A DNA stretch of 53,108 bases from a virus, in the IMG/VR virus record IMGVR_UViG_3300037076_000071, positions 1 to 53,108 of that record. One strand, 5' to 3'. This document shows positions 1 through 53,108 of the stretch, piece by piece. The notes under the pieces were generated by a model. That model saw nothing but the letters and a program-made list of their open reading frames with translations. It was not told the origin of the DNA and made no database searches. A program made the translations under genes and the position numbers. Every line of letters begins with the position of its first letter. Positions within the stretch are counted from its first letter, which is position 1.

Positions 1-606
1 TGTTCCAACAATCAAATCATCTAATGACTTCTCGAATGTTGTTGTATGCACCCAACCATCAATCTCCATCACAACTGTCGTGCTTGCTTTGTCGTATTGA
101 ATCGACAAGTGCGCCCCTGCCGACCGTCGATTCTCTTCCTCATTGAACGCCCATTCACCAAAATACCACTTCAACGCCTGTATGTTCTGCAATGATGGAC
201 TATTGACTACCGCAACCCAGGCGTCAGCTAATTCATCCCATTGCGTCTTATGCTTGTCTAACTCAGTTTTGATCTTTGCTATTGCGGCCATCATAGCGGC
301 TGAGATCCCGTGAATCATCTTCAAATCAGCGTTTTCTGATTCCCGCAACTCTTCACAGAACGGACAATCAGCCACGCCTTTGTCTAAGTGTACGCCATAG
401 CCATGCTTCATTGCCTTTTCAGACATGGCATCTGTGACAGCATCAACTCCGTCGTCATTGCTCCCACCACCGACATTAGGCTCAAGCAAAAGAGGCCGCT
501 TTGAGCTACCAGCATCATAAGCTGGTCGCTGCATGATGGACTCTGCAATGGACCGGCTTCCGGCGAATAAAGACACGTCAACTTTGGCATTCTCATCTAA
601 CTCCAT
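1..606 (-). CDS. Unknown phage protein, cut by the window edge
   Basis: An open frame starts at ATG 606 and runs off the left edge with no stop, so the C-terminus is missing. About 200 residues are visible. The N-terminal third is low-complexity (Gly, Ser, Asp rich), followed by a CPFCEE motif, an Ala-rich helix around residues 100-115, and a mixed region. The start lies inside the end of the upstream gene (14-base overlap), as is common for its neighbours, and is preceded by GGGGGAAG. I do not recognise a family. Confidence 0.7.
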   Translation of the reverse strand, partial: MELDENAKVDVSLFAGSRSIAESIMQRPAYDAGSSKRPLLLEPNVGGGSNDDGVDAVTDAMSEKAMKHGYGVHLDKGVADCPFCEELRESENADLKMIHGISAAMMAAIAKIKTELDKHKTQWDELADAWVAVVNSPSLQNIQALKWYFGEWAFNEEENRRSAGAHLSIQYDKASTTVVMEIDGWVHTTTFEKSLDDLIVGT

Positions 607-868
607 ATCTTCCCCCGAATGGATTCGCTTCGCTCTCTTTCCATCTCTGGTATGCGTCCCGAATCATCTTCTTTTCTAACTCTTGCCGATGGACCGATTC
701 ACGCCAATGCCGCTTTGTGCATTTCATGTCTGTGCAGTATGGACCATGCCAGCCAAGCCAAGAAACTAGCCGTATGAGCCACACCAGACCGTACAATGCC
801 CCTGCTAGGCCAAAGACGATATAACACCCATACGCAAACCACATTGGAACTACGAGGTCGAAGTGCAT
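593..868 (-). CDS. Small membrane protein, unknown function
   Basis: 91 residues from ATG 868; a TTG at 889 is a possible longer start. Residues 5-35 form a long hydrophobic stretch, probably one or two membrane segments. After it comes a cysteine- and charge-rich tail (CTDMKC) and a basic helix. The stop overlaps the next gene by 14 bases, suggesting translational coupling. No family recognised. Confidence 0.65.
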   Translation of the reverse strand: MHFDLVVPMWFAYGCYIVFGLAGALYGLVWLIRLVSWLGWHGPYCTDMKCTKRHWRESVHRQELEKKMIRDAYQRWKESEANPFGGRYGVR

Positions 869-932
869 TTTTAGTACCACATGTCCCAAATCATCGCTTT
901 CGCTTCCGGCCAGCCGTTCGCCCGAATCTGCG

Positions 933-1244
933 TCAGAATTTCACAGATTTCATGTGGCTCGAACTCGAACGGTTCAGGTCTGCCGTGCGGTTCTCCTTCG
1001 TCAAGAGTGGGACGGGCCAATCGCATCCACCTTCCATCTCACGCCGAAAGAAGATTTCAACTTCTTTGGACACGCCTTTGTGCATGATCGTCCATTTGAA
1101 GCCCGGATCTTCCCAAAGCGCATCCTCAAGCTCTGCGTCGTTCAAATACTCCAACACATGCCAACCAAGTTTTTGAAACACTTCTCTCGCTTCGTGGTTG
1201 TCATGCACTCGCTGTCCTATGAATAGCTGCGCTTGCCAGGGCAT
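933..1244 (-). CDS. Unknown protein, 103 aa
   Basis: The frame is open far upstream, but ATG 1244 is the best start because GAGAGG lies 6 bases before it. A possible promoter (TTGCAT, 17 bp, TATCCT) lies just upstream on the minus strand, around 1269-1297. The N-terminus (QAQLFIGQRVHDNHEAREVFQKLGW) is compact and charged, with a conserved-looking Trp-rich region (ALWEDPGFKW). No motif identifies a function. Confidence 0.6.
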   Translation of the reverse strand: MPWQAQLFIGQRVHDNHEAREVFQKLGWHVLEYLNDAELEDALWEDPGFKWTIMHKGVSKEVEIFFRREMEGGCDWPVPLLTKENRTADLNRSSSSHMKSVKF

Positions 1245-1381
1245 CAGTGACCTCTCGTACACCAGGATAGCAACTTTGTGCCGCCCATGCAAACGATGCG
1301 CTCCAAGGGCCTGCAAATCAACTTTATGGGCATTCTGAATTTCAACTTTGTGGGATGAGCTTTGTGCTTGGCTTTGTGCAA

Positions 1382-1421
1382 TTGATACATCTATTGACAT
1401 CTGAAGCATGTGATGTACACG
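1382..1421 (+). promoter_or_regulatory. Plus-strand copy of the 18-bp promoter element
   Basis: TTGATACATCTATTGACA at 1382-1399 ends in a perfect -35 box. The best -10 is TACACG after 16 bp, which is weak. No gene follows on this strand for 1 kb, so it may drive a non-coding transcript of the repeat region or be a binding site only. Confidence 0.4.
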
Positions 1422-1680
1422 AAGTTGACATTTGTGAAAAACGTGTAAAAACGCTGTGCTGTGTGTACGTGAAGGGAAGAACGTCTGGATCTGAAGCCGC
1501 AACGCACGAGGGACACCACAAAGCCGCCGCCCTACAAAGCTCTTTGCACCACAAAGCCCAATGAATACGGCCCATCCAAGGCCCATCCCCATGAATTCAA
1601 AGCACTTTGCACTATAAAGCAAAGCTCTTTACAGCACAAAGCAGAGCCATGCAGCGCCCATGCAGAGGCAATTTAAGAGT

Positions 1681-2132
1681 TTCGGATATTAAACTCCGAA
1701 ATTATTCTAGCTGTGTGTGGACGCTCGGCTGTGTGCTGTGTTGCTCTGCGAAGCTCGGCTGTGTGAATCGGCGTAGCGAAGCGAACGCCAAGGCAAGCGA
1801 AAGGCGCAGGCCCGGACAGCGACGAACGCAAACGCCGATGAGTTGTCGATTGCATCTGAAAGCCGTTCGTTTGCAACAAAAATTGCAACACACAGCCGAA
1901 GGCCCGACGCAAAGCTGTGTGGATTCAACGAGATGCAGAGCGCTTTCGGACTTGGAAATCAACTCCGAATCGCACCGAAGCGCATGGATATCGCTGTGTG
2001 TCGCCGCCTGATCTGATCCGATTCGCCGCATGATCTGCGTTGAATGCGTATGCGATTCGCCGCATGAATGCACAGAGCAAAGCGCTTTGTGATGCAGAGT
2101 GCTTGGCGGCATTTCGGAGTTTAATATCCGAA
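1681..2132. repeat. Inverted repeat pair around a third palindrome
   Basis: The 22 bases at 1681-1702 are the exact reverse complement of 2111-2132. Each arm itself contains TTCGGA, 8 bases, TCCGAA. A third TTCGGA, 13 bases, TCCGAA lies between them at 1945-1969. Repeated dyads of one kind fit a cluster of protein-binding sites, or stems of a large folded RNA or origin. Confidence 0.6.
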
Positions 2133-2197
2133 TATCCGAAAACACAGTGTTTTTCGACTTTGGGTTCCCATGCCCAAGGGTTATACTAACCGGCCCC

Positions 2198-2500
2198 TCA
2201 TGTATTTCGGGAGGGAAATATTTCTCCCAAGGTACCATCCGCCACAAAGCCGTCAAAAAAATTTTCCAAAAAATTTTCCTGAAAAGGTACCGGGCGGCTG
2301 GAGTCCCTTTGTGATAATAGGGACATTTCCTCTCGCTCGATCTCTTCCTGCATCCGGCGAATCTCTTCCATGTCAACTTTGGGGAGTCCCGGTCCTTGAG
2401 GTTTCTCAATCTGTCGTAGAAGCTCCAAGTGTTCCCAGGTGACTACGTACCGGCAGAGGAAGCCACCATCTAAATACCACCGAGAATAATACCATGCCAC
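2198..2500 (-). CDS. Possible membrane/coiled-coil protein
   Basis: The frame encodes a hydrophobic aromatic start, then a charged helix (DMEEIRRMQEEIEREEM), which is protein-like. The C-terminal part is encoded by low-complexity A/T DNA, which is less convincing. The frame is open to 2533, and a GTG at 2500 slightly overlaps the divergent gene at 2494. No ATG lies in a good position. I keep it as a doubtful gene. Confidence 0.35.
   Translation of the reverse strand: MAWYYSRWYLDGGFLCRYVVTWEHLELLRQIEKPQGPGLPKVDMEEIRRMQEEIEREEMSLLSQRDSSRPVPFQENFLENFFDGFVADGTLGEIFPSRNT
2471..2477 (+). promoter_or_regulatory. Late promoter TAAATAC
   Basis: T4-type late -10 element 16 bases before the ATG of the coiled-coil membrane protein at 2494. 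Confidence 0.5.
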
Positions 2501-3042
2501 CAAAAGCGTACCCACCAATGACATACGAAGCAATTGAAAAGCTGTTCGATGCCAAAATATCAGGTATCCAAAAGAGCCTTGAAGACCTGGATAAGCGATT
2601 TGCCGCTGCCATCATTAGTACCGAAAAGACTGCTGTACTACTGGCGGATACAACCAGGACAACTGCACAGATGTTAGCCGATGCACAACAAAAAGCTACC
2701 GACATCGCAGCCATATCTCTGGACAAGCGCCTGAACACGATGAATGAGTTCCGCCAGACGATATCGGACCAAGCTGCCAGCTATTATACTCGGCAGGAGC
2801 ATGATACGTGGGTTAAGGGTATTGAGGTAGATCTGAAGACGATGCGAGAAAACTTCTATTCAAAGGAACAACATGACAGTTACGCTAAAGGGGTAGAGAA
2901 TGACCTTCGGATGCTACGAGAATCAAGAGCCGAAGTGGGTGGTATGGCAAAGGCATCTCAGGTGTACTTCAGCATGATAATGGCAAGTGTAGGTGCTATC
3001 TGTGGTATTGTCTCACTCGTACTGCATTATGTAGTGAAGTAG
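2494..3042 (+). CDS. Coiled-coil protein with C-terminal membrane anchor
   Basis: 182 residues. Residues 10-150 are predicted helical coiled coil (repeated DKRF, MREN, RMLRESR heptad-like blocks). Two similar segments, HDTWVKGIEVDLKTMREN and HDSYAKGVENDLRMLRES, form an internal repeat. The last 20 residues (FSMIMASVGAICGIVSLVLH) are one membrane segment. Topology resembles membrane-anchored structural or lysis-accessory proteins of phages, but no family is certain. It is followed by a membrane micropeptide, so a role at the membrane (for example lysis) is an inference. Confidence 0.75.
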   Translation: MPPKAYPPMTYEAIEKLFDAKISGIQKSLEDLDKRFAAAIISTEKTAVLLADTTRTTAQMLADAQQKATDIAAISLDKRLNTMNEFRQTISDQAASYYTRQEHDTWVKGIEVDLKTMRENFYSKEQHDSYAKGVENDLRMLRESRAEVGGMAKASQVYFSMIMASVGAICGIVSLVLHYVVK

Positions 3043-3090
3043 GAAGTAAGTAGTAAGTCAAAGTGTTGTGAAATCAAAGGAGAAATCAAA

Positions 3091-3162
3091 ATGTTAGGAC
3101 TAGGATTGTTAGGAACCGTCATTGTAATTTTAGTAATTGTCTGGCTTGCCCGTAGGGTGTGA
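3091..3162 (+). CDS. 23-residue membrane micropeptide
   Basis: ATG 3091 follows AAAGGAG with good spacing, one of the best ribosome binding sites in the window. The product is almost entirely hydrophobic (Leu, Val, Ile) and ends WLARRV, a classic inside-anchored single membrane helix. The TGA overlaps the GTG start of the next gene. Function unknown; small toxin, holin accessory or membrane regulator are possible. Confidence 0.6.
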   Translation: MLGLGLLGTVIVILVIVWLARRV

Positions 3163-3569
3163 TTGTAAAAATGCTCACCTTCGACCAATTCATACTCCAG
3201 GAAGCGACAACCGGCCCGAAGTCCTTCAAACGGGCTAAGATCAACTCTGTGATACCCAGACAGAAGAAGGTAGGTGGGATGAAGTCGATGGGTGGGATGA
3301 AACCAAAGTTCAAGAAGCCGCCGAAGGCCCCGAAGGGTGGCGGTTTCCTGAATGCCTTAGCGCCGCCGACGAAGATGAAGAACCCCTTGATGCCAACGGC
3401 GGGCAAGAAGAACAAGAACCCGTTCCTGGCGAAACCAAAGAAACCATTGGTGAAGAAGAAGAACGCAATGATGCCGAAGGGGAAGATGCCGGGTGTGTCC
3501 GGGATCAAGAGACCGAAGCCATTGGGAACGATGTTAGGGCAGTGGGCTAAGAAGAAGTTGGGAATTTAG
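3159..3569 (+). CDS. Very basic protein with T4-like capsid-targeting start
   Basis: 136 residues from GTG 3159 (the second codon block gives ATG 3171). Starting at 3171 the N-terminus reads MLTFDQFILQEA, closely resembling the T4 internal-protein capsid-targeting sequence MKTYQEFIAEA, with a possible prohead-protease site (Leu-x-Glu) before Ala. The rest is Lys/Pro/Gly rich (GGMKPKFKKPPKAPKGGG, KKNKNPFLAKPKK), without acidic patches. By analogy with T4 internal proteins I infer packaging in the head with the DNA. A nucleoid-like role is the alternative. Confidence 0.65.
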   Translation: MIVKMLTFDQFILQEATTGPKSFKRAKINSVIPRQKKVGGMKSMGGMKPKFKKPPKAPKGGGFLNALAPPTKMKNPLMPTAGKKNKNPFLAKPKKPLVKKKNAMMPKGKMPGVSGIKRPKPLGTMLGQWAKKKLGI

Positions 3570-3771
3570 TAGGATCGAGCCAGCATTTCTGACAGTAATA
3601 CCCAGGCTTGCCATTGGGATAGAGTTCAGCCAGCTTTGGGTCGAGGTTCAATTGGAAGCCCTGTCGAATCGGGCCGGTGTAGAGGCAATCCTCGCCGTCG
3701 CAATACCCATAGCCGTCCGCAGTGATCCAAGGTTCCATACCCCACAATAACACAAAAGGCGTAATTTCCAC
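3547..3771 (-). CDS. Small zinc-binding protein
   Basis: 74 residues from GTG 3771. Four cysteines (YCDGEDC near residue 23 and YCQKC near 59) fit a zinc-binding site. The frame stays open and protein-like for about 20 codons upstream of the GTG, back to a TAA, so the true start may be an unusual codon further up. The 3' end overlaps the convergent basic protein gene by 23 bases. Confidence 0.6.
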   Translation of the reverse strand: MEITPFVLLWGMEPWITADGYGYCDGEDCLYTGPIRQGFQLNLDPKLAELYPNGKPGYYCQKCWLDPTKFPTSS

Positions 3772-3889
3772 AATCAGCTTTGTCCCTTCTACGGGTTTCC
3801 CCTCCGGTTCAAATCTGACCCCGCCGTCGTCTTACTGCACTGAAGCGGTGGTGAAAACTACGCCCTTCAAAACTCAAATAATAAAAAAT

Positions 3890-4500
3890 TGAAAGTTAAT
3901 AGGTGTGTTGTTTTTAGCGCATGTCTCTACCTCACTTGGCGTTCGACTTGGCACCTGGATGAAGGTACCAAGCCTAATGATAGCACATGCTGATACTCTG
4001 TAAGCCACTTGCCGCATCTGTGTAGCTCTCGTTGCCACACGTCCGAAGGCTGGTCTCATTTCGCAACATGTCATCCGCTATAAAGGCCGTTTCGATCAGT
4101 GCTTGGTTCATTCAAGAACCTTTCCTGGCCCACTTTCGGCGGAACCGCAGGACAGAGCACACTGAAAAGCTGGTTAATTCTTTCCAACCCTACCTGCTCT
4201 ATGTCAGGCTATATCCGGGGATTAGGTTTCAGCTTGGGGCACACCAGCGGCGGGTTTTAACCCTCCTATGCCTCGCACCACACGCTCTTTGCTCGAATCG
4301 CCGTCCTCGTATGGGAAGATGGGCTAATGACGAGCGGTTATATCCTCACAGCCGGTTGAAAAATCATGGATTCACTTCCTTTCTCTTTGGGATGGCGGGC
4401 CGCTCTATTGCTTCGGATCAGTGTCGTAGGCTTTTAATGTCCACCAACTCTGTCCTGCCCGCCATCCCCATCATGGGTATACGGATTTGAGTGTGTCGCT
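3890..4500 (-). ncRNA. Candidate large structured RNA
   Basis: No frame here has protein-like composition, yet the DNA is full of perfect dyads: a 12-bp pair (GGGATGGCGGGC with GCCCGCCATCCC) at about 4391 and 4460; GGTTC/GAACC near 4105; GGGTT/AACCC near 4255; GCGG/CCGC near 4140; CTTGG-ACC/GGT-CCAAG near 3947-3975. The minus strand is the more purine-rich one and continues a transcript from the genes at 4521-5141, so I place the RNA there; one helix (TGAGTGTG with CACGCTCA near 4490) fits the plus strand better. It could belong to the large ornate phage RNAs, but I cannot assign a class. Confidence 0.35.
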
Positions 4501-4520
4501 TCGCATTTCATTCGCCACGC

Positions 4521-4874
4521 TCACTGAGATTGGTTCTGTGTGGTTTTTAGTGCCGCCTTAACTACGGTCAGTAATTCGCCCCGCTCCTCTTGGGGCACTG
4601 GAAACCCTTCTACTTCACGCTGGAAACTCGTGAAGGAATCTCCAACCTTGATCTCTTCGAGGTTGGTATTGTCGGGATCGCTGAAGTGGTAGTCCTCGAA
4701 CGGCGTCGGGCAAGAGCATCCAGAATCAGTGGCGTAGAAGATTCTGCCTGTTGGCTCATGCTTCACCACCAGCAGCGTGTTGTATTCGTAGGAGAGATCG
4801 GCTTCGTCAAGCTCTCCTAGCTTTACCAAGCCAACTTCGTTGGGCTTGTTGTTGGTGTCGTAATATGGATTCAT
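4521..4874 (-). CDS. Unknown acidic protein, 117 aa
   Basis: Starts at ATG 4874. Acidic, with a CSCPTPFEDYHF motif near the middle, a strand-rich N-terminal half and a helical C-terminus (GELLTVVKAALKTT). It follows the minus-strand frame at 4902-5141 by 27 bases. No family recognised. Confidence 0.65.
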   Translation of the reverse strand: MNPYYDTNNKPNEVGLVKLGELDEADLSYEYNTLLVVKHEPTGRIFYATDSGCSCPTPFEDYHFSDPDNTNLEEIKVGDSFTSFQREVEGFPVPQEERGELLTVVKAALKTTQNQSQ

Positions 4875-4901
4875 TTCGTCCTTCTTGGCTCTCCAGCCAC
4901 A

Positions 4902-5141
4902 CTAAAATCCGAAGTCAGATGAGAAGTTCACTACCTCGTCAACCACACTCAAATCCGGATAGCCCCCATCATTTTGCGTCCGTGCGCTTTGTTTCTGTCT
5001 CTCGCTTACAAACCCAGAATACCACGGCATATCGGATCTGTCAATAGGTACATCAATTTTTCTTTGAAGAATTTTGGTGGCGTCGTATTGTCCTGTGGTT
5101 TCAACATGTTTCCAGTATATGCCCGTTCCGCTATACGTCAA
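4902..5141 (-). CDS. Unknown small protein, start uncertain
   Basis: 79 residues from TTG 5141. The TTGACG at the start, with TATACT 16 bp later, also reads as a minus-strand promoter. In that case translation would begin downstream, possibly in another frame at an ATG near 5105 giving a 33-residue peptide. The C-terminal half of the long frame (YPDLSVVDEVVNFSSDFGF) is protein-like. No homologue recognised. Confidence 0.4.
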   Translation of the reverse strand: MTYSGTGIYWKHVETTGQYDATKILQRKIDVPIDRSDMPWYSGFVSERQKQSARTQNDGGYPDLSVVDEVVNFSSDFGF

Positions 5142-5289
5142 TTTAGGATGCCGATTCCTGGCGATTCTAGCCCCGTGGCTGTGTTGTGGGCCATGCCCAG
5201 TCCCTACAGAGCCGCTGGCCTTTCCCGGCCCTTCAAAGGCTTCCGATCTCTAAATAGCAGTAGGTGTGCTCCGTCTCTTCACACTCAAA

Positions 5290-5375
5290 AGCGGCTTGTC
5301 GCTACGACGGGCACGAGAAAAATGCTAGAGCGCATTTTGTTCTAGCTATTGCCACCATTGGCACTGCAAGCCGCT
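5290..5375. ncRNA. Four-way-junction RNA-like element
   Basis: A perfect outer stem (AGCGGCTT 5290-5297 with AAGCCGCT 5368-5375) encloses three perfect hairpins: GTCG/CGAC at 5298-5308, GCTAGA/TCTAGC at 5324-5346 and TGCCA/TGGCA at 5350-5363. Together they make a cloverleaf-like fold of 86 nt. It is not a normal tRNA (no T-loop, no CCA). The strand is undecided because the stems are perfect both ways. It lies between the minus-strand genes ending the left block and the promoter at 5401. Confidence 0.45.
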
Positions 5376-5400
5376 AAAACCTCTTTAGAATCAGCAAGAC

Positions 5401-5429
5401 TTGTCAACACCATGGCTGTGTGGTAATCT
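5401..5429 (+). promoter_or_regulatory. Sigma70-like promoter of the long plus-strand operon
   Basis: TTGTCA, 17 bp, TAATCT. Only 7 bases separate the -10 box from ATG 5437, so the message should start at or next to the start codon. Confidence 0.65.
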
Positions 5430-5436
5430 ACTGGCG

Positions 5437-5895
5437 ATGTCTATTCATTCAAGCTACCTCAGGTCGTTGTTCGACCTAAAAAGATTCATGGGTCACATTC
5501 GCACGGCCAAGAAGAAACTGAAAGAAGTAGAATTTGATGCCTTTGCGGTTTCCGGGAACAGTGGAACGCTGATGGGCGGTGCCATGTCTGCGGCGATGAA
5601 GAAAAAGATGATCCTGGTGCGAAAGCCGTCCGACAATTCGCATTCCAGCTACACCGTCGAGGGAGACGAAAGCATTTTGCGCTTTGTGTTCTTGGACGAT
5701 CAAATAGCAACGGGAGCAACTAGGACACGAGTGGTGACTACGGTAAAGGCATGGTTGCCCAAAGTCGAGTTCGTGGGAACGTATCTTTACAACAAATCGG
5801 GGTGCTTTGGTTACGACCCCGATTATGTGAAGCCAAAGAAGAAACGGCCAGCGGTAAAAAAGCTGGTGAAATCCCGTGCTAAAATAAAGGCATGA
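5437..5895 (+). CDS. Phosphoribosyltransferase-domain protein
   Basis: 152 residues. The PRPP-binding loop FLDDQIATGATRT (residues 85-97) matches the type I PRTase motif, with a preceding VSGNSGTLMGG stretch (38-48) and ILVRKP near 60, as in the PRTase core. PRTases transfer ribose 5-phosphate from PRPP to bases or related acceptors; the substrate here cannot be read from sequence. The C-terminal tail is Lys rich. It is the first gene of the long plus-strand array and overlaps the next gene by 4 bases. ATG 5437 is chosen because it fits a leaderless message. Confidence 0.8.
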   Translation: MSIHSSYLRSLFDLKRFMGHIRTAKKKLKEVEFDAFAVSGNSGTLMGGAMSAAMKKKMILVRKPSDNSHSSYTVEGDESILRFVFLDDQIATGATRTRVVTTVKAWLPKVEFVGTYLYNKSGCFGYDPDYVKPKKKRPAVKKLVKSRAKIKA

Positions 5896-6200
5896 TCTTT
5901 GCATTCATTGTGGTGACGCTGGCGACATTTGCGTGTGCCACTACCATAGCGACGACACCATTGCTTGAAGCCTTTCGACGCCGGATGTACGACCGGAGTC
6001 TGATGTGGGGCAAGCTCGTGTCCTGTCCTTACTGCCTGTCGCACTGGATTGGTGGGCTGTTTGTGGCGATTAGTCCTGATCTGAGACACATACTCCCGCA
6101 CACCAATGCTTTTATGGCGTGGGTGTTGATAAGTTTCTCTGTAGTAGGGCTGTGTGCGGTGCTTGATGTGATGTTGGACTTGAGGTCTAGGTTCAAGTGA
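5892..6200 (+). CDS. Membrane protein, DUF1360-like
   Basis: 102 residues. Two hydrophobic segments, near residues 1-25 and 75-95, flank a cytoplasmic or periplasmic loop with SCPYCLSHWIGG (44-55), a motif typical of DUF1360 membrane proteins that are frequent in phages and bacilli. Function unknown. Overlaps the PRTase gene by ATGA and the next gene by GTGA, indicating translational coupling. Confidence 0.7.
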   Translation: MIFAFIVVTLATFACATTIATTPLLEAFRRRMYDRSLMWGKLVSCPYCLSHWIGGLFVAISPDLRHILPHTNAFMAWVLISFSVVGLCAVLDVMLDLRSRFK

Positions 6201-6427
6201 GATCTCATTGGCACAATCCCGAAGGCGCTGAAAACGATTTGTGCTTTGTCTACAGTCATGACATCAACGTAGAGCATCCACGAGACGGAGAAGTGTTCAC
6301 AGCGGAGACACGAGGTCACGGACCAGTGACCTTTGTGAACGTGCCGAAATCTCTCCTAGACGGGATCTTTGTAAATATTAAGACACATGACTATCGACCT
6401 GGAACGACTAAGGCAATTGGTTATTGA
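6197..6427 (+). CDS. Unknown small protein, 76 aa
   Basis: GTG start at 6197 overlapping the previous stop. Mostly beta-type composition (VFTAETRGHGPVTFVNVP), no cysteines. Its last 41 bases overlap the next gene in another frame. No family recognised. Confidence 0.6.
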   Translation: MRSHWHNPEGAENDLCFVYSHDINVEHPRDGEVFTAETRGHGPVTFVNVPKSLLDGIFVNIKTHDYRPGTTKAIGY

Positions 6428-6602
6428 CTTACAGCAAAAATTAGATCCGCATTTTCCCAATAACAACAATCCACTCCGACGCAGCATAGCCGATCTTTTG
6501 AAGCATCGGGGGCGGCGTATTGTGTTGGTCCCGCCTGAAATTGCAGACGCCATTCGAGCGCATTTGCAAGCACAAAAGCAATCTGCTACACTGGACGCAT
6601 GA
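6387..6602 (+). CDS. Unknown small helical protein, 71 aa
   Basis: ATG 6387. N-terminal amphipathic helix (LERLRQLVIDLQQKL), a polar NNNNP turn, then a Lys/Arg-rich patch RGRRIVLVP. The 3' end carries the promoter of the next gene. Confidence 0.65.
   Translation: MTIDLERLRQLVIDLQQKLDPHFPNNNNPLRRSIADLLKHRGRRIVLVPPEIADAIRAHLQAQKQSATLDA
6564..6592 (+). promoter_or_regulatory. Internal sigma70-like promoter
   Basis: TTGCAA, 17 bp, TACACT preceded by an extended TGC; 6 bases then ATG 6599. It lies inside the previous gene and predicts a leaderless mRNA for the 406-residue protein. Confidence 0.55.
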
Positions 6603-7819
6603 GTCATTTCACTGTTCTTGTAGTTGGTGAAGATGTAGAAGGGCAACTCGCCCCTTTTCACGAATTTGAATGTACTGGCGCAGATGACCAGTACATAGTC
6701 GAAGTAGACAAGACGGAAGAAGCCAGAGAGAGCTACGAAAAGGACACCGAGACACGTGTCAAGTCTCCGTCTGGCAAGCTCCAAAGCAAATTCACCAAGA
6801 AGGGCGAATACAAAAAGCGTTTCTTGCGTGAGCCGACCCCGGAAGAGACCAAAGAAATTGGTCCGATTGCTGGTTCTGGTGGCAGTCGAAAGCTGCGTTG
6901 GACCTCGCACGACTGGAAAGACGGCAAGGGCTATCGGACCATGATCGTGGTGATGCCAGAGGGATGGTCTGAGTGTGAAGTGCCGTCTTCCGAAATTCTC
7001 CCGTTTGCGGAATGGATTGAAGGCTACTACGGCCACAAGATCGTGCCTTATGGAAAGAAGCCCGATCTTGCCGGAAAACACAAGTACGGCTACACGTTGG
7101 TAACTAAGGTGGGTGAAGTTATCAAGACGGTATCCCGGACGAACCCAGAAGCGCAATGGGACTGGTACCAGATTGGTGGCCGGTGGAACGGTTTCTTCAA
7201 AATGAAGCCGGAAGCTGCGAATGCTGGCGTACAGGGCACACCGTCGTGGGGCAGTGAGCCGACTGAACCTGGACATGCCGATCAAGCTCGAAAGGGTGAA
7301 ATTGACATCGAAGGAATGCGCTCTGTGGCTGGTGACAAGGCCGGTGCGAAGCACGACCTGTTCCACGACATTCTCGCCAAGAATCCGGGCTATGTCAGTT
7401 TTGATGCGATCCTGGATGCGGCATTGGCGGAAGCCGGATTGCCCAAAGAAGAACCTGACGATGAGTCGGAACTTACTGCGGACTTGCGGGAAAAGGTTGT
7501 CGATGCTGCACGTAAGGAATACCGGGCACAGCCAACGGAGAAAGCTCTGATGGCCGTCGAAGACTTCCGCTGTATGTGGGAAGGGTACGGCGACTTGCTC
7601 ACACAGACACGGGAGCAATATGTCCAGGCTGCACGTGACCGGGCCTTTACGACCTTTGCGGTGCTCGAAAACGGCAACTGGCATGAAAAGGGCAAGATGG
7701 GTTGGTTTGCCTGTGTGTCGAACGAAAAGGAACAGAGCGAATGGAACGGTCAGTTCAACGCTCTGATCGACTCGCTGTCTGACGACGCTCTACTGACTGT
7801 CGTTGACTGCCATATCTAA
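6599..7819 (+). CDS. Conserved phage protein of unknown function, 406 aa
   Basis: Begins MSHFTVLVVGEDVEGQLAPFHEFECTG, a start shared by a widespread family of uncharacterised phage and bacterial proteins. A second conserved block, QWDWYQIGGRWNGFF (about residues 185-199), carries the Trp/Gly-rich core. The C-terminal 150 residues are helical and acidic. Largest protein of the small-gene array, with its own promoter. Function unknown. Confidence 0.8.
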   Translation: MSHFTVLVVGEDVEGQLAPFHEFECTGADDQYIVEVDKTEEARESYEKDTETRVKSPSGKLQSKFTKKGEYKKRFLREPTPEETKEIGPIAGSGGSRKLRWTSHDWKDGKGYRTMIVVMPEGWSECEVPSSEILPFAEWIEGYYGHKIVPYGKKPDLAGKHKYGYTLVTKVGEVIKTVSRTNPEAQWDWYQIGGRWNGFFKMKPEAANAGVQGTPSWGSEPTEPGHADQARKGEIDIEGMRSVAGDKAGAKHDLFHDILAKNPGYVSFDAILDAALAEAGLPKEEPDDESELTADLREKVVDAARKEYRAQPTEKALMAVEDFRCMWEGYGDLLTQTREQYVQAARDRAFTTFAVLENGNWHEKGKMGWFACVSNEKEQSEWNGQFNALIDSLSDDALLTVVDCHI

Positions 7820-7831
7820 ACGGGATTACAT

Positions 7832-8173
7832 ATGAAACGAACGGTTGAAGTAGAAGTTGACTACTGCGATGTCTGCGGTAAAGAAAACGGCTGGCGCACT
7901 TGTATCGAATGCAATAAGTGTTATTGCAGCAATTGTGCAGACCGAGATACAATCGGCTACTGGAGCGGAACTTATGGTGGGCACCAGAGCTATGTCTGCC
8001 GGGACTGCAATGCTGCTTTGATAAAGGGCGGCAAGAATGAATACTTCAACGCATTGTTAGTCATCGAACGGCTGCGGAACGAATACGCTGGCTTCTATGC
8101 GGACTATGAGCCGAGAAAGAAAGTTGCGGAAGCGCTGGTACAACGACTCGAAGAAGCACGGAAAAAGGAATGA
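7832..8173 (+). CDS. Zinc-finger protein, 113 aa
   Basis: Eight cysteines in four CxxC pairs (CDVC, CIEC/CYC, CSNC, CRDC) within residues 12-60 form a treble- or cross-brace-like zinc domain. The C-terminus is a charged helix (LVQRLEEARKKE). Partner unknown. Overlaps the next gene by 4 bases. Confidence 0.7.
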   Translation: MKRTVEVEVDYCDVCGKENGWRTCIECNKCYCSNCADRDTIGYWSGTYGGHQSYVCRDCNAALIKGGKNEYFNALLVIERLRNEYAGFYADYEPRKKVAEALVQRLEEARKKE

Positions 8174-8262
8174 TCTCTATAATTGCAGGAATCGTCGCCG
8201 GGTTGTTGTTCTGCTGGCTTATGGAGCAGTTCCATGAGCACATAAACAAAAGTGGGAAATGA
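8170..8262 (+). CDS. 30-residue membrane micropeptide
   Basis: MISIIAGIVAGLLFCWLMEQ makes one membrane helix, followed by a His-rich polar tail. ATG overlaps the previous TGA. Too short to assign. Confidence 0.5.
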   Translation: MISIIAGIVAGLLFCWLMEQFHEHINKSGK

Positions 8263-8263
8263 C

Positions 8264-8458
8264 ATGCACATAAGTTTGACGTTGAACGAAGCCGACTTGA
8301 CGGCGGCTGTTTCAGACTGGCTTGACCACAGAGGGTACGTCACAAAGGCTGTGAATTACAGTGTGACTAAGGGTGATCGTCCGGGAGAAGGTCAGACTGT
8401 TACGGCGACGGTCTCTGCGGATCGACAGAAGCCCGATTCTATTACGCACCATCCATAA
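8264..8458 (+). CDS. Unknown small protein, 64 aa
   Basis: Starts at ATG 8264 just after the previous stop; GTG 8252 in the same frame is possible. Composition is alpha/beta (LNEADLTAAVSDWLDHRGY then a beta-rich, Thr-rich tail). No family recognised. Confidence 0.6.
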   Translation: MHISLTLNEADLTAAVSDWLDHRGYVTKAVNYSVTKGDRPGEGQTVTATVSADRQKPDSITHHP

Positions 8459-8461
8459 CTT

Positions 8462-8740
8462 ATGAAAAAGAAGAGCGGCGACGACGACGATTTCCAGGAC
8501 ATGCTATATTTTATCGGCAAGTACCAGCGGTCTCTGGACAAGCAGATCGAACTAGCTAATTCTAATTCGTGGAAGGCATTGAAACGGGAGACGGCACGGG
8601 GCGATTCCGTCTACCGGCGCATTGCTGCGTTGCAAGAGGCGTTTATGTTGAAGAAATTCGGCATGAAGCCGGGTGACATGTTGGTGTCCGTGCCGGAAGA
8701 AATCGTAAAGAAGGTCGGAGATTGGGTGCCTGTAAATTGA
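8462..8740 (+). CDS. Unknown charged protein, 92 aa
   Basis: Acidic start (SGDDDDFQD), long central helix, then a motif VPEEIVKKVGDW. No cysteines, no membrane segment. Its end carries the promoter for the following membrane peptide. Confidence 0.65.
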   Translation: MKKKSGDDDDFQDMLYFIGKYQRSLDKQIELANSNSWKALKRETARGDSVYRRIAALQEAFMLKKFGMKPGDMLVSVPEEIVKKVGDWVPVN

Positions 8741-8764
8741 CGTTTTCGACTTCGGTGGTAGAAT
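8737..8764 (+). promoter_or_regulatory. Sigma70-like promoter
   Basis: TTGACG, 16 bp, TAGAAT, then 6 bases to ATG 8771. Leaderless arrangement. Confidence 0.6.
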
Positions 8765-8770
8765 GAGTTT

Positions 8771-8887
8771 ATGACAATACTTCCTTTTACGCCTGATAAT
8801 GCGGCGGCTGTGTGGGTAATATTTCTTTGCTTTGTGGTGACGGTGTTGATCGCTGGATTGAAACACCAGAATAGCAAAAATGAATAG
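8771..8887 (+). CDS. 38-residue membrane peptide
   Basis: AAAVWVIFLCFVVTVLIAGL is a single membrane segment, followed by a short basic end. First gene after the promoter at 8737. It overlaps the next membrane peptide by 8 bases. Confidence 0.55.
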   Translation: MTILPFTPDNAAAVWVIFLCFVVTVLIAGLKHQNSKNE

Positions 8888-8996
8888 TGGCGGGCTGTTC
8901 AAGCCGGTGAGTGGGCCAGCTACGTGTTGGCTGATGTTGTTCAGCACAGTGCTTGGCTTTGTGATAGGAGTGCTTTGTGGATCATACAAACCGTAG
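8880..8996 (+). CDS. 38-residue membrane peptide
   Basis: MNSGGLFKPVSGPATCWLMLF starts a single-pass peptide ending GVLCGSYKP. Start overlaps the stop of the preceding membrane peptide. Tandem membrane peptides of this kind can be lysis accessories or superinfection factors; this is only inference. Confidence 0.5.
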   Translation: MNSGGLFKPVSGPATCWLMLFSTVLGFVIGVLCGSYKP

Positions 8997-9628
8997 GTCA
9001 TTTTTATCGAGTCTGGCGGCTATCGGGCTATACCCCCATAGGCGTTCGGGCCTTCGGCCCGACTACCAAAACCAGTGAAATTCCGAAGCCGCTGGAAAAG
9101 CCGCAACCCAAAAAAATCGGAAAACTCCCTGAGAAGTTCGTCAGCAATGCCAAGTTTTATGAATGTATTGTTGGCGACTGTTTTCTGAACGTGAACGGGC
9201 ATGTGTACCGGAAAGAAATTTGGGAGTCGATGTTCCGTGGAATGCCTTACCACGGGCCTTACGTGGCCTACAGCGACACTTACGACCCGTACCTGCGCCT
9301 AGACCATGTTGTCGGCCATATCGTGTCCTACAGCTTCCTGGACGGCGGCAAAGTGAAGGTCAAGATGGAAGTGATGGAGACGCCACAAGCCAAGATCTTC
9401 CGGGAACTGGTATCTCAGGTTCCGCAATTCGTCACGCCGGTAGGAGAATGCTCTTCCCTGCCCTTCCATCAGACTGGGCGAGATGGTGTCATTCCAGACG
9501 ACTACAAGCTGAAGTTTTTCAACGTGACGAATGACAGTGCGTTTCTTTGTGCGACACCGTTACGTCCGGTCGAAGAAAGAGTCTTATATGCCGAAGCCGA
9601 CCAAAACAGAACAACTCCTATACGGTAA
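8975..9628 (+). CDS. Unknown protein, about 217 aa
   Basis: The frame is open back to GTG 8924, but AGGAG just before TTG 8975 makes that the likely start. After a short aromatic N-terminus and a Lys/Pro-rich linker (KPLEKPQPKKIGKLPEK) lies a globular region with ECIVGDCFLNVNGHVYRKEIW and many aromatic residues. No enzyme motif seen. The last 41 bases overlap the next gene. Confidence 0.65.
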   Translation: MWIIQTVGHFYRVWRLSGYTPIGVRAFGPTTKTSEIPKPLEKPQPKKIGKLPEKFVSNAKFYECIVGDCFLNVNGHVYRKEIWESMFRGMPYHGPYVAYSDTYDPYLRLDHVVGHIVSYSFLDGGKVKVKMEVMETPQAKIFRELVSQVPQFVTPVGECSSLPFHQTGRDGVIPDDYKLKFFNVTNDSAFLCATPLRPVEERVLYAEADQNRTTPIR

Positions 9629-9941
9629 GACCGGCGCATCCGATCCGCTTGATCCATTCCGGCTGGAGCGTGACTTGATTGGATCGGATAAGTGGTCGCA
9701 GTATTACGACAAGATGCACCAGACCGTTCGTGAAGTCGTAGACAACTTTCGCAATCCTGACTTCGATCCGTTCTCGTATGGTTGCAGCGTAGGCGTCGGT
9801 TTCAACGAAGAAGTTGGTTTGTTTGTGCTTGGGACCGGACAAGGGCCTTTCGTCATGTGGACGGAAGATGACGGGTATGTGGACCTTCTTGCGGCGTCAG
9901 AAGAAAGTGAAGCCGATGATTGGGATGAGGATGAAGCATGA
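9588..9941 (+). CDS. Unknown acidic protein, 117 aa
   Basis: Start chosen at ATG 9588 (MPKPTKTEQ) inside the upstream gene. The C-terminus is strongly acidic (EESEADDWDEDEA), which resembles DNA-mimicking or protein-interaction tails. Middle part VGVGFNEEVGLFVLGTGQGP is beta-like. Confidence 0.65.
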   Translation: MPKPTKTEQLLYGKTGASDPLDPFRLERDLIGSDKWSQYYDKMHQTVREVVDNFRNPDFDPFSYGCSVGVGFNEEVGLFVLGTGQGPFVMWTEDDGYVDLLAASEESEADDWDEDEA

Positions 9942-10063
9942 GTAGACACAGACGTGGTTGTAATTGCTGTGATTGTAGTGAGTGTCATGGCGACAGTATT
10001 GGATGTGAAACGGTCCTTCTGATTCTTTTTGTGTTGTGGTGTCTTGGACTTATCAAATGCTAG
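9938..10063 (+). CDS. Cysteine-rich membrane micropeptide, 41 aa
   Basis: Seven cysteines in the first 23 residues (GCNCCDCSECHGDSIGC) precede a hydrophobic helix (VLLILFVLWCLGLI). ATG overlaps the previous stop and its TAG overlaps the next start. A membrane-tethered metal-binding peptide is a reasonable description; function unknown. Confidence 0.55.
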   Translation: MSRHRRGCNCCDCSECHGDSIGCETVLLILFVLWCLGLIKC

Positions 10064-10344
10064 ACATTTTTCAACAAGCTGAAGACATTCTTCATATGGA
10101 CCGGACTCCAGCTTTGGAAGTCCAGGTCGAAGAAGACACAAGCGATTGGATTCAAAACCCGGTACCAGCCGACCACTTACCAGGAAGATGGCAATACGCT
10201 TTTCATCCACCGGCAGGACCGAAAGAGTTCATCGTCTGCAAGTGCGGGTGCCTTTCCATTCGGTTGTTGAAAACCTACCACGACAAGTATCCGTACTGGT
10301 GCTTCCACTGTGGGCCGCAAGAAACAGTTCACATTAGAGACTAA
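10057..10344 (+). CDS. Zinc-ribbon protein, 95 aa
   Basis: Cysteine pairs CKCGC (near 62) and WCFHC (near 83) form a zinc ribbon in the C-terminal half; the N-terminal half is acidic. Start at ATG 10057 inside the end of the micropeptide gene. Unknown partner. Confidence 0.6.
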   Translation: MLDIFQQAEDILHMDRTPALEVQVEEDTSDWIQNPVPADHLPGRWQYAFHPPAGPKEFIVCKCGCLSIRLLKTYHDKYPYWCFHCGPQETVHIRD

Positions 10345-10375
10345 GGCTATGCACGGCGCATGGAGGGATGAACCA

Positions 10376-10720
10376 ATGAATCTCGTTATCAATATCGTTT
10401 TCAAGGCTGAAACGGCAACCTCCGTAATGGAACACTTGCAAAATCGGTTTCCGAAAGAAGAGTTCTTTGCGACTGAGTTCATGCCGGGAATGGTTTACCT
10501 CGTCCATAAGACAGAGACGGCCAATCAGGAAATCATCAACGAGACTTACCGGATTGCCGACATGATTTACGAACGAAACGATAAGGAGAAAAATGCAGAT
10601 TCGTGTCTGCTTCGTGGCGTTGTAAGTCGTTCTCCGAAGCAATTACAACTTTGGGAACATCAAGTAGAACCAAATGAGAATCAAGCAGAAATATCAGAAT
10701 GCACTCACCCACTATCTTGA
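10376..10720 (+). CDS. Unknown protein, 114 aa
   Basis: GGAGG lies 9 bases before ATG 10376, so this start is preferred to upstream in-frame ATG 10349. The first 70 residues look like an alpha/beta ferredoxin-like fold (NLVINIVFKAETATSVMEHL). The tail overlaps the next gene. Confidence 0.6.
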   Translation: MNLVINIVFKAETATSVMEHLQNRFPKEEFFATEFMPGMVYLVHKTETANQEIINETYRIADMIYERNDKEKNADSCLLRGVVSRSPKQLQLWEHQVEPNENQAEISECTHPLS

Positions 10721-11171
10721 ATGGATTACCAACGATTTCCTCCGTCCCAAGTTTGGCTACGATGCAAACGGACTGTCGGCTGCTGAGTGCATGTTACGAT
10801 GGGAGACTTACGGCGAAGCCCTGCCTACTCACTCCAGCGAACCTGAATTGCTTGCAAAGTACGTCCAGGGAAAAACCTCTCGTGATTTCCATATCAAGAA
10901 TTGGAAAGAAGACGTTCGCAATCAGTGGCTCCATCCCGAAGAACTGCTCTACACACTCGGTTTCAATGAGGTTGAATTTCTCAGCGTCTTCGGGCGAGAG
11001 CCTAACCCTCTTATCTTACTAGAATTTGAGATGTTGCCGGAACTGAGCCGACTTATTGAAAAGAAGACAGATTCCCTTAGTGAATTTTTACGGGCCTGTA
11101 TAACGAGGATCAAAGAAAATGGCTGCAAAAAAGACAAAGACGAGGGAACAGAAGTTGGAGGAAGCACTTAA
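10674..11171 (+). CDS. Unknown protein, 165 aa
   Basis: Helical, neutral, aromatic-rich protein (HYLEWITNDFLRPKFGYDANGLSAAECMLRW). The C-terminus is Lys/Glu rich. Overlaps both neighbours in other frames (47 and 53 bases). No family recognised. Confidence 0.65.
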   Translation: MRIKQKYQNALTHYLEWITNDFLRPKFGYDANGLSAAECMLRWETYGEALPTHSSEPELLAKYVQGKTSRDFHIKNWKEDVRNQWLHPEELLYTLGFNEVEFLSVFGREPNPLILLEFEMLPELSRLIEKKTDSLSEFLRACITRIKENGCKKDKDEGTEVGGST

Positions 11172-11301
11172 GGCAGCGCACGAAGCAATCAGTGTGCTGT
11201 ATGGTGCTGTCAACTGTCTGCCGGTTTGTGTAGAAGAATTTGTTGGTGATGCTGGCGCAAAGAAATTGCAACGAGCAGAGAGGTTATACGAGGATTTATG
11301 A
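11119..11301 (+). CDS. Unknown small protein, 60 aa
   Basis: Basic N-terminus (MAAKKTKTREQKLEEALKAA) forming a helix, then a region with two cysteines. Stop overlaps the next ATG. Confidence 0.6.
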   Translation: MAAKKTKTREQKLEEALKAAHEAISVLYGAVNCLPVCVEEFVGDAGAKKLQRAERLYEDL

Positions 11302-11441
11302 ATTTTGAAAGCGAAAACGAAGCCGGGTGGGAAGATCGAGTCTATGACTTGATTACTGAAGTGTTGGGAGAAGGTGCCGACACATTTGACATTAACAGCA
11401 TCGTAGCGGATGCGATCACAGATTACGAAGGTAGGAAATAG
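11298..11441 (+). CDS. Unknown small acidic protein, 47 aa
   Basis: MNFESENEAGWEDRVYDLIT begins an acidic helical peptide ending DAITDYEGRK. ATG overlaps the preceding TGA. Coupled member of the array. Confidence 0.55.
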   Translation: MNFESENEAGWEDRVYDLITEVLGEGADTFDINSIVADAITDYEGRK

Positions 11442-11443
11442 CT

Positions 11444-11725
11444 ATGTGTGGTCATTCAGTTGAAGTGTGTACTTGCGGCGCTGTAATTTCGCAGTGTCGT
11501 TGTATGGACCGAAACAAGTCTGTCAAAATCGTCAAAGATGGTTGTCCAGCGTGTAAGATCAGCGCCGTGGTTGCACAGTCTGTTGTAGATGACGTGGTGG
11601 CTCTTATTATGGCGTTGAGAGGCTGTGTCGAAGAGATGGAACGCCTCGATCTTCACGAATCGGTAGCATTGGCAGCAGCGCAAGAGTTGTTGCACAAATA
11701 TGAAAAGAAAGCCTTCGTCAACTAA
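11444..11725 (+). CDS. Zinc-binding protein, 93 aa
   Basis: CTCG-x5-CRC and CPAC pairs in the first 40 residues (HSVEVCTCGAVISQCRC) form a zinc-binding N-terminal domain of a type often seen in phage small proteins. The rest is a helix-rich domain. Function unknown. Confidence 0.65.
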   Translation: MCGHSVEVCTCGAVISQCRCMDRNKSVKIVKDGCPACKISAVVAQSVVDDVVALIMALRGCVEEMERLDLHESVALAAAQELLHKYEKKAFVN

Positions 11726-11990
11726 AATGAGGCGACCGTCACGAGATGAATTGTTGGAGATTTGCGGGAAGCAAGCGCCGATCAAGACGGTAGCAGTGCC
11801 CATTGTCGAATTGGCATTGGGCATTTTGCATATGGACGATCTCTGCCCGGACGTAGGGATGGGAATGTGGGAGTCCTCTGCCTTAGATGAAGTGTTGGCG
11901 AAGTATGGTCTCACTAAAGACGACGTGCCCTATGACGAATTGCTTGATGAAATACGTGTGTCAAGGGGCGGGGAGTGCGGGAGACGATGA
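11700..11990 (+). CDS. Unknown protein with RDELLEICG motif, 96 aa
   Basis: After a basic start (KRKPSSTKMRRPS) comes RDELLEICGKQAP, similar to the N-terminus of the protein at 27834-28271 (REELLEMCGRDAP) and of the one at 15231-15635 (REELLKQCERE). The remainder is acidic and helical. The shared short motif suggests a common docking or regulatory element. Confidence 0.6.
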   Translation: MKRKPSSTKMRRPSRDELLEICGKQAPIKTVAVPIVELALGILHMDDLCPDVGMGMWESSALDEVLAKYGLTKDDVPYDELLDEIRVSRGGECGRR

Positions 11991-12166
11991 TCTGTGTAAT
12001 ATGCCAAGGCGAAGGCAAATATCGGTACTCTTATAATTCCAACGCACCGGAGCCTAAGATGGTTGAATGTTTCAACTGCAAAGGTACCGGCATTGTCAAT
12101 GAGAAGCCGCCGTATGAAGAGTTCCGTAATGAAATGCTTGTACTGGACACTAGCAGCAGCGCATGA
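11987..12166 (+). CDS. Zinc-ribbon protein (DnaJ-type CxxCxGxG), 59 aa
   Basis: CVICQGEGK and CFNCKGTG are a matched pair of CxxCxGxG-like motifs as in DnaJ central domains, enough for one zinc site. ATG overlaps the previous stop (ATGA). Probably a small protein- or RNA-binding adaptor. Confidence 0.65.
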   Translation: MICVICQGEGKYRYSYNSNAPEPKMVECFNCKGTGIVNEKPPYEEFRNEMLVLDTSSSA

Positions 12167-12263
12167 CCATATTGAAGCAAATGGTGGCGATCCGGCGATG
12201 CTGTCCAAAATTGAAGACGCTCTTACTGCAATACGAGTGCCGCCGCCGAAGGTGTTCAAATGA
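12129..12263 (+). CDS. Unknown small protein, 44 aa
   Basis: Starts at ATG 12129 (MKCLYWTLAAAHDHIEANGG) inside the zinc-ribbon gene. Single helical peptide with a Pro/Lys end. The frame is open upstream, but the composition there is poor. Confidence 0.5.
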   Translation: MKCLYWTLAAAHDHIEANGGDPAMLSKIEDALTAIRVPPPKVFK

Positions 12264-12604
12264 AATTTTCTCCATCTGATGTCGATCTGTCAACCGGCTT
12301 GATGAGTACGTTTGGCAAAGCAGAACTGGAAACGTCTGCCGAGCATTTGATTCGTTACTTACAGTCTATCGACGCCGAAAACTGGTCGTTTACGTTCGCC
12401 GGTCTTTACGAATACTACGTGAAGAACAAACTCAACACGAACGAAATGCTGTTTGGTCTGCTTGGCACTTGGTTTGACGACGGGCCGATGCGGGTGCAGG
12501 ACGACATGTTTTACATCGTGAATTGGGGGAACGGTCTCCAGGTGACACAAGAATTTTTGAAGCGTGTCTCCAAATATGTGAAGGAAGATGGAAACGTGGT
12601 TTGA
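12260..12604 (+). CDS. Unknown acidic protein, 114 aa
   Basis: Helical, aromatic-rich, no cysteines. Overlaps previous and next genes by a few bases. No family recognised. Confidence 0.65.
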   Translation: MKFSPSDVDLSTGLMSTFGKAELETSAEHLIRYLQSIDAENWSFTFAGLYEYYVKNKLNTNEMLFGLLGTWFDDGPMRVQDDMFYIVNWGNGLQVTQEFLKRVSKYVKEDGNVV

Positions 12605-12830
12605 CCATGTAGTTTCGTGGGATTTCAGATTTGCTGGCAACAGCGCCACGGCAATCTTTTACGGAACGTTCAACGGCAGCAACACAATTGAATGGGACGG
12701 CGAAGCTGCGCTTGAGGCGATGAGTTGTTGGCATGAATATCTGAAGACCAAACATGTCGATATGACGTGCCGGGTCGCTGTTCCACCGGCCATAATTGAC
12801 AAAATTCGGAACCGTGAGATACTAGGGTAG
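12588..12830 (+). CDS. Unknown small protein, 80 aa
   Basis: Beta-rich N-terminus with many aromat residues (FDHVVSWDFRFAGNSATAIF), then a helix with two cysteines. GAAGGAAGATGG at the start provides a ribosome binding site. Confidence 0.6.
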   Translation: METWFDHVVSWDFRFAGNSATAIFYGTFNGSNTIEWDGEAALEAMSCWHEYLKTKHVDMTCRVAVPPAIIDKIRNREILG

Positions 12831-12832
12831 AA

Positions 12833-13033
12833 ATGGCAGGGCATCGCAGCATCATTCTTTCGTTGTCGGACAAGAAGGTTCCGTCGCTCATCACACACGT
12901 GGAAGACCGTTGGGATGTTGCTCGTGATTTTCATCATGCGATGCGAGAAGTCCGTGAAAAAGAAGGTGATACGATCCTTTACTGTGCTCTCATAAACCTG
13001 GAGGATGGTGACACAGATTGCGGCTGTAAATAA
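12833..13033 (+). CDS. Unknown small protein, 66 aa
   Basis: Two His-rich helices (RDFHHAMREVREKEG) and a Cys-containing end (DGDTDCGCK). Two bases after the previous stop. Confidence 0.6.
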   Translation: MAGHRSIILSLSDKKVPSLITHVEDRWDVARDFHHAMREVREKEGDTILYCALINLEDGDTDCGCK

Positions 13034-13038
13034 TCAAT

Positions 13039-13392
13039 ATGCGTAAAGCCATTTCCATTGAGTCCTTAGTTGCAGCAATAACAAACCAGAGAAGCTATAT
13101 GCTTGCTTTGTCGAATACTGACCTCAATGAGAAACAACTAAGTGTTCTGCTTGCAATTTACAATGAGAATGAAACGTTGGTGAATCTCCTTGGCATCCAG
13201 GTGCCAACTCTAGCCAGCATCGTACAGCGTCACAATGAAGTTGTTTTTCTTGAGAGGCTGTATCGGAGTTCCCCGAATGAAGAAAGTGAAGGCGTCGTCG
13301 GAATCGAGTCAGGCACCAACGAAACAACGAAACAGGAAATCAGCGGAGTCGCCAGAGTGGACAATTCTCAAGTCGGGAGCCATGAAGCATAA
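13039..13392 (+). CDS. Unknown protein, 117 aa
   Basis: Leu-rich helical first 75 residues, then a Ser/Glu-rich tail. The tail overlaps the next frame by 116 bases, so either this C-terminus or the N-terminus of the next gene may not be translated as drawn. Confidence 0.55.
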   Translation: MRKAISIESLVAAITNQRSYMLALSNTDLNEKQLSVLLAIYNENETLVNLLGIQVPTLASIVQRHNEVVFLERLYRSSPNEESEGVVGIESGTNETTKQEISGVARVDNSQVGSHEA

Positions 13393-13519
13393 AGATGGAG
13401 TATGGTACGCATCTCCGTATGCACCCGGTTGGTTCTTTTACAATAACACATTCCACGACAACATAGGCCCGTATAAGTCATTTGAAGACGGCCTGAAGGA
13501 AGTGCAGAAAAAATTATGA
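13277..13519 (+). CDS. Unknown small protein, 80 aa
   Basis: Basic Ser/Lys-rich start, then a compact aromatic domain (DGVWYASPYAPGWFFYNNTF) that is clearly protein-like. Start chosen at ATG 13277; a later ATG at 13382 is possible and would remove the overlap with the previous gene. Confidence 0.55.
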   Translation: MKKVKASSESSQAPTKQRNRKSAESPEWTILKSGAMKHKDGVWYASPYAPGWFFYNNTFHDNIGPYKSFEDGLKEVQKKL

Positions 13520-13728
13520 CAGCTAAGAACATTAAGAAGATGAGTGAAGCTGGTACGGTCGATACACTCAATGAAATTTGCGAAGGATTGAAGGATTTCG
13601 GAGAGAATTGTCCTGAATCCGCCAAAGCATTGCTAATCGAATTGGTCGAGAAGGTATTGAACCCGTTATCATGTGATGACTTCTTTGGCACAGAAGGTTG
13701 GGAACATTACTTCGGAATGGAAGACTAG
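13516..13728 (+). CDS. Unknown small acidic protein, 70 aa
   Basis: Two helices with LNEICEGLKDFGENC and LLIELVEKVLNPLSC; ATG overlaps the previous stop. No motif of known function. Confidence 0.6.
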   Translation: MTAKNIKKMSEAGTVDTLNEICEGLKDFGENCPESAKALLIELVEKVLNPLSCDDFFGTEGWEHYFGMED

Positions 13729-13729
13729 C

Positions 13730-13912
13730 ATGACGTGGATTGAATCGGCTGGCGATCAGTATTATGTCGAAGATGATGGTAGAGTAAGAGCCACTATTAT
13801 GTGGGTTGGTGGAAAGTTTGAAGAAGTCCGCATCAACGATCAAAAAGTAGCTCTATACTACGACGCCACCGACAACGCAAAACAGTTTGTAGAAAAAAGG
13901 CTGTGTATATGA
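13730..13912 (+). CDS. Unknown small protein, 60 aa
   Basis: Beta-strand pattern (DQYYVEDDGRVRATIMWVGG). ATG 13730 one base after the upstream stop. The same kind of W-x-E-x-D-x-Y layout recurs in the next gene (DSEGRLASTMDNRWILADNKTYY), suggesting distant relatedness. Confidence 0.6.
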   Translation: MTWIESAGDQYYVEDDGRVRATIMWVGGKFEEVRINDQKVALYYDATDNAKQFVEKRLCI

Positions 13913-14235
13913 CTCTTTTCGACTCACTTAAGTGGTGGATCTGTTGGCCTTGGACCAAGGATGCGTTCAAACCTGAAAAGTTTGATGTGGGGATCAGTGT
14001 TGCCGAAGCTATATTGCTTGGTGGCGATCTCATTACCATCACTCGCCGGGGAAAAGCATTAGGTGGCGGTTGGACAATGGATTCTGAAGGGCGGCTGGCC
14101 AGTACGATGGACAACCGCTGGATTTTGGCCGACAACAAGACCTATTACAACCGTGACTACATTTTCTCTTACGAAGTGAAGACAGAATCATATTGGGTTT
14201 ATGCCGACAACAAACCAGTACAAGTGGAGGAATGA
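13909..14235 (+). CDS. Unknown protein, 108 aa
   Basis: N-terminus SLKWWICWPW is hydrophobic and may touch the membrane; the rest is beta-rich. ATG overlaps the previous TGA. Confidence 0.6.
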   Translation: MTLFDSLKWWICWPWTKDAFKPEKFDVGISVAEAILLGGDLITITRRGKALGGGWTMDSEGRLASTMDNRWILADNKTYYNRDYIFSYEVKTESYWVYADNKPVQVEE

Positions 14236-14427
14236 ATGAACGTCGAAGCAATCACAGAAGATTTGAAGGCTTTGTGCGAAAAGCACAAGATTATGATCTA
14301 CGCAGATGAAGAAAATCCGTGTACGATCATTGAAGGGCTGCTAACTATGGAAGAAGCTGAAGGCGGATGTCCACCGGAACAAGTACGCTTTGAATTCGTC
14401 ACCAGCGAACAGTTATCAGAGTATTAA
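14236..14427 (+). CDS. Unknown small acidic protein, 63 aa
   Basis: Immediately follows the previous stop. N-terminal helix LKALCEKHKI, then beta strands. GTGGAGGA upstream serves as ribosome binding site. Confidence 0.6.
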   Translation: MNVEAITEDLKALCEKHKIMIYADEENPCTIIEGLLTMEEAEGGCPPEQVRFEFVTSEQLSEY

Positions 14428-14454
14428 GCCGTCTAACTCACGGCGGGAAGGAAA

Positions 14455-14826
14455 ATGCGGTTAGTAAACGATCATATAGTTGAAGGCGACCACGCTCCGC
14501 AGTTAAAAATTGAAGTTTTGGACGAGCCGGGTCAAGGTGGAGCGAATCACGAATATGTGATTGCGTTCGAGGGTGAAAATGGGAGAGGCGTAACCAACCG
14601 TATCTCATTTCAAAACGGGCCGATCCAGGAATATGGCGTCAATGGTGTCACGCAAGAGACGCTTTTGGCCATCGTGATTGACCGGCTGCGGTGTTTCCAG
14701 GCGGGACCGTTCGCATGTGCGGCAAATGCGATGGCTTTGCACCACACTGAGGCTGCTTTGGAGCTTCTACAACAGCGCACGAAGGACAGAATCGCTCGTG
14801 GCGTCGAAGGACATACAAAGTTGTGA
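14455..14826 (+). CDS. Tad1/Acb2-like candidate anti-defence sponge
   Basis: 123 residues. The C-terminal part SFQNGPIQEYGVNGVTQETL, then LLAIVIDRLRCFQAGPFACAANAMA and a charged end RTKDRIARGVEGH, matches the pattern I know as the Acb2/Tad1 hairpin domain. Those proteins sequester cyclic nucleotide signals (gcADPR for Thoeris, cyclic di/trinucleotides for CBASS). The first 50 residues are a beta-rich domain as in Tad1-size proteins. Which signal it would bind is unknown, and the family also contains uncharacterised members. GGGAAGGAAA precedes the ATG. Confidence 0.65.
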   Translation: MRLVNDHIVEGDHAPQLKIEVLDEPGQGGANHEYVIAFEGENGRGVTNRISFQNGPIQEYGVNGVTQETLLAIVIDRLRCFQAGPFACAANAMALHHTEAALELLQQRTKDRIARGVEGHTKL

Positions 14827-15026
14827 AAAAGCGGTTCAATTTGACGAAGGATGAAGCCCGGTTAGTGAGGACCGGGCTTAAAATCCTCAGAGATAGTCTC
14901 TACGTCGGGCCGGATTACGATTATTACCGGACAGAAGGCGACCAAAAGTACAGACGTGAATTACAACGATGCAAAAGAGAGTTGTTAGTGGTCAAAGACT
15001 TACTAACTGCACTCAAAGGAATGTAA
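14823..15026 (+). CDS. Unknown basic helical protein, 67 aa
   Basis: GTG start overlapping the previous stop. Two charged helices (LTKDEARLVRTGLKILRDSL and ELQRCKRELLVVKDLLTAL). Possible nucleic-acid or protein adaptor. Confidence 0.6.
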   Translation: MKKRFNLTKDEARLVRTGLKILRDSLYVGPDYDYYRTEGDQKYRRELQRCKRELLVVKDLLTALKGM

Positions 15027-15030
15027 AAAC

Positions 15031-15234
15031 GTGTTTCAATGGCTTTATAACCTCATTGATGACTGTCCATTTCATCAAAAAAAGCAAGAAAGGTGCGATC
15101 ATGTGTCGGCCACCATCGTAAAATGGGTTGAACATGGCACTCCGATGGTCGAAGTTACGTGTTTTGAATGTGGTTTCCATGATCGTGGTCCTGTTTACGC
15201 CGATCCTGACACCTGGGTGGAGACTTTGCTGTGA
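15031..15234 (+). CDS. Small zinc-binding protein, 67 aa
   Basis: GTG start. Cys/His pattern CPFH, CDH, CFECGFH fits one zinc site. Stop overlaps the next GTG start. Confidence 0.6.
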   Translation: MFQWLYNLIDDCPFHQKKQERCDHVSATIVKWVEHGTPMVEVTCFECGFHDRGPVYADPDTWVETLL

Positions 15235-15635
15235 GTGTAAGTCGTGAAGAGCTTCTAAAGCAGTGCGAACGTGAATTAGACGTGCGTGTTGTCGATACGA
15301 AGTGCCACCGATGCGGTGGAACCGGCAAAATTCATGTCTCTGTTGGCGACGGCTACATGGGTTATGGTTTGGATCGGGTTCGAGCAGACGACGAAATTCG
15401 TGATTGCCCAGAGTGTACGGACATTCCATCCGATTGCCACTTGCCGCCGACTCTTGACCAGACTTACGATCCATATTTCAACTACAAAACTGACACGGAT
15501 GCTGCCATGCGAGATTTGAAAGCGTTCCACGGTGGTTCATCAAATCAGTGTTCTCGTTGTGGCGGGTCGTTAAGCATAGAAGAGTATCACGACTGCGACC
15601 GAGAGATGGAATGGCAGGAACGGTATGGAATATGA
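15231..15635 (+). CDS. Double zinc-ribbon protein, 134 aa
   Basis: N-terminal REELLKQCERE motif resembles the paralogous motif at 11700 and 27834. Zinc motifs: CHRCGGTG (25-32), CPEC (59-62), CSRCGGSL (107-114). GTG 15231 overlaps the previous TGA and the stop overlaps the next ATG. Probably an adaptor. Confidence 0.65.
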   Translation: MSVSREELLKQCERELDVRVVDTKCHRCGGTGKIHVSVGDGYMGYGLDRVRADDEIRDCPECTDIPSDCHLPPTLDQTYDPYFNYKTDTDAAMRDLKAFHGGSSNQCSRCGGSLSIEEYHDCDREMEWQERYGI

Positions 15636-15808
15636 CCGACGACCAGCTAAGAAATTTCGGCTATGTCTGCGAAAAGTGCAACGCCACCGTGCCAGAAAAC
15701 GCACGCAGCCGGATTCCATCTGTGAAGACTGTTTTGCGAAGATGGGCGAGCAAGAGCAATCCAAATACATGTCGGATGGCAAGTAAGTCATTGTTGTGGT
15801 ATAAATAG
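15632..15808 (+). CDS. Zinc-ribbon protein with an apparent frame break
   Basis: From ATG 15632 the first 22 residues contain CEKC and end around VPEN. Reading then makes better sense in the -1 frame, which gives KRTQPDSICEDCFAKMG and a stop at 15786; CxxC plus CxxC would complete one ribbon. The zero frame continues to 15808 with an Arg/Ser-rich tail that overlaps the next promoter. The switch would occur at the run GAAAAC (about 15694-15700). Either a one-base loss, a sequencing error or recoding. Confidence 0.5.
   Translation: MTDDQLRNFGYVCEKCNATVPENARSRIPSVKTVLRRWASKSNPNTCRMASKSLLWYK
15800..15807 (+). promoter_or_regulatory. Late promoter TATAAATA
   Basis: Perfect T4 late -10 octamer, 6 bases before the ATG of the GIY-YIG gene. 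Confidence 0.65.
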
Positions 15809-15813
15809 CCACA

Positions 15814-16293
15814 ATGGGATTCATCTACGAAATAACTTGTGTTCCGACAGGCAAACGCTATGTGGGGCAAACTTGCAAAAAGAAAGTCGAGTACCGATGG
15901 ACTGACCATGTGTATTACGCCGTCAAACGCAATGGGAAAACCAAACTAGCGAATGCAATCCGAAAGTATGGAGCACAAGCATTCCAATGTAAGATTTTGG
16001 AATGCTGCGATGACTTAGATCAACGAGAAATTTATTGGATAAAAACGCTTGGCACGATCAATGAATTAAATATCTCCGCTGGCGGAAATGCTTCTACAAG
16101 GGGAATGAAGCGGTCGCCGGAAGTCATGAAAAATTGTTTGTTGGCTGCTCATAAGGCCAACAAAGGTCGAGTACAGACAGAGGAAGAAAAGAACAGACGC
16201 TCAAAGTCAATGCAAGGAAAACCAAAAAGTTTAGAGCATCGGCAGAATTTGAGTAAAGCGAGAATAAGATGGCTGAAATCAACAGGGCAATAA
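15814..16293 (+). CDS. GIY-YIG homing endonuclease with NUMOD3
   Basis: 159 residues. GFIYEITCVPTGKRYVGQT is the GIY-YIG core, with the conserved Arg (YRWTDH) and Glu (QREIYWI near 80) of the catalytic domain. A NUMOD3-like DNA-binding segment follows (RGMKRSPEVMKN, SKSMQGKPKS). Such enzymes cut specific DNA and spread their own gene. It is inserted right before the Pth2 gene, overlapping it by 25 bases, and has its own late promoter. Confidence 0.85.
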   Translation: MGFIYEITCVPTGKRYVGQTCKKKVEYRWTDHVYYAVKRNGKTKLANAIRKYGAQAFQCKILECCDDLDQREIYWIKTLGTINELNISAGGNASTRGMKRSPEVMKNCLLAAHKANKGRVQTEEEKNRRSKSMQGKPKSLEHRQNLSKARIRWLKSTGQ

Positions 16294-16646
16294 AACAGTG
16301 TATCGTCATGCGAAACGACTTGAACATGCGCAAAGGTAAGATGTGTGCTCAGGCTGCGCACGCTTCGATTCAATGCACACTTGAATCTGTGCTTTATGAT
16401 GTCGGGCCGTCAAAAGTCATGATCCAATGGTTGACAGAAGGCATGACAAAGATCTGTGTCCGGGTCGATTCAGAATTGGAATTGATGGAAATCAATAAAA
16501 AAGCATATGATGCTGGTCTGAATGTGCATCTTATTAAAGACGCCGGTCTCACAGAGTTTAAGGAACCAACGTTTACTTGCCTAGCTATTGGTCCTGATTG
16601 GGCCGACAAGATTGACAAGATTACAGGAGAGTTGAAACTTTTATGA
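16269..16646 (+). CDS. Peptidyl-tRNA hydrolase 2 (Pth2 family)
   Basis: 125 residues, the normal length of the catalytic domain. The family signatures are present: LNMRKGKMCAQAAHASIQC (18-36), a central block with KICVRVDSELELMEINKKA, then DAGLTEF and FTCLAIGPDW near the end, closing with KIDKITGELKLL. Pth2 removes the peptide from stalled peptidyl-tRNAs; it is the archaeal/eukaryotic type, rare in bacteria. Together with the phage tmRNA it suggests control of ribosome rescue. Stop overlaps the next start (ATGA). Confidence 0.85.
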   Translation: MAEINRAIKQCIVMRNDLNMRKGKMCAQAAHASIQCTLESVLYDVGPSKVMIQWLTEGMTKICVRVDSELELMEINKKAYDAGLNVHLIKDAGLTEFKEPTFTCLAIGPDWADKIDKITGELKLL

Positions 16647-16822
16647 CTAATGTAACAGGATTTCTTTTAATGACCGTGGCAGCGCTTTGTCTAGTGTTCG
16701 CTGTCGGGTCCGTCGCAATCACACCGGCTGCAACGGCGGTTGTGGCTGGCATGTATTTCGGAATTCTACTAAACAAGTCGGGAAAGAAGGAGGAAGATGA
16801 AGAAACCGAAAAAGACTCCTAA
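16643..16822 (+). CDS. Small membrane protein, 59 aa
   Basis: Two hydrophobic stretches (VTGFLLMTVAALCLVFAVGS and AATAVVAGMYFGILL) followed by a highly charged tail (KKEEDEETEKDS). Overlaps Pth2 and the MazG-like gene. Function unknown. Confidence 0.65.
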   Translation: MTNVTGFLLMTVAALCLVFAVGSVAITPAATAVVAGMYFGILLNKSGKKEEDEETEKDS

Positions 16823-17321
16823 GTATCCAGACGGACAGTTTCAGTTTGAAGATGAATACTGTTCACAAGTTCCGTGTGCTCAATGTGTAAACCCGATGTT
16901 GAAAGGTCTCCACACTTGTAAAAAGAAGAAAGGGAAAAAATCAATGGGTGCTAACAGCAAAAAGAAGCAGACAAAGCAAACCAAGTTGCGTGACCAAGAA
17001 GACAAGGCCCGCAATGCAAAAAGCAAACAAGAAGACTACTTCGCCAAGTTAGCCGATGAAGCTGGCGACAACGACGAAAATGATGAAAACGATGGAATTG
17101 CCGAAGTAATGACCGCAGTCGAAAAGGAACTGCGTCGGGCTGTGGATCTTCATGGCGGAATGCGATCCTGTCACGAGGGTTACGCAGTCATTCTCGAAGA
17201 GGTTGATGAACTGTGGGAGCACATAAGATTGAAGTCCAACCTACGAAAGAAAAGTGAAATGCGGCTGGAAGCAATCCAGATCGCAGCAATGGCGGCACGG
17301 TTCGTTGTGGATCTTTGTTAG
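16797..17321 (+). CDS. MazG-like nucleotide pyrophosphohydrolase
   Basis: 174 residues with a perfect AAGGAGGAAG site before ATG. N-terminal 30 residues hold a CxxC zinc pair, then a long Lys/Gln-rich linker. The C-terminal 65 residues (SCHEGYAVILEEVDELWEHI, then EAIQIAAMAARFVVDLC) match MazG-like all-alpha NTP pyrophosphatases (E-x2-E-x-E metal site). These remove or sanitise nucleotides or lower alarmone effects. The linker extension is unusual. Confidence 0.7.
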   Translation: MKKPKKTPKYPDGQFQFEDEYCSQVPCAQCVNPMLKGLHTCKKKKGKKSMGANSKKKQTKQTKLRDQEDKARNAKSKQEDYFAKLADEAGDNDENDENDGIAEVMTAVEKELRRAVDLHGGMRSCHEGYAVILEEVDELWEHIRLKSNLRKKSEMRLEAIQIAAMAARFVVDLC

Positions 17322-17525
17322 ATGAAATACAATATCGAAATCAACATCCGCACAATTCCGGTCGGCGCACGTACCGAAATGAATGAAATGGCTGTCCTTT
17401 ATGTTGAGGCTGAAAATTATAGCAGCGCTTTGGAACGCACTTTCACGGCACTAAAATCATGCAACTCTTTCAAAGAGTTCATGGATAAGATCGGCATGGA
17501 CACGGTGAAGTACGGCACTTCGTGA
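17322..17525 (+). CDS. Unknown small protein, 67 aa
   Basis: Starts at ATG 17322 directly behind the MazG-like stop. Beta strand, helix, helix layout (IEINIRTIPVG, NYSSALERTFTALKSC). No family recognised. Confidence 0.65.
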   Translation: MKYNIEINIRTIPVGARTEMNEMAVLYVEAENYSSALERTFTALKSCNSFKEFMDKIGMDTVKYGTS

Positions 17526-17537
17526 TAGGATATTGAC

Positions 17538-18452
17538 ATGGCGTGCATCGAAAAAATTTACAGCGTATCGGCAGTGATCGGCAATGGGGCGTGCAATGGC
17601 AACTGCCCCTTCTGCGCCGGGACGTATCTTAGGCCGCAAGCTCTTGACGTTTCCCCTTTGTATTGGAAGAACTACGCATCGGCAATCAAGCTGTGCGCCC
17701 GGTACGGTGGCTGGTCGCTGTCGCTGACTAGTTCCGGCGAACCGACTTGCGATCCACGGGCCATTACCAAGGCATTGGATGTTTATTCTGAATGTGCGGC
17801 ACAGGGCGCTTACATGCCGAATGTCAACCTATTCACGAATGGCATCCTGCTAGGCGACCGAGATTATTGCAACAAGTGGTTGCCTGAATGGAAGCGTCTT
17901 GGACTGACGAACATTGCAATTTCCGTTCACTCCGTGGATCGTTGGCGGCAAGGTGCGGCTTACGGAATCAACAAACCGTTTCCAGAACACATGTCGTTCA
18001 TTCCGCAAGAGGCATTCGGCTACCCAAAATTTGAAGACATCTTCGCCAATATCCGAATGCACGGAATCGGCGTCCGCACGACGTTGCTATTGCGCCGGGG
18101 AGAGGTTGACTCCTGGTATACGTATAAAGCCTCTGTGAAGCGTCTGATAGCGATGGGGTCCGACAACATCACTTCCTGGCCTGTGGGCCTTCCTGATGGC
18201 TCCAGAAGCGAATACACGCCATCTCGTTGGGGTCTGGCAACTATCCGGCTGTGGTTGAGAACCCAGGCGAAGCTCTGCCACGGTCACGTCTGGGGCGGCG
18301 GCGTCTACGACTACAACGGTGCAATCCTTCGCATGACCGATTACGTCACCAAGCATGATCCCGATCTGGACTTTGTACGCCAACTTGTTGTTTTCCAAGA
18401 CGGCACGGTTGCGTACTCGTGGATCAAAGACGGCGCTCTCTGCATGAAATAG
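17538..18452 (+). CDS. Radical SAM domain protein
   Basis: 304 residues. CNGNCPFC (C19, C23, C26) is the CxxxCxxC motif that holds the 4Fe-4S cluster of radical SAM enzymes. Downstream features fit the barrel: SSGEPTCDP near 65, LFTNGILL near 96, ISVHSVD near 127. No extra auxiliary-cluster cysteine set is obvious. A late Trp/Gly segment (HGHVWGGGVYDYNGAILRMT) may shape the active site. Substrate unknown; DNA base or peptide modification are possibilities. No obvious partner gene stands next to it. Confidence 0.85.
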   Translation: MACIEKIYSVSAVIGNGACNGNCPFCAGTYLRPQALDVSPLYWKNYASAIKLCARYGGWSLSLTSSGEPTCDPRAITKALDVYSECAAQGAYMPNVNLFTNGILLGDRDYCNKWLPEWKRLGLTNIAISVHSVDRWRQGAAYGINKPFPEHMSFIPQEAFGYPKFEDIFANIRMHGIGVRTTLLLRRGEVDSWYTYKASVKRLIAMGSDNITSWPVGLPDGSRSEYTPSRWGLATIRLWLRTQAKLCHGHVWGGGVYDYNGAILRMTDYVTKHDPDLDFVRQLVVFQDGTVAYSWIKDGALCMK

Positions 18453-18454
18453 CC

Positions 18455-18461
18455 TAAATAC
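18455..18461 (+). promoter_or_regulatory. Late promoter TAAATAC
   Basis: The sequence CCTAAATACAGGC directly before GTG 18466 is repeated almost exactly before ATG 23968. Supports GTG as start. Confidence 0.6.
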
Positions 18462-18465
18462 AGGC

Positions 18466-18678
18466 GTGACAGTGCGACTCAAATATGGTTTGAATATGGC
18501 CGGTCAATTCGTTCCAAAAGGGACGGAGCTTGAAGTATTGGACGCCACCGACGAACGGGTACAAAAAGTCTGGCCTGGGATTCAAGCCAAAGTTGGATCG
18601 AAAGCGGTGGCCGTCCAATTTTCACATTTAACATTTCCCACGTTTGTTCATGTCAACGAAGTGGATTTTGTTAGTTGA
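18466..18678 (+). CDS. Unknown small protein, 70 aa
   Basis: Strand-rich (KYGLNMAGQFVPKGTELEVLD), possibly an SH3- or KOW-like barrel. GTG start set by the late promoter. The end overlaps the convergent DUF2934 gene by 8 bases. Confidence 0.6.
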   Translation: MTVRLKYGLNMAGQFVPKGTELEVLDATDERVQKVWPGIQAKVGSKAVAVQFSHLTFPTFVHVNEVDFVS

Positions 18679-18901
18679 GTACGTCTCTCTTGCCGGGAAC
18701 TGGTGGAATGGCTGGCGGGACGGACGGAGGTTTAATCGGTTCTTCTTTCTTTTCTACTGCGGATGCTGCATTGCTCATTTCTTGAGTAAGGTCTTTTTCA
18801 GCGTCTAACCAATCCTGTTCGTGGTGGCCGTGTTGACTTCCACGTTCAATCCACAATTGGTGAGCACGCTGAGTAATCTGCTCATTTGTTGGGGTTTTCA
18901 T
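18671..18901 (-). CDS. DUF2934 protein
   Basis: 76 residues from ATG 18901. ITQRAHQLWIERG, then QDWLDAEKDL, is the DUF2934 pattern, a short helical domain found in many soil bacteria; the tail is Pro rich. A late promoter (TAAATAC) lies just before the start. Function unknown. Confidence 0.7.
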   Translation of the reverse strand: MKTPTNEQITQRAHQLWIERGSQHGHHEQDWLDAEKDLTQEMSNAASAVEKKEEPIKPPSVPPAIPPVPGKRDVLN

Positions 18902-18908
18902 AGTGCGG

Positions 18909-18915
18909 GTATTTA
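18909..18915 (-). promoter_or_regulatory. Late promoter TAAATAC
   Basis: Seven bases before ATG 18901 of the DUF2934 gene. Confidence 0.55.
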
Positions 18916-18919
18916 GCAC

Positions 18920-19363
18920 TTATTGGTAATTTTCGTCTTGAATGATTCCGAATTTGCTGAAATACCGGAGCGGACGCCATTTATGATCGTTGACGTAGAA
19001 GCCCCACTTGTGATAGGGTCTGCCGCACAATAGCAAAGTCCAGGCACCTTCCTTTGGAATGTCCAGGTAGTGCCGTTTGGTTGCCGTCGAGCGCCACACA
19101 GAGCCAGCAGAAACCTCAAACGTCCCATCTGGTGTGATATTCTTGTAGCGACCTTTGAGGATGATGGAGACGAAATTGGTGGCATGATCGTGGAAAAAGC
19201 GCCGGTCATCGGATTTGATCCAATGATGGAGTCTGATGGTGTAACCGAAGAGAACGAGAGTCCAACGGTAAAGATACGGGCACTCAGGTCTGCCAAGTGC
19301 TTCCTTCCAACGAAACTGGAAGAGCTTTCCGAATTTGCTATGATTGCTGGACCCGGTTGACAT
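18920..19363 (-). CDS. Cupin-like protein
   Basis: 147 residues. FHDHATNFVSIILKGRY (H-x-H followed by a Gly turn) and a later conserved turn with RHYLDIPKEGAWTLLLCG give the two-motif layout of cupin barrels, a possible metal site. Enzyme or binding function not readable. Start overlaps the stop of the upstream gene. Confidence 0.6.
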   Translation of the reverse strand: MSTGSSNHSKFGKLFQFRWKEALGRPECPYLYRWTLVLFGYTIRLHHWIKSDDRRFFHDHATNFVSIILKGRYKNITPDGTFEVSAGSVWRSTATKRHYLDIPKEGAWTLLLCGRPYHKWGFYVNDHKWRPLRYFSKFGIIQDENYQ

Positions 19364-19587
19364 TAGAAAATTGTCGCTTGAATCACCAGACTAGTACCAG
19401 CTTTGGTGATAGTTTTCTTCAGGACGACAGCCTCTCCCCATTTACCGCAGCGGCGACCACCAAGAGTTACGGTATCGCCTTCAGCAATGTTAGTGAGACG
19501 TTTGTCGTTGGGTGTGGGAAGCCAGTAAGTAGTTTGTCCGTTATTGCTGGCTTTGATGTTTTCGACTTTGGCGTTCTTACTCGCCAC
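19363..19587 (-). CDS. Unknown small basic protein, 74 aa
   Basis: GTG start at 19587, 29 bases after the tRNA-like gene. Beta-rich with GGRRCGKWGEAVVLKK; a KOW/SH3-type fold is plausible. AAAGGAAG lies upstream. Confidence 0.55.
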   Translation of the reverse strand: MASKNAKVENIKASNNGQTTYWLPTPNDKRLTNIAEGDTVTLGGRRCGKWGEAVVLKKTITKAGTSLVIQATIF

Positions 19588-19616
19588 TGCATGGTTACAG
19601 TACTTCCTTTAAGTTT

Positions 19617-19745
19617 TGGTCAGCGGGGAGGGAATCGAACGCCCCGACCTCATCCGTGTTGGTCGTCGTCAAACTGCACTCTGACCGGATGTGCTCTGTC
19701 ACGATGAGACTTTCATCCCACCGACTGCCACTGAGCTACCCGCCG
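19617..19745 (-). tRNA. Aberrant tRNA-like gene, 129 nt, two insertions
   Basis: All outer parts of a tRNA are present: a 7-bp acceptor stem (CGGCGGG with CCCGCTG, one G-U), TA, D-stem GCTC/GAGC, anticodon stem CATCC/GGATG, a T-arm with TTCGATT (one mismatch in the stem), discriminator A and encoded CCA. A normal gene would be 76 nt. Here the D-loop has about 29 extra nt (containing GATGA/TCATC and GTC/GAC pairing) and the anticodon loop about 24 extra nt; 76+29+24 equals 129. No standard anticodon can be assigned. It has a strong promoter of its own. Confidence 0.6.
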
Positions 19746-19756
19746 ATTACAAATTC

Positions 19757-19785
19757 ATTCTATCACACTACTTGGTTGCTGTCAA
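19757..19785 (-). promoter_or_regulatory. Sigma70-like promoter of the tRNA-like gene
   Basis: TTGACA, 17 bp, TAGAAT: near consensus. Predicted start is about 5 nt before the acceptor stem. Confidence 0.7.
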
Positions 19786-19918
19786 ATCGTTGGTGGTCGG
19801 ATCGCCGTTCGTGCCCATGAATTATGGCAGGAGCGGGATGCCCGGAAGGATCGCCAGAAGTCGATTGGTTCGCAGCCGAAGAGGAACTGCTAAACGATTG
19901 CTTCATCAATGGATTCAT
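19763..19918 (-). CDS. Possible small Ser-rich protein, 51 aa
   Basis: ATG 19918 overlaps the stop of the upstream mini-gene (ATGA). MNPLMKQSFSSSSSAANQST begins a Ser-rich, disordered peptide that ends inside the tRNA promoter. Weak evidence. Confidence 0.35.
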   Translation of the reverse strand: MNPLMKQSFSSSSSAANQSTSGDPSGHPAPAIIHGHERRSDHQRFDSNQVV

Positions 19919-20007
19919 GTGTCAGGGATTCGAGATCCTGTGAGTTCTGCAAGGTCTGCAATTTCTGCGAACGGATCTGTTGGAAAAGCAAGTACTGGTG
20001 TTGCCAT
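19915..20007 (-). CDS. 30-residue peptide behind a strong promoter
   Basis: MATPVLAFPTDPFAEIADLA is the first half. ATG 20007 lies 6 bases after TACAAT of a near-perfect promoter, so it should be a leaderless message. No other gene fits that promoter. Confidence 0.5.
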   Translation of the reverse strand: MATPVLAFPTDPFAEIADLAELTGSRIPDT

Positions 20008-20013
20008 GATTTT

Positions 20014-20042
20014 ATTGTAGCAAAGGATTTGGAGTGCGTCAA
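20014..20042 (-). promoter_or_regulatory. Sigma70-like promoter
   Basis: TTGACG, 17 bp, TACAAT, 6 bases, ATG 20007. Confidence 0.6.
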
Positions 20043-20123
20043 CTCGCCATATTCTCATGGTTTCTGGAGAGGCGGTGCTATACTATTTACAAAGTCCAGA
20101 TTTCCGGTCGGCAAGTGCTTGAA

Positions 20124-20465
20124 TTATTTGATCTCTCCGACGCTTGTCAGAAAGTCATTCGCTTCCTGCATGAACTTGTCGGCTTGGTCCAGGATCTTGC
20201 GAAGCACCCGTTCTGAGTCGAGTTTCAAAAATTCATCGAACGTCTTGGCGGTGCCGATGATGAACAGTTGCTCGTTGAGGTCGCTGATCCCAGTTTGTAA
20301 TGCCGCCGTCACCATACTGATCGGATAGTCAGTCAAATGGTTGCCGGTGAACTTCCGCAAGGCTTCGACCTGTCGCCGTGCCTTACTGCGAAGGTAGTAG
20401 AGTCTCCAGGCATAGATGCCCTTGATGCAGACAGTGTACGAGAGTTGTTCAAACCAGAGTTTCAT
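20124..20465 (-). CDS. Unknown protein, 113 aa
   Basis: ATG 20465 chosen; the longer frame adds a poor N-terminus. Aromatic start (MKLWFEQLSYTVCIKGIYAW) that may sit on the membrane, then a Arg/Lys helix, then a long acidic helical region. Function unknown. Confidence 0.6.
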   Translation of the reverse strand: MKLWFEQLSYTVCIKGIYAWRLYYLRSKARRQVEALRKFTGNHLTDYPISMVTAALQTGISDLNEQLFIIGTAKTFDEFLKLDSERVLRKILDQADKFMQEANDFLTSVGEIK

Positions 20466-20472
20466 ATGGCTC

Positions 20473-20853
20473 CTAATAACGATTGCGAAGTGGACCATAA
20501 AGCATGTACGCAACCATTGAACTGGCGGTGCGTTGCGCTTCCACTTCGTCTACCTCTTGTGCGATGCAGCGGGCGTTCCATTCGCACGGAAGAGCCTTCC
20601 CACCGTATGATGCCAGCCGGATGATTTGGTAAGCGCTGGTGGTCAGTGGAAGGCCGAAATAGGCATCCTGGCCGTCGAACTGCTGTCCGTTGTGAACCAC
20701 CTGGAACGACTTGATGGTTCGCAGCAAACTTTCTACGGCTTCCTCTGGAATTCTCCCGGCAGAATGGCAACCGTGGTCGTCACGAAGACGTGCTCGAAAA
20801 CAGCCGACGTGTCCAGCCGGATCGAAGTAGACTTCAATTACTGGTGCGTGCAT
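20473..20853 (-). CDS. Unknown protein, 126 aa
   Basis: AAGGAG lies ahead of ATG 20853. The frame is open far upstream, but that part lies over two other genes in another frame and is not coding. Visible blocks: DPAGHVGCFRARLRDDHGCH and FGLPLTTSAYQIIRLASYG. No family recognised. Confidence 0.65.
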   Translation of the reverse strand: MHAPVIEVYFDPAGHVGCFRARLRDDHGCHSAGRIPEEAVESLLRTIKSFQVVHNGQQFDGQDAYFGLPLTTSAYQIIRLASYGGKALPCEWNARCIAQEVDEVEAQRTASSMVAYMLYGPLRNRY

Positions 20854-21073
20854 TGCGGTTCTCCTTGTTGCGCTCTCGTTGAATCGTGACGGCGGTACCT
20901 TGAGTCCACACTTCCCCACCGATGGGATCGAGCCAATGCACAATCCGCACACAGCCGTTCTTCTTGCGCTCGACACAACGCCAGCCGTACTTGGCAAGCA
21001 TAATTTGATTTTTTGTGCCGTGGAATGTCTCACCAGCGAACTTACCGGCGACGATGTTGATTTTGTTGTCCAT
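20834..21073 (-). CDS. Unknown basic protein, 79 aa
   Basis: ATG 21073. Beta-rich, with MLAKYGWRCVERKKNGCVRI and IGGEVWTQGTAVTI, resembling small SH3-like folds. Overlaps the next gene by 20 bases. Confidence 0.6.
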   Translation of the reverse strand: MDNKINIVAGKFAGETFHGTKNQIMLAKYGWRCVERKKNGCVRIVHWLDPIGGEVWTQGTAVTIQRERNKENRNARTSN

Positions 21074-21077
21074 GATG

Positions 21078-21383
21078 TTATCCCAAGATGTATTCGAGCG
21101 TACTGAACCATCCAGCACCGGCAAAGGCTTGCTTCATCGTCTCGTCGGACAGTAAGGATTTGATGCTCATTTCGACAGACATGACACCTTTGTGCCGGAT
21201 GCCGCCAAGGATGTGCATCGAAGGTTTCCCGAAGGATTCGACCGGGAAGGGAATGGATTCTCGCAATCGCTGCGCCAGACCTTCGGCAAATTCCAACTCC
21301 GTGGAATAGCAATCGCTGTTGACAGAGACGGTGGTCGTTCCGTTGCGGAAGTTTCCTGTGTAGCGAAATTCGTAGTTTAGCAT
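21078..21383 (-). CDS. Unknown protein, 101 aa
   Basis: Begins MLNYEFRYTGNFRNGTTTVS, beta-rich, then helices. Lies 8 bases after the -10 box of a promoter with the shared 18-bp element, so leaderless. First gene of its transcript. Confidence 0.65.
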   Translation of the reverse strand: MLNYEFRYTGNFRNGTTTVSVNSDCYSTELEFAEGLAQRLRESIPFPVESFGKPSMHILGGIRHKGVMSVEMSIKSLLSDETMKQAFAGAGWFSTLEYILG

Positions 21384-21391
21384 ACAAATCC

Positions 21392-21433
21392 ATTCTACCA
21401 GAGCCGACCACCGTTTGTCAATAGATGTATCAA
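21392..21433 (-). promoter_or_regulatory. Promoter with the shared 18-bp element
   Basis: TTGATACATCTATTGACA at 21433-21416, 18 bp, TAGAAT, then 8 bases to ATG 21383. Downstream end of the macro-domain gene. Confidence 0.7.
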
Positions 21434-22024
21434 CTATTTCAGCAGCTTTGAGCTTTGCAACAGGTTGAACACTTCGCCGCTCGAATAGATCACGAAGATG
21501 GTATTCGAGATGGAGCTTTCCGGGTAGTCGGCAAAGTAGTTGGTGACGCCCTGGAGCAATTCACCGACTGCCGTCTGTGCGTCCTTTTCGACCACACCAA
21601 GCATCACGGCACAGCGGATGGCCGGAAGGCTCACCGACGTGTAGCCAGCCTCACCAGCGGCCTGTAATGCGGCGTAAACGACATCTCTCAGCGGACCCGA
21701 AGGCTCGTCCACCACGAAGATGACATCCTCGAATTTGGCAGTGTGCGGCTTTTGCTTTTTCGCCACGATCACATCGCCTTGTCTGAGACCGCCACGGCGA
21801 CCGGCGAACGCATGGATCTGGTTGTGGAATTGATTGTCGCTGGTGTACTTCGGTGCTCCGCAAGCCACGTCAAGCAGGTTGTCGATGGCTCCCCACCATG
21901 CGCCGCCAGGATTGACGGACGTAATCATGGCCTGTGCCGGAACGGTTGCGATGTCGCCTTTGACTAGGGTGAAGGTGTTGGCCTTTCCCATGGACGTTGT
22001 GAATTTCTTCTGTATGGATTCCAT
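21434..22024 (-). CDS. Macro-domain protein (ADP-ribose binding)
   Basis: 196 residues from ATG 22024. VKGDIATVPAQAMITSVNPG then AWWGAIDNLL is the adenosine/phosphate-binding start of macro domains; DEPSGPLRDVVYAALQAAGE and VSLPAIRCAVMLGVV complete the fold. Macro domains bind or hydrolyse ADP-ribose and its derivatives and can remove ADP-ribose marks from proteins or nucleic acids. In a phage this suggests reversing host ADP-ribosylation defences or recycling ADP-ribose; not proven here. Confidence 0.75.
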   Translation of the reverse strand: MESIQKKFTTSMGKANTFTLVKGDIATVPAQAMITSVNPGGAWWGAIDNLLDVACGAPKYTSDNQFHNQIHAFAGRRGGLRQGDVIVAKKQKPHTAKFEDVIFVVDEPSGPLRDVVYAALQAAGEAGYTSVSLPAIRCAVMLGVVEKDAQTAVGELLQGVTNYFADYPESSISNTIFVIYSSGEVFNLLQSSKLLK

Positions 22025-22025
22025 G

Positions 22026-22253
22026 TTAGATTCCTTTTCCGAAAATTTTGGCCGCTTCCAGGGCATCTTCTCGTTGATGCTGGTCAACCACGGCATTGTA
22101 GCGGTCCACATCTAAGTTGAACCGCCGTAAGATTTCCGCCTTTACTTCTTCCGGCATGAGGTCTTCCACAAGGTTACGTACAATCACCTGATCGTCCAGG
22201 TTGTACAACACTTGGTGGAAAGTTTCTTTGTGTCGTCTTGGTAATGAGTTCAT
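22026..22253 (-). CDS. Unknown helical protein, 75 aa
   Basis: ATG 22253 overlaps the upstream stop (ATGA). Helical, acidic/basic mixed (VEDLMPEEVKAEILRRFNLD). Just before the macro-domain gene, probably cotranscribed. Confidence 0.65.
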   Translation of the reverse strand: MNSLPRRHKETFHQVLYNLDDQVIVRNLVEDLMPEEVKAEILRRFNLDVDRYNAVVDQHQREDALEAAKIFGKGI

Positions 22254-22984
22254 ATTTCGTCGCTCGTTTCTACCCACTTAGCTCCGCTGAAATCCATGAA
22301 GCCTTCGCAGCGGCGTTGCAATTCTTCAAAGCTCAGAACACCGTCGCTGCCGTATTCGGACAAGAAATCTTCTTCGTGTCGGGTATCATCGTCTACGTCA
22401 ATGCGGAGATGAGCATGACGATAGCGAATGTAGACGTAACGGCCATCATCCGTGCGTGCGCTCCACTGCGAAGGACAAGCGCCGCACGTCTCAATGATCT
22501 TTGTGATGACGTACACTGGCGGGGCCGGTGCTTCACGCCAGCCACAAAAGCCTTCGGCGTCGTTGTGGCATGATTCACAGGCGTGCGATTGGCGCTTGGT
22601 GTCTGTGGTGACTGTGCAATCATCTTTGCCGTATTTGCAGCCGTGGATGACGCAGCAGTGCTCTGTGTGAACGTCACGATTTTCTTCTAGCTCTGGTGTG
22701 AACATCGGCACAGGCAACGCCATGTGCTTGATGAATTCCAGATCGTGCCGGGAGAGTATCATTTCTTGCGGCTTCGGCTTGGCCTTGTTTTTGTATACAA
22801 TTGCGTTACCATCGGGCATCTCGACGGATTCTATGATGGATTCCGAATCGTTGGACTTAAACAAGTCGGTTTTGTAAATCATTGCGCTGCCATCGGCCAT
22901 CAGGCGCATGTAGCAGAACGGACTGACTTCGATGAACTTTTCGCCGTCCTGCATTAGATTTTGAACGTGTTCTTTGAGGGTCAT
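22250..22984 (-). CDS. Unknown multi-cysteine protein, 244 aa
   Basis: A central cysteine cluster (HCCVIHGCKYGKDDC and CESCHNDAEGFC, about residues 107-146) resembles a widespread small zinc motif of phage proteins, here embedded in a larger protein. The N-terminal 75 residues are beta-rich; the C-terminal 90 residues include TCGACPSQWSARTDDGRY. Probably metal-binding; role unknown. Overlaps both neighbours. Confidence 0.65.
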   Translation of the reverse strand: MTLKEHVQNLMQDGEKFIEVSPFCYMRLMADGSAMIYKTDLFKSNDSESIIESVEMPDGNAIVYKNKAKPKPQEMILSRHDLEFIKHMALPVPMFTPELEENRDVHTEHCCVIHGCKYGKDDCTVTTDTKRQSHACESCHNDAEGFCGWREAPAPPVYVITKIIETCGACPSQWSARTDDGRYVYIRYRHAHLRIDVDDDTRHEEDFLSEYGSDGVLSFEELQRRCEGFMDFSGAKWVETSDEI

Positions 22985-23361
22985 AATTCGATTGTATCCC
23001 CCGGAAAATGCACCTTAACATTTGGACCCCACTGTGCAACACCGGGTAGATCCAACAGCTTGCAATAGCGTCTGCGGAAGTCGCCTTCGTTGGCCGGGAT
23101 GAGATAGATGCGTTCACTTATCACCGGAGCGACGATGAGACGGGCCGGTTCCGGGTGTTTGGATGGCGGGCAGTCTACGTCATAGATCTGAGCACAGCCA
23201 GCGGAGTTGATGTAGTACCAGTTGGCATATCGGCCACCAAGTTGGTACCACGGATGATTCAGGCAGTCTGCCGGGACGCCATAGCCGATGACTTCAAACT
23301 CGAAGAACTTGTCGGTGTAGTCCGGGATCAACGGATGCGAGAGCTTTGCTTTGATGGTCAT
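22981..23361 (-). CDS. Unknown protein, 126 aa
   Basis: Aromatic-rich globular protein (DYTDKFFEFEVIGYGVPADC, HPWYQLGGRYANWYYI). The WYQLGGR motif resembles the WYQIGGRW block of the 406-residue protein at 6599. Stop overlaps the next ATG. Confidence 0.65.
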   Translation of the reverse strand: MTIKAKLSHPLIPDYTDKFFEFEVIGYGVPADCLNHPWYQLGGRYANWYYINSAGCAQIYDVDCPPSKHPEPARLIVAPVISERIYLIPANEGDFRRRYCKLLDLPGVAQWGPNVKVHFPGDTIEL

Positions 23362-23373
23362 TTGTTCGCCTTT

Positions 23374-23547
23374 TCAACTTTTTCGTCCATCACGGAAGCA
23401 GCAGAGCGCCTGGACTCTGGCGGTTTCTGCACTCATCCCCAGGTTTATCAACGAGGTACAGATGGTATCGACCTCTTCCTTTTGGAAGTCGGTCATTTCG
23501 TAGATCGACTGCCAGATGAGGTAATCTTCGTGTGCAAGTGTCTTCAT
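23374..23547 (-). CDS. Unknown small protein, 57 aa
   Basis: ATG 23547 lies 8 bases after a TAATCT -10 box, predicting a leaderless message. Helical, acidic. First gene of the minus-strand run towards 20.4 kb. Confidence 0.6.
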   Translation of the reverse strand: MKTLAHEDYLIWQSIYEMTDFQKEEVDTICTSLINLGMSAETARVQALCCFRDGRKS

Positions 23548-23555
23548 CAATTTCA

Positions 23556-23585
23556 AGATTACCACATAGATACATCAATTGTCAA
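23556..23585 (-). promoter_or_regulatory. Sigma70-like promoter
   Basis: TTGACA, 18 bp, TAATCT. The spacer contains TTGATGTATCTA, the central core of the 18-bp element turned around. Confidence 0.65.
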
Positions 23586-23606
23586 GAGGGCTAAATAATT
23601 TCCGAT

Positions 23607-23635
23607 TTGACGGTTCCGCATACTCATGATATGAT
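23607..23635 (+). promoter_or_regulatory. Promoter of the small RNA
   Basis: TTGACG, 17 bp, TATGAT. Divergent from the minus-strand promoter at 23556-23585. Confidence 0.65.
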
Positions 23636-23641
23636 GGAACC

Positions 23642-23950
23642 AAAGAGAGCTAGATCCGTGGTTGGCCGTTTCGTGATTTGGCAACTCGTGGAGGCTGAAA
23701 GCGGCCTCGGTTCAAAGTAGAAACGTCCACGCTGTTCATCGGGCTGCAACTAGGATGTATCCGTTGCCGGGTGACAGTGATTACAAACAGGCTGACGGTC
23801 ATTCTGTGAATACACTTAGGAAAAATGATTGTTTGAATGCCGTTGATTTGTTTTTCATATTTGAAAAATGAGTCAACACTAAATTGGTTAGTTTAAGAGA
23901 AAATGGGCGGCAATCCTCATCGCTACCGGGGTTGCCGCCCTAATGTTTTT
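23642..23950 (+). ncRNA. Candidate small RNA with promoter and terminator
   Basis: About 305 nt between a strong promoter and a rho-independent terminator, with no plausible gene. Internal helices such as GAGGC/GCCTC near 23691 are visible. I do not recognise RNase P, 6S or a riboswitch. The 29-codon frame inside starts in the -10 box, so it would not be translated from this transcript. Confidence 0.6.
23905..23950 (+). terminator. Rho-independent terminator
   Basis: 9-bp stem GGGCGGCAA/TTGCCGCCC with an 18-nt loop, followed by TAATGTTTTT. It ends the small RNA just before the endolysin promoter. Confidence 0.8.
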
Positions 23951-23956
23951 GTGCCC

Positions 23957-23963
23957 TAAATAC
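23957..23963 (+). promoter_or_regulatory. Late promoter TAAATAC of the endolysin
   Basis: Four bases (AGGC) separate it from ATG 23968, so the late endolysin mRNA should be leaderless. Confidence 0.65.
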
Positions 23964-23967
23964 AGGC

Positions 23968-24471
23968 ATGAATATCATCTCAAAACCAGCATCTTCTGCA
24001 AATTACGGTGGCACTCGACATCCAATCCAGCTTGTTGTAATTCACGTTGAAGCCGGAACTGAAAACGCAACTATCTCATGGTTTGCAAATCCCAACGCTC
24101 ATGTGTCGGCCCACTATTCTGTCTCAAAGGCAGGGCAAGTTTACGCTCACGTGCCCGAAGACAAAGTAGCATGGCACGCTGGTATTCCTGCACCGTGTGT
24201 CTGGAACGATCAGAGTAAGAATCCGCAGCACGGAGTGAATCCAAATTGCTACAGCATTGGAATTGAAAACGAGGGCTATGACGATGGTAAGCCGTGGCCG
24301 GATGCACAGATACAAAGTCTAGGTGCATTAGTAGCGGACGTTTGCAAACGCTATAAGATCCCGATTGACCGCAACCACATTGTCGGTCATCATGAGATCT
24401 ACGCCGGTCATACTTGCCCCGGCGTAGCATGTCCGTTCGATAAGATCCTTGCCGTTGCGCTGGCTTCTTAG
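23968..24471 (+). CDS. N-acetylmuramoyl-L-alanine amidase endolysin
   Basis: 167 residues, one amidase_2 (T7 lysozyme-like) domain. Zinc ligands fit H26 (VVIHVEAG), one of H141/H142 (VGHHEIYAG) and C150 (HTCPG). Other family marks: AHYSVSKAGQVYAHV near 49 and WHAG near 69. It cuts the bond between muramic acid and the stem peptide to lyse the host. No cell-wall-binding domain or signal peptide, so it needs a holin. Late promoter fits lysis timing. Confidence 0.9.
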   Translation: MNIISKPASSANYGGTRHPIQLVVIHVEAGTENATISWFANPNAHVSAHYSVSKAGQVYAHVPEDKVAWHAGIPAPCVWNDQSKNPQHGVNPNCYSIGIENEGYDDGKPWPDAQIQSLGALVADVCKRYKIPIDRNHIVGHHEIYAGHTCPGVACPFDKILAVALAS

Positions 24472-24806
24472 ACTTCTTCGTCTGACGGTTTGCTGATGAT
24501 GGTGTCCAGGTTGAATCCGACACACGGGTGGAAATTTTCCTGGCGCTCTGTGCCGTTGCCAACGAGTTTCAGATCGAAGGCGCAGTCGAACTGTCTCATG
24601 TTTTGATAGTTCGCACGCAAGAATTTTTCGGCGGCTTCTTGCTCCATCATGAACGTGAAGACAATGACGTTCTGTTCTGTTTCGCTTTGACGTGGCAACA
24701 GGTTCACACCTATTGAACGTGGTAGTCCGTCGCAGATCAAGTCATAAAGGTACTCTGCATCTCGACGTGTGCCATAAAAGGCGAGAGTGATCTTGTAACT
24801 GTTCAT
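24468..24806 (-). CDS. Unknown protein, 112 aa
   Basis: ATG 24806 overlaps the previous stop. Alpha/beta layout (YKITLAFYGTRRDAEYLYDL; NVIVFTFMMEQEAAEKFL) resembling a ferredoxin-like fold. 3' end meets the endolysin by 4 bases. Confidence 0.65.
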   Translation of the reverse strand: MNSYKITLAFYGTRRDAEYLYDLICDGLPRSIGVNLLPRQSETEQNVIVFTFMMEQEAAEKFLRANYQNMRQFDCAFDLKLVGNGTERQENFHPCVGFNLDTIISKPSDEEV

Positions 24807-25018
24807 TTTGGTAAGATTTCCCAAGTGCAGACTGCCATGACTTCCTTTTCGTTGTAGTAAAGCGTTTTGCCGTAGGACAATGGCAAGTCCACAAGTCCGT
24901 ATACAATGCTACCGGAACGAATACAAATTTCCATAATTCGTCCAGTTTTTCCCCGCATCATGTCGCCCACAGTAGGGCACACTAAGTCGTCAATGTCGTA
25001 AAGCGGTTGCTGCTTCAT
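24803..25018 (-). CDS. Unknown small protein, 71 aa
   Basis: Beta-rich, KOW/SH3-like order (DDLVCPTVGDMMRGKTGRI, IVYGLVDLPLSYGK). Overlaps both neighbours by 4 bases. Confidence 0.65.
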   Translation of the reverse strand: MKQQPLYDIDDLVCPTVGDMMRGKTGRIMEICIRSGSIVYGLVDLPLSYGKTLYYNEKEVMAVCTWEILPK

Positions 25019-25488
25019 TCGTCTTCACCTTCAAATGCGACCATTTCGCCGTACAGATGGTCCATGACGTATCGGCGGGGTCGCTTGGGCTGTGTGGTCT
25101 CTCGGATGCCCTTGCCGCCGTGCGTGACCTCCAGGACGAATACAGGGTAGCCTGACGCCGCATTGGTGTATCGGGTCACTCGTGCGCCCGTGACATCATG
25201 CTTGAAGTTGATTGCCAGCGCAACGTCTTTGGCGAACTGCATGAAGGATTCATCAGTAGCTCCACCGAAGTATGCGTCACCGTTGTAGTGTGTTTGGATC
25301 TTCTGTGCGGCGTCCCACCAAGTTGTGATGATGCGGTCGCTCCACACAGCGGTGGCATGGCCAGGGTCCACTTCGGCGGGGAAGTTGACAGCCTTCATTT
25401 GCATCCCGTTGAGGTTGTACTTCTCTTTGCCGTACAGCCGATCAAAGCTGAACGGGTCTACGGTTTCTGTCTGGAACATACTTGCCAT
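25015..25488 (-). CDS. Unknown protein, 157 aa
   Basis: Start at ATG 25488 (or 25479). Mixed alpha/beta with GGATDESFMQFAKDVALAIN and a basic C-terminal loop. One base after the stop of the secreted protein gene. No family recognised. Confidence 0.65.
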   Translation of the reverse strand: MASMFQTETVDPFSFDRLYGKEKYNLNGMQMKAVNFPAEVDPGHATAVWSDRIITTWWDAAQKIQTHYNGDAYFGGATDESFMQFAKDVALAINFKHDVTGARVTRYTNAASGYPVFVLEVTHGGKGIRETTQPKRPRRYVMDHLYGEMVAFEGEDE

Positions 25489-25489
25489 C

Positions 25490-26281
25490 TTACTTGCCGT
25501 TCTTTGCCTTTGCGGTTGGAGCCTTTGGAGCCTGCACCATTGCCTTGCCGGTAACACAACTCCAGTTCTCACGATTCAGTGTATAACCCCAATAGGTGAC
25601 ACTCTGTCCGTTGAAAGTGAAGCTCAACGGAACTGCTCTTGTGTACACTACTGCCGCCGTATCACTGCCTACCCAATTGACGGGTGTAATGATCGGCATT
25701 GAAGTGCCTGGAGCGTTGGCGCTGGTGTAATCTCCAGGAGAAGTTTGAAGCAATCCGTTTCGATAGACCAGCACCGGGCCGACTGGCGTGCGTGTCAGCT
25801 TATACGGAAAACATTGGATGATGATGCTACCGTCTTGTGCTGTAAGAGCGAGGAACATCCCTTGCGGGTCTGCCGCCATCGTACCAGAAAATGTCAATGG
25901 AATTGTAGTGTCAACCGGAGCCGCCGAAACCGTGAACGTAATCAATCCTACCGGCCCTGGCGCAATCGACTTGAGATTCACCACTCCAGATGCTATACAT
26001 TTGTAAGTTGTGACGCCAGATGTTACCGAGTTAGAACACTGGATCGTCTTGTTGGCTTCGATTAGAGCCTGTCCTTCCGTAATGACGAAGGCAGCATTAT
26101 CTGCGGTTGGAAATGAAAGCGACCACTGTAATCCGGCTGGTGCGGTAACTCCTGTTGGTGTCGTTAGAGACATGACTATCGAAATGGCTTTGCCCGATCC
26201 GGTTCCGGGAGACAAGCTAAGAGACGAATTTTGGGCGCACAGTAACGGCACGCAGATGAGAGCAAGGATGAGAGATTTCAT
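25490..26281 (-). CDS. Secreted cohesin-like protein
   Basis: 263 residues. MKSLILALICVPLLCAQNSS is a signal peptide with cleavage likely after LCA. Residues 25-150 (GKAISIVMSLTTPTGVTAPA, LQWSLSFP, PGPVGLITFTVS) look like a cohesin-type beta-sandwich as in secreted proteins of Acidobacteria. The C-terminus is Lys/Ala rich. Export of a phage-encoded binding protein could change the cell surface; the role is inferred only. Late promoter 4 bases before the start. Confidence 0.65.
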   Translation of the reverse strand: MKSLILALICVPLLCAQNSSLSLSPGTGSGKAISIVMSLTTPTGVTAPAGLQWSLSFPTADNAAFVITEGQALIEANKTIQCSNSVTSGVTTYKCIASGVVNLKSIAPGPVGLITFTVSAAPVDTTIPLTFSGTMAADPQGMFLALTAQDGSIIIQCFPYKLTRTPVGPVLVYRNGLLQTSPGDYTSANAPGTSMPIITPVNWVGSDTAAVVYTRAVPLSFTFNGQSVTYWGYTLNRENWSCVTGKAMVQAPKAPTAKAKNGK

Positions 26282-26285
26282 AGCC

Positions 26286-26292
26286 GTATTTA
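26286..26292 (-). promoter_or_regulatory. Late promoter TAAATAC
   Basis: Four bases before ATG 26281 of the secreted protein. Confidence 0.6.
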
Positions 26293-26508
26293 CAACAAGT
26301 CTTCATAAGGATTCTTGATGGCTTCACCGTTCAGTCGAGTGATAGATTGCACGAGACTCTTGTCTTCAAACAGCATCACGTTGAAGTCCGGTACTCTGGC
26401 CGCTAGAAGAGCTTCGAGCACGAGACTGAATGATCTTGCGCCTTGACCTAAGACCGGCTTTCCGATGTTCTTGCCGTTGACGAAAATGGACAGATTCGTT
26501 TTCACCAC
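26290..26508 (-). CDS. Unknown small protein, 72 aa
   Basis: GTG start; the following GTG is also possible. Beta-hairpin start (LSIFVNGKNIGKPVLGQG) then a helix. The stop lies in the late promoter of the next gene. Confidence 0.6.
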   Translation of the reverse strand: MVKTNLSIFVNGKNIGKPVLGQGARSFSLVLEALLAARVPDFNVMLFEDKSLVQSITRLNGEAIKNPYEDLL

Positions 26509-26753
26509 TCTACCTCATCTATGTTGATCTCAAACACTTTGACCTGTTCTTTCGTCAGGTCGTCTCGCACGCCGTTGGTGCATTCGGTGGCGACTTGGAT
26601 CATAGCGGCTTTGTCGCAACTCATGAAACGAAGGAACCACGGAAACACAGCGGTACCATCGTTGGGCAACCGCTTCTGAAATTCCGGTGAGAAAGCGACT
26701 CCGTAGAACGTCACCGGAATTTCAGCGTTGAAACTTTCGCAGCGTATCTTCAT
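26502..26753 (-). CDS. Unknown protein, 83 aa
   Basis: MKIRCESFNAEIPVTFYGVA starts an alpha/beta domain with conserved-looking FPWFLRFMSCDKAA. Overlaps the next start by 7 bases. Confidence 0.65.
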   Translation of the reverse strand: MKIRCESFNAEIPVTFYGVAFSPEFQKRLPNDGTAVFPWFLRFMSCDKAAMIQVATECTNGVRDDLTKEQVKVFEINIDEVEW

Positions 26754-26762
26754 ACTACCAGC

Positions 26763-27002
26763 TTACCATGAAGTGGCCATTGTGCGGGGCCGGGTGGCGA
26801 AGACTGGCGTATGCTTGCAGTGCTTGCGATACTTGAAGCACGGGCAAGAGCATGTCCAGGCCAGCGTCTCACGGTTCTGTTTCACTTCGTAGGTGACGCC
26901 AGCTTCGGAGTGCGAATGGACGATGTGCTCGTTGATGAATGCGTCCGTGACCGGCGCAATTTTGGTGCGTCCAGGAATGGCGACTTGCTCGTAGGAATAC
27001 GT
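26763..27002 (-). CDS. SWIM zinc-finger frame without a normal start
   Basis: 79 sense codons begin immediately behind, and in the same frame as, the TGA of the upstream gene. No ATG, GTG or TTG is available at the front (first codon is ACG). The product holds TCSCPCFKYRKHCKH, the CxCx(n)CxH SWIM zinc motif, preceded by VTYEVKQNRETLAW. Options: stop-codon readthrough fusing it to the 162-residue protein, an ACG or ATT start, a sequence error, or a gene that lost its start. Confidence 0.55.
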   Translation of the reverse strand, partial: TYSYEQVAIPGRTKIAPVTDAFINEHIVHSHSEAGVTYEVKQNRETLAWTCSCPCFKYRKHCKHTPVFATRPRTMATSW

Positions 27003-27491
27003 TCAGTCGTCTTTGGTGCCAGCGACTTTGTGCGAATGAACCTTGAAGCACTTCACGTTCGGGCGCTTCGTGCCGGGGTCGATCTTGCCGCAATCAACTA
27101 CGTAGCGGTATTCGATGTCGCCGGGGTCGGACGAAACGATGCCAACGGAGAGGAAGTTCAGGCGATTCTTGCGGGGAACCTGAACGTACTTCCGTTTCTC
27201 GTCGGGATTCTTGAAGTTGTAGGCGTGCTTGTGGAACGTGCCATCCGGCGATTGGAACATGCCATCGGAGGCGAAAATTTCGGCAAGGAACACAACGTAC
27301 TTGGCGGCGAGGTAGGAGGGATCGGACAAGCGGCTGTCGGTCAAAGCCTTGCACTTGGTGATGAACTTGAAGAGATCCACACCAGCGCCTTTGGGGTAGC
27401 CGTCCGTATGACGGTATACGATGGCAGCGGTGTAGACTTTCCCGGTGATTGGGTCGGTTTCGATAAAGTGTGTTGTTGATCTCGTGCTCAT
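27003..27491 (-). CDS. Conserved phage protein of unknown function, 162 aa
   Basis: From ATG 27491: MSTRSTTHFIETDPITGKVY, then VYRHTDGYPKG, a start shared by a widespread unknown family (MSTR... with a beta-rich core and YRHxDGYP). Leaderless from the promoter with the shared element. Its TGA separates it from the in-frame SWIM segment. Confidence 0.7.
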   Translation of the reverse strand: MSTRSTTHFIETDPITGKVYTAAIVYRHTDGYPKGAGVDLFKFITKCKALTDSRLSDPSYLAAKYVVFLAEIFASDGMFQSPDGTFHKHAYNFKNPDEKRKYVQVPRKNRLNFLSVGIVSSDPGDIEYRYVVDCGKIDPGTKRPNVKCFKVHSHKVAGTKDD

Positions 27492-27497
27492 GTATAA

Positions 27498-27538
27498 AGA
27501 ATAGCACTTCAAGATCAAAAAGTCAATAGATGTATCAA
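27498..27538 (-). promoter_or_regulatory. Promoter with the shared 18-bp element
   Basis: Element at 27538-27521 ending in TTGACT, 17 bp, TATTCT, 6 bases, ATG 27491. Confidence 0.7.
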
Positions 27539-27837
27539 CTTTTATTTTGTTTAGAATCAACACTTCCGAAGGATTTTGTCTTGATCCAGATCAGCCATTT
27601 TTGAACGTCGGGATGCTCCAACAATTTTTCGATGGTGTTGTATTCTCGCTCCAGTTCTTTTTCGGTAAACAGGGCGTGTAGTTGAGCGTGGCACGGGCGG
27701 CAGATCGGTACCGTATGGTTTCGATCCGTGCCAATTTCACGTTTGACTTTTTTGTTATGGCGCATCCGGGGAACTAGATGGTGACGTGTGGTCTCCACAT
27801 TTTCCCGTTCGCACAATTCGCACGTGCCGGTTTTCAT
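27535..27837 (-). CDS. HNH endonuclease-like protein
   Basis: 100 residues. CELC near 6, then TRHHLVPRMRH and ICRPCHAQLHALF (CxxCH) form an HNH/treble-clef zinc fold. It can act as a homing nuclease or as a small DNA-binding enzyme. Overlaps the upstream gene by 4 bases, so it is part of the operon and not a free-standing insertion. Confidence 0.75.
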   Translation of the reverse strand: MKTGTCELCERENVETTRHHLVPRMRHNKKVKREIGTDRNHTVPICRPCHAQLHALFTEKELEREYNTIEKLLEHPDVQKWLIWIKTKSFGSVDSKQNKS

Positions 27838-28271
27838 CCTAGAAAATATCCTAGCAGATTTTGAATCTTGTGGTCAATTGTGTCGTTTTCAAACGGATTG
27901 TCTGGTTGCGGTTTGAAATTTGGTCTGGGTTTTGCCAAGTACGTGTCATCCAGCGACGGAGGATAGCAGCAATGATCGCACCAGTAACCAGTCTTTGTTG
28001 ACTTAGCGGGAGTGGTAAGAGGACTCTTGCATCGCTTGCAATGAAGCACTAAGCCAGTCTGTGTGGTAGGAGAAACATTTGATGCGACAGGTGGCTTACG
28101 AGTCTCGTATGCGTGCGGCCCGGTATGACCAATATCGAGCACACAGAAACGGCTACCTTCAAGGCTGATCTCTCCGCAGACCTCACGGGCAGAGGCTTCT
28201 TCTTCTGCCCACGTATCTACTTCTGGCGCATCCCTACCGCACATTTCCAATAATTCTTCACGGTTTATCAT
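27834..28271 (-). CDS. Zinc-ribbon protein with REELLEMCG motif, 145 aa
   Basis: ATG 28271 overlaps the previous stop. N-terminal REELLEMCGRDAP matches the motif at 11700. CKRC and CDHCC pairs form a zinc ribbon near residues 87-108. The tail is acidic. Unknown role. Confidence 0.65.
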   Translation of the reverse strand: MINREELLEMCGRDAPEVDTWAEEEASAREVCGEISLEGSRFCVLDIGHTGPHAYETRKPPVASNVSPTTQTGLVLHCKRCKSPLTTPAKSTKTGYWCDHCCYPPSLDDTYLAKPRPNFKPQPDNPFENDTIDHKIQNLLGYFLG

Positions 28272-28576
28272 TGTGCAAATCGTCCACTGCCGTAGATCCA
28301 ATCCCAATCGTCTTTGGTCCACTTACTTGTGTCGATTCGCTTGACGCCATGAATCCAACCATTCGTCATGTCTATGTCTCCACGCTTGTAGAGTAGATCT
28401 AAAACACGTTCTACTTCATCTTCGTTTTCGCCGGTCGGAAGAGCGTGCATCAATTTGAAAAACGTCACGGCATTCGGCGGCATTCCAATAGCGGCAACAA
28501 CTCGCCTGACAAGAGATTCGTCGGGCGGTTCTTTACCGGCAGCTTCAAGCAACTTCTCTCGTAATTCTTCTGACAT
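28268..28576 (-). CDS. Unknown protein, 102 aa
   Basis: MSEELREKLLEAAGKEPPDE has the same helix-Gly-Pro rhythm as the REELLE motif proteins. The rest is helical with a Trp-rich end (KWTKDDWDWIYGSG). Confidence 0.65.
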   Translation of the reverse strand: MSEELREKLLEAAGKEPPDESLVRRVVAAIGMPPNAVTFFKLMHALPTGENEDEVERVLDLLYKRGDIDMTNGWIHGVKRIDTSKWTKDDWDWIYGSGRFAQ

Positions 28577-28580
28577 AGGT

Positions 28581-29102
28581 TTACATCACATATTTCGGCG
28601 GTGTGGTATTCGATTCGAGAATGTTTTTGTAATAGATTGCTTTGCCGTCGTTGGTCAGTCTGTTGTAGCCTGGAACCTTCGGTGTTGATGTGAAAATATT
28701 GTCGGGCGCAAGGTAGTCTAAGTGTCCTTTGCGCCGCAGATTTTCAGCATTGACTAGAACTAGGATGTTATTAGCGGCATCTGAGATTGGTTCGATGCTG
28801 TCGAATTCGTAACCAATTTTCTGAGCAATCTTGCACGCCAGTTCATAGACCATGCTACGTGCAATATCATCGGTTTCATTTCCGATGATAAGGTACGCCA
28901 TCGTCCTGAATACTTCGTCAGGGAGCAGTTGAAGTGACGATTCCAGAATGCGACCGGAGTCTGGGCTATTCAGGCGGGCAAGAAACCCACCAAGCTCTTC
29001 CATTACAGCTTTAGCGGCCATCTCACGCAATTGTTGCGGTGGCTGCATCATCGGTAACAGAACACCTAGCAGGTTACTTGCCTTATTTGCCTTCTTCGCC
29101 AT
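28581..29102 (-). CDS. Unknown protein, 173 aa
   Basis: Helical N-terminal two thirds (LREMAAKAVMEELGGFLARL) and a C-terminus with NRLTNDGKAIYYKN. Four bases upstream of the next gene. No family recognised. Confidence 0.65.
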   Translation of the reverse strand: MAKKANKASNLLGVLLPMMQPPQQLREMAAKAVMEELGGFLARLNSPDSGRILESSLQLLPDEVFRTMAYLIIGNETDDIARSMVYELACKIAQKIGYEFDSIEPISDAANNILVLVNAENLRRKGHLDYLAPDNIFTSTPKVPGYNRLTNDGKAIYYKNILESNTTPPKYVM

Positions 29103-29105
29103 TAC

Positions 29106-29774
29106 TTACTCACCCATCTTATATAGCTCAAAATCCTCGGTTTCCATTTCCATTTCTTCGCTGCATCCGGGGCACAGCGGGAATCCGAGCTTCAGACTTT
29201 TGCGAGATGCGGTCACAGTGTATTCACCGGCCTTCGCCACTTCGATGAGGCGACATTTCTTGTTACCGTCCCGAAAATTGGAGCAATGCAGCTTGAAGGA
29301 TTTCTTCGCAGCGGCCTTGTCCTTCTTCGTCAGTTCCGGGATCTTCAATGGTGAGTGCGGGTATTCGCCCAATTCGATGGCCATCTTTTCGCAGAAGGCC
29401 AACAAGTCGTCACCGGGCATTGCGTGGATCGCCTTACCTTCCAGGCCGATCAGTTTCATGCCGTCTTTGAATTTTGGACCGTGCTTTGCATCGTCGGGCA
29501 GGCACGCATGAAGAAGTTCGTGGGCAAGCACGCCAAGGGTTTCGACTGTGCTTTTGATGATTGGGGAAGCGAAGATCTGTCGGCTTCCATCGGCGCAGCA
29601 CACAGAACTGAAGCATTGTCCAAGGGTCTTCTTCGGGCTTTTATTTGGGAAGCCACAGGAGACACGGACGATGGGGAAAAACAGTTTGTTGCGTTCGTAC
29701 AGCGGCCTAAATTTTTCTACGGCGGCTGTCAAATATTCTTCTCTTGTCATAATGGTTGCGGGTGTAGGAGTCAC
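29106..29774 (-). CDS. SprT-like zinc metalloprotease
   Basis: 222 residues from GTG 29774, fixed by the leaderless promoter. HELLH (85-89) with H98 downstream gives the HExxH-type zinc site of SprT-like enzymes. The C-terminal part carries more cysteines (LCPGCSEEM) for a structural zinc. SprT proteases act on DNA-protein crosslinks or specific partners; the target here is unknown. Confidence 0.75.
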   Translation of the reverse strand: MTPTPATIMTREEYLTAAVEKFRPLYERNKLFFPIVRVSCGFPNKSPKKTLGQCFSSVCCADGSRQIFASPIIKSTVETLGVLAHELLHACLPDDAKHGPKFKDGMKLIGLEGKAIHAMPGDDLLAFCEKMAIELGEYPHSPLKIPELTKKDKAAAKKSFKLHCSNFRDGNKKCRLIEVAKAGEYTVTASRKSLKLGFPLCPGCSEEMEMETEDFELYKMGE

Positions 29775-29780
29775 GAGAAC

Positions 29781-29809
29781 ATCATCGCACGAGTGTACAC
29801 TTCTGTCAA
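29781..29809 (-). promoter_or_regulatory. Sigma70-like promoter of the SprT-like gene
   Basis: TTGACA, 17 bp, GATGAT, 6 bases, GTG 29774. The -35 box lies opposite the plus-strand promoter of 29830, so the two may interfere. Confidence 0.6.
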
Positions 29810-29812
29810 GTG

Positions 29813-29821
29813 TGCTACACT
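29813..29821 (+). promoter_or_regulatory. Extended -10 promoter
   Basis: TGCTACACT, 8 bases before ATG 29830; no clear -35. Confidence 0.45.
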
Positions 29822-29829
29822 GAAGTTGT

Positions 29830-30366
29830 ATGGCGATTGAAATTCAGGCACCAGAAAGTTTCTCCAAATACCTCACCTCCAATTATATCACTATCTTTGC
29901 AGGTGGTTCTATCGAAATGAACAGAGCAGCGCCATGGCAACGCCGGTTAGTCTCGGCCTTCAAGGATCATGCCGACGTAGTTATCATAAACCCACGTCGT
30001 AACTCGTGGCATAGTTCTTGGAAACAAGTTGCCAGAAACAAACAGTTCACCAAGCAAGTTGAATGGGAACTTACTGGACTAGAGGAATGTGATACGTCTA
30101 TCATGTACTTCGATCCGGCGACCAAATCCCCAATTTCACTTCTGGAGTTTGGTTTGTTTGGGCCGTCGCACGAAGGAGTTGTCGTTCCCAAAATGCACGT
30201 CGTTTGCCCTGCCCCATTCTGGCGCAAAGGCAATGTTGATATCGTCTGCAAGCGATATGGCATTCCACAATACAAGACTCTCACCGCAGCGGCCAAGGCC
30301 ATCAAAGCACGGCTTGAAGATTTTCGTCGCTGGACCGTACCAGTCGGACGAGGCATTCTTAGATGA
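29830..30366 (+). CDS. Nucleoside 2-deoxyribosyltransferase-like protein
   Basis: 178 residues. ITIFAGGSIEMNRAAPWQ, then INPRRNSW, VEWELTGLEECD and SPISLLEFGLFG form the ordered motifs of the nucleoside deoxyribosyltransferase-like fold, with the catalytic-type Glu in ISLLEFG. Known members exchange bases on deoxyribosides or hydrolyse nucleotides. Here it may remodel host or phage nucleotide pools. Confidence 0.8.
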   Translation: MAIEIQAPESFSKYLTSNYITIFAGGSIEMNRAAPWQRRLVSAFKDHADVVIINPRRNSWHSSWKQVARNKQFTKQVEWELTGLEECDTSIMYFDPATKSPISLLEFGLFGPSHEGVVVPKMHVVCPAPFWRKGNVDIVCKRYGIPQYKTLTAAAKAIKARLEDFRRWTVPVGRGILR

Positions 30367-30545
30367 GACGTGCGATCATCGTAGGCGTCTGCGTGATGCC
30401 GCACCCGTTGTTCGTGCTTGCATTTGCTCTGTATGTCTTCAGCAAGAGCTTTATTGCGGTGGCTCGTTGGGGAGTAAGTGTGCTTTCTGTGGAGTTGGAT
30501 TCGACCGTGTGTCCGAAGACGTTAAAAGATCGGCTAGACCCTTAA
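30363..30545 (+). CDS. Doubtful small gene; overlapping zinc-finger frame
   Basis: ATG 30363 overlaps the previous stop and gives 60 hydrophobic residues. The next frame over the same DNA (to 30562) reads ICSVCLQQELYCGG, then CAFCGVGF, a good zinc-finger pattern but with no ATG/GTG/TTG start nearby. One of the two is likely coding, and both overlap the convergent gene. Confidence 0.3.
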   Translation: MRRAIIVGVCVMPHPLFVLAFALYVFSKSFIAVARWGVSVLSVELDSTVCPKTLKDRLDP

Positions 30546-30708
30546 CCATCACATACGAATAAGCGTACTTACTCTCTGTAATTTCCGACAGCACTTCACG
30601 AATTGCCATCGCCCACATAGCGGCATTGTCGCCACGAATAAACACACCCGGCCAGTCATTTTCAAACTCCATGACGCCGGTCTCTGCCCTTGGTTGTTCT
30701 GGTAACAT
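30451..30708 (-). CDS. Conserved small protein, 85 aa
   Basis: MEFENDWPGVFIRGDNAAMW (from residue 13) is a block I know from a widespread unknown phage/bacterial family. GGAGG stands 8 bases before ATG 30708. The C-terminal 25 residues overlap the plus-strand zinc-finger frame. Confidence 0.65.
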   Translation of the reverse strand: MLPEQPRAETGVMEFENDWPGVFIRGDNAAMWAMAIREVLSEITESKYAYSYVMVKGLADLLTSSDTRSNPTPQKAHLLPNEPPQ

Positions 30709-30710
30709 AC

Positions 30711-30717
30711 TAAATAC
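30711..30717 (+). promoter_or_regulatory. Late promoter TAAATAC
   Basis: Five bases before ATG 30723; shared intergenic DNA also holds the ribosome site of the divergent gene. Confidence 0.55.
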
Positions 30718-30722
30718 CTCCT

Positions 30723-30989
30723 ATGGATATATTTGGTTACGGTTACGAAGAGTCGCTAGACTACAGCCACCTTCCGGGATTTGATAAACTAACGGAAGAA
30801 CACCAAAAACTTGTTCATGCCGAATATGAGCGTGGATACAACGCTGCAAAACATTTAGGCATCAAGGTTGCGATGGGCAAAGGTTTCCAAACGGCAAAAC
30901 TTTCCATAGAGCAATTGGAACAGGAAAAGGCAGTGAAGCGCCAGCCGACACCGCCTTCCATTTTTGAGGGCCTAGCGAACTGTCAGTAG
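30723..30989 (+). CDS. Unknown helical protein, 88 aa
   Basis: MDIFGYGYEESLDYSHLPGF, then a charged helix. Late leaderless gene; no family recognised. Confidence 0.65.
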   Translation: MDIFGYGYEESLDYSHLPGFDKLTEEHQKLVHAEYERGYNAAKHLGIKVAMGKGFQTAKLSIEQLEQEKAVKRQPTPPSIFEGLANCQ

Positions 30990-30991
30990 GC

Positions 30992-31432
30992 TCAGTACAT
31001 GCAGCCGTGGTATTCGTCCTCTAGCTCATCACCGTGCTTCTTGATGGCTCTGGTGGCATCTATGACGCTATCGTAGTCGTCATATCCATCAGCCGGTCGT
31101 GCAGCGATGGCCCGGTCATTTTCCCACGAGCCACTTGAAAGACGTAGCGGCCATTCGCCATCTTCTTCTTCATCGGGGTCATTGATCGGATTGCCGTATT
31201 TCTTTTGGTAATCGTCATGGTCCGCTTTCATCTTAACGGCCTGGGATGGCGGCACGAGTTGATCCGGCCACGAATACTCATCGCATCCTTTGCCGTCCTC
31301 CGGTCTGCCAGGATCGTCGGAGCAAATCCAATCGAAGGTTTCTTGGTCAACGACTTTGTAATACGTGTCGCCGCCGCCATCGGTAAGGATGACTAAGTAC
31401 ATTTTCTTGCCTTCTGCTTTTTTCTTTTTCAT
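30992..31432 (-). CDS. Unknown acidic protein, 146 aa
   Basis: Lys-rich start MKKKKAEGKKMYLVILTDGG, then an acidic region (DPDEEEDGEWPLRL). ATG 31432 overlaps the upstream stop. An ATG at 31402 is also possible. Confidence 0.65.
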   Translation of the reverse strand: MKKKKAEGKKMYLVILTDGGGDTYYKVVDQETFDWICSDDPGRPEDGKGCDEYSWPDQLVPPSQAVKMKADHDDYQKKYGNPINDPDEEEDGEWPLRLSSGSWENDRAIAARPADGYDDYDSVIDATRAIKKHGDELEDEYHGCMY

Positions 31433-31731
31433 CGTCTTGTGTTCCATTTCTCTGTAACTTCGGCAATGACTTTATCAGGCTCCGTAGTGTACACCCAAAT
31501 GATCTGGACAGCATTGACACCACGGACTTGCATCTTGAGACCGCCACTTACAGGAGTGAATTTGAGATGGGGTTGAGAGGGGCGAACTGGATTAATAATG
31601 CCAAGAGCAATTTTGGAAACGTACCGACAGGCTTTGGCCGCTTCAATGGCGACTACCGCATCCGGGATGACGGTGCTGTGCTTGCCATTGAATTTGCCGC
31701 CTGCCAACAGGCCCTTGACATGGTTGCCCAT
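31429..31731 (-). CDS. Unknown protein, 100 aa
   Basis: ATG 31731 five bases after a late promoter. Helices with EAAKACRYVSKIALGI and a beta end with VQIIWVYTTE. No family recognised. Confidence 0.65.
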   Translation of the reverse strand: MGNHVKGLLAGGKFNGKHSTVIPDAVVAIEAAKACRYVSKIALGIINPVRPSQPHLKFTPVSGGLKMQVRGVNAVQIIWVYTTEPDKVIAEVTEKWNTRR

Positions 31732-31736
31732 GTTTC

Positions 31737-31744
31737 TATTTATA
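31737..31744 (-). promoter_or_regulatory. Late promoter TATAAATA
   Basis: Perfect octamer, 5 bases before ATG 31731. Confidence 0.65.
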
Positions 31745-31774
31745 GCAAATATCCGACTCGAAATCAAGTAGTCG

Positions 31775-31782
31775 TATAAATA
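31775..31782 (+). promoter_or_regulatory. Late promoter TATAAATA
   Basis: Perfect octamer 22 bases before ATG 31805 of the HNH gene; divergent from the minus-strand late promoter 30 bp away. Confidence 0.6.
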
Positions 31783-31804
31783 GGCCCAGAGGTTGATTTC
31801 GAGT

Positions 31805-32434
31805 ATGACACGCAGCGAAGCCGGTCGATTAGGAGCATTGAAGACGATTCAAATTAGAAAGGAACAAGCAATTGTACGATACCGGAGCAACCCAAAATTT
31901 TGCTTGTTTTGCGGTACAATCATCACAGTCAAGGATGAGCACGCCAACCATGCGTTTTCCAAAATCAAGTACAAAAAATTTTGCAATCAATCGTGCGCCG
32001 CCAAGTACAACAACAAAAAATTTGTGAAAAGGAAAAGAGAATTGCAAGTGTGCCTTCGGTGCGCTGCGTCTCTGAATTGGTGGGCCAAGAAATTTTGTAG
32101 CCGTGATTGTTTCATAAAATATCGGCAAGAGACAAACGACATTTTTCAAAGGAAGACTGAAATTAGTTCATTGACATTGCGGCGGGCAATGTTGCGTCAT
32201 AATGTTGTGTATCAGTGTGCTATGTGTGGGATTGGTCCTGAATGGAATAAGCAAGCTCTAGTGCTACAGGCCGACCACAAAGATGGCAATAGTTCCAATA
32301 ACATGCTTGATAATTTAAGATTTCTCTGCCCAAATTGTCATAGCCAGACGCCCACTTATGGGATAAAGAACAAAGGAAGCGGACGACTTAGTAGAAGGAC
32401 TGGAGCGGGAAGAAGGAATCTAACCTCCGCATAA
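31805..32434 (+). CDS. HNH homing endonuclease with zinc fingers
   Basis: 209 residues. N-terminal zinc pairs (FCLFCG, FCNQSC, CLRC, FCSRDC) and a C-terminal HNH core: CAMCGIG, then LQADHKDGNSSNNMLDNLRF, then CPNCHSQTPTYG. The DH...N...H catalytic residues are intact. The late promoter and the position next to the tRNA-Cys fit a mobile gene. Confidence 0.85.
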   Translation: MTRSEAGRLGALKTIQIRKEQAIVRYRSNPKFCLFCGTIITVKDEHANHAFSKIKYKKFCNQSCAAKYNNKKFVKRKRELQVCLRCAASLNWWAKKFCSRDCFIKYRQETNDIFQRKTEISSLTLRRAMLRHNVVYQCAMCGIGPEWNKQALVLQADHKDGNSSNNMLDNLRFLCPNCHSQTPTYGIKNKGSGRLSRRTGAGRRNLTSA

Positions 32435-32484
32435 AGATTTTGCAGATCTTGACCTTAACACTTGGCTATTCCCGCTTAGAAATT

Positions 32485-32566
32485 TGGAGCACGGTGAGGG
32501 ATTTGAACCCCCGACATATGTCAGCTTTGCAGGCTGATGCCTTGAACCAGACTTGGCGAACCGTGC
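32485..32566 (-). tRNA. tRNA-Cys (GCA)
   Basis: Acceptor GCACGGT/ACCGTGC, anticodon arm TCAGC-CTGCAAA-GCTGA, T-arm GGGGG-TTCAAAT-CCCTC, U73 as usual for tRNA-Cys and encoded CCA. The variable region is slightly long (8 nt). Confidence 0.9.
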
Positions 32567-32607
32567 TTGTGTTCAAATATCTATACTACCACGGTTTCGA
32601 TCAGGCG

Positions 32608-32775
32608 TCAAGCCTCGTAAACCGCTTTGTTTGTGACGCCTTCCATCCGCAAGAAAAGTTGAGTGGTTGGCGACAAGTCGTCCCATTCCAGGGCAGTGCG
32701 GATGCCAAAAAGAAATCTGCCGTGGGTCTCGCAAAACTTGAGGCGTTCTTCGGTTGTGGTGGTTTTCCAATTCAT
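32608..32775 (-). CDS. Unknown small protein, 55 aa
   Basis: MNWKTTTTEERLKFCETHGR then FLFGIRTALEWDDLSP, mixed helix. Start at ATG 32775, 5 bases after the upstream stop. No family recognised. Confidence 0.6.
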   Translation of the reverse strand: MNWKTTTTEERLKFCETHGRFLFGIRTALEWDDLSPTTQLFLRMEGVTNKAVYEA

Positions 32776-32780
32776 GTGTT

Positions 32781-33212
32781 TTATGCTACCATCCTTACGG
32801 CGACGGCGCAAGGAATTTCTTCCAGCCGTCGCTCAAATTCACGAAATTCTTCCCGCATGTGCAAGAAGGCATTGGTCTCGCCGTATTGTGTTGCCTTCGG
32901 ATAAGCAACGCTCTTTGCCGAAATCTTGAGCCGGGTGCAAGCCATGTTGATGGCATTCTTGAGGGTCGTCCAGGAAGCCGGTGCGACAAGCTCACCTTCC
33001 CGTAAGGACTTCGTTTTGATGGTTTCCAGCGCCTTGCGTGCTTTGAGATACCATGCAACCTGCTCACGGGACATGCCCTTGAAGTTGGCCCCGCCGCAAG
33101 TCCAGCACGGCAGATCGAAAGTTTTGGCAACGCCATTCTGCCAAATTGCATTCGGAATGTCGATGTGAACCGTTCCAGTTCCTTTGCATTCTTTGCACTT
33201 AAGCGTCTTCAT
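32781..33212 (-). CDS. Zinc-ribbon protein, 143 aa
   Basis: MKTLKCKECKGTG, then PCWTCGG, forms a DnaJ-like zinc site at the N-terminus; the rest is helical (Lys/Arg rich). ATG 33212 lies 6 bases behind a strong promoter. Confidence 0.65.
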   Translation of the reverse strand: MKTLKCKECKGTGTVHIDIPNAIWQNGVAKTFDLPCWTCGGANFKGMSREQVAWYLKARKALETIKTKSLREGELVAPASWTTLKNAINMACTRLKISAKSVAYPKATQYGETNAFLHMREEFREFERRLEEIPCAVAVRMVA

Positions 33213-33218
33213 GTTTCT

Positions 33219-33248
33219 AATGTACCAGATTCCGAAATCGAATGTCAA
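33219..33248 (-). promoter_or_regulatory. Sigma70-like promoter
   Basis: TTGACA, 18 bp, TACATT, 6 bases, ATG 33212. Confidence 0.65.
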
Positions 33249-33304
33249 GAGGTTTCTACAAAGATTTGGAAGTTTATGCAAAATCGCTATACGTCGATAA
33301 ACTT

Positions 33305-33312
33305 GCTATACT
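33305..33312 (+). promoter_or_regulatory. Extended -10 promoter
   Basis: TGCTATACT, 6 bases before ATG 33319; no clear -35. Confidence 0.45.
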
Positions 33313-33318
33313 TGAGCT

Positions 33319-33591
33319 ATGGCATATGAACCGGGAACAGCCGAAGGCGACACACCAACAACCCGCCGCTGGCGCACGTTGTTTCATATCATCTACGTCA
33401 ACGACAGAGATGGTGTATGGGCCAGAATCCCGGCCTGGAGCGGCGATGTTGCGGTTCGCATTTCATGGATGCAGATTGCACCGGAATTGCATCAGTCCAT
33501 GCGAGAAGGATTAGATGAACGCTTTCATGGTTTGGCGTGCATCGGCTGTGATGACTATCGAGATCTGAACATCTACATCAACGAAGCCTAG
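33319..33591 (+). CDS. Unknown protein, 90 aa
   Basis: Beta-rich with RWRTLFHIIYVNDRDGVWAR and a helical end. Leaderless. Convergent with the lectin-like gene (4-base overlap). Confidence 0.65.
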   Translation: MAYEPGTAEGDTPTTRRWRTLFHIIYVNDRDGVWARIPAWSGDVAVRISWMQIAPELHQSMREGLDERFHGLACIGCDDYRDLNIYINEA

Positions 33592-34451
33592 TGCTCGTAA
33601 TAGTGAACCAATTTCAACCCACAGCCAAAAGTGGTATTCCTTGGATTAACATAGATGAATATTTGATCCGGGCCACTCGACATAAATGCGGTTTTTGACT
33701 CTTGAAAAAATTGCAAATAGTTGATGCCGTCGTTTGATTGATACACCGTGTAATTGGTACTGTCCACAGACAAGCGGTAGAACATAGGTATTAATGCCCA
33801 CGGATTTCCGTATGTGCCGCCGCTGTCACTACTAAAAGTTGTTTCGTTGGTGTAATAGGATCTTTGAAGGTACACAAGTCCGGTACCTAGTCCATTGCTT
33901 TGCGGCCCAAACAGATACAATTTACCAGAAGTGCTTTCACGAAACCCCACACCACAACTCGGATAGTTGGCAAAAAACATGAACGGAAAGAAGCCAAAAT
34001 CCACAGAATATGGTACAGATGGAGCCGTTCGCACATACAACTTCTGTGAATCAGCGGCATCGGGCGCACAAGATAGGTACATGCTGCTGTTCGTTGTGCT
34101 AATCGTTGCACTGCCTTGATTAACCCACGACCAACCCGAAGAAGGTGGTGGGGTAAACAACACTCTACCGGATTGTTGTGCCAAGATGTTTGCCAAGCCG
34201 CCAGCCGTCATAACGATATTGATCGGCCCGCCAGCGCTATGAGAATTTGCGGTTGTGCCTTCGATGCCTCTAACAACAGTCCAGGATGTAGTCAGTCCAC
34301 CGGACGTAACTGACAAAAGTTCACTCTCAATCAAAATTCTAAAGCCGCCATCAACAGTCACAGCCGATGATACTATCAGTGTTGTGTTGGTATTATTGAC
34401 TGCTGTGGCCAACGTCAGATTGAAGTTGTTGTTAATGTAATTTTCAGTCAT
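33588..34451 (-). CDS. Virion lectin-like protein (tail or fibre associated)
   Basis: 287 residues. The first 80 residues (LTLATAVNNTNTTLIVSSAV, GTTANSHSAGG) resemble N-terminal virion-attachment parts of phage fibre proteins. The remainder is Ser/Tyr/Gly rich, strand-only (MYLSCAPDAADSQKLYVRTA; SVDSTNYTVYQSNDGINYL), resembling a concanavalin-like jelly roll. Late promoter and location beside baseplate genes support a receptor-binding or decoration role. Confidence 0.65.
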   Translation of the reverse strand: MTENYINNNFNLTLATAVNNTNTTLIVSSAVTVDGGFRILIESELLSVTSGGLTTSWTVVRGIEGTTANSHSAGGPINIVMTAGGLANILAQQSGRVLFTPPPSSGWSWVNQGSATISTTNSSMYLSCAPDAADSQKLYVRTAPSVPYSVDFGFFPFMFFANYPSCGVGFRESTSGKLYLFGPQSNGLGTGLVYLQRSYYTNETTFSSDSGGTYGNPWALIPMFYRLSVDSTNYTVYQSNDGINYLQFFQESKTAFMSSGPDQIFIYVNPRNTTFGCGLKLVHYYEH

Positions 34452-34455
34452 TACT

Positions 34456-34462
34456 GTATTTA
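34456..34462 (-). promoter_or_regulatory. Late promoter TAAATAC
   Basis: Four bases before ATG 34451; overlaps the stop codon region of the GIY-YIG gene. Confidence 0.6.
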
Positions 34463-35119
34463 CACCTTAGAGCGGCGACCTTTGTTCCAGGGAGATTTTC
34501 CCTTTTTGGCAGCAGACATCTTTTGCCGGGTCTCGTCGGATGGATGCTGTAAATGACGAATGACTTTTTGACGAGCTTCTGGATCGGCCCACATTTCTTT
34601 CGATGCTTGTCCAATTTTTTTTCTTGTCTCTTCGGTCATCTGCTGGTGAGTTGTAGACATCTTTTGTTTTGATTCTTCGGAGTGAGTTTTGCCTTTCATT
34701 GCGTGTACACCACCAGTCGCATAGTATGATTTGAGAGATTCACTGAGATGCTGACGGACTTCAAGAGTCATTCCAGCTTTGGTTGCTTCGGCATGAGCAC
34801 GCTTTTGTTTTTCTGACCAAATACTGCCGGTAGCCAATACATTGTATCCACCTTCAGTGATAAGAGTTTTGTTTTCCAAAATCATCGTGGCTTCATAAGC
34901 AATTGCATCATCACTCGTGCCTTCTAATTTTGAGATGACTTCAAATACAAAGGGTTCTTTTCCATATTTACGGATGGCAGCATGAAGTACAGAGCCTTCG
35001 CCAGCCTTTGCTTGACTTACATGTTCTATCCAGCGATTACGAGGATGGAGCTTTCCGGTGTAGCCAATGTACGACTTACCATTTACTGTATTGGTAATTT
35101 TGTAAAAATGAAATGTCAT
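34460..35119 (-). CDS. GIY-YIG homing endonuclease with NUMOD3 repeats
   Basis: 219 residues. FYKITNTVNGKSYIGYTG is the GIY-YIG core with RNRWIEH and the catalytic Glu (AYEATMIL). At least four NUMOD3-like units follow (GKTHSEESKQKMS, MTEETRKKIGQ, PSDETRQKMSAAKKGKS). Sits between the lectin-like gene and the gp48-like gene. Confidence 0.85.
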   Translation of the reverse strand: MTFHFYKITNTVNGKSYIGYTGKLHPRNRWIEHVSQAKAGEGSVLHAAIRKYGKEPFVFEVISKLEGTSDDAIAYEATMILENKTLITEGGYNVLATGSIWSEKQKRAHAEATKAGMTLEVRQHLSESLKSYYATGGVHAMKGKTHSEESKQKMSTTHQQMTEETRKKIGQASKEMWADPEARQKVIRHLQHPSDETRQKMSAAKKGKSPWNKGRRSKV

Positions 35120-35124
35120 ACATC

Positions 35125-35132
35125 CATTTATA
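35125..35132 (-). promoter_or_regulatory. Late promoter TATAAATG
   Basis: Five bases before ATG 35119 of the GIY-YIG gene; one mismatch from TATAAATA. Confidence 0.55.
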
Positions 35133-35161
35133 CAAGGTCGCCTAACTACAAGAAAATAAAT

Positions 35162-36208
35162 CTAATAGCCTTCGAGTATCCGTTTTTTAGTCATCAGTTC
35201 TAGCTCAATGAACTGCAAAGCGATGTCCGTGCATACGCTTGGTGAGCCTTGAATGTCTTGATGACCTCTGAATGCAGACCAGTGGCCCGACGCTGTGTAA
35301 TTGACTTGCATGTTAGTCAAGGCGCACGTGCTGATTTTGTTCAGGAACAGATTCTCCTTTCCGTTTGCATAATACTGAATGTCAAATTCAGCCGGATAGA
35401 TCCAGAAACGGCCAGCCCAACCGTTCAAGAGTTCAGGAGCGGAATAAAACTTGAATGCTCGAATAATGTTATCAACGTTCAATGCTTCGGCTTCGCTCTC
35501 CGGTGTGAATCTGAAGTTGAAATTGAACTGCCGGAATGTGATGCCATTGAAGATGACTTCTTGGTGGTTGTTGATAATCATTCGCTTACCAAGGCTTGCG
35601 GCATCTTTCAAATTCAAGCCGTTCCATTGATTCGCCCAATCACCAAGGTGTTTTGCTCCTGACGCACCAGCCGATTTGAAAATGTCGGCCCATGACTCTT
35701 GCCCTTTCAGTTTGTTTGCAAGGTCAGCCGCCATACCGAGTTCTGTTGGTGTCCAGTCAGCCGCATAGTTGGTAGTAATTTCTGGTGGCATATACAGGAC
35801 GATGGTTGTGGCAACTCTCTGAATAGGTCTGGTCTGGTTTGTTGGAACAGATTGTGAGGCATCACCGCCAGAAGCAGTGGTAGACGCTCCGGTCGGATCG
35901 GCAGTAGTTCCATTCAAGTTAGTTCCGTTGTTGTTATTGTTTCCACTTGCTCCATTCAGGCTGATATCTCTGGCAGCATTTGCATTGATGGTAGCCTGAT
36001 CTGTCGGCGCTGCACCATTCACATTTGCCGTGTAAAACTGTGTGTTAGACGATTCATTGATGTGAAAGACCATGTAATGATCTTTGCCGGAAGATGCTAC
36101 TCCTAAGTCCAATGGGTATATAAAATTGGAGTAAGCATACTGGTTTACGTCCAGATCGCCTAGTGGCGTGTTCGGTGCCTGATTGAGTGGTGACTGAGAG
36201 GTTGCCAT
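35162..36208 (-). CDS. 48: Baseplate tail-tube cap protein, gp48-like
   Basis: 348 residues from ATG 36208 (T4 gp48 is about 364). The frame is open upstream, but that part is antisense to the gp4-like gene. N-terminus DVNQYAYSNFIYPLDLG, then TTIVLYMPPEITTNYAADWTP, and QEVIFNGITFRQFNFNFRFT are typical of T4-type gp48 and tube-fold proteins. A Thr/Gly/Asn linker (residues 85-125) is a local insertion. It caps the baseplate and starts the tube. Late promoter in front. Confidence 0.8.
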   Translation of the reverse strand: MATSQSPLNQAPNTPLGDLDVNQYAYSNFIYPLDLGVASSGKDHYMVFHINESSNTQFYTANVNGAAPTDQATINANAARDISLNGASGNNNNNGTNLNGTTADPTGASTTASGGDASQSVPTNQTRPIQRVATTIVLYMPPEITTNYAADWTPTELGMAADLANKLKGQESWADIFKSAGASGAKHLGDWANQWNGLNLKDAASLGKRMIINNHQEVIFNGITFRQFNFNFRFTPESEAEALNVDNIIRAFKFYSAPELLNGWAGRFWIYPAEFDIQYYANGKENLFLNKISTCALTNMQVNYTASGHWSAFRGHQDIQGSPSVCTDIALQFIELELMTKKRILEGY

Positions 36209-36215
36209 TGCGTTT

Positions 36216-36222
36216 GTATTTA
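36216..36222 (-). promoter_or_regulatory. Late promoter TAAATAC
   Basis: Seven bases before ATG 36208. A plus-strand TAAATA (36228) lies 12 bp away for the divergent gene. Confidence 0.6.
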
Positions 36223-36227
36223 GTGCG

Positions 36228-36233
36228 TAAATA
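36228..36233 (+). promoter_or_regulatory. Late promoter TAAATA
   Basis: Five bases before GTG 36239; head-to-head with the gp48 late promoter. Confidence 0.55.
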
Positions 36234-36238
36234 AGTAT

Positions 36239-36754
36239 GTGGAACAACCAAAGTATCGCATACAACCCGTGAAGTGGAGAAAGAAGGCTGGTGGCGGCAA
36301 ACAACCATACCAAGGACACTTCTATCCTGGATATCCTGAAAAATATGAAGGAAAGATTGACACCATCATGTTTCGGTCTGGATTGGAGCTTCGTTTGTTC
36401 AAATATTTGGATGAAGCTCCTGGTATCATTCGATGGAGTTCTGAGGAAACAGTGATTAAATATCGGTCGCCGGTTGACGGAAAGATCCACCGATATTTTG
36501 TTGATGCCAAAATCACAACCAAAAAAGATGAAATTGAGACTACATATCTCATCGAAGTGAAACCGGCATCTCAATGCAAGCCGCCGTCGCCACCCAAAAA
36601 ACCGAATAAAAAATCTCAGGCAAGATTTCTTCGAGAATCGAGAACATACAAAGTCAATTTGGCAAAATGGAATCAGGCAGAACTGGTGTGCGAGCAAAAA
36701 GGATGGACATTTTTGAAATTGACCGAAAAAGATTTGTCATTTGGAAGAGTATGA
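36239..36754 (+). CDS. 4: Head-completion nuclease, gp4-like
   Basis: 171 residues, GTG start. FRSGLELRLFKYLDEAPGII, then RYFVDAKI and YLIEVKPASQ give the E...D...ExK nuclease-type motif (E50, D89, E106, K108) of T4 gp4 (gp50) family. In T4 it completes the filled head before tail joining. The C-terminal KKSQARFLRESRTYKVNLAK also fits. Stop overlaps the next ATG. Confidence 0.8.
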   Translation: MEQPKYRIQPVKWRKKAGGGKQPYQGHFYPGYPEKYEGKIDTIMFRSGLELRLFKYLDEAPGIIRWSSEETVIKYRSPVDGKIHRYFVDAKITTKKDEIETTYLIEVKPASQCKPPSPPKKPNKKSQARFLRESRTYKVNLAKWNQAELVCEQKGWTFLKLTEKDLSFGRV

Positions 36755-37053
36755 GACTGAAAGGGTGGAAGATGTCAGAGGAACAGAAACAAAAGATTCG
36801 TGCGACCATGATAGGTCGTACTTATTCGGAAGAGCGTCGGGCAGCGATGCGAAAACCACGCAAACCTCTTAGTGAAGCGCATAAACAGAAAATTAGCGAA
36901 TCAATGGAAAAATATCTGAACAGCCTAACAGAAGATGAATTCACAGAAAGAATGATGCGTACATGGACAGCAAATTTAGAATCGAACGCCGACTACGCTC
37001 CACTCGATCCTAAAATTATGGACAAAATGAACGTATTCCTTGGTCTCAAATAA
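36751..37053 (+). CDS. NUMOD3-only protein
   Basis: 100 residues from ATG 36751 (ATGA overlap). MSEEQKQKIRATMIGRTYSE and PLSEAHKQKISESMEKYL are two NUMOD3-like DNA-binding units, with no nuclease domain before them. The C-terminus is acidic. It may be a relic of a homing gene or a domesticated DNA-binding protein within the head-tail operon. Confidence 0.65.
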   Translation: MRLKGWKMSEEQKQKIRATMIGRTYSEERRAAMRKPRKPLSEAHKQKISESMEKYLNSLTEDEFTERMMRTWTANLESNADYAPLDPKIMDKMNVFLGLK

Positions 37054-38354
37054 TGCCAATACGAAACCTTGACGAGTCAGAGATCCGCAGAATTTCAGAG
37101 AAGTACATTCACAGTGTACGGCATGACCCGGAGACTATCCCAAACATTCAGGAAGTCATCACGGAAGCGATCAAGAATGTTGCACCAAACCGGGAGTTTG
37201 ATCCCGCCGACATCGCCAGTGTTGTGTCTAAGTTGAAAGGCAAACACATCATCAACGACAAAGTAATCAACGAAGCGGCCAAGGAAGTGGTTGACCATAG
37301 CGCAATGGAAGACATGAAGTTCATGATCGGGCGCAATGCCAAGGCGCTTGGAAAGACTAAACTCACTCCCAAAGAAGTTGACGCAATCATCAAGCAGGGT
37401 AAGCTAGACCCATATACAGCCTCGTTGCCACAGATCAAAAAAGCGGTCAATGATTTCTTCTCGTTTGGTAGACCATTAGAATTCATCACACCGACTGAAT
37501 TACAAGATATGGTCCGGTCGCAGATGAGCAAAGCCGGTCCTGTAGATGAACGTGATGTGAATGCTGTTGTGGCGAAGTATGTAGAGAAGGCCGATCAAGA
37601 GAAACCTGTCGATCCAGCCGAAGTACAGCGCCTCATTCAGAGTCACATGGCACTTCGGACGCCACCAACAAAGCCGTCAGAACAAGAAAAACAGAAAGGC
37701 GACAAGCAGACAAACGTCAAACAGGGAACGTTTATTCCGCCGAAAGATCCAAAAAATTTGACCTTCTTTGAGAAGATTAGAATCAAATTTCAACGGTATG
37801 GAATTAAGTCTCTCACCAAGGAATCTCGCAACTGGCTCACCGATGAAGTTGCCAGCCTGAAGCGTGTAAATCGCCAGAGTTTTATCACACAAGGTCAGAC
37901 AGCAGCGGAAGCCTTCATCGGCAAGATGTTCATGTTTTTTTACGACGCCAAGACGAAGAAGAGACTGCCGTATTGGGATAAGTTCCCACTCATCTTTGTG
38001 ATTGAGTTATATGACGACGGGTGGCTTGGTCTCAACCTTCACTACTTAGATCAGAAGGTACGCTTGCGCCTGTTTGACAAGTTACTCAAATTTGCGAATG
38101 ATAAATCATTAGACAAGATTACGAAGCTAAGATTGTCGTATGCGTTGCTGAAAAATGTAGCGCAATTTCCCGAAGTAAGACCTTGTATCAAAAGGTACTT
38201 AGCTGAATATACAAAGAGTCAACTCTTGACAGTTCAGCCGATTGATTGGGAAATTGCGTTGTTCTTGCCAGTCGAACAGTTCCAGAAAGAGAAGAAGGAA
38301 ACTGTATGGGCAGCAAGTAGAAAGAAGATTCGGAGTCTGAGGAAGGTAAAATAA
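37053..38354 (+). CDS. Probable virion/assembly protein, 433 aa
   Basis: The N-terminal half has recurring short helical repeats with a DPxxVxxI/LIxxx layout (LTPKEVDAIIKQGKLDPYTA, DPAEVQRLIQSHM). The middle is Lys/Gln rich, and the C-terminal 170 residues form a globular aromatic domain (FPLIFVIELYDDGWLGLNLH). Placement between the gp4-like and tube-like genes suggests tail assembly. No T4 equivalent recognised. Confidence 0.6.
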   Translation: MPIRNLDESEIRRISEKYIHSVRHDPETIPNIQEVITEAIKNVAPNREFDPADIASVVSKLKGKHIINDKVINEAAKEVVDHSAMEDMKFMIGRNAKALGKTKLTPKEVDAIIKQGKLDPYTASLPQIKKAVNDFFSFGRPLEFITPTELQDMVRSQMSKAGPVDERDVNAVVAKYVEKADQEKPVDPAEVQRLIQSHMALRTPPTKPSEQEKQKGDKQTNVKQGTFIPPKDPKNLTFFEKIRIKFQRYGIKSLTKESRNWLTDEVASLKRVNRQSFITQGQTAAEAFIGKMFMFFYDAKTKKRLPYWDKFPLIFVIELYDDGWLGLNLHYLDQKVRLRLFDKLLKFANDKSLDKITKLRLSYALLKNVAQFPEVRPCIKRYLAEYTKSQLLTVQPIDWEIALFLPVEQFQKEKKETVWAASRKKIRSLRKVK

Positions 38355-39278
38355 ATGCCAGGATTATCAGATCTAGCCGAGATGGTCGCTGAAGATTTCT
38401 TTGCGGCCATCACAGGAGCAATCGAGCACCAGCGTGTACAAAACCAACCGCATGATTCTTGGCCTTCCAATACCGATGCGGCCACAACTGCAAGTAATTC
38501 TGCATCGAAGGACATCGAACACGCTAAAGTAAAAGTCAAAAATTCTGGCGCAAGCATGATGAATGACTTTGTGTCTGAATTGACGTTCACTGCTGGCGTT
38601 GCAGTACAGAATCGCTATCAAGTATCCATCCCTACGATGTTGTTGGGACAGAATTCAAAAGTGATTTACAACTTGATCCAGTCAAATCCGGCCACTGCTG
38701 GATTGTCTATGGATTGGATGGGAACTTACTATTCCGGCGACATGGGACAGGCCGCAGTCGAGCTTACAGCCTATTGTGACAAGGCCCAATTGCCTGGATA
38801 TCAGTTTCAGACAGAGACCGTTCGTCATTACGGCCCGTCGTTCAAGATTCCACACATGCCAGAGTACCAAGACATCACAATGTCATTCATGTGCAGTTCT
38901 GGATTTTGGGAACGCTATTTCTTCGACGCTTGGATGTACATGGTGATGGACCCGGTAACGAACAACTTCAATTACAAAGACGAATATTCGTGTGATGTCA
39001 TCATTGCTTCGATCATTCCGGGCGGCGCACCAATTTTGGATTGGGACAATATGAACTACTGGACGAAGCTCGTAGATTGCTTCCCAATTTCAATTCAGGA
39101 ACAAGAAGTGGGCTACGACATGAACAACAGCATTCAAAAAGTCGTGGTCACTTTTTCGTATAAGTATGCCATTCCATTCACCGGCAAGGGTTCTACAACT
39201 GCTTCGCCGTTACGTGGAAGTAAGGCTACATTCCAACAGGGCATTAGTCTAAATCCAACGGCCAAGCCACCGTCTTAA
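38355..39278 (+). CDS. Tail tube-fold protein (gp19/gp54-like)
   Basis: 307 residues. The first 65 residues are an added helical, Ala/Ser-rich region. From NRYQVSIPTMLLGQNSK on, the pattern of T4 tube proteins appears: CDKAQLPGYQFQTETVRHYG, DITMSFMCSSGFWERYFFDA, and the end DCFPISIQEQEVGYDMNNSI plus VVVTFSYKYA. Longer than gp19 (163 aa) and near gp54 (320 aa), so baseplate tube initiator is the better guess. Confidence 0.7.
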   Translation: MPGLSDLAEMVAEDFFAAITGAIEHQRVQNQPHDSWPSNTDAATTASNSASKDIEHAKVKVKNSGASMMNDFVSELTFTAGVAVQNRYQVSIPTMLLGQNSKVIYNLIQSNPATAGLSMDWMGTYYSGDMGQAAVELTAYCDKAQLPGYQFQTETVRHYGPSFKIPHMPEYQDITMSFMCSSGFWERYFFDAWMYMVMDPVTNNFNYKDEYSCDVIIASIIPGGAPILDWDNMNYWTKLVDCFPISIQEQEVGYDMNNSIQKVVVTFSYKYAIPFTGKGSTTASPLRGSKATFQQGISLNPTAKPPS

Positions 39279-39307
39279 TTTGGAAAGCGTGACTACATAC
39301 AGTTACT

Positions 39308-40129
39308 ATGCCATTACCTAATCTGGAAAAGATGGTGCCTCATTTTGAGATCACCGTCCCATCGACCGGGAAAGAAGTCACATTTAGACCTTTCCTTGTC
39401 AAAGAGGAAAAAATCCTTCTCATCGCTTTGGAGAGCGGCGAAGAGAAGGCCATGCTAGATGCAATCGTGCAAGTGATTACATCCTGCGCCGTCTCGCCGT
39501 TGAAAATCGACTCTCTTGCAAATTTCGACCTGGAATACCTTTTCCTACAACTTCGGGCACGCTCCGTCAATAACGTTGTCGAGCTTACTTACCGTTGTCA
39601 TAATCTTGTTATAGTCGCCCCTGACGAAGTTGAAAAACATAGTTGGGAATCTCGTGAACAAAAGGCTCAAGCCATTGAAAAGGTCAAGGCCGGTGAACCA
39701 GTATACGGATCATGCGACTACATGGTCAAAGTGAAACTCAATCTGGATGACGTGAAAGTTCAATTCAACGATCAGCACAAGCGGCAGATCTTTTTGACAC
39801 CGACTTTAGGCGTCAACATGCGCTATCCGAATTTCAAAATGGCGAAGGCTTTGCTTGGTAGACCTACGCAGCCGGATAGTGTGACCGATAGCATTCAAAG
39901 CATCGCTATGTGTGTGGAATCGGTGTTCGATGAAGAGTCGGTATATAACAACTTCACTCCGAAGGAAATTGTAGAGTGGGTCGAGAAATTGACACAGCCA
40001 CAGTTCGCCAGCTTGCAAGTCTTTTTTGAGACTATTCCGACGCTGGCACATGACTTTGAATTCCATTGCCCGGTATGTGATTACAAAGAGAACATTCACA
40101 TAGAAGGGCTACAAAGTTTTTTCGGCTAA
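39308..40129 (+). CDS. Baseplate hub/tail chaperone protein, gp26/gp51 family
   Basis: 273 residues. EITVPSTGKEVTFRPFLVKE then EKILLIALESGEEKAMLDAI and the zinc-like end FHCPVCDYKENIHIEGLQSF are the marks of the T4 gp26/gp51 family. In T4 these help build the hub. The position directly before a tape-measure-like gene is that of tail assembly chaperones. The last sense codons (AGT TTT TTC) form a -1 slippery site; see 40117-40317. Confidence 0.8.
   Translation: MPLPNLEKMVPHFEITVPSTGKEVTFRPFLVKEEKILLIALESGEEKAMLDAIVQVITSCAVSPLKIDSLANFDLEYLFLQLRARSVNNVVELTYRCHNLVIVAPDEVEKHSWESREQKAQAIEKVKAGEPVYGSCDYMVKVKLNLDDVKVQFNDQHKRQIFLTPTLGVNMRYPNFKMAKALLGRPTQPDSVTDSIQSIAMCVESVFDEESVYNNFTPKEIVEWVEKLTQPQFASLQVFFETIPTLAHDFEFHCPVCDYKENIHIEGLQSFFG
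40117..40123 (+). promoter_or_regulatory. Slippery heptamer T TTT TTC for -1 frameshifting
   Basis: Zero-frame codons are TTT TTC with T before them, so both tRNA-Phe can re-pair in the -1 frame. The zero-frame stop follows one codon later and the -1 frame is open to 40317. No clear downstream pseudoknot was identified by eye. Confidence 0.7.
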
Positions 40130-40155
40130 GTCTCAGTCATAGTTCTCTTCCCAAT

Positions 40156-40317
40156 ATGTTTCTGGTGAACTTCAGTCTTACTTTTCACCACAAATATACC
40201 TTGACTGAGATTGAGAGTATGATTCCTTGGGAGAGGGACGCATACCTCAAAATGATTTCCGAATACATCGAAGCCGAAAATGAGCGCATAGCCGCCGAAA
40301 ACGCCAAACGTAAGTAG
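40156..40317 (+). CDS. Small ORF joined to the gp26/gp51 gene by probable -1 frameshift
   Basis: From ATG 40156 there are 53 residues (MFLVNFSLTFHHKYTLTEIE, then SMIPWERDAYLKMISEY). No ribosome binding site precedes the ATG. The frame is open upstream without a stop, back through the end of the gp26/gp51-like gene at its T TTT TTC heptamer. The fused C-terminus would be about 65 residues. The hydrophobic/charged block (IPWERDAYL) is the type of C-terminal extension found in T-parts of tail chaperones. Confidence 0.7.
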   Translation: MFLVNFSLTFHHKYTLTEIESMIPWERDAYLKMISEYIEAENERIAAENAKRK

Positions 40318-40331
40318 TGCAATTACATGAC

Positions 40332-40338
40332 TAAATAC
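40332..40338 (+). promoter_or_regulatory. Late promoter TAAATAC
   Basis: 23 bases before ATG 40362, with GGAGG in between, so this late message has a leader. Confidence 0.55.
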
Positions 40339-40361
40339 CTTTCTACGGAGGGTGCGTAAGT

Positions 40362-40733
40362 ATGACTGCACAACAATTTAGCGATATCATGGCGTGGATG
40401 AAAGCCAACGAACTTATGTTGGGTCTTTTGGCATCGGCTATCGTCATCACCATGCCCGAAAAATTGCCGGGGCTACGAGAGTTTCCAGAATGGATGTGGG
40501 AATGGATTCGTGATGCAATGAAGACCTTTATGAACTTCAGACACTCAGGCGCACCTATCACAGATGCTCAACACAGTACTGCACAGGCTCTTGAAGTGCC
40601 AGGAACCGTGCAGATTAAAGTGGAACAGCCGATTACAAATCCACCGGAGAAATCTACACCAGAAAAACCAACAGAGAAACTTGAAGTAGACAAGAAGCCA
40701 ACAGACCCACAACCGCAACTCCTTAACGAGTAA
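40362..40733 (+). CDS. Membrane-anchored small protein, 123 aa
   Basis: Residues 17-32 (NELMLGLLASAIVITMPEK) are one membrane segment, followed by an amphipathic aromatic helix (LREFPEWMWEWIRDAMKTFM) and a Pro/Glu/Lys-rich disordered tail. The layout fits a holin or a membrane factor. Direct neighbour of the tape-measure gene, so DNA ejection is another option. Confidence 0.6.
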   Translation: MTAQQFSDIMAWMKANELMLGLLASAIVITMPEKLPGLREFPEWMWEWIRDAMKTFMNFRHSGAPITDAQHSTAQALEVPGTVQIKVEQPITNPPEKSTPEKPTEKLEVDKKPTDPQPQLLNE

Positions 40734-40739
40734 ACTTAG

Positions 40740-43700
40740 ATGCCTCTTGACCCGAAGAAGACAAAGAACGGAGTAAATCTCAACGAGATCGACGTAAGCA
40801 AACTCGCCTTGGTTGACAAGGAAGGTTTGATTGACGATCTTGGCAAGCGTCTGAAGACAGAGATCAAAGGTGCCTTTACTGAAGCTATCAAATCTGTAAA
40901 GCCAGAGATTAAAGGTATTGTCGATGACGCTGTAAAGTCTCAAAATTCTTCTTCGGGTGGATCACAAGCACCCTCTTCATCAACGAAGCAGCAAACAACT
41001 TCTAGCGGTGGTGGAGGAAATAGTGGCGGTGGTGGAACCCCGCCGCCCAACCCACCAAAACCGCCTAAGCCACCCAAGACACCGAAGCAACCCAAAGCTC
41101 CAAAGGTTCCAAAGCCACAAATGAATCCTGGTGGCGGCAACGTGTATTCTGACATAGGAAAGGAGATTGCCGAAAATCTTGACGAACTAACGGAAAGTTA
41201 CCAGACTCTCAATCTCAAAGAATTAGAACTAGCACAAAAGAGACTGTCCGACGTACAAGAGTCCATTCGATTTTCGACTTTTGGAAAAGAACAAGCTCTA
41301 CTTTCTGCTGCGACGGCAGATCTTGAAAAAGAACTAGCGAATGAAGCAAAGAAGCGTGGCACGACCCTCGGAAAGATTGGCAATTTCCTAGACCGGGAAA
41401 ATATCAACGCAGCCAGCATCATTACAGGCATCTTCAGCGATTCTCCGATGGTCGGTTTGATGACCAAGGCCGTGATGGAGTCAATTCGCCACAAGCGTGC
41501 TGCCGCCCAAAAGCAAAAATCCGATCAGTTGAAAATTGGAGACATCAAACAGCATCTTCCCCGCCCTGATGACTTCCACCAACAGAACCAGCAACAGACG
41601 GCACCACAGGCCCCACAGCAGCCTCAGACGCAGCAACAGGCTCCACAGCAGCCACCACAACAAGCAACGCAGCCAGCGCAGCCCCAAGCACAAAGTCCAA
41701 CTCCTGTTTCTCCACAAGAACAGCAACCAAATCCGAAAGGACCGGCGCAAGTCCACAACATTGGCGACTACGCAGATCGGCGTCCACCCGAGCGTGTCAA
41801 CGATGAGGAAGATGACGAAGAAGGAAAGAATGCAGAAATGGTTGCTCTTCGTCTCCACAAGCAAAGCAAGCGACGTGCCCGTGGAAACTATCAACGTGAG
41901 AAGTATGACCAAGGTTACGAGCAAGGAAAGAAAGCTGAACTAGAGAAACTACACGCCGAATTAGAGGAAGCAAAAAAGAAAGCAGAAGAGATTAAGAAGA
42001 ATCCACCAGAGCCAAAACCAGGAGAAGACATTTTTGGCACTCCAGACGACAACGCTGAGTCTGACGTTAGATTACTTGAGCACAAAGTTGCATCCATTCA
42101 AAAACTTCTTGACGACATAGAAAAGCAGAAGGCCGATGAAGCCGACGAAAATAAGCGTGCCCTTGAATACGCAAGTAAGGGCGAACGCAAGCAGAACAAT
42201 CTTGTCGAAATGAAGCCGAAGGCTCCAGAACGAGTTCAACAAGAACCCATTGTAATGGGCAAGGCGGCATTAGAGCATAACGCCGATCCAGAGACACAAC
42301 TCCATCCAGAAAGAGAAGAGTTGGGCGATAACAAAATTGTCAGCATTCTCAGTGGAATGAAAACGACTGAAGAGAAGGAAAGCAAGACTCTGGACGTTTT
42401 CAGTTTCAAGAACAAGAACAATCGCATCAATCCATTTCTCGAACTGCGTAAGCTAAGTCAACAGCAATTGACCGAGCTTGAAAAAATCAGTAGTATCATG
42501 GCGCTTCAGCTTGAACAGGCTAAGTTGGCAAATGATGCTGCCCAACGTGAGACCAAAGAAAAAGGTCTTGGTGGCGAAGGTGGCGGCGGTGGAATTGTCG
42601 AAGGCGCTGCAAAAAAGAAGACCAAGGAAAGCGGTGGTTTGGGAATCATGGATGCAATCTTCGGCGGTGTCGAAGGTCTGCATGGCGTTCAGTTACTCAC
42701 ACAAGGCATCAAAGGCATCAAAAACTTCGGAAAGAATCTTTTCAAGGGTAAGGGTGCGAAAGGTGCCGAGAAGGTAGCCGAAGGTGTCGGTGAAGGTGCA
42801 AAAGTTGCTGAAGGTGTCGGTGAAGGCGCAAAGGTTGCTGAAGGTGCTGGTAAAGGTGCAGAAGCCCTCAAAACTGTAGAAGGTGTAGGTAAGGGAGCCG
42901 AAGCGGTCAAAGAAGTCGGGTTCATGAGCAAGTTGTTGGGTAAGGTTCCTGGTGGTGAAAAGGCCCTTGAATTAGGTTCTAAAATTCCAGGAATGTCAAA
43001 GCTTGGTGGCGCTGCAAAAGGATTGGGCAAAGTTGCTCCCTGGTTGCAATTAGTATTATCCGGTTTGGACTTCCACCAAGGATACAAGCAAGCAGCGAGT
43101 TTTATTGGTAAAAAAGAAAGCGATGTTGATACTGGTGATAAAATTGGTTCCGGTGGAGCCAATGTTGTAGGCAATATCGTTGGTAGCCCTATTGATATGA
43201 TAGGGGCGCTCTTCGGCCAGGATTTGAATACCACTGGTTATATCAGAAAGAAACTGAATAATGCAGGACAAGCAATCAAAAATGTCGGAGAAGATGGTCC
43301 GGTTCAAGCAACACAGACGGAATCAGCTAAGAAGCTCCAAGACCGTATTAAAAAGTTGAAGGAACAAAATCCGGGTATGACCGATGCTGTTGCTAGAAGC
43401 AAAGCTATCGAGCAATTGCTTGCAGAAAAGGCACAGAGTTCATCACCAACGTCACCAACACCAGCGGCACCACAGCCCGCACCATCTACGTCGCCAACAC
43501 CAGCGGCACCACAGCCCGCACCATCTACGTCGCCAACACCAGCACCAACAACCCCGGCACCATCTACATCACCAGTCGGTGGATCGGTGAACACCACCAG
43601 TGCGGGCGTTCTTCAGTCAACCACATCTCCGTTTTCGACTAGTTTAACTAAGTCATCTACAGCAATGAATAAAGGTGCTCGTCTGGCTCCTAGTAGCGTC

Positions 43701-44528
43701 AAAGGTACAGCTAGTCAAACAACTGGAGAAGTGGCTGCTGCTGCGATGGAAGCGGAGAAGGAAACTGGATTTCCTGCAAAAGTAATCATGGCCCAATTTG
43801 CATTGGAAAGCAATCGTGGGAAAAGTGTCACTGGCGATTACAATTTTTTTGGAGTGACAGGAAGCGGAACTGCTGGAAGTAAGATGGTAAAGACCAGAGA
43901 AGAAATAACTCCTGAATATGCTGCGAAACATTTTCCTGATGCAGTTTTAGATTCAAATCAGTCGGGTGTTGCTCCCGGTAAAAAGCGATACATTGTGCAT
44001 CGTCCGTTTGCCGCATACAAGTCAGTGAAAGATTCTGTGGATCAACACATCAAACTTCTTTCACAAAGTAAACGATACAAACCCGCATTCGAGAAGTACA
44101 AAAAGACTAAGGACGCCGATCAGTTGATGCGTGATATTGCCGCTGCTGGTTACGCTACAGGGAATAATTACGGAGACCATTTGGTAAAGGTTTCTCAAAG
44201 CAGCGACTTGGTTTCTGCTTTATCTGGTGGGACGACACCAACACCAGCAAATGGTCAGACGCAACCACCTAAGACTGAATTGGCAAGTGCAGCGCCAGTA
44301 CAACAGCCACCGACTCCACCAGAAGCAGGAAAGCGGCTGACTCAAGCATCCATGCAGAACACGGATCTTGTAAGAACTGCATCAGCCGCACCACCGCCAG
44401 CAAATAGCCAGAATGTGTTTGCTCCATCTAACGTCACACAGAACACCAGTATTCTTCCAGGTGTGAAAGCGCAGAATACAGAAAGCACGTATCAGCGCAC
44501 GATGGACCAAATGTATGTGGCGACTTGA
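40740..44528 (+). CDS. Tape-measure-like protein with GH73 glucosaminidase domain
   Basis: 1262 residues. Layout: Gly/Pro linker near 75-130; a helical region; Gln/Pro-rich stretch near 280-335; coiled coil (390-460); a Gly-rich membrane-like/tape block (GGVEGLHGVQLLTQGIKGIK) with repeats VAEGVGEGAKVAEGVGEGAK; Ala/Pro/Ser tandem repeat near 905-940; then a GH73/FlgJ-type muramidase (about 990-1170) with AQFALESNRGK, catalytic Glu near 1022. The enzyme could open peptidoglycan during ejection. Position after the chaperone pair and length support a tape measure; a hub lysozyme (gp5-like) role is the alternative. Confidence 0.7.
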   Translation: MPLDPKKTKNGVNLNEIDVSKLALVDKEGLIDDLGKRLKTEIKGAFTEAIKSVKPEIKGIVDDAVKSQNSSSGGSQAPSSSTKQQTTSSGGGGNSGGGGTPPPNPPKPPKPPKTPKQPKAPKVPKPQMNPGGGNVYSDIGKEIAENLDELTESYQTLNLKELELAQKRLSDVQESIRFSTFGKEQALLSAATADLEKELANEAKKRGTTLGKIGNFLDRENINAASIITGIFSDSPMVGLMTKAVMESIRHKRAAAQKQKSDQLKIGDIKQHLPRPDDFHQQNQQQTAPQAPQQPQTQQQAPQQPPQQATQPAQPQAQSPTPVSPQEQQPNPKGPAQVHNIGDYADRRPPERVNDEEDDEEGKNAEMVALRLHKQSKRRARGNYQREKYDQGYEQGKKAELEKLHAELEEAKKKAEEIKKNPPEPKPGEDIFGTPDDNAESDVRLLEHKVASIQKLLDDIEKQKADEADENKRALEYASKGERKQNNLVEMKPKAPERVQQEPIVMGKAALEHNADPETQLHPEREELGDNKIVSILSGMKTTEEKESKTLDVFSFKNKNNRINPFLELRKLSQQQLTELEKISSIMALQLEQAKLANDAAQRETKEKGLGGEGGGGGIVEGAAKKKTKESGGLGIMDAIFGGVEGLHGVQLLTQGIKGIKNFGKNLFKGKGAKGAEKVAEGVGEGAKVAEGVGEGAKVAEGAGKGAEALKTVEGVGKGAEAVKEVGFMSKLLGKVPGGEKALELGSKIPGMSKLGGAAKGLGKVAPWLQLVLSGLDFHQGYKQAASFIGKKESDVDTGDKIGSGGANVVGNIVGSPIDMIGALFGQDLNTTGYIRKKLNNAGQAIKNVGEDGPVQATQTESAKKLQDRIKKLKEQNPGMTDAVARSKAIEQLLAEKAQSSSPTSPTPAAPQPAPSTSPTPAAPQPAPSTSPTPAPTTPAPSTSPVGGSVNTTSAGVLQSTTSPFSTSLTKSSTAMNKGARLAPSSVKGTASQTTGEVAAAAMEAEKETGFPAKVIMAQFALESNRGKSVTGDYNFFGVTGSGTAGSKMVKTREEITPEYAAKHFPDAVLDSNQSGVAPGKKRYIVHRPFAAYKSVKDSVDQHIKLLSQSKRYKPAFEKYKKTKDADQLMRDIAAAGYATGNNYGDHLVKVSQSSDLVSALSGGTTPTPANGQTQPPKTELASAAPVQQPPTPPEAGKRLTQASMQNTDLVRTASAAPPPANSQNVFAPSNVTQNTSILPGVKAQNTESTYQRTMDQMYVAT
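43455..43532 (+). repeat. 39-bp tandem repeat inside the tape-measure gene
   Basis: Two almost perfect copies of a 39-bp unit (13 residues, SPTPAAPQPAPST), followed by a degenerate third, make an elastic Pro/Ala/Thr linker before the GH73 domain. Confidence 0.8.
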
Positions 44529-44535
44529 TCCTATG

Positions 44536-44543
44536 TATAAATT
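44536..44543 (+). promoter_or_regulatory. Late promoter TATAAATT
   Basis: Six bases before ATG 44550 of the HNH gene; one mismatch. Confidence 0.5.
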
Positions 44544-44549
44544 ACTTAC

Positions 44550-45062
44550 ATGGAGTCCATATCTAAACAAAAAGCTACAGATAAGTACCGACTTTCTGAA
44601 AAAGGCAAAGAAACAAGAAAACGATACCGCCAATCACAAGCTGGAAAACAATCGTCTAAGAAAACTTATACTTCTCCGCAAGGAAAATTGTGGGTAAAAA
44701 AGGCTGGCGACCAGTATCGTCAGACTAATCATGGTCGTGCAGTTATTCTCTTATGTGATGCGAGAAAGAGAGCACGACAGCAAAACTTGCCATTTGCATT
44801 AACTGTCGAATGGATAGAAGAAAAATTGAAATTTGGCGTGTGTGAACAAACGGGTGACGCATTCAATTTAACTCTATTCAAAAATTCGCATCGAAATATG
44901 TTTGCCCCTAGTTTGGATCAAATTATTCCGGCTGGAGGATACACGCCGGAAAATACTCAAATTGTGTGTTGGTGGTGGAATTCATTCAAACACAACAGAA
45001 CAGATGAAGAGGCATGGCAACATTTCCAAATTCTCCACAATCGTCAATCGTTGTCGTCATAA
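44550..45062 (+). CDS. HNH endonuclease-like homing protein
   Basis: 170 residues. Basic N-terminal half; CEQTGDAFNL then FAPSLDQIIPAGGYTPENTQ, then WNSFKHNRTDEEAW match the short HNH type (SLD, GY, N, K) found in phage homing enzymes. It sits behind the tape-measure gene and overlaps the convergent gene by 19 bases. Confidence 0.7.
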   Translation: MESISKQKATDKYRLSEKGKETRKRYRQSQAGKQSSKKTYTSPQGKLWVKKAGDQYRQTNHGRAVILLCDARKRARQQNLPFALTVEWIEEKLKFGVCEQTGDAFNLTLFKNSHRNMFAPSLDQIIPAGGYTPENTQIVCWWWNSFKHNRTDEEAWQHFQILHNRQSLSS

Positions 45063-45301
45063 GCCCATTCAAGATGATGGGTCTTTTGGTATTCTTTTTC
45101 GACTATGTGTTTGATGCTGGCAAGTGTGGAAGTTGGTTGCCGAATGAGCAGCCGCTCCGGGCCGACAAAACCGTGGAACACAGGAATGTCACCAAATTCA
45201 ATTTGCTCGATCAATCCACATTGGGATTCCCATTTGGGATTCTCGCCTGGGTCTTCGCATCGTGTCCATTGGACATAAACATCTGGATCGCCAATTTTCA
45301 T
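45044..45301 (-). CDS. Unknown acidic protein, 85 aa
   Basis: KIGDPDVYVQWTRCEDPGEN start, Trp-rich, no known motif. ATG 45301 lies 6 bases behind GATGAT of its promoter. Confidence 0.65.
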   Translation of the reverse strand: MKIGDPDVYVQWTRCEDPGENPKWESQCGLIEQIEFGDIPVFHGFVGPERLLIRQPTSTLASIKHIVEKEYQKTHHLEWAYDDND

Positions 45302-45307
45302 GCCCTC

Positions 45308-45335
45308 ATCATCCCATAGATCTAGGAATTGTCAA
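45308..45335 (-). promoter_or_regulatory. Sigma70-like promoter
   Basis: TTGACA, 16 bp, GATGAT, 6 bases, ATG 45301. Same unusual -10 as the SprT-like gene. Confidence 0.55.
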
Positions 45336-45354
45336 GAGTGCCTGTTCTTTGCGC

Positions 45355-45636
45355 TTAGGAAGCCTTTGGAGCCGTTTTGGAGGGTTGTTCGGTACCAGTG
45401 TACCCAGGACGCTTTGCGGCCTTTAGAGGCTTCTCTGGCATCGGTGCCGGGAAGTTGATTCCCCAATACGCATCTGGCTGGTTTTCTACCGGCGAGTAGG
45501 TGTATCGGGCAGGGGCACGTCTTCGCATCGTGGCGATTGCTGCTTTGGCTGCGTCTTCGGTTTCATACGCATGGACAATTCGCACGTTGTTGTTCGCATC
45601 AATTACACGAACTTGATAAACAATCACTTCACTCAT
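45355..45636 (-). CDS. Unknown protein, 93 aa
   Basis: ATG 45636 with a late promoter 4 bases upstream. N-terminal beta-alpha unit (MSEVIVYQVRVIDANNNVRI), then a Pro/Lys/Ala tail. No family recognised. Confidence 0.6.
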   Translation of the reverse strand: MSEVIVYQVRVIDANNNVRIVHAYETEDAAKAAIATMRRRAPARYTYSPVENQPDAYWGINFPAPMPEKPLKAAKRPGYTGTEQPSKTAPKAS

Positions 45637-45640
45637 GCTG

Positions 45641-45647
45641 TTATTTA
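45641..45647 (-). promoter_or_regulatory. Late promoter TAAATAA
   Basis: Four bases before ATG 45636, immediately beyond the bidirectional terminator. Confidence 0.5.
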
Positions 45648-45650
45648 CAC

Positions 45651-45691
45651 ACAAAAAAGACGGACACCATACAGGCTGTCCGTCTCTTTTT
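45651..45691. terminator. Bidirectional terminator
   Basis: 8-bp stem GACGGACA/TGTCCGTC with a 10-nt loop, A-rich on the left (ACAAAAAA) and T-rich on the right (TCTTTTTC). For minus-strand transcripts it ends the gp32 message; the left A tract gives the U run. Confidence 0.75.
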
Positions 45692-45711
45692 CTTCGGCTG
45701 TTATTGATTAC

Positions 45712-46695
45712 TTAGCTTTGGTCCGCTGCGTTAGCTGCCAATCTTGCGAGTAAATCATCTTGGTCATCGTCAGCAGGAACGGTTGCTGTGTTACGGGGAG
45801 CCGCAGTGCGAGTTGACTTCGGTGCTGCTGCACGTTGGTTCTTCGGCTTTGCGACTGGCATGTCATCATCAGTGTCAAACGGCGGCTTGCTGCTGTCGTC
45901 GTCGCCTGTTGCTGTTGGAGCGGTTTCTTCACCGCCCGTTGCACCACCAGTTACCTGATCGAAGCGCTTTTTGAGATCTTCAAAAGACTTGAAATGCTTC
46001 GGGTCCAGGATTTCCGTGAGAGAGAACAACTGGCTTTCAACTTCCGCAATGCGATCTTCGTCACCAATTGCTGTCGGTGCGTCGAAGCTGGACTTGTCAT
46101 AGTTCGGGAAGTTATCGACCTTGACAATACGCAACTTGAAGTTTGCGCCTTCTGCCATGTCATACGGGTCAACCGATGCCATATCAGCAAATTCCGGTGG
46201 AGGATCAATCAGGTCTTTGATTTTTTCAAAGATCTTCTTGCCGTACTTATAGAGGAAAACCTTGCCATTGTTTTCCGGGTGCTTCGGGTCATTGACAACT
46301 AAGACGTTGGAAATGTAGTTCAGCTTGCGCTTGCGGCTAGAAGCCAACTTTTTCTTTCCTTCGTTGCCAGTGTTCCAAAGTTCCGTGTTAGCTTTGCAAG
46401 CGGGGCAGTCATTTTCAATTGTCGTCGGGCAATTGTCGATGAACCACTTTCCGTTCGGGCCTTGAAAACCATGACTCCAGAGTTGAACAAATGGGAAACC
46501 TTCCTCTGCCTTTGCAGGGAGGAAGCGAATAACTGCGGAACCAGTGCCAGCCTTATCTACTTCTGGCTTCCAGTAGCGTTCGTCATCTTGTCGTTGAGAG
46601 CCTTTAGGAGAAGACATCTCCTGGCATTTTGAACGGAGTGCGGTCAAGTACTGTGTACGAGACGCATTATTACGTGTGATTGTAGTGTTCGACAT
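45712..46695 (-). CDS. 32: Single-stranded DNA-binding protein gp32
   Basis: 327 residues (T4 gp32: 301). Zinc ligands fit H75, C89, C97 and C100 (SHGF...NCP...DCPAC). SSRKRKLNYISNVLVVNDPK, then ENNGKVFLYKYGKKIFEKI match the DNA-binding core. The C-terminal tail is Ala/Asp rich and acidic, as needed for contacts with gp59 and other replication proteins. It covers single-stranded DNA in replication and repair. Promoter(s) lie 90-120 nt upstream, so its message has a leader that could mediate autoregulation as in T4. Confidence 0.9.
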   Translation of the reverse strand: MSNTTITRNNASRTQYLTALRSKCQEMSSPKGSQRQDDERYWKPEVDKAGTGSAVIRFLPAKAEEGFPFVQLWSHGFQGPNGKWFIDNCPTTIENDCPACKANTELWNTGNEGKKKLASSRKRKLNYISNVLVVNDPKHPENNGKVFLYKYGKKIFEKIKDLIDPPPEFADMASVDPYDMAEGANFKLRIVKVDNFPNYDKSSFDAPTAIGDEDRIAEVESQLFSLTEILDPKHFKSFEDLKKRFDQVTGGATGGEETAPTATGDDDSSKPPFDTDDDMPVAKPKNQRAAAPKSTRTAAPRNTATVPADDDQDDLLARLAANAADQS

Positions 46696-46784
46696 ATACG
46701 TTGTATTTTTCCTGTGTTGACTTTACGGTTTATCCACCTTTCTGTGCGACTCACTGCGTCACACCTTCATAATCTCAATCAACT

Positions 46785-46818
46785 GTATTTAGACTACCAT
46801 GACTTTCTATTCTGTCAA
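46785..46818 (-). promoter_or_regulatory. Tandem sigma70/late promoter of gene 32
   Basis: TTGACA, 16 bp, TAGTCT, fused to a late TAAATAC (46785-46791). Gene 32 could thus be read early and late, with a leader of about 85 nt. Confidence 0.6.
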
Positions 46819-47013
46819 GTTTTGGGTCTCGGCGTGTGCCATCCAAGCGATAGGATGAGAGTTCACAGTACCGTTGTTTTCCTTGATGTCGGCCCAATTC
46901 TTGTCAGGACGGAGTTTGATGAAAATGCCGGTAGTGCCATAGTACGTTCCGGCGACCAACATCACTGGATCGCCCTTGTGAAACTTTCCTGTCACTACTG
47001 TTTTCTTCTTCAT
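46807..47013 (-). CDS. KOW-like small protein, 68 aa
   Basis: ATG 47013. GKFHKGDPVMLVAGTYYGTT is a KOW-type beta-hairpin, common in ribosome or transcription factors. Late promoter overlaps the upstream gene's end. Confidence 0.6.
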   Translation of the reverse strand: MKKKTVVTGKFHKGDPVMLVAGTYYGTTGIFIKLRPDKNWADIKENNGTVNSHPIAWMAHAETQNLTE

Positions 47014-47017
47014 GTCG

Positions 47018-47024
47018 CTATTTA
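47018..47024 (-). promoter_or_regulatory. Late promoter TAAATAG
   Basis: Four bases before ATG 47013. Confidence 0.55.
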
Positions 47025-47230
47025 GAGCCAAGAGTATTGAAAAGATCGTCCAATGCCTTTTTCTTGGCGGTCATGCGAGTGTGTTTCGGCGTCGTGTGGC
47101 CGCAGTTTTCGCAACGCCATACTGACTTCCCAGACTCGTCGGTATCGACTGTATGTGTAGTCTTTACACCACAGTTCGGCCCGTTACAAAGCCGCTTGGA
47201 TTCGGTGACGTAATTTAGAAAACTTTTCAC
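47018..47230 (-). CDS. Zinc-finger protein with capsid-targeting-like start
   Basis: 70 residues. MKSFLNYVTESK resembles the T4 capsid-targeting sequence (hydrophobic-x-Glu cleavage site). CNGPNCGVKTTHTV and WRCENCGHTT form a zinc finger; the C-terminus is basic. Could be packaged into the head, or a simple DNA-binding protein. Confidence 0.6.
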   Translation of the reverse strand: MKSFLNYVTESKRLCNGPNCGVKTTHTVDTDESGKSVWRCENCGHTTPKHTRMTAKKKALDDLFNTLGSK

Positions 47231-47482
47231 TTACTTCAGCATCTCCAATTCTTCTAGTTCAGCCAATTCTTCCGCACTCACAAAGTCGGACGGCGGCACT
47301 TCGATCCCGACTTCCTGCAATTTGAATCGAAGGTCTGCATTTTCCTGGTAGAGTTTGCAGAGACATTCTTTGAGGTCAACCATTTCTTCATAGAGTAGGT
47401 CGTTTTCCTCAGATGCACGGCAGTAGTTTCTCAAAACTACATCCATGAAGTAGTCAAGTTGAGTCTCATTTTTTGTTGCCAT
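47231..47482 (-). CDS. Acidic coiled-coil protein, 83 aa
   Basis: Helical throughout (EENDLLYEEMVDLKECLCKL; LRFKLQEVGIEV), acidic Leu/Glu-rich end. Stands between the gp59 gene and the small zinc-finger gene. Function unknown. Confidence 0.6.
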   Translation of the reverse strand: MATKNETQLDYFMDVVLRNYCRASEENDLLYEEMVDLKECLCKLYQENADLRFKLQEVGIEVPPSDFVSAEELAELEELEMLK

Positions 47483-47483
47483 C

Positions 47484-48113
47484 TTAATGCGTCACCCCCA
47501 TCTCATTGAGCGCAAGTTGGATAGCTTTACTCATGCTACCAACGTTGATATTTAGCCGTTCGATGAAGGGTCGATACTTGATGGATTTGTTTCTTACGAG
47601 CATCCAACTTCGGTCATCTCCAAGTTTTTTATCTATCTTGGGAATGAAGTCGAGACATATGTCTAAGACGACGAAAGTTTCAAGGGACATGTCGCCACGC
47701 ATATGTGCTTTGAGTATTTCCGGGTGCTCATGTTCGCTGCATTTGTAAAAGAGATCTGTGAAGCTGGTATTGTCCTCCAACAAGAGCTTGAGTTCGTTGA
47801 TTAAATTGTACTGAAGACTCTCAACCCGGCCACGCCAGCGGATGTATATTTCAGGAGCCTCGCCGCCAAGGACACCAATCCAAGCACGTTTCTTTTGCTC
47901 TAGGAGATTGGCGACGATGAAATTTTCAAGCTCTTCTTTGTCTGGATATTTTCTTGCCAGCCGGTCGTACCTATTACGTTCGTCGGATCGCTTGGCGTCG
48001 TAGGTCTCTGGTTTGACATTGACTGCGCCGTTGTAAGTGAAGTAGTTGTAACCGTTGCTGAAAAAATGGTTATTCAGAGCCATGAACAACTTGTATGCCT
48101 CAAACCCGGTCAT
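47484..48113 (-). CDS. 59: DNA helicase loader gp59
   Basis: 209 residues (T4 gp59: 217). FEAYKLFMALNNHFFSNGYN, then YNGAVNVKPETYDAKRSDER, RKYPDKEELENFIVANLL and IYIRWRGRVESLQYNLINEL follow the T4 gp59 order to the C-terminal WMLVRNKSIKYRPFIERL. It loads the replicative helicase onto gp32-coated DNA. Gene order 32 near 59 is as in T4. Confidence 0.85.
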   Translation of the reverse strand: MTGFEAYKLFMALNNHFFSNGYNYFTYNGAVNVKPETYDAKRSDERNRYDRLARKYPDKEELENFIVANLLEQKKRAWIGVLGGEAPEIYIRWRGRVESLQYNLINELKLLLEDNTSFTDLFYKCSEHEHPEILKAHMRGDMSLETFVVLDICLDFIPKIDKKLGDDRSWMLVRNKSIKYRPFIERLNINVGSMSKAIQLALNEMGVTH

Positions 48114-48291
48114 AAGTCATTGTCTCCGCATAGCATACACATGTGCAGAAGAATCCGCCTTCATAAGCAGAATCGCCATTCGGGTAAGTATGAGGACAAC
48201 TTTTTGTGTCGAATCGTGTTGGCTCATTCTCACAAAGTTTCAGTACGTCATCTCGGAAGCGCTCATACGACGGCTGTATTGACGATGGCAT
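48100..48291 (-). CDS. Small Cys-rich protein, 63 aa
   Basis: FRDDVLKLCENEPTRFDTKS, then a cluster CPHTYPNGDSAYEGGFFCTC near the end. The C-terminus overlaps the gp59 start by 14 bases, and the N-terminus overlaps the end of the GIY-YIG gene. Confidence 0.6.
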   Translation of the reverse strand: MPSSIQPSYERFRDDVLKLCENEPTRFDTKSCPHTYPNGDSAYEGGFFCTCVCYAETMTYDRV

Positions 48292-49426
48292 TTTTCATTC
48301 TCCGCTTCGCTTTTACCAAGTCTTTTTCACAGTCTTTGAGCAGAGCGTCACAGGCTTCTTTGCGGGTCTTCCAACAGTCTACGCCCATTTGATAAGCTGT
48401 CCTGGGTGCGGCTGATTCTTCTTTGTCGAGAGTTACCATTCCGTAAAGAGGATCGTAGTAATAACCTTCAAATTTGACCACACAATCGTAGTCGACGCAT
48501 TTTACCGCAAGATATCCTTTGCACACTTTTCCTTCCGCAAATCTATGACTTTTTATGGAGTGCTCTCGACAGAAAGCACATAGATTTTTTACTTTTATCG
48601 TTTCTCCATTTTGATTTGTAATTTGCCACCAAAAACTAAGACCCTTTGATGGAGTTGGCTGTCTCATTTTCCTTTTTGCTTCCTCAGTGTGCCGATAAGG
48701 ATGATTGCGTTTTGTTTCTCTTATTTTCTTCTTTGTTTCTTCGGATCGCTGAATACCAAACAGCGGGTTATTCTGTCCACAACCGTGTTTGATTTTCCTT
48801 GAAGATTCACTTAACTTGAGTCTGGTTTCTTGACTACAAACTCGATTGGCCATCTTAGCTCGTGTTTCTGGAGATGCCTTAGTACCTCGTCTCGCATTGG
48901 CAATTTTCTGGCAGGACTCGGTGGAAAGATGTTTACCAAAAAATGGATTGTCTTTTCCGTATCGTTTCGGTTGGCGTTTTGCAGCCTCACTTATCCTGCG
49001 CCTACTTTCGTCAGTGTATCCTCCATGACCTTTTAATGCGATACTCAATTTGGCTTTCTGTTCGTCGGTGAGTGGACCACGTTTTTTGCGAACATCGGGT
49101 ACCCGGCTCGAAGCGCCCATCACTTTTCGGTGCATGTTGTATCCATTCTGACCGATGTTGCTGTGATATTGTTCGATCAATGCCGGTTCAACATATTCCA
49201 ACATTGCTAACTTGTCTTTACCGCAACAGATGACTTCAAATTCAAAATTCTCCCATCCATGCTTTCTGATCGCTTGATGAAAGACATAACCACGCCCGGT
49301 TTCGGCGTCTCGTTTGTGATTACGCCATCTTGTTTTTGGATCAGCAGCGAACCCAATATAAACCTTGCCGTTGTCTTTGTTCGTCGCTTTGTAACAATAG
49401 TAAATCTTGCATGATTCTTGCTTCAT
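48263..49426 (-). CDS. GIY-YIG homing endonuclease with many NUMOD3 repeats
   Basis: 387 residues. IYYCYKATNKDNGKVYIGFA core with RWRNH and the catalytic Glu (MLEYVEPALIEQ). About six NUMOD3 units follow, from RGPLTDEQKAKLS to HTEEAKRKMRQ. The last 130 residues, with CAFCREHSIK, form an extra DNA-binding/NUMOD1-like part. Inserted between the gp59 cluster and the gp33-like gene. Confidence 0.9.
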   Translation of the reverse strand: MKQESCKIYYCYKATNKDNGKVYIGFAADPKTRWRNHKRDAETGRGYVFHQAIRKHGWENFEFEVICCGKDKLAMLEYVEPALIEQYHSNIGQNGYNMHRKVMGASSRVPDVRKKRGPLTDEQKAKLSIALKGHGGYTDESRRRISEAAKRQPKRYGKDNPFFGKHLSTESCQKIANARRGTKASPETRAKMANRVCSQETRLKLSESSRKIKHGCGQNNPLFGIQRSEETKKKIRETKRNHPYRHTEEAKRKMRQPTPSKGLSFWWQITNQNGETIKVKNLCAFCREHSIKSHRFAEGKVCKGYLAVKCVDYDCVVKFEGYYYDPLYGMVTLDKEESAAPRTAYQMGVDCWKTRKEACDALLKDCEKDLVKAKRRMKNAIVNTAVV

Positions 49427-49432
49427 GCAAAC

Positions 49433-49439
49433 TATTTAT
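49433..49439 (-). promoter_or_regulatory. Late promoter ATAAATA
   Basis: Six bases before ATG 49426 of the GIY-YIG gene. Confidence 0.55.
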
Positions 49440-49502
49440 GCAAGCGTCGGTTTTGAATAGTATATACAAATAAGTCCTTTTTTTTGTTGGAGTTACTAGG
49501 AA

Positions 49503-49802
49503 TCAGAATGGAAGCCGTGCCTTCTTGGGGAGCATGTGTTTGTTCTCCCATTCCAATGCCATTTTTTGTTTGATTTCAGGACTGACGTAAGAGGCTGCTA
49601 GGTCGGGTTCAATGTGTCGGCGTTCGGCTATCACCAGGACGGCTTCCACATATCCAAGTCTTGATGTCTTGCGCCCACCAGCGTTCTCTTCACGCTCATC
49701 TGCTTTCTTGTTGCTTTCTGCAATGAGGGCTTCAACGTCGGCACAAAACCGAGTGCAGTTCTCAATGTGAAGTTGATCTTGCGGTAGTTGTCTGACTGCC
49801 AT
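49503..49802 (-). CDS. 33: Late-transcription co-activator, gp33-like
   Basis: 99 residues from ATG 49802 (GGTGGAG upstream). The C-terminal half, YVEAVLVIAERRHIEPDLAA, then SYVSPEIKQKMALEWENKHM and the end LPKKARLPF, follows the gp33 pattern of T4-type phages (EA-x5-E-x3-I, then basic/hydrophobic tail). gp33 links the sigma factor gp55, RNA polymerase and the sliding clamp for late promoters. Its presence fits the many TAAATA sites here. No strong similarity can be tested by eye. Confidence 0.6.
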   Translation of the reverse strand: MAVRQLPQDQLHIENCTRFCADVEALIAESNKKADEREENAGGRKTSRLGYVEAVLVIAERRHIEPDLAASYVSPEIKQKMALEWENKHMLPKKARLPF

Positions 49803-49819
49803 GTATGATCGCTCCACCT

Positions 49820-49867
49820 GTATTTAGGAGCGCAATACCATTTAACCACGGATGTCAGATCTGTCAA
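49820..49867 (-). promoter_or_regulatory. Tandem sigma70/late promoter of the gp33-like gene
   Basis: TTGACA (49862-49867), 17 bp, TAAATG, and separately a late TAAATAC (49820-49826). Resembles the tandem arrangement at gene 32. Confidence 0.55.
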
Positions 49868-49871
49868 GAGG

Positions 49872-50108
49872 TCAGATGTTGTTGCAATTTTCTGGTAGGA
49901 TGGCCCGAAGGTTGATTGAAGTGCCGGTTTCGGAGAGGAATGTCACCAGCCGGTTGCCGTAATCGTCTACGTGGACGTACTTGTGGGCGGCGAGACCAGG
50001 GTGAAAATAAATTTCGCCTTTGTACAGAACACGCCCATCTTTCACTTTTCGTTTGGGATACCGGGACAAGAAAAACCCGGCCTGTTTATCTTTTTCTTCG
50101 CTGGTCAC
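49872..50108 (-). CDS. Unknown basic protein, 78 aa
   Basis: GFFLSRYPKRKVKDGRVLYK and a beta-rich middle; no motif of known function. Start overlaps the upstream stop. Confidence 0.6.
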   Translation of the reverse strand: MTSEEKDKQAGFFLSRYPKRKVKDGRVLYKGEIYFHPGLAAHKYVHVDDYGNRLVTFLSETGTSINLRAILPENCNNI

Positions 50109-50311
50109 AAAACCTCAACGGTGATGCGAACTTTCTTACCCCGGAGAGATTCCAGAGTTTCGTGCTTGCGAGTGGTTTCGTTCCAGCTTTGAAGCCGCAC
50201 AAAAAACGATCCATCAGTGCTGGATTCGGTTTCCGAGTCCACGTCAGCGATGAGTGCGGCCCCGCCGTCTTCCTTGCTCATGCTCCATACTTGGCCGGTG
50301 ATGACGATCAT
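50105..50311 (-). CDS. Unknown beta-rich protein, 68 aa
   Basis: MIVITGQVWSMSKEDGGAAL, strand-turn repeats, possible OB-like barrel. Overlaps both neighbours by 4 bases. Confidence 0.6.
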   Translation of the reverse strand: MIVITGQVWSMSKEDGGAALIADVDSETESSTDGSFFVRLQSWNETTRKHETLESLRGKKVRITVEVL

Positions 50312-50490
50312 TCAAGCTCCCGTAATGCCGATTGAATTTTGCTGTTGGATGCCGATGCACCGCACGTGCAATTTCCTTCGCCATCGTCGGCAGGGCACGT
50401 CATCTTGTGCCCGGTCAGGCCGCTTTCCAGCTTGACCTTCGCACGGATAATCTTCTCGAACAATTCTTTTTCCAGCGGTGTCAGTGTCAT
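50308..50490 (-). CDS. Small Cys-containing protein, 60 aa
   Basis: MTLTPLEKELFEKIIRAKVK helix, then CPADDGEGNCTCG and a helix. Possible zinc site. ATG 50490; upstream ATG 50502 possible. Confidence 0.6.
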   Translation of the reverse strand: MTLTPLEKELFEKIIRAKVKLESGLTGHKMTCPADDGEGNCTCGASASNSKIQSALRELE

Positions 50491-50515
50491 TAGCTTCCCC
50501 AAACTACGTTGTCGA

Positions 50516-50716
50516 TCATGCGACTAGACGCTCCAATCTGTTGAGAATCCAGGTGTCGGGATCGCCCGTGCGTGCCTTCTGGACGCCGTAGGGCATTTCC
50601 GTCTGGTAAAAATCGTACAAGGCGTCACGGGTCAGGACCGGCATGTCGTAAAAGTCGATCTCGCCTTCCAACCACTTTGCAACGCCTTCGAGCTTCAATA
50701 AATCTTGTTCTTTCAT
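50516..50716 (-). CDS. Unknown protein, 66 aa
   Basis: ATG 50716 lies 6 bases behind a strong -10. Helical (MKEQDLLKLEGVAKWLEGEI), then PYGVQKARTGDPDTWILNRL. No family recognised. Confidence 0.65.
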   Translation of the reverse strand: MKEQDLLKLEGVAKWLEGEIDFYDMPVLTRDALYDFYQTEMPYGVQKARTGDPDTWILNRLERLVA

Positions 50717-50722
50717 GGTTCT

Positions 50723-50752
50723 ATAATAGCACATTCGGCCCCGAAAAGTCAA
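50723..50752 (-). promoter_or_regulatory. Sigma70-like promoter
   Basis: TTGACT, 18 bp, TATTAT, 6 bases, ATG 50716. Confidence 0.65.
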
Positions 50753-50755
50753 GGG

Positions 50756-51037
50756 CTAAATGTACGGCAAACAGCCGATGTCCAGGTTGTGCTTTGTGGC
50801 GAGTGCCTTGACTTCCTTCGCCCATCCTACCGCAGCTTCGTTACGGGCGTCGTAGCGGCTGTCGGCGTACAATAGCTGTGCTACGAGTAGGGCGTTCCAG
50901 AACGATTGCTGGAGGGTCCGGTGATCGCTGCGAACGGTATCCACGATGGTCAGCGCAACGTCTTTTCGGCCCTGAGAACTGATGTTGTTCAGTTCGTTTA
51001 GAATGACCTGTACGGCGTCTTTCACTTTTTGGTTCAT
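50756..51037 (-). CDS. Unknown helical protein, 93 aa
   Basis: All-helical (VKDAVQVILNELNNISSQGR, WNALLVAQLLYADSRYD). ATG 51037 with AGGAGACC upstream, 9 bases after the previous stop. No motif. Confidence 0.65.
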   Translation of the reverse strand: MNQKVKDAVQVILNELNNISSQGRKDVALTIVDTVRSDHRTLQQSFWNALLVAQLLYADSRYDARNEAAVGWAKEVKALATKHNLDIGCLPYI

Positions 51038-51046
51038 GATGGTCTC

Positions 51047-51295
51047 CTAGCTGTAGCTGTTGCCGGGATGCAGCCGGATCTGTTCGCTCATCGGTTTTCC
51101 CGGAGGAATAACATAAGCATACCATACGCAGTAGCCGATGGAGTGATAAAATTCGTCGGCCTTGCGAATGCGCTCTTTGGCGTCTTCCAACGAAACGCAC
51201 GACTCCACGCTGGAATCACGACTCGTCAGTGTGCGGCGATGGCAACCGCTGTGAAGTTCCCACTTGTCACTTGTGTTGACGTATTCGTTGCTCAT
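51047..51295 (-). CDS. Unknown protein, 82 aa
   Basis: MSNEYVNTSDKWELHSGCHR, then SLEDAKERIRKADEFYHSIG; a motif with Cys/His near the start and a Tyr-rich C-terminus. Start ATG 51295 overlaps the upstream stop. Confidence 0.6.
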   Translation of the reverse strand: MSNEYVNTSDKWELHSGCHRRTLTSRDSSVESCVSLEDAKERIRKADEFYHSIGYCVWYAYVIPPGKPMSEQIRLHPGNSYS

Positions 51296-51604
51296 TTTCC
51301 TATTAGTCTCCGTAGGCGAGTAAGTTCTGCAACATCGGCTGTATAGATCGCTTCGCCGCCGTTGCCATATCGTTCTGGCGTGTGGATGGAACCGTACCGG
51401 GCGACGTAGCCTTCCAGATTGCGCCCATGATTCATGATCCACTCTTCCTGCGCCTGGATCAAATCGTAGATGGTGGTCTTCCGGCGTGTGCTCTTCAGCG
51501 ATTTCGATCTTGATGGCCGGTTCGCCAACACGAGAAAACAGAGTTTCGACTTGAGCCGGTGAAAGTTCGGTATCGACTTTGACGGTGATAGTCATGTTTG
51601 CCAT
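51292..51604 (-). CDS. Unknown protein with an apparent +1 frame break
   Basis: From ATG 51604 (MANMTITVKVDTELSPAQVE) the frame is protein-like for about 42 residues and then turns into Arg-rich noise without a stop. From there the +1 frame gives TTIYDLIQAQEEWIMNHGRN, a known conserved phage family core, and a stop at 51292. A single +1 shift near 51475-51490 restores one protein of about 104 residues. Otherwise it is two genes, the second from GTG 51531. Confidence 0.5.
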
Positions 51605-51949
51605 TTACTTCTTCTCCACAGTAGCCGTTGTCGGCCATGAAATTGGTATAAGAACTGGTGCCGTGAATAACCACGGGTGTGTGATCTGACACTTATGATC
51701 CGGCGCATCGTGCGTGCTGAATTGAGCACCGCACTTACATTTCCAGCCGGTTGGCAACTCTTCGTAGAGTGTGCGGAGATAGCGCTCTGTGCATCGCTCG
51801 TAATAAGCCGCCGCCATGCCGCTCTTGTATAGCCTGTCGCTGGTTTCCGACTTGATGGCAAACCGATTGGTAAAATGGCTGTTGTCGGGGAGCTTTCCAG
51901 GTCGGGCGTTGCTTCCTTCGCTGCCCTGTCCTTCAACTCGAATTACCAA
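51605..51949 (-). CDS. Zinc-containing unknown protein, 114 aa
   Basis: TTG start at 51949 (the frame has a TGA just above). Middle part WKCKCGAQF and DHKC form a Cys/His site. Tail Thr/Pro rich. Translation may be coupled to the short leader frame. Confidence 0.6.
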   Translation of the reverse strand: MVIRVEGQGSEGSNARPGKLPDNSHFTNRFAIKSETSDRLYKSGMAAAYYERCTERYLRTLYEELPTGWKCKCGAQFSTHDAPDHKCQITHPWLFTAPVLIPISWPTTATVEKK

Positions 51950-51974
51950 TTGCTGACTGTCGCTGCGGTGTCAT
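51933..51974 (-). CDS. 13-residue leader peptide
   Basis: ATG 51974 has a perfect AAGGAG at proper distance and encodes MTPQRQSAIGNSS before stopping 17 bases inside the next gene. A short coupled leader is likely; regulation by stalling is possible. Confidence 0.4.
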   Translation of the reverse strand: MTPQRQSAIGNSS

Positions 51975-51995
51975 TCGTTTCTCCTTAACAACCCA

Positions 51996-52037
51996 AGAAT
52001 ACCATACCCAGGCTCCGAATGTCAATAGATGTATCAA
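51996..52037 (-). promoter_or_regulatory. Promoter with the shared 18-bp element
   Basis: Element at 52037-52020, 18 bp, TATTCT. Unlike the others it gives a leader with a ribosome site. Confidence 0.7.
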
Positions 52038-52047
52038 TTTTTTCTGC

Positions 52048-52054
52048 TAAATAA
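52048..52054 (+). promoter_or_regulatory. Late promoter TAAATAA
   Basis: Five bases before ATG 52059. Confidence 0.5.
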
Positions 52055-52058
52055 CAAA

Positions 52059-52277
52059 ATGACGCACAAACACCATCACGAGCACGAATGCTATGGCGGC
52101 ATTATTGATTTTATTGAGGATTTTGTTGAATGTTTGATTATGGCAGAAGAAGTGCTGGCGCATTATTTCTGCCCGTACTGCCGTAAGGAATCCGTTCATC
52201 GGCTGTTCCGAGAGAACCCGGATGGCGCATACGATGAAGTCGGCCTTCAGTGCCACAACTGCAAAAAGATCTTCTAA
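52059..52277 (+). CDS. Zinc-ribbon protein with His-rich start, 72 aa
   Basis: MTHKHHHEHECYGGIIDFIE: His-rich metal-binding start, a helix, then CPYCRKESVH and CHNCKK, a classic zinc ribbon. Only plus-strand gene in this region. Metal or nucleic-acid binding is likely. Confidence 0.65.
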   Translation: MTHKHHHEHECYGGIIDFIEDFVECLIMAEEVLAHYFCPYCRKESVHRLFRENPDGAYDEVGLQCHNCKKIF

Positions 52278-52382
52278 CCGTTTATGGACGTTCCTGCCAG
52301 CCAACACGGGTTTCCTACCGTCAGCGCCCGAAGTGTGTCTGCGATGCGTTGTAGGGCTTCCTAGCGCCGGGAAAGGGTATTC

Positions 52383-52456
52383 TGGAGCCGAATGTGGGGA
52401 TCGAACCCACATTTCCACCTTACCAAAGTGGCGTCCTACCATTGAACGAAATCGGC
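52383..52456 (-). tRNA. tRNA-Thr (GGT)
   Basis: Anticodon arm CCACT-TTGGTAA-GGTGG puts GGT at positions 34-36. T-arm GTGGG-TTCGATC-CCCAC; acceptor GCCGATT/ATTCGGC with one T-T mismatch; U73; encoded CCA. Confidence 0.85.
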
Positions 52457-52457
52457 C

Positions 52458-52532
52458 TGGAGCCGGATCGGAGAATCGAACTCCGGTCTGTGGTTTACGA
52501 GGCCACCGCTCTACCAACTGAGCTAATCCGGC
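52458..52532 (-). tRNA. tRNA-Thr (CGT)
   Basis: Acceptor GCCGGAT/ATCCGGC, D-arm GCTC/GAGC, anticodon loop CTCGTAA (CGT; one C-A at the stem end), T-arm CGGAG-TTCGATT-CTCCG, encoded CCA. One base separates it from tRNA-Thr(GGT), so both come from one transcript. Confidence 0.9.
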
Positions 52533-52660
52533 AAATTGATAGCTGCAATTTTCTTTGCTTTTGGTCCTAAACGTGCCAGGAGCAATTCTCTGTCTGGTGA
52601 CTTCGGATACTTCAACAGAAAATGCAAAATTGCGGCTTCTTTAATTGAAAGGGTAGTCAA
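52523..52660 (-). CDS. Possible 45-residue protein before the tRNAs
   Basis: TTG 52660 starts SIKEAAILHFLLKYPKSPDR, then ELLLARLGPKAKKIAAINLPD, which is protein-like; the TAG lies inside the first tRNA. The frame is open upstream into the tmRNA tail without an ATG. Weak support. Confidence 0.35.
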   Translation of the reverse strand: MTTLSIKEAAILHFLLKYPKSPDRELLLARLGPKAKKIAAINLPD

Positions 52661-52668
52661 GGGTTTTG

Positions 52669-52684
52669 GACGGCTTACGCCGTC
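52669..52684 (-). terminator. Possible terminator hairpin after the tmRNA
   Basis: Perfect 6-bp stem GACGGC-GTAA-GCCGTC about 40 nt after the coding piece. No U run follows, so it may be a processing or rho-assisted element. Confidence 0.35.
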
Positions 52685-52724
52685 TTGGTAGTGCTCGTGC
52701 GGGATGTGAGGAAGGTCAACATTA

Positions 52725-53065
52725 GTACTTTAAGCATGTGTCTGGCTTTAATCGGTTCTAGGATTTTCACGCTCTCACCTAGACTTTTACGCCACCGGGC
52801 CGTTATTTAACAGAGTGTACCTACTCCGTCCGTCGCTGTTTAGGCAGCGAGAGGAAGTGCAAACGTTTCCGTAGCAGTTATTGTTCTTCCTGGGTTTCGG
52901 GTAGAAGACCCGGTAAGCCCCACTTCGCCAACTTTTCATCCTGTCGAGACCATTGCGCCCCCGAAACTTTATCAGTGCCTAAAAGACTGAAGAATTTGGT
53001 GGAGGCGAGGGGAGTCGAACCCCTGTCCAAAATGCGTTAAGCTCGTTTCGACATCATGCTTACAG
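52725..53065 (-). ncRNA. ssrA: Circularly permuted (two-piece) tmRNA
   Basis: Order on the minus strand: acceptor piece (about 53065-52997) with TAAGCATG, GGAC, T-arm GGGG-TTCGACT-CCCC and CCTCCACCA; a 34-nt spacer (52996-52963); coding piece from 52962 beginning GGGGGCGCAATGG, then TCTCGACAGG. GGGGGCG pairs with CGCCTCC as the acceptor stem. The tag frame (52875-52840) reads ATETFALPLAA then TAA, with UAACU before the resume codon GCT. CATGCTTA near 52731-52738 pairs with TAAGCATG at the front of the acceptor piece, closing the two ends. tmRNA and SmpB rescue stalled ribosomes and tag proteins for proteolysis. Confidence 0.85.
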
Positions 53066-53070
53066 TTCTA

Positions 53071-53099
53071 TTTATAGCACGATACCGCCGATCTGTCAA
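53071..53099 (-). promoter_or_regulatory. tmRNA promoter
   Basis: TTGACA, 17 bp, TATAAA (part of CTATAAATAG). It is near-perfect sigma70 and at the same time a perfect late octamer, so the tmRNA could be made throughout infection. Confidence 0.75.
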
Positions 53100-53108
53100 G
53101 AGGGATCG

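Follow-up and report, generated by a model that had tools for sequence, protein, structure and literature searches.

What does the gp26-family gene of this phage produce: a single protein, or the short and long forms of a tail assembly chaperone? The question arises from the last codons of the gene, and it bears on a wider statement in a 2016 recoding review, which calls G-T frameshifting conserved among phages with long tails and names T4 as the exception (PMC5009743). Our analysis of the window, by which we mean the whole 53,108-bp IMG/VR record, leads us to predict that the locus very probably encodes a tail assembly chaperone made in two forms via a programmed -1 frameshift.

Slip site, reading frames and neighbouring genes

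The following features are used throughout:

39308-40129, + strand: gp26-family gene, 273 aa, putative short tail assembly chaperone form (TAC-N, gpG-like), matching PF12322 and phrog_150
40103-40108, + strand: GAAGGG, candidate Shine-Dalgarno (SD)-like stimulator 8 nt before the heptamer, suggested by family-wide enrichment
40117-40123, + strand: slippery heptamer T TTT TTC, read directly, in X XXY YYZ phase (-1 slip phase)
40127-40129, + strand: zero-frame stop TAA, read directly
40123-40317, + strand: -1 frame extension, an open frame matching phrog_634 (E 2.9e-22) from the heptamer onwards
40156-40317, + strand: 53-aa ORF from the first ATG of the -1 frame, matching phrog_634 (E 2.1e-18)
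40362-40733, + strand: 123-aa protein in the interval between chaperone and tape measure, listed for its position; a small gene lies in the same place in HTVC008M and phiM12
40740-44528, + strand: probable tape measure with glucosaminidase domain (PF01832, E 9.8e-22), its identity suggested by position

The 3' end of the gp26-family gene reads CTA CAA AGT TTT TTC GGC TAA (40109-40129), which places a single sense codon between the heptamer and the zero-frame stop, as the initial annotation had claimed. That annotation also described a -1 frame open for about 65 codons; the frame spans 40081 to the stop at 40317, with 66 codons counted from the heptamer on. Joined by a slip, 39308-40123 and 40123-40317 would yield a predicted long form of 336 aa (TAC-NC, gpGT-like) that includes the gp51 C-terminal domain, phrog_634 being the family of the T4 gp51 C-terminus. 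The small ORF, said to have no ribosome binding site of its own, is indeed free of SD-like sequence in the 20 nt upstream of its ATG at 40156. We screened all stop-to-stop ORFs of at least 100 aa for a slip-phase heptamer within the last 60 nt together with a -1 extension of at least 50 codons. Only the gp26-family gene passed among the 76 ORFs of the + strand, and three ORFs passed on the - strand, none of them with a T6 heptamer.

The identity of the gene is given by its match to PF12322 (E 1.5e-56; score 191.9 bits, the curated cut-off being 24.5; profile positions 2-218 of 219) and to phrog_150, the T4 gp26 family (E 7e-61). The best relative found for the protein is 59% identical, which makes it a divergent new member. 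The record contains one PF12322 match, and as it is a fragment, a second copy could sit elsewhere. Pfam and PHROG profile searches returned no family match for the protein at 40362-40733. The next gene, 40740-44528, is probably the tape measure by position and synteny, since the corresponding gene is annotated as such in HTVC008M, RHph_I1_18 and phiM12; the position of the chaperone gene fits just upstream of this putative tape measure. In the latter, the glucosaminidase domain is C-terminal and is accompanied by a long proline-rich region. Other observations from the surroundings are a DNA end protector (gp2, phrog_429; 37053-38354) whose N-terminus is extended by about 240 aa that lack a strong match, and two small ORFs near the tail genes that resemble homing endonucleases, one with a weak NUMOD3 match (36667-37053) and one judged by eye (44550-45062).

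A sequence search of solved structures gave no match. The AlphaFold2 model of the gp26-family protein has a pLDDT of 91, and its N-domain is structurally closest to 2ob9, the tail assembly chaperone of HK97 (Z 7.5), to 3fgx (7.5) and to YqbN (3klu, 7.2), followed by the next neighbour at Z 3.0. A Z near 7.5 by itself may reflect a common arrangement; it gains meaning because each of the three leading neighbours, 3fgx included, is a phage chaperone or resembles one, and we regard it as moderate, supportive evidence for a chaperone fold. YqbN has been grouped with HK97 gp13 (PMC9603447). The T domain had chance-level matches only in Pfam, and its model is helical with modest confidence (pLDDT 75). 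In a comparison with BFVD, the model of 39308-40126 also matched proteins that are unnamed or annotated as hub in distant phages (Campylobacter CP220, Bacillus SP-15, Pseudomonas PaBG, Ralstonia RSL1 and Leptospira LE4), which may conceal more frameshift chaperones.

Conservation, selection and rival explanations

The first six relatives, drawn from several phage groups, all carry T TTT TT(C/T/G) with a single codon between it and the stop, together with an open -1 frame. In the larger collection (221 sequences), an in-phase heptamer together with an open -1 frame is present in 209 of the 217 family matches, and so the conservation at homologous loci on which the initial annotation had let its claim depend is borne out. 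Two further matches, L121 and L212, have retained both T run and -1 frame behind an upstream indel, which raises the count to 211 of 217; their apparent status as heptamer-less homologues was an artefact of that indel and was rejected. The remaining six are the gene 26 of four split-type phages and the loci of Vibrio 1.244.A and Cygsa01. All loci of the collection were gathered via protein similarity to a few single-protein queries and hence represent an uneven sample of the family; a scan for relatives with L094 found none. In all 80 cyanomyovirus loci TTTTTTC lies at an identical distance from the stop and is accompanied by a -1 peptide that is itself conserved (FFRIALFHNTLEGYYKTNFALMQHHKYSL type). 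The distance from the first base of the heptamer to the stop is usually 10 nt and in some loci 7, 13 or 31 nt, with the heptamer kept. In the Rhizobium phage RHph_I1_18 (L096, 2199-2378) the heptamer precedes the first base of the zero-frame stop by 34 nt, and the -1 frame is still open; several IMG/VR loci likewise combine a distance of 31 nt with an open -1 frame. Because the in-phase heptamer and the open -1 frame are conserved across the family, down to very distant relatives, the slip signal at the locus is real and beyond chance.

In order to assess codon choice and selection, we used 79 dereplicated heptamer-bearing representatives with less than 80% identity. The heptamer codons are xxT TTT TTN in every one of them; elsewhere in these genes third-position T is chosen in about 59% of cases for the same amino acid and TTT in about 64% of cases for Phe. 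By codon usage the chance of such uniformity is about 10^-39, a value that is conditional on the heptamer and ignores phylogeny. In the 16 codons after the stop, pN/pS is 0.17 in the -1 frame versus 1.41 and 1.75 in the other frames, and the -1 peptide evidently evolves under purifying selection family-wide. The -1 frame is thus open across the stop and under coding selection, as in a G/GT-type chaperone.

Possible stimulators were sought on both sides of the slip site. Upstream, an SD-like purine stretch occurs in 51 of the 79 representatives, compared with 16% at other positions, partly because the protein has a conserved glycine there. That glycine, 8 nt upstream of the heptamer, is encoded by GGG in 23 of 75 cases versus 38 of 631 elsewhere (p 2.6e-9), a bias that resembles the SD stimulator of dnaX. 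Downstream, RNA structure has a mean z of -1.6 over the representatives (mononucleotide shuffle), and in this phage nothing outstanding was found; we dropped it as a stimulator because z is +0.45 in the window.

Could the small ORF instead be an independent gp51 gene, translated from the ATG at 40156 or, once gp26 has terminated, by reinitiation, with an incidental heptamer? Such a gene is annotated in many phages, the cyanophages included, and stop-start overlaps (TGATG or TAATG) in some relatives would suit reinitiation. The ATG at 40156, however, has no SD sequence ahead of it, 59 of the 79 representatives have no ATG within the initial 18 codons of this frame, and purifying selection already acts on the peptide upstream of any ATG. 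Moreover, the heptamer is kept beyond amino-acid need, and in T4 gp51 the N-domain is covalently attached. We consequently consider an independent gene very improbable, and the 53-aa ORF, annotatable as gp51 though it is, is probably not a separate gene. Slippage of the RNA polymerase on the T run, rather than of the ribosome, is a further conceivable source of the extra product, given that the site is a six-T run and that some relatives have eight T. The run is nevertheless strictly phased as xxT TTT TTN and often just six long, and the upstream SD-like codon bias is sensible only for translation, which makes this explanation even less probable than an independent gene. The programmed -1 ribosomal frameshift thus remains our preferred reading.

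Relatives without the heptamer

The view that T4-type phages lack the frameshift, repeated in the initial annotation, is right for T4 itself, which has two PF12322 genes, and very probably wrong for its heptamer-bearing relatives. T4 genes 26 and 51 lie on opposite strands, both match PF12322 and align with each other; judged from their sequences, they are paralogues. When a profile built from four T4-type gp51 proteins is compared with the predicted fusions, the alignment extends over 242 columns and passes through the junction (E 3.1e-25); the gp26 alignment stops at the slip site, unlike that of gp51, which covers the fusion at near full length. In T4, gp51 is accordingly the counterpart of the long form and gp26 that of the short form. 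Among 22 complete records, all 16 of the frameshift type have one PF12322 gene, as do 1.244.A and Cygsa01, and all four of the split type (T4, phiAS4, phiP4-3 and RB43) have two; in the split-type phages gene 26 has no in-phase heptamer leading into a T domain. RB43 (L100, 2501-3794) carries both genes on one strand, gene 51 immediately preceding gene 26 and sharing 8 nt with it, and in T4 the two are divergent. The two genes are likely to stem from one duplication in the T4 lineage, which is not proven because the tree, with its long branches, does not resolve in what order gene 26 and gene 51 branched off. The distinction between one frameshifted gene and two paralogues explains why cyanophage gp51 was described in 2010 as missing its first ~200 residues and Aeh1 as having no gp51 (PMC3037559). 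T4 gp51 is required for assembly and absent from the particle, and the literature is contradictory as to the presence of gp26 in the hub (PMC3004832).

Another group, the Ackermannviridae and relatives, has lost the heptamer. It comprises Kuttervirus, Taipeivirus, Miltonvirus, Aglimvirinae, Campanilevirus, Vibrio 1.244.A/D528 and Cygsa01, and the heptamer is gone in phiDP23.1, SeSz-1, Magnus, 3M and YC (all Ackermannviridae) as well as in Vibrio 1.244.A, D528 and Cygsa01. The 3' end consists of NTT TTC or TTT, one codon and the stop, with GCT TTC in YC, and the -1 frame still crosses the stop and encodes the T domain. The Kuttervirus and Taipeivirus junction, for instance, is GAG ATT TTC ATT TAA. 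Four Ackermannviridae loci (L222, 2295-2456; L223, 2280-2465; L224, 2289-2465; L225, 2226-2429) have the -1 T domain across the gp26 stop with U UUC only. In several members the T domain is unannotated; SeSz-1, Magnus and 3M have no annotated gp51, and an ATG is absent near the junction. Homologues without the heptamer, which the initial annotation had taken to speak against a frameshift, do therefore exist among the Ackermannviridae and relatives, and the claim for the present phage stands because their -1 frame stays open and conserved.

The 13 codons after the stop in four heptamer-less members show a pS of 0.42 versus a pN of 0.08 in the -1 frame, calculated from few sites. For phiDP23.1 and YC, the open stretch of the -1 frame starts just 10 nt ahead of the stop, so that any slip is confined to about U UUY. 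phiW-14 and Bakedbeans, in or near the Ackermannviridae arm, have retained the heptamer. Our interpretation, as yet unproven, is that tandem slippage was lost in the Ackermannviridae and relatives, leaving single-tRNA slippage or reinitiation. We put at even chances that the group makes the same fusion on a single NNU UUY, with one tRNA-Phe slipping from UUY to UUU. If true, slippage by a single tRNA would have replaced tandem slippage inside one family of chaperones, the two genes of T4 being a third solution. Our literature searches returned no paper on the heptamer-less Ackermannviridae variant, and it is possibly the newer part of our results.

Proposed mechanism and related systems

For the present phage we infer the slip event, its rate, the stimulator and the binding partners. 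Most ribosomes would stop at TAA (40127-40129) and release the 273-aa short form, and a minority would slip one base back on T TTT TTC and produce the 336-aa form with the gp51 C-terminal domain, probably aided by the SD-like GAAGGG, a candidate stimulator, upstream. By analogy with gpG/gpGT of lambda, many short copies would coat the tape measure encoded just downstream, few long copies would recruit tail tube subunits, and both forms would leave before the virion is completed. The initial annotation had proposed both the frameshifted short and long forms and the G/GT role; conservation, selection, the T4 split and the fold uphold this reading, with details amended as described above. Altogether, the conserved signal, the selection on the -1 frame, the alignment of gp51 with the fusion and the HK97-like N-domain make gp26/gp51 a well-supported G/GT-type tail assembly chaperone. 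For a very common marine phage gene pair, this corrects the annotation: cyanophage 'gp51' would be the tail end of gp26 and no truncated gene.

The abstract of the Vladimirov 2022 study reportedly states that frameshifting is conserved in several T4-like groups and that T4 uses genes 26 and 51. That study reportedly identified the tail assembly chaperone genes of T4-like phages (Vladimirov, Gautam & Davidson 2022, Virology 566:9-15), and the PRFect summary of it describes a short gene and a long fusion gene in some T4-like phages. As cited in PMC12846349 and PMC10885494, T4-like chaperones have poly-T -1 frameshift signals in some groups, and in others the short and the long form have a gene each. 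The core finding was already identified for T4-like phages in 2022, so the value of the present work lies in larger-scale confirmation, the selection test, the SD-like stimulator signal and the Ackermannviridae exception.

The T4-like TAC-N/TAC-NC chaperones belong to the same gp26/gp51 family as those of the present phage, which is a new and divergent member; T4 itself uses two separate genes on opposite strands without heptamer, whereas the present phage has the heptamer and the -1 frame. One chaperone family would thus have two routes to its two forms, frameshifting in most T4-type groups and paralogues in T4. The gpG/gpGT system of lambda has another slip site, G GGA AAG, and the tape measure that follows the present locus is assigned by synteny. 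Chaperones of the Vandenendeviridae and Andersonviridae, which are other phage families, have a conserved -1 frameshift before the tape measure on a T-rich GTTTTT (PMC12846349).
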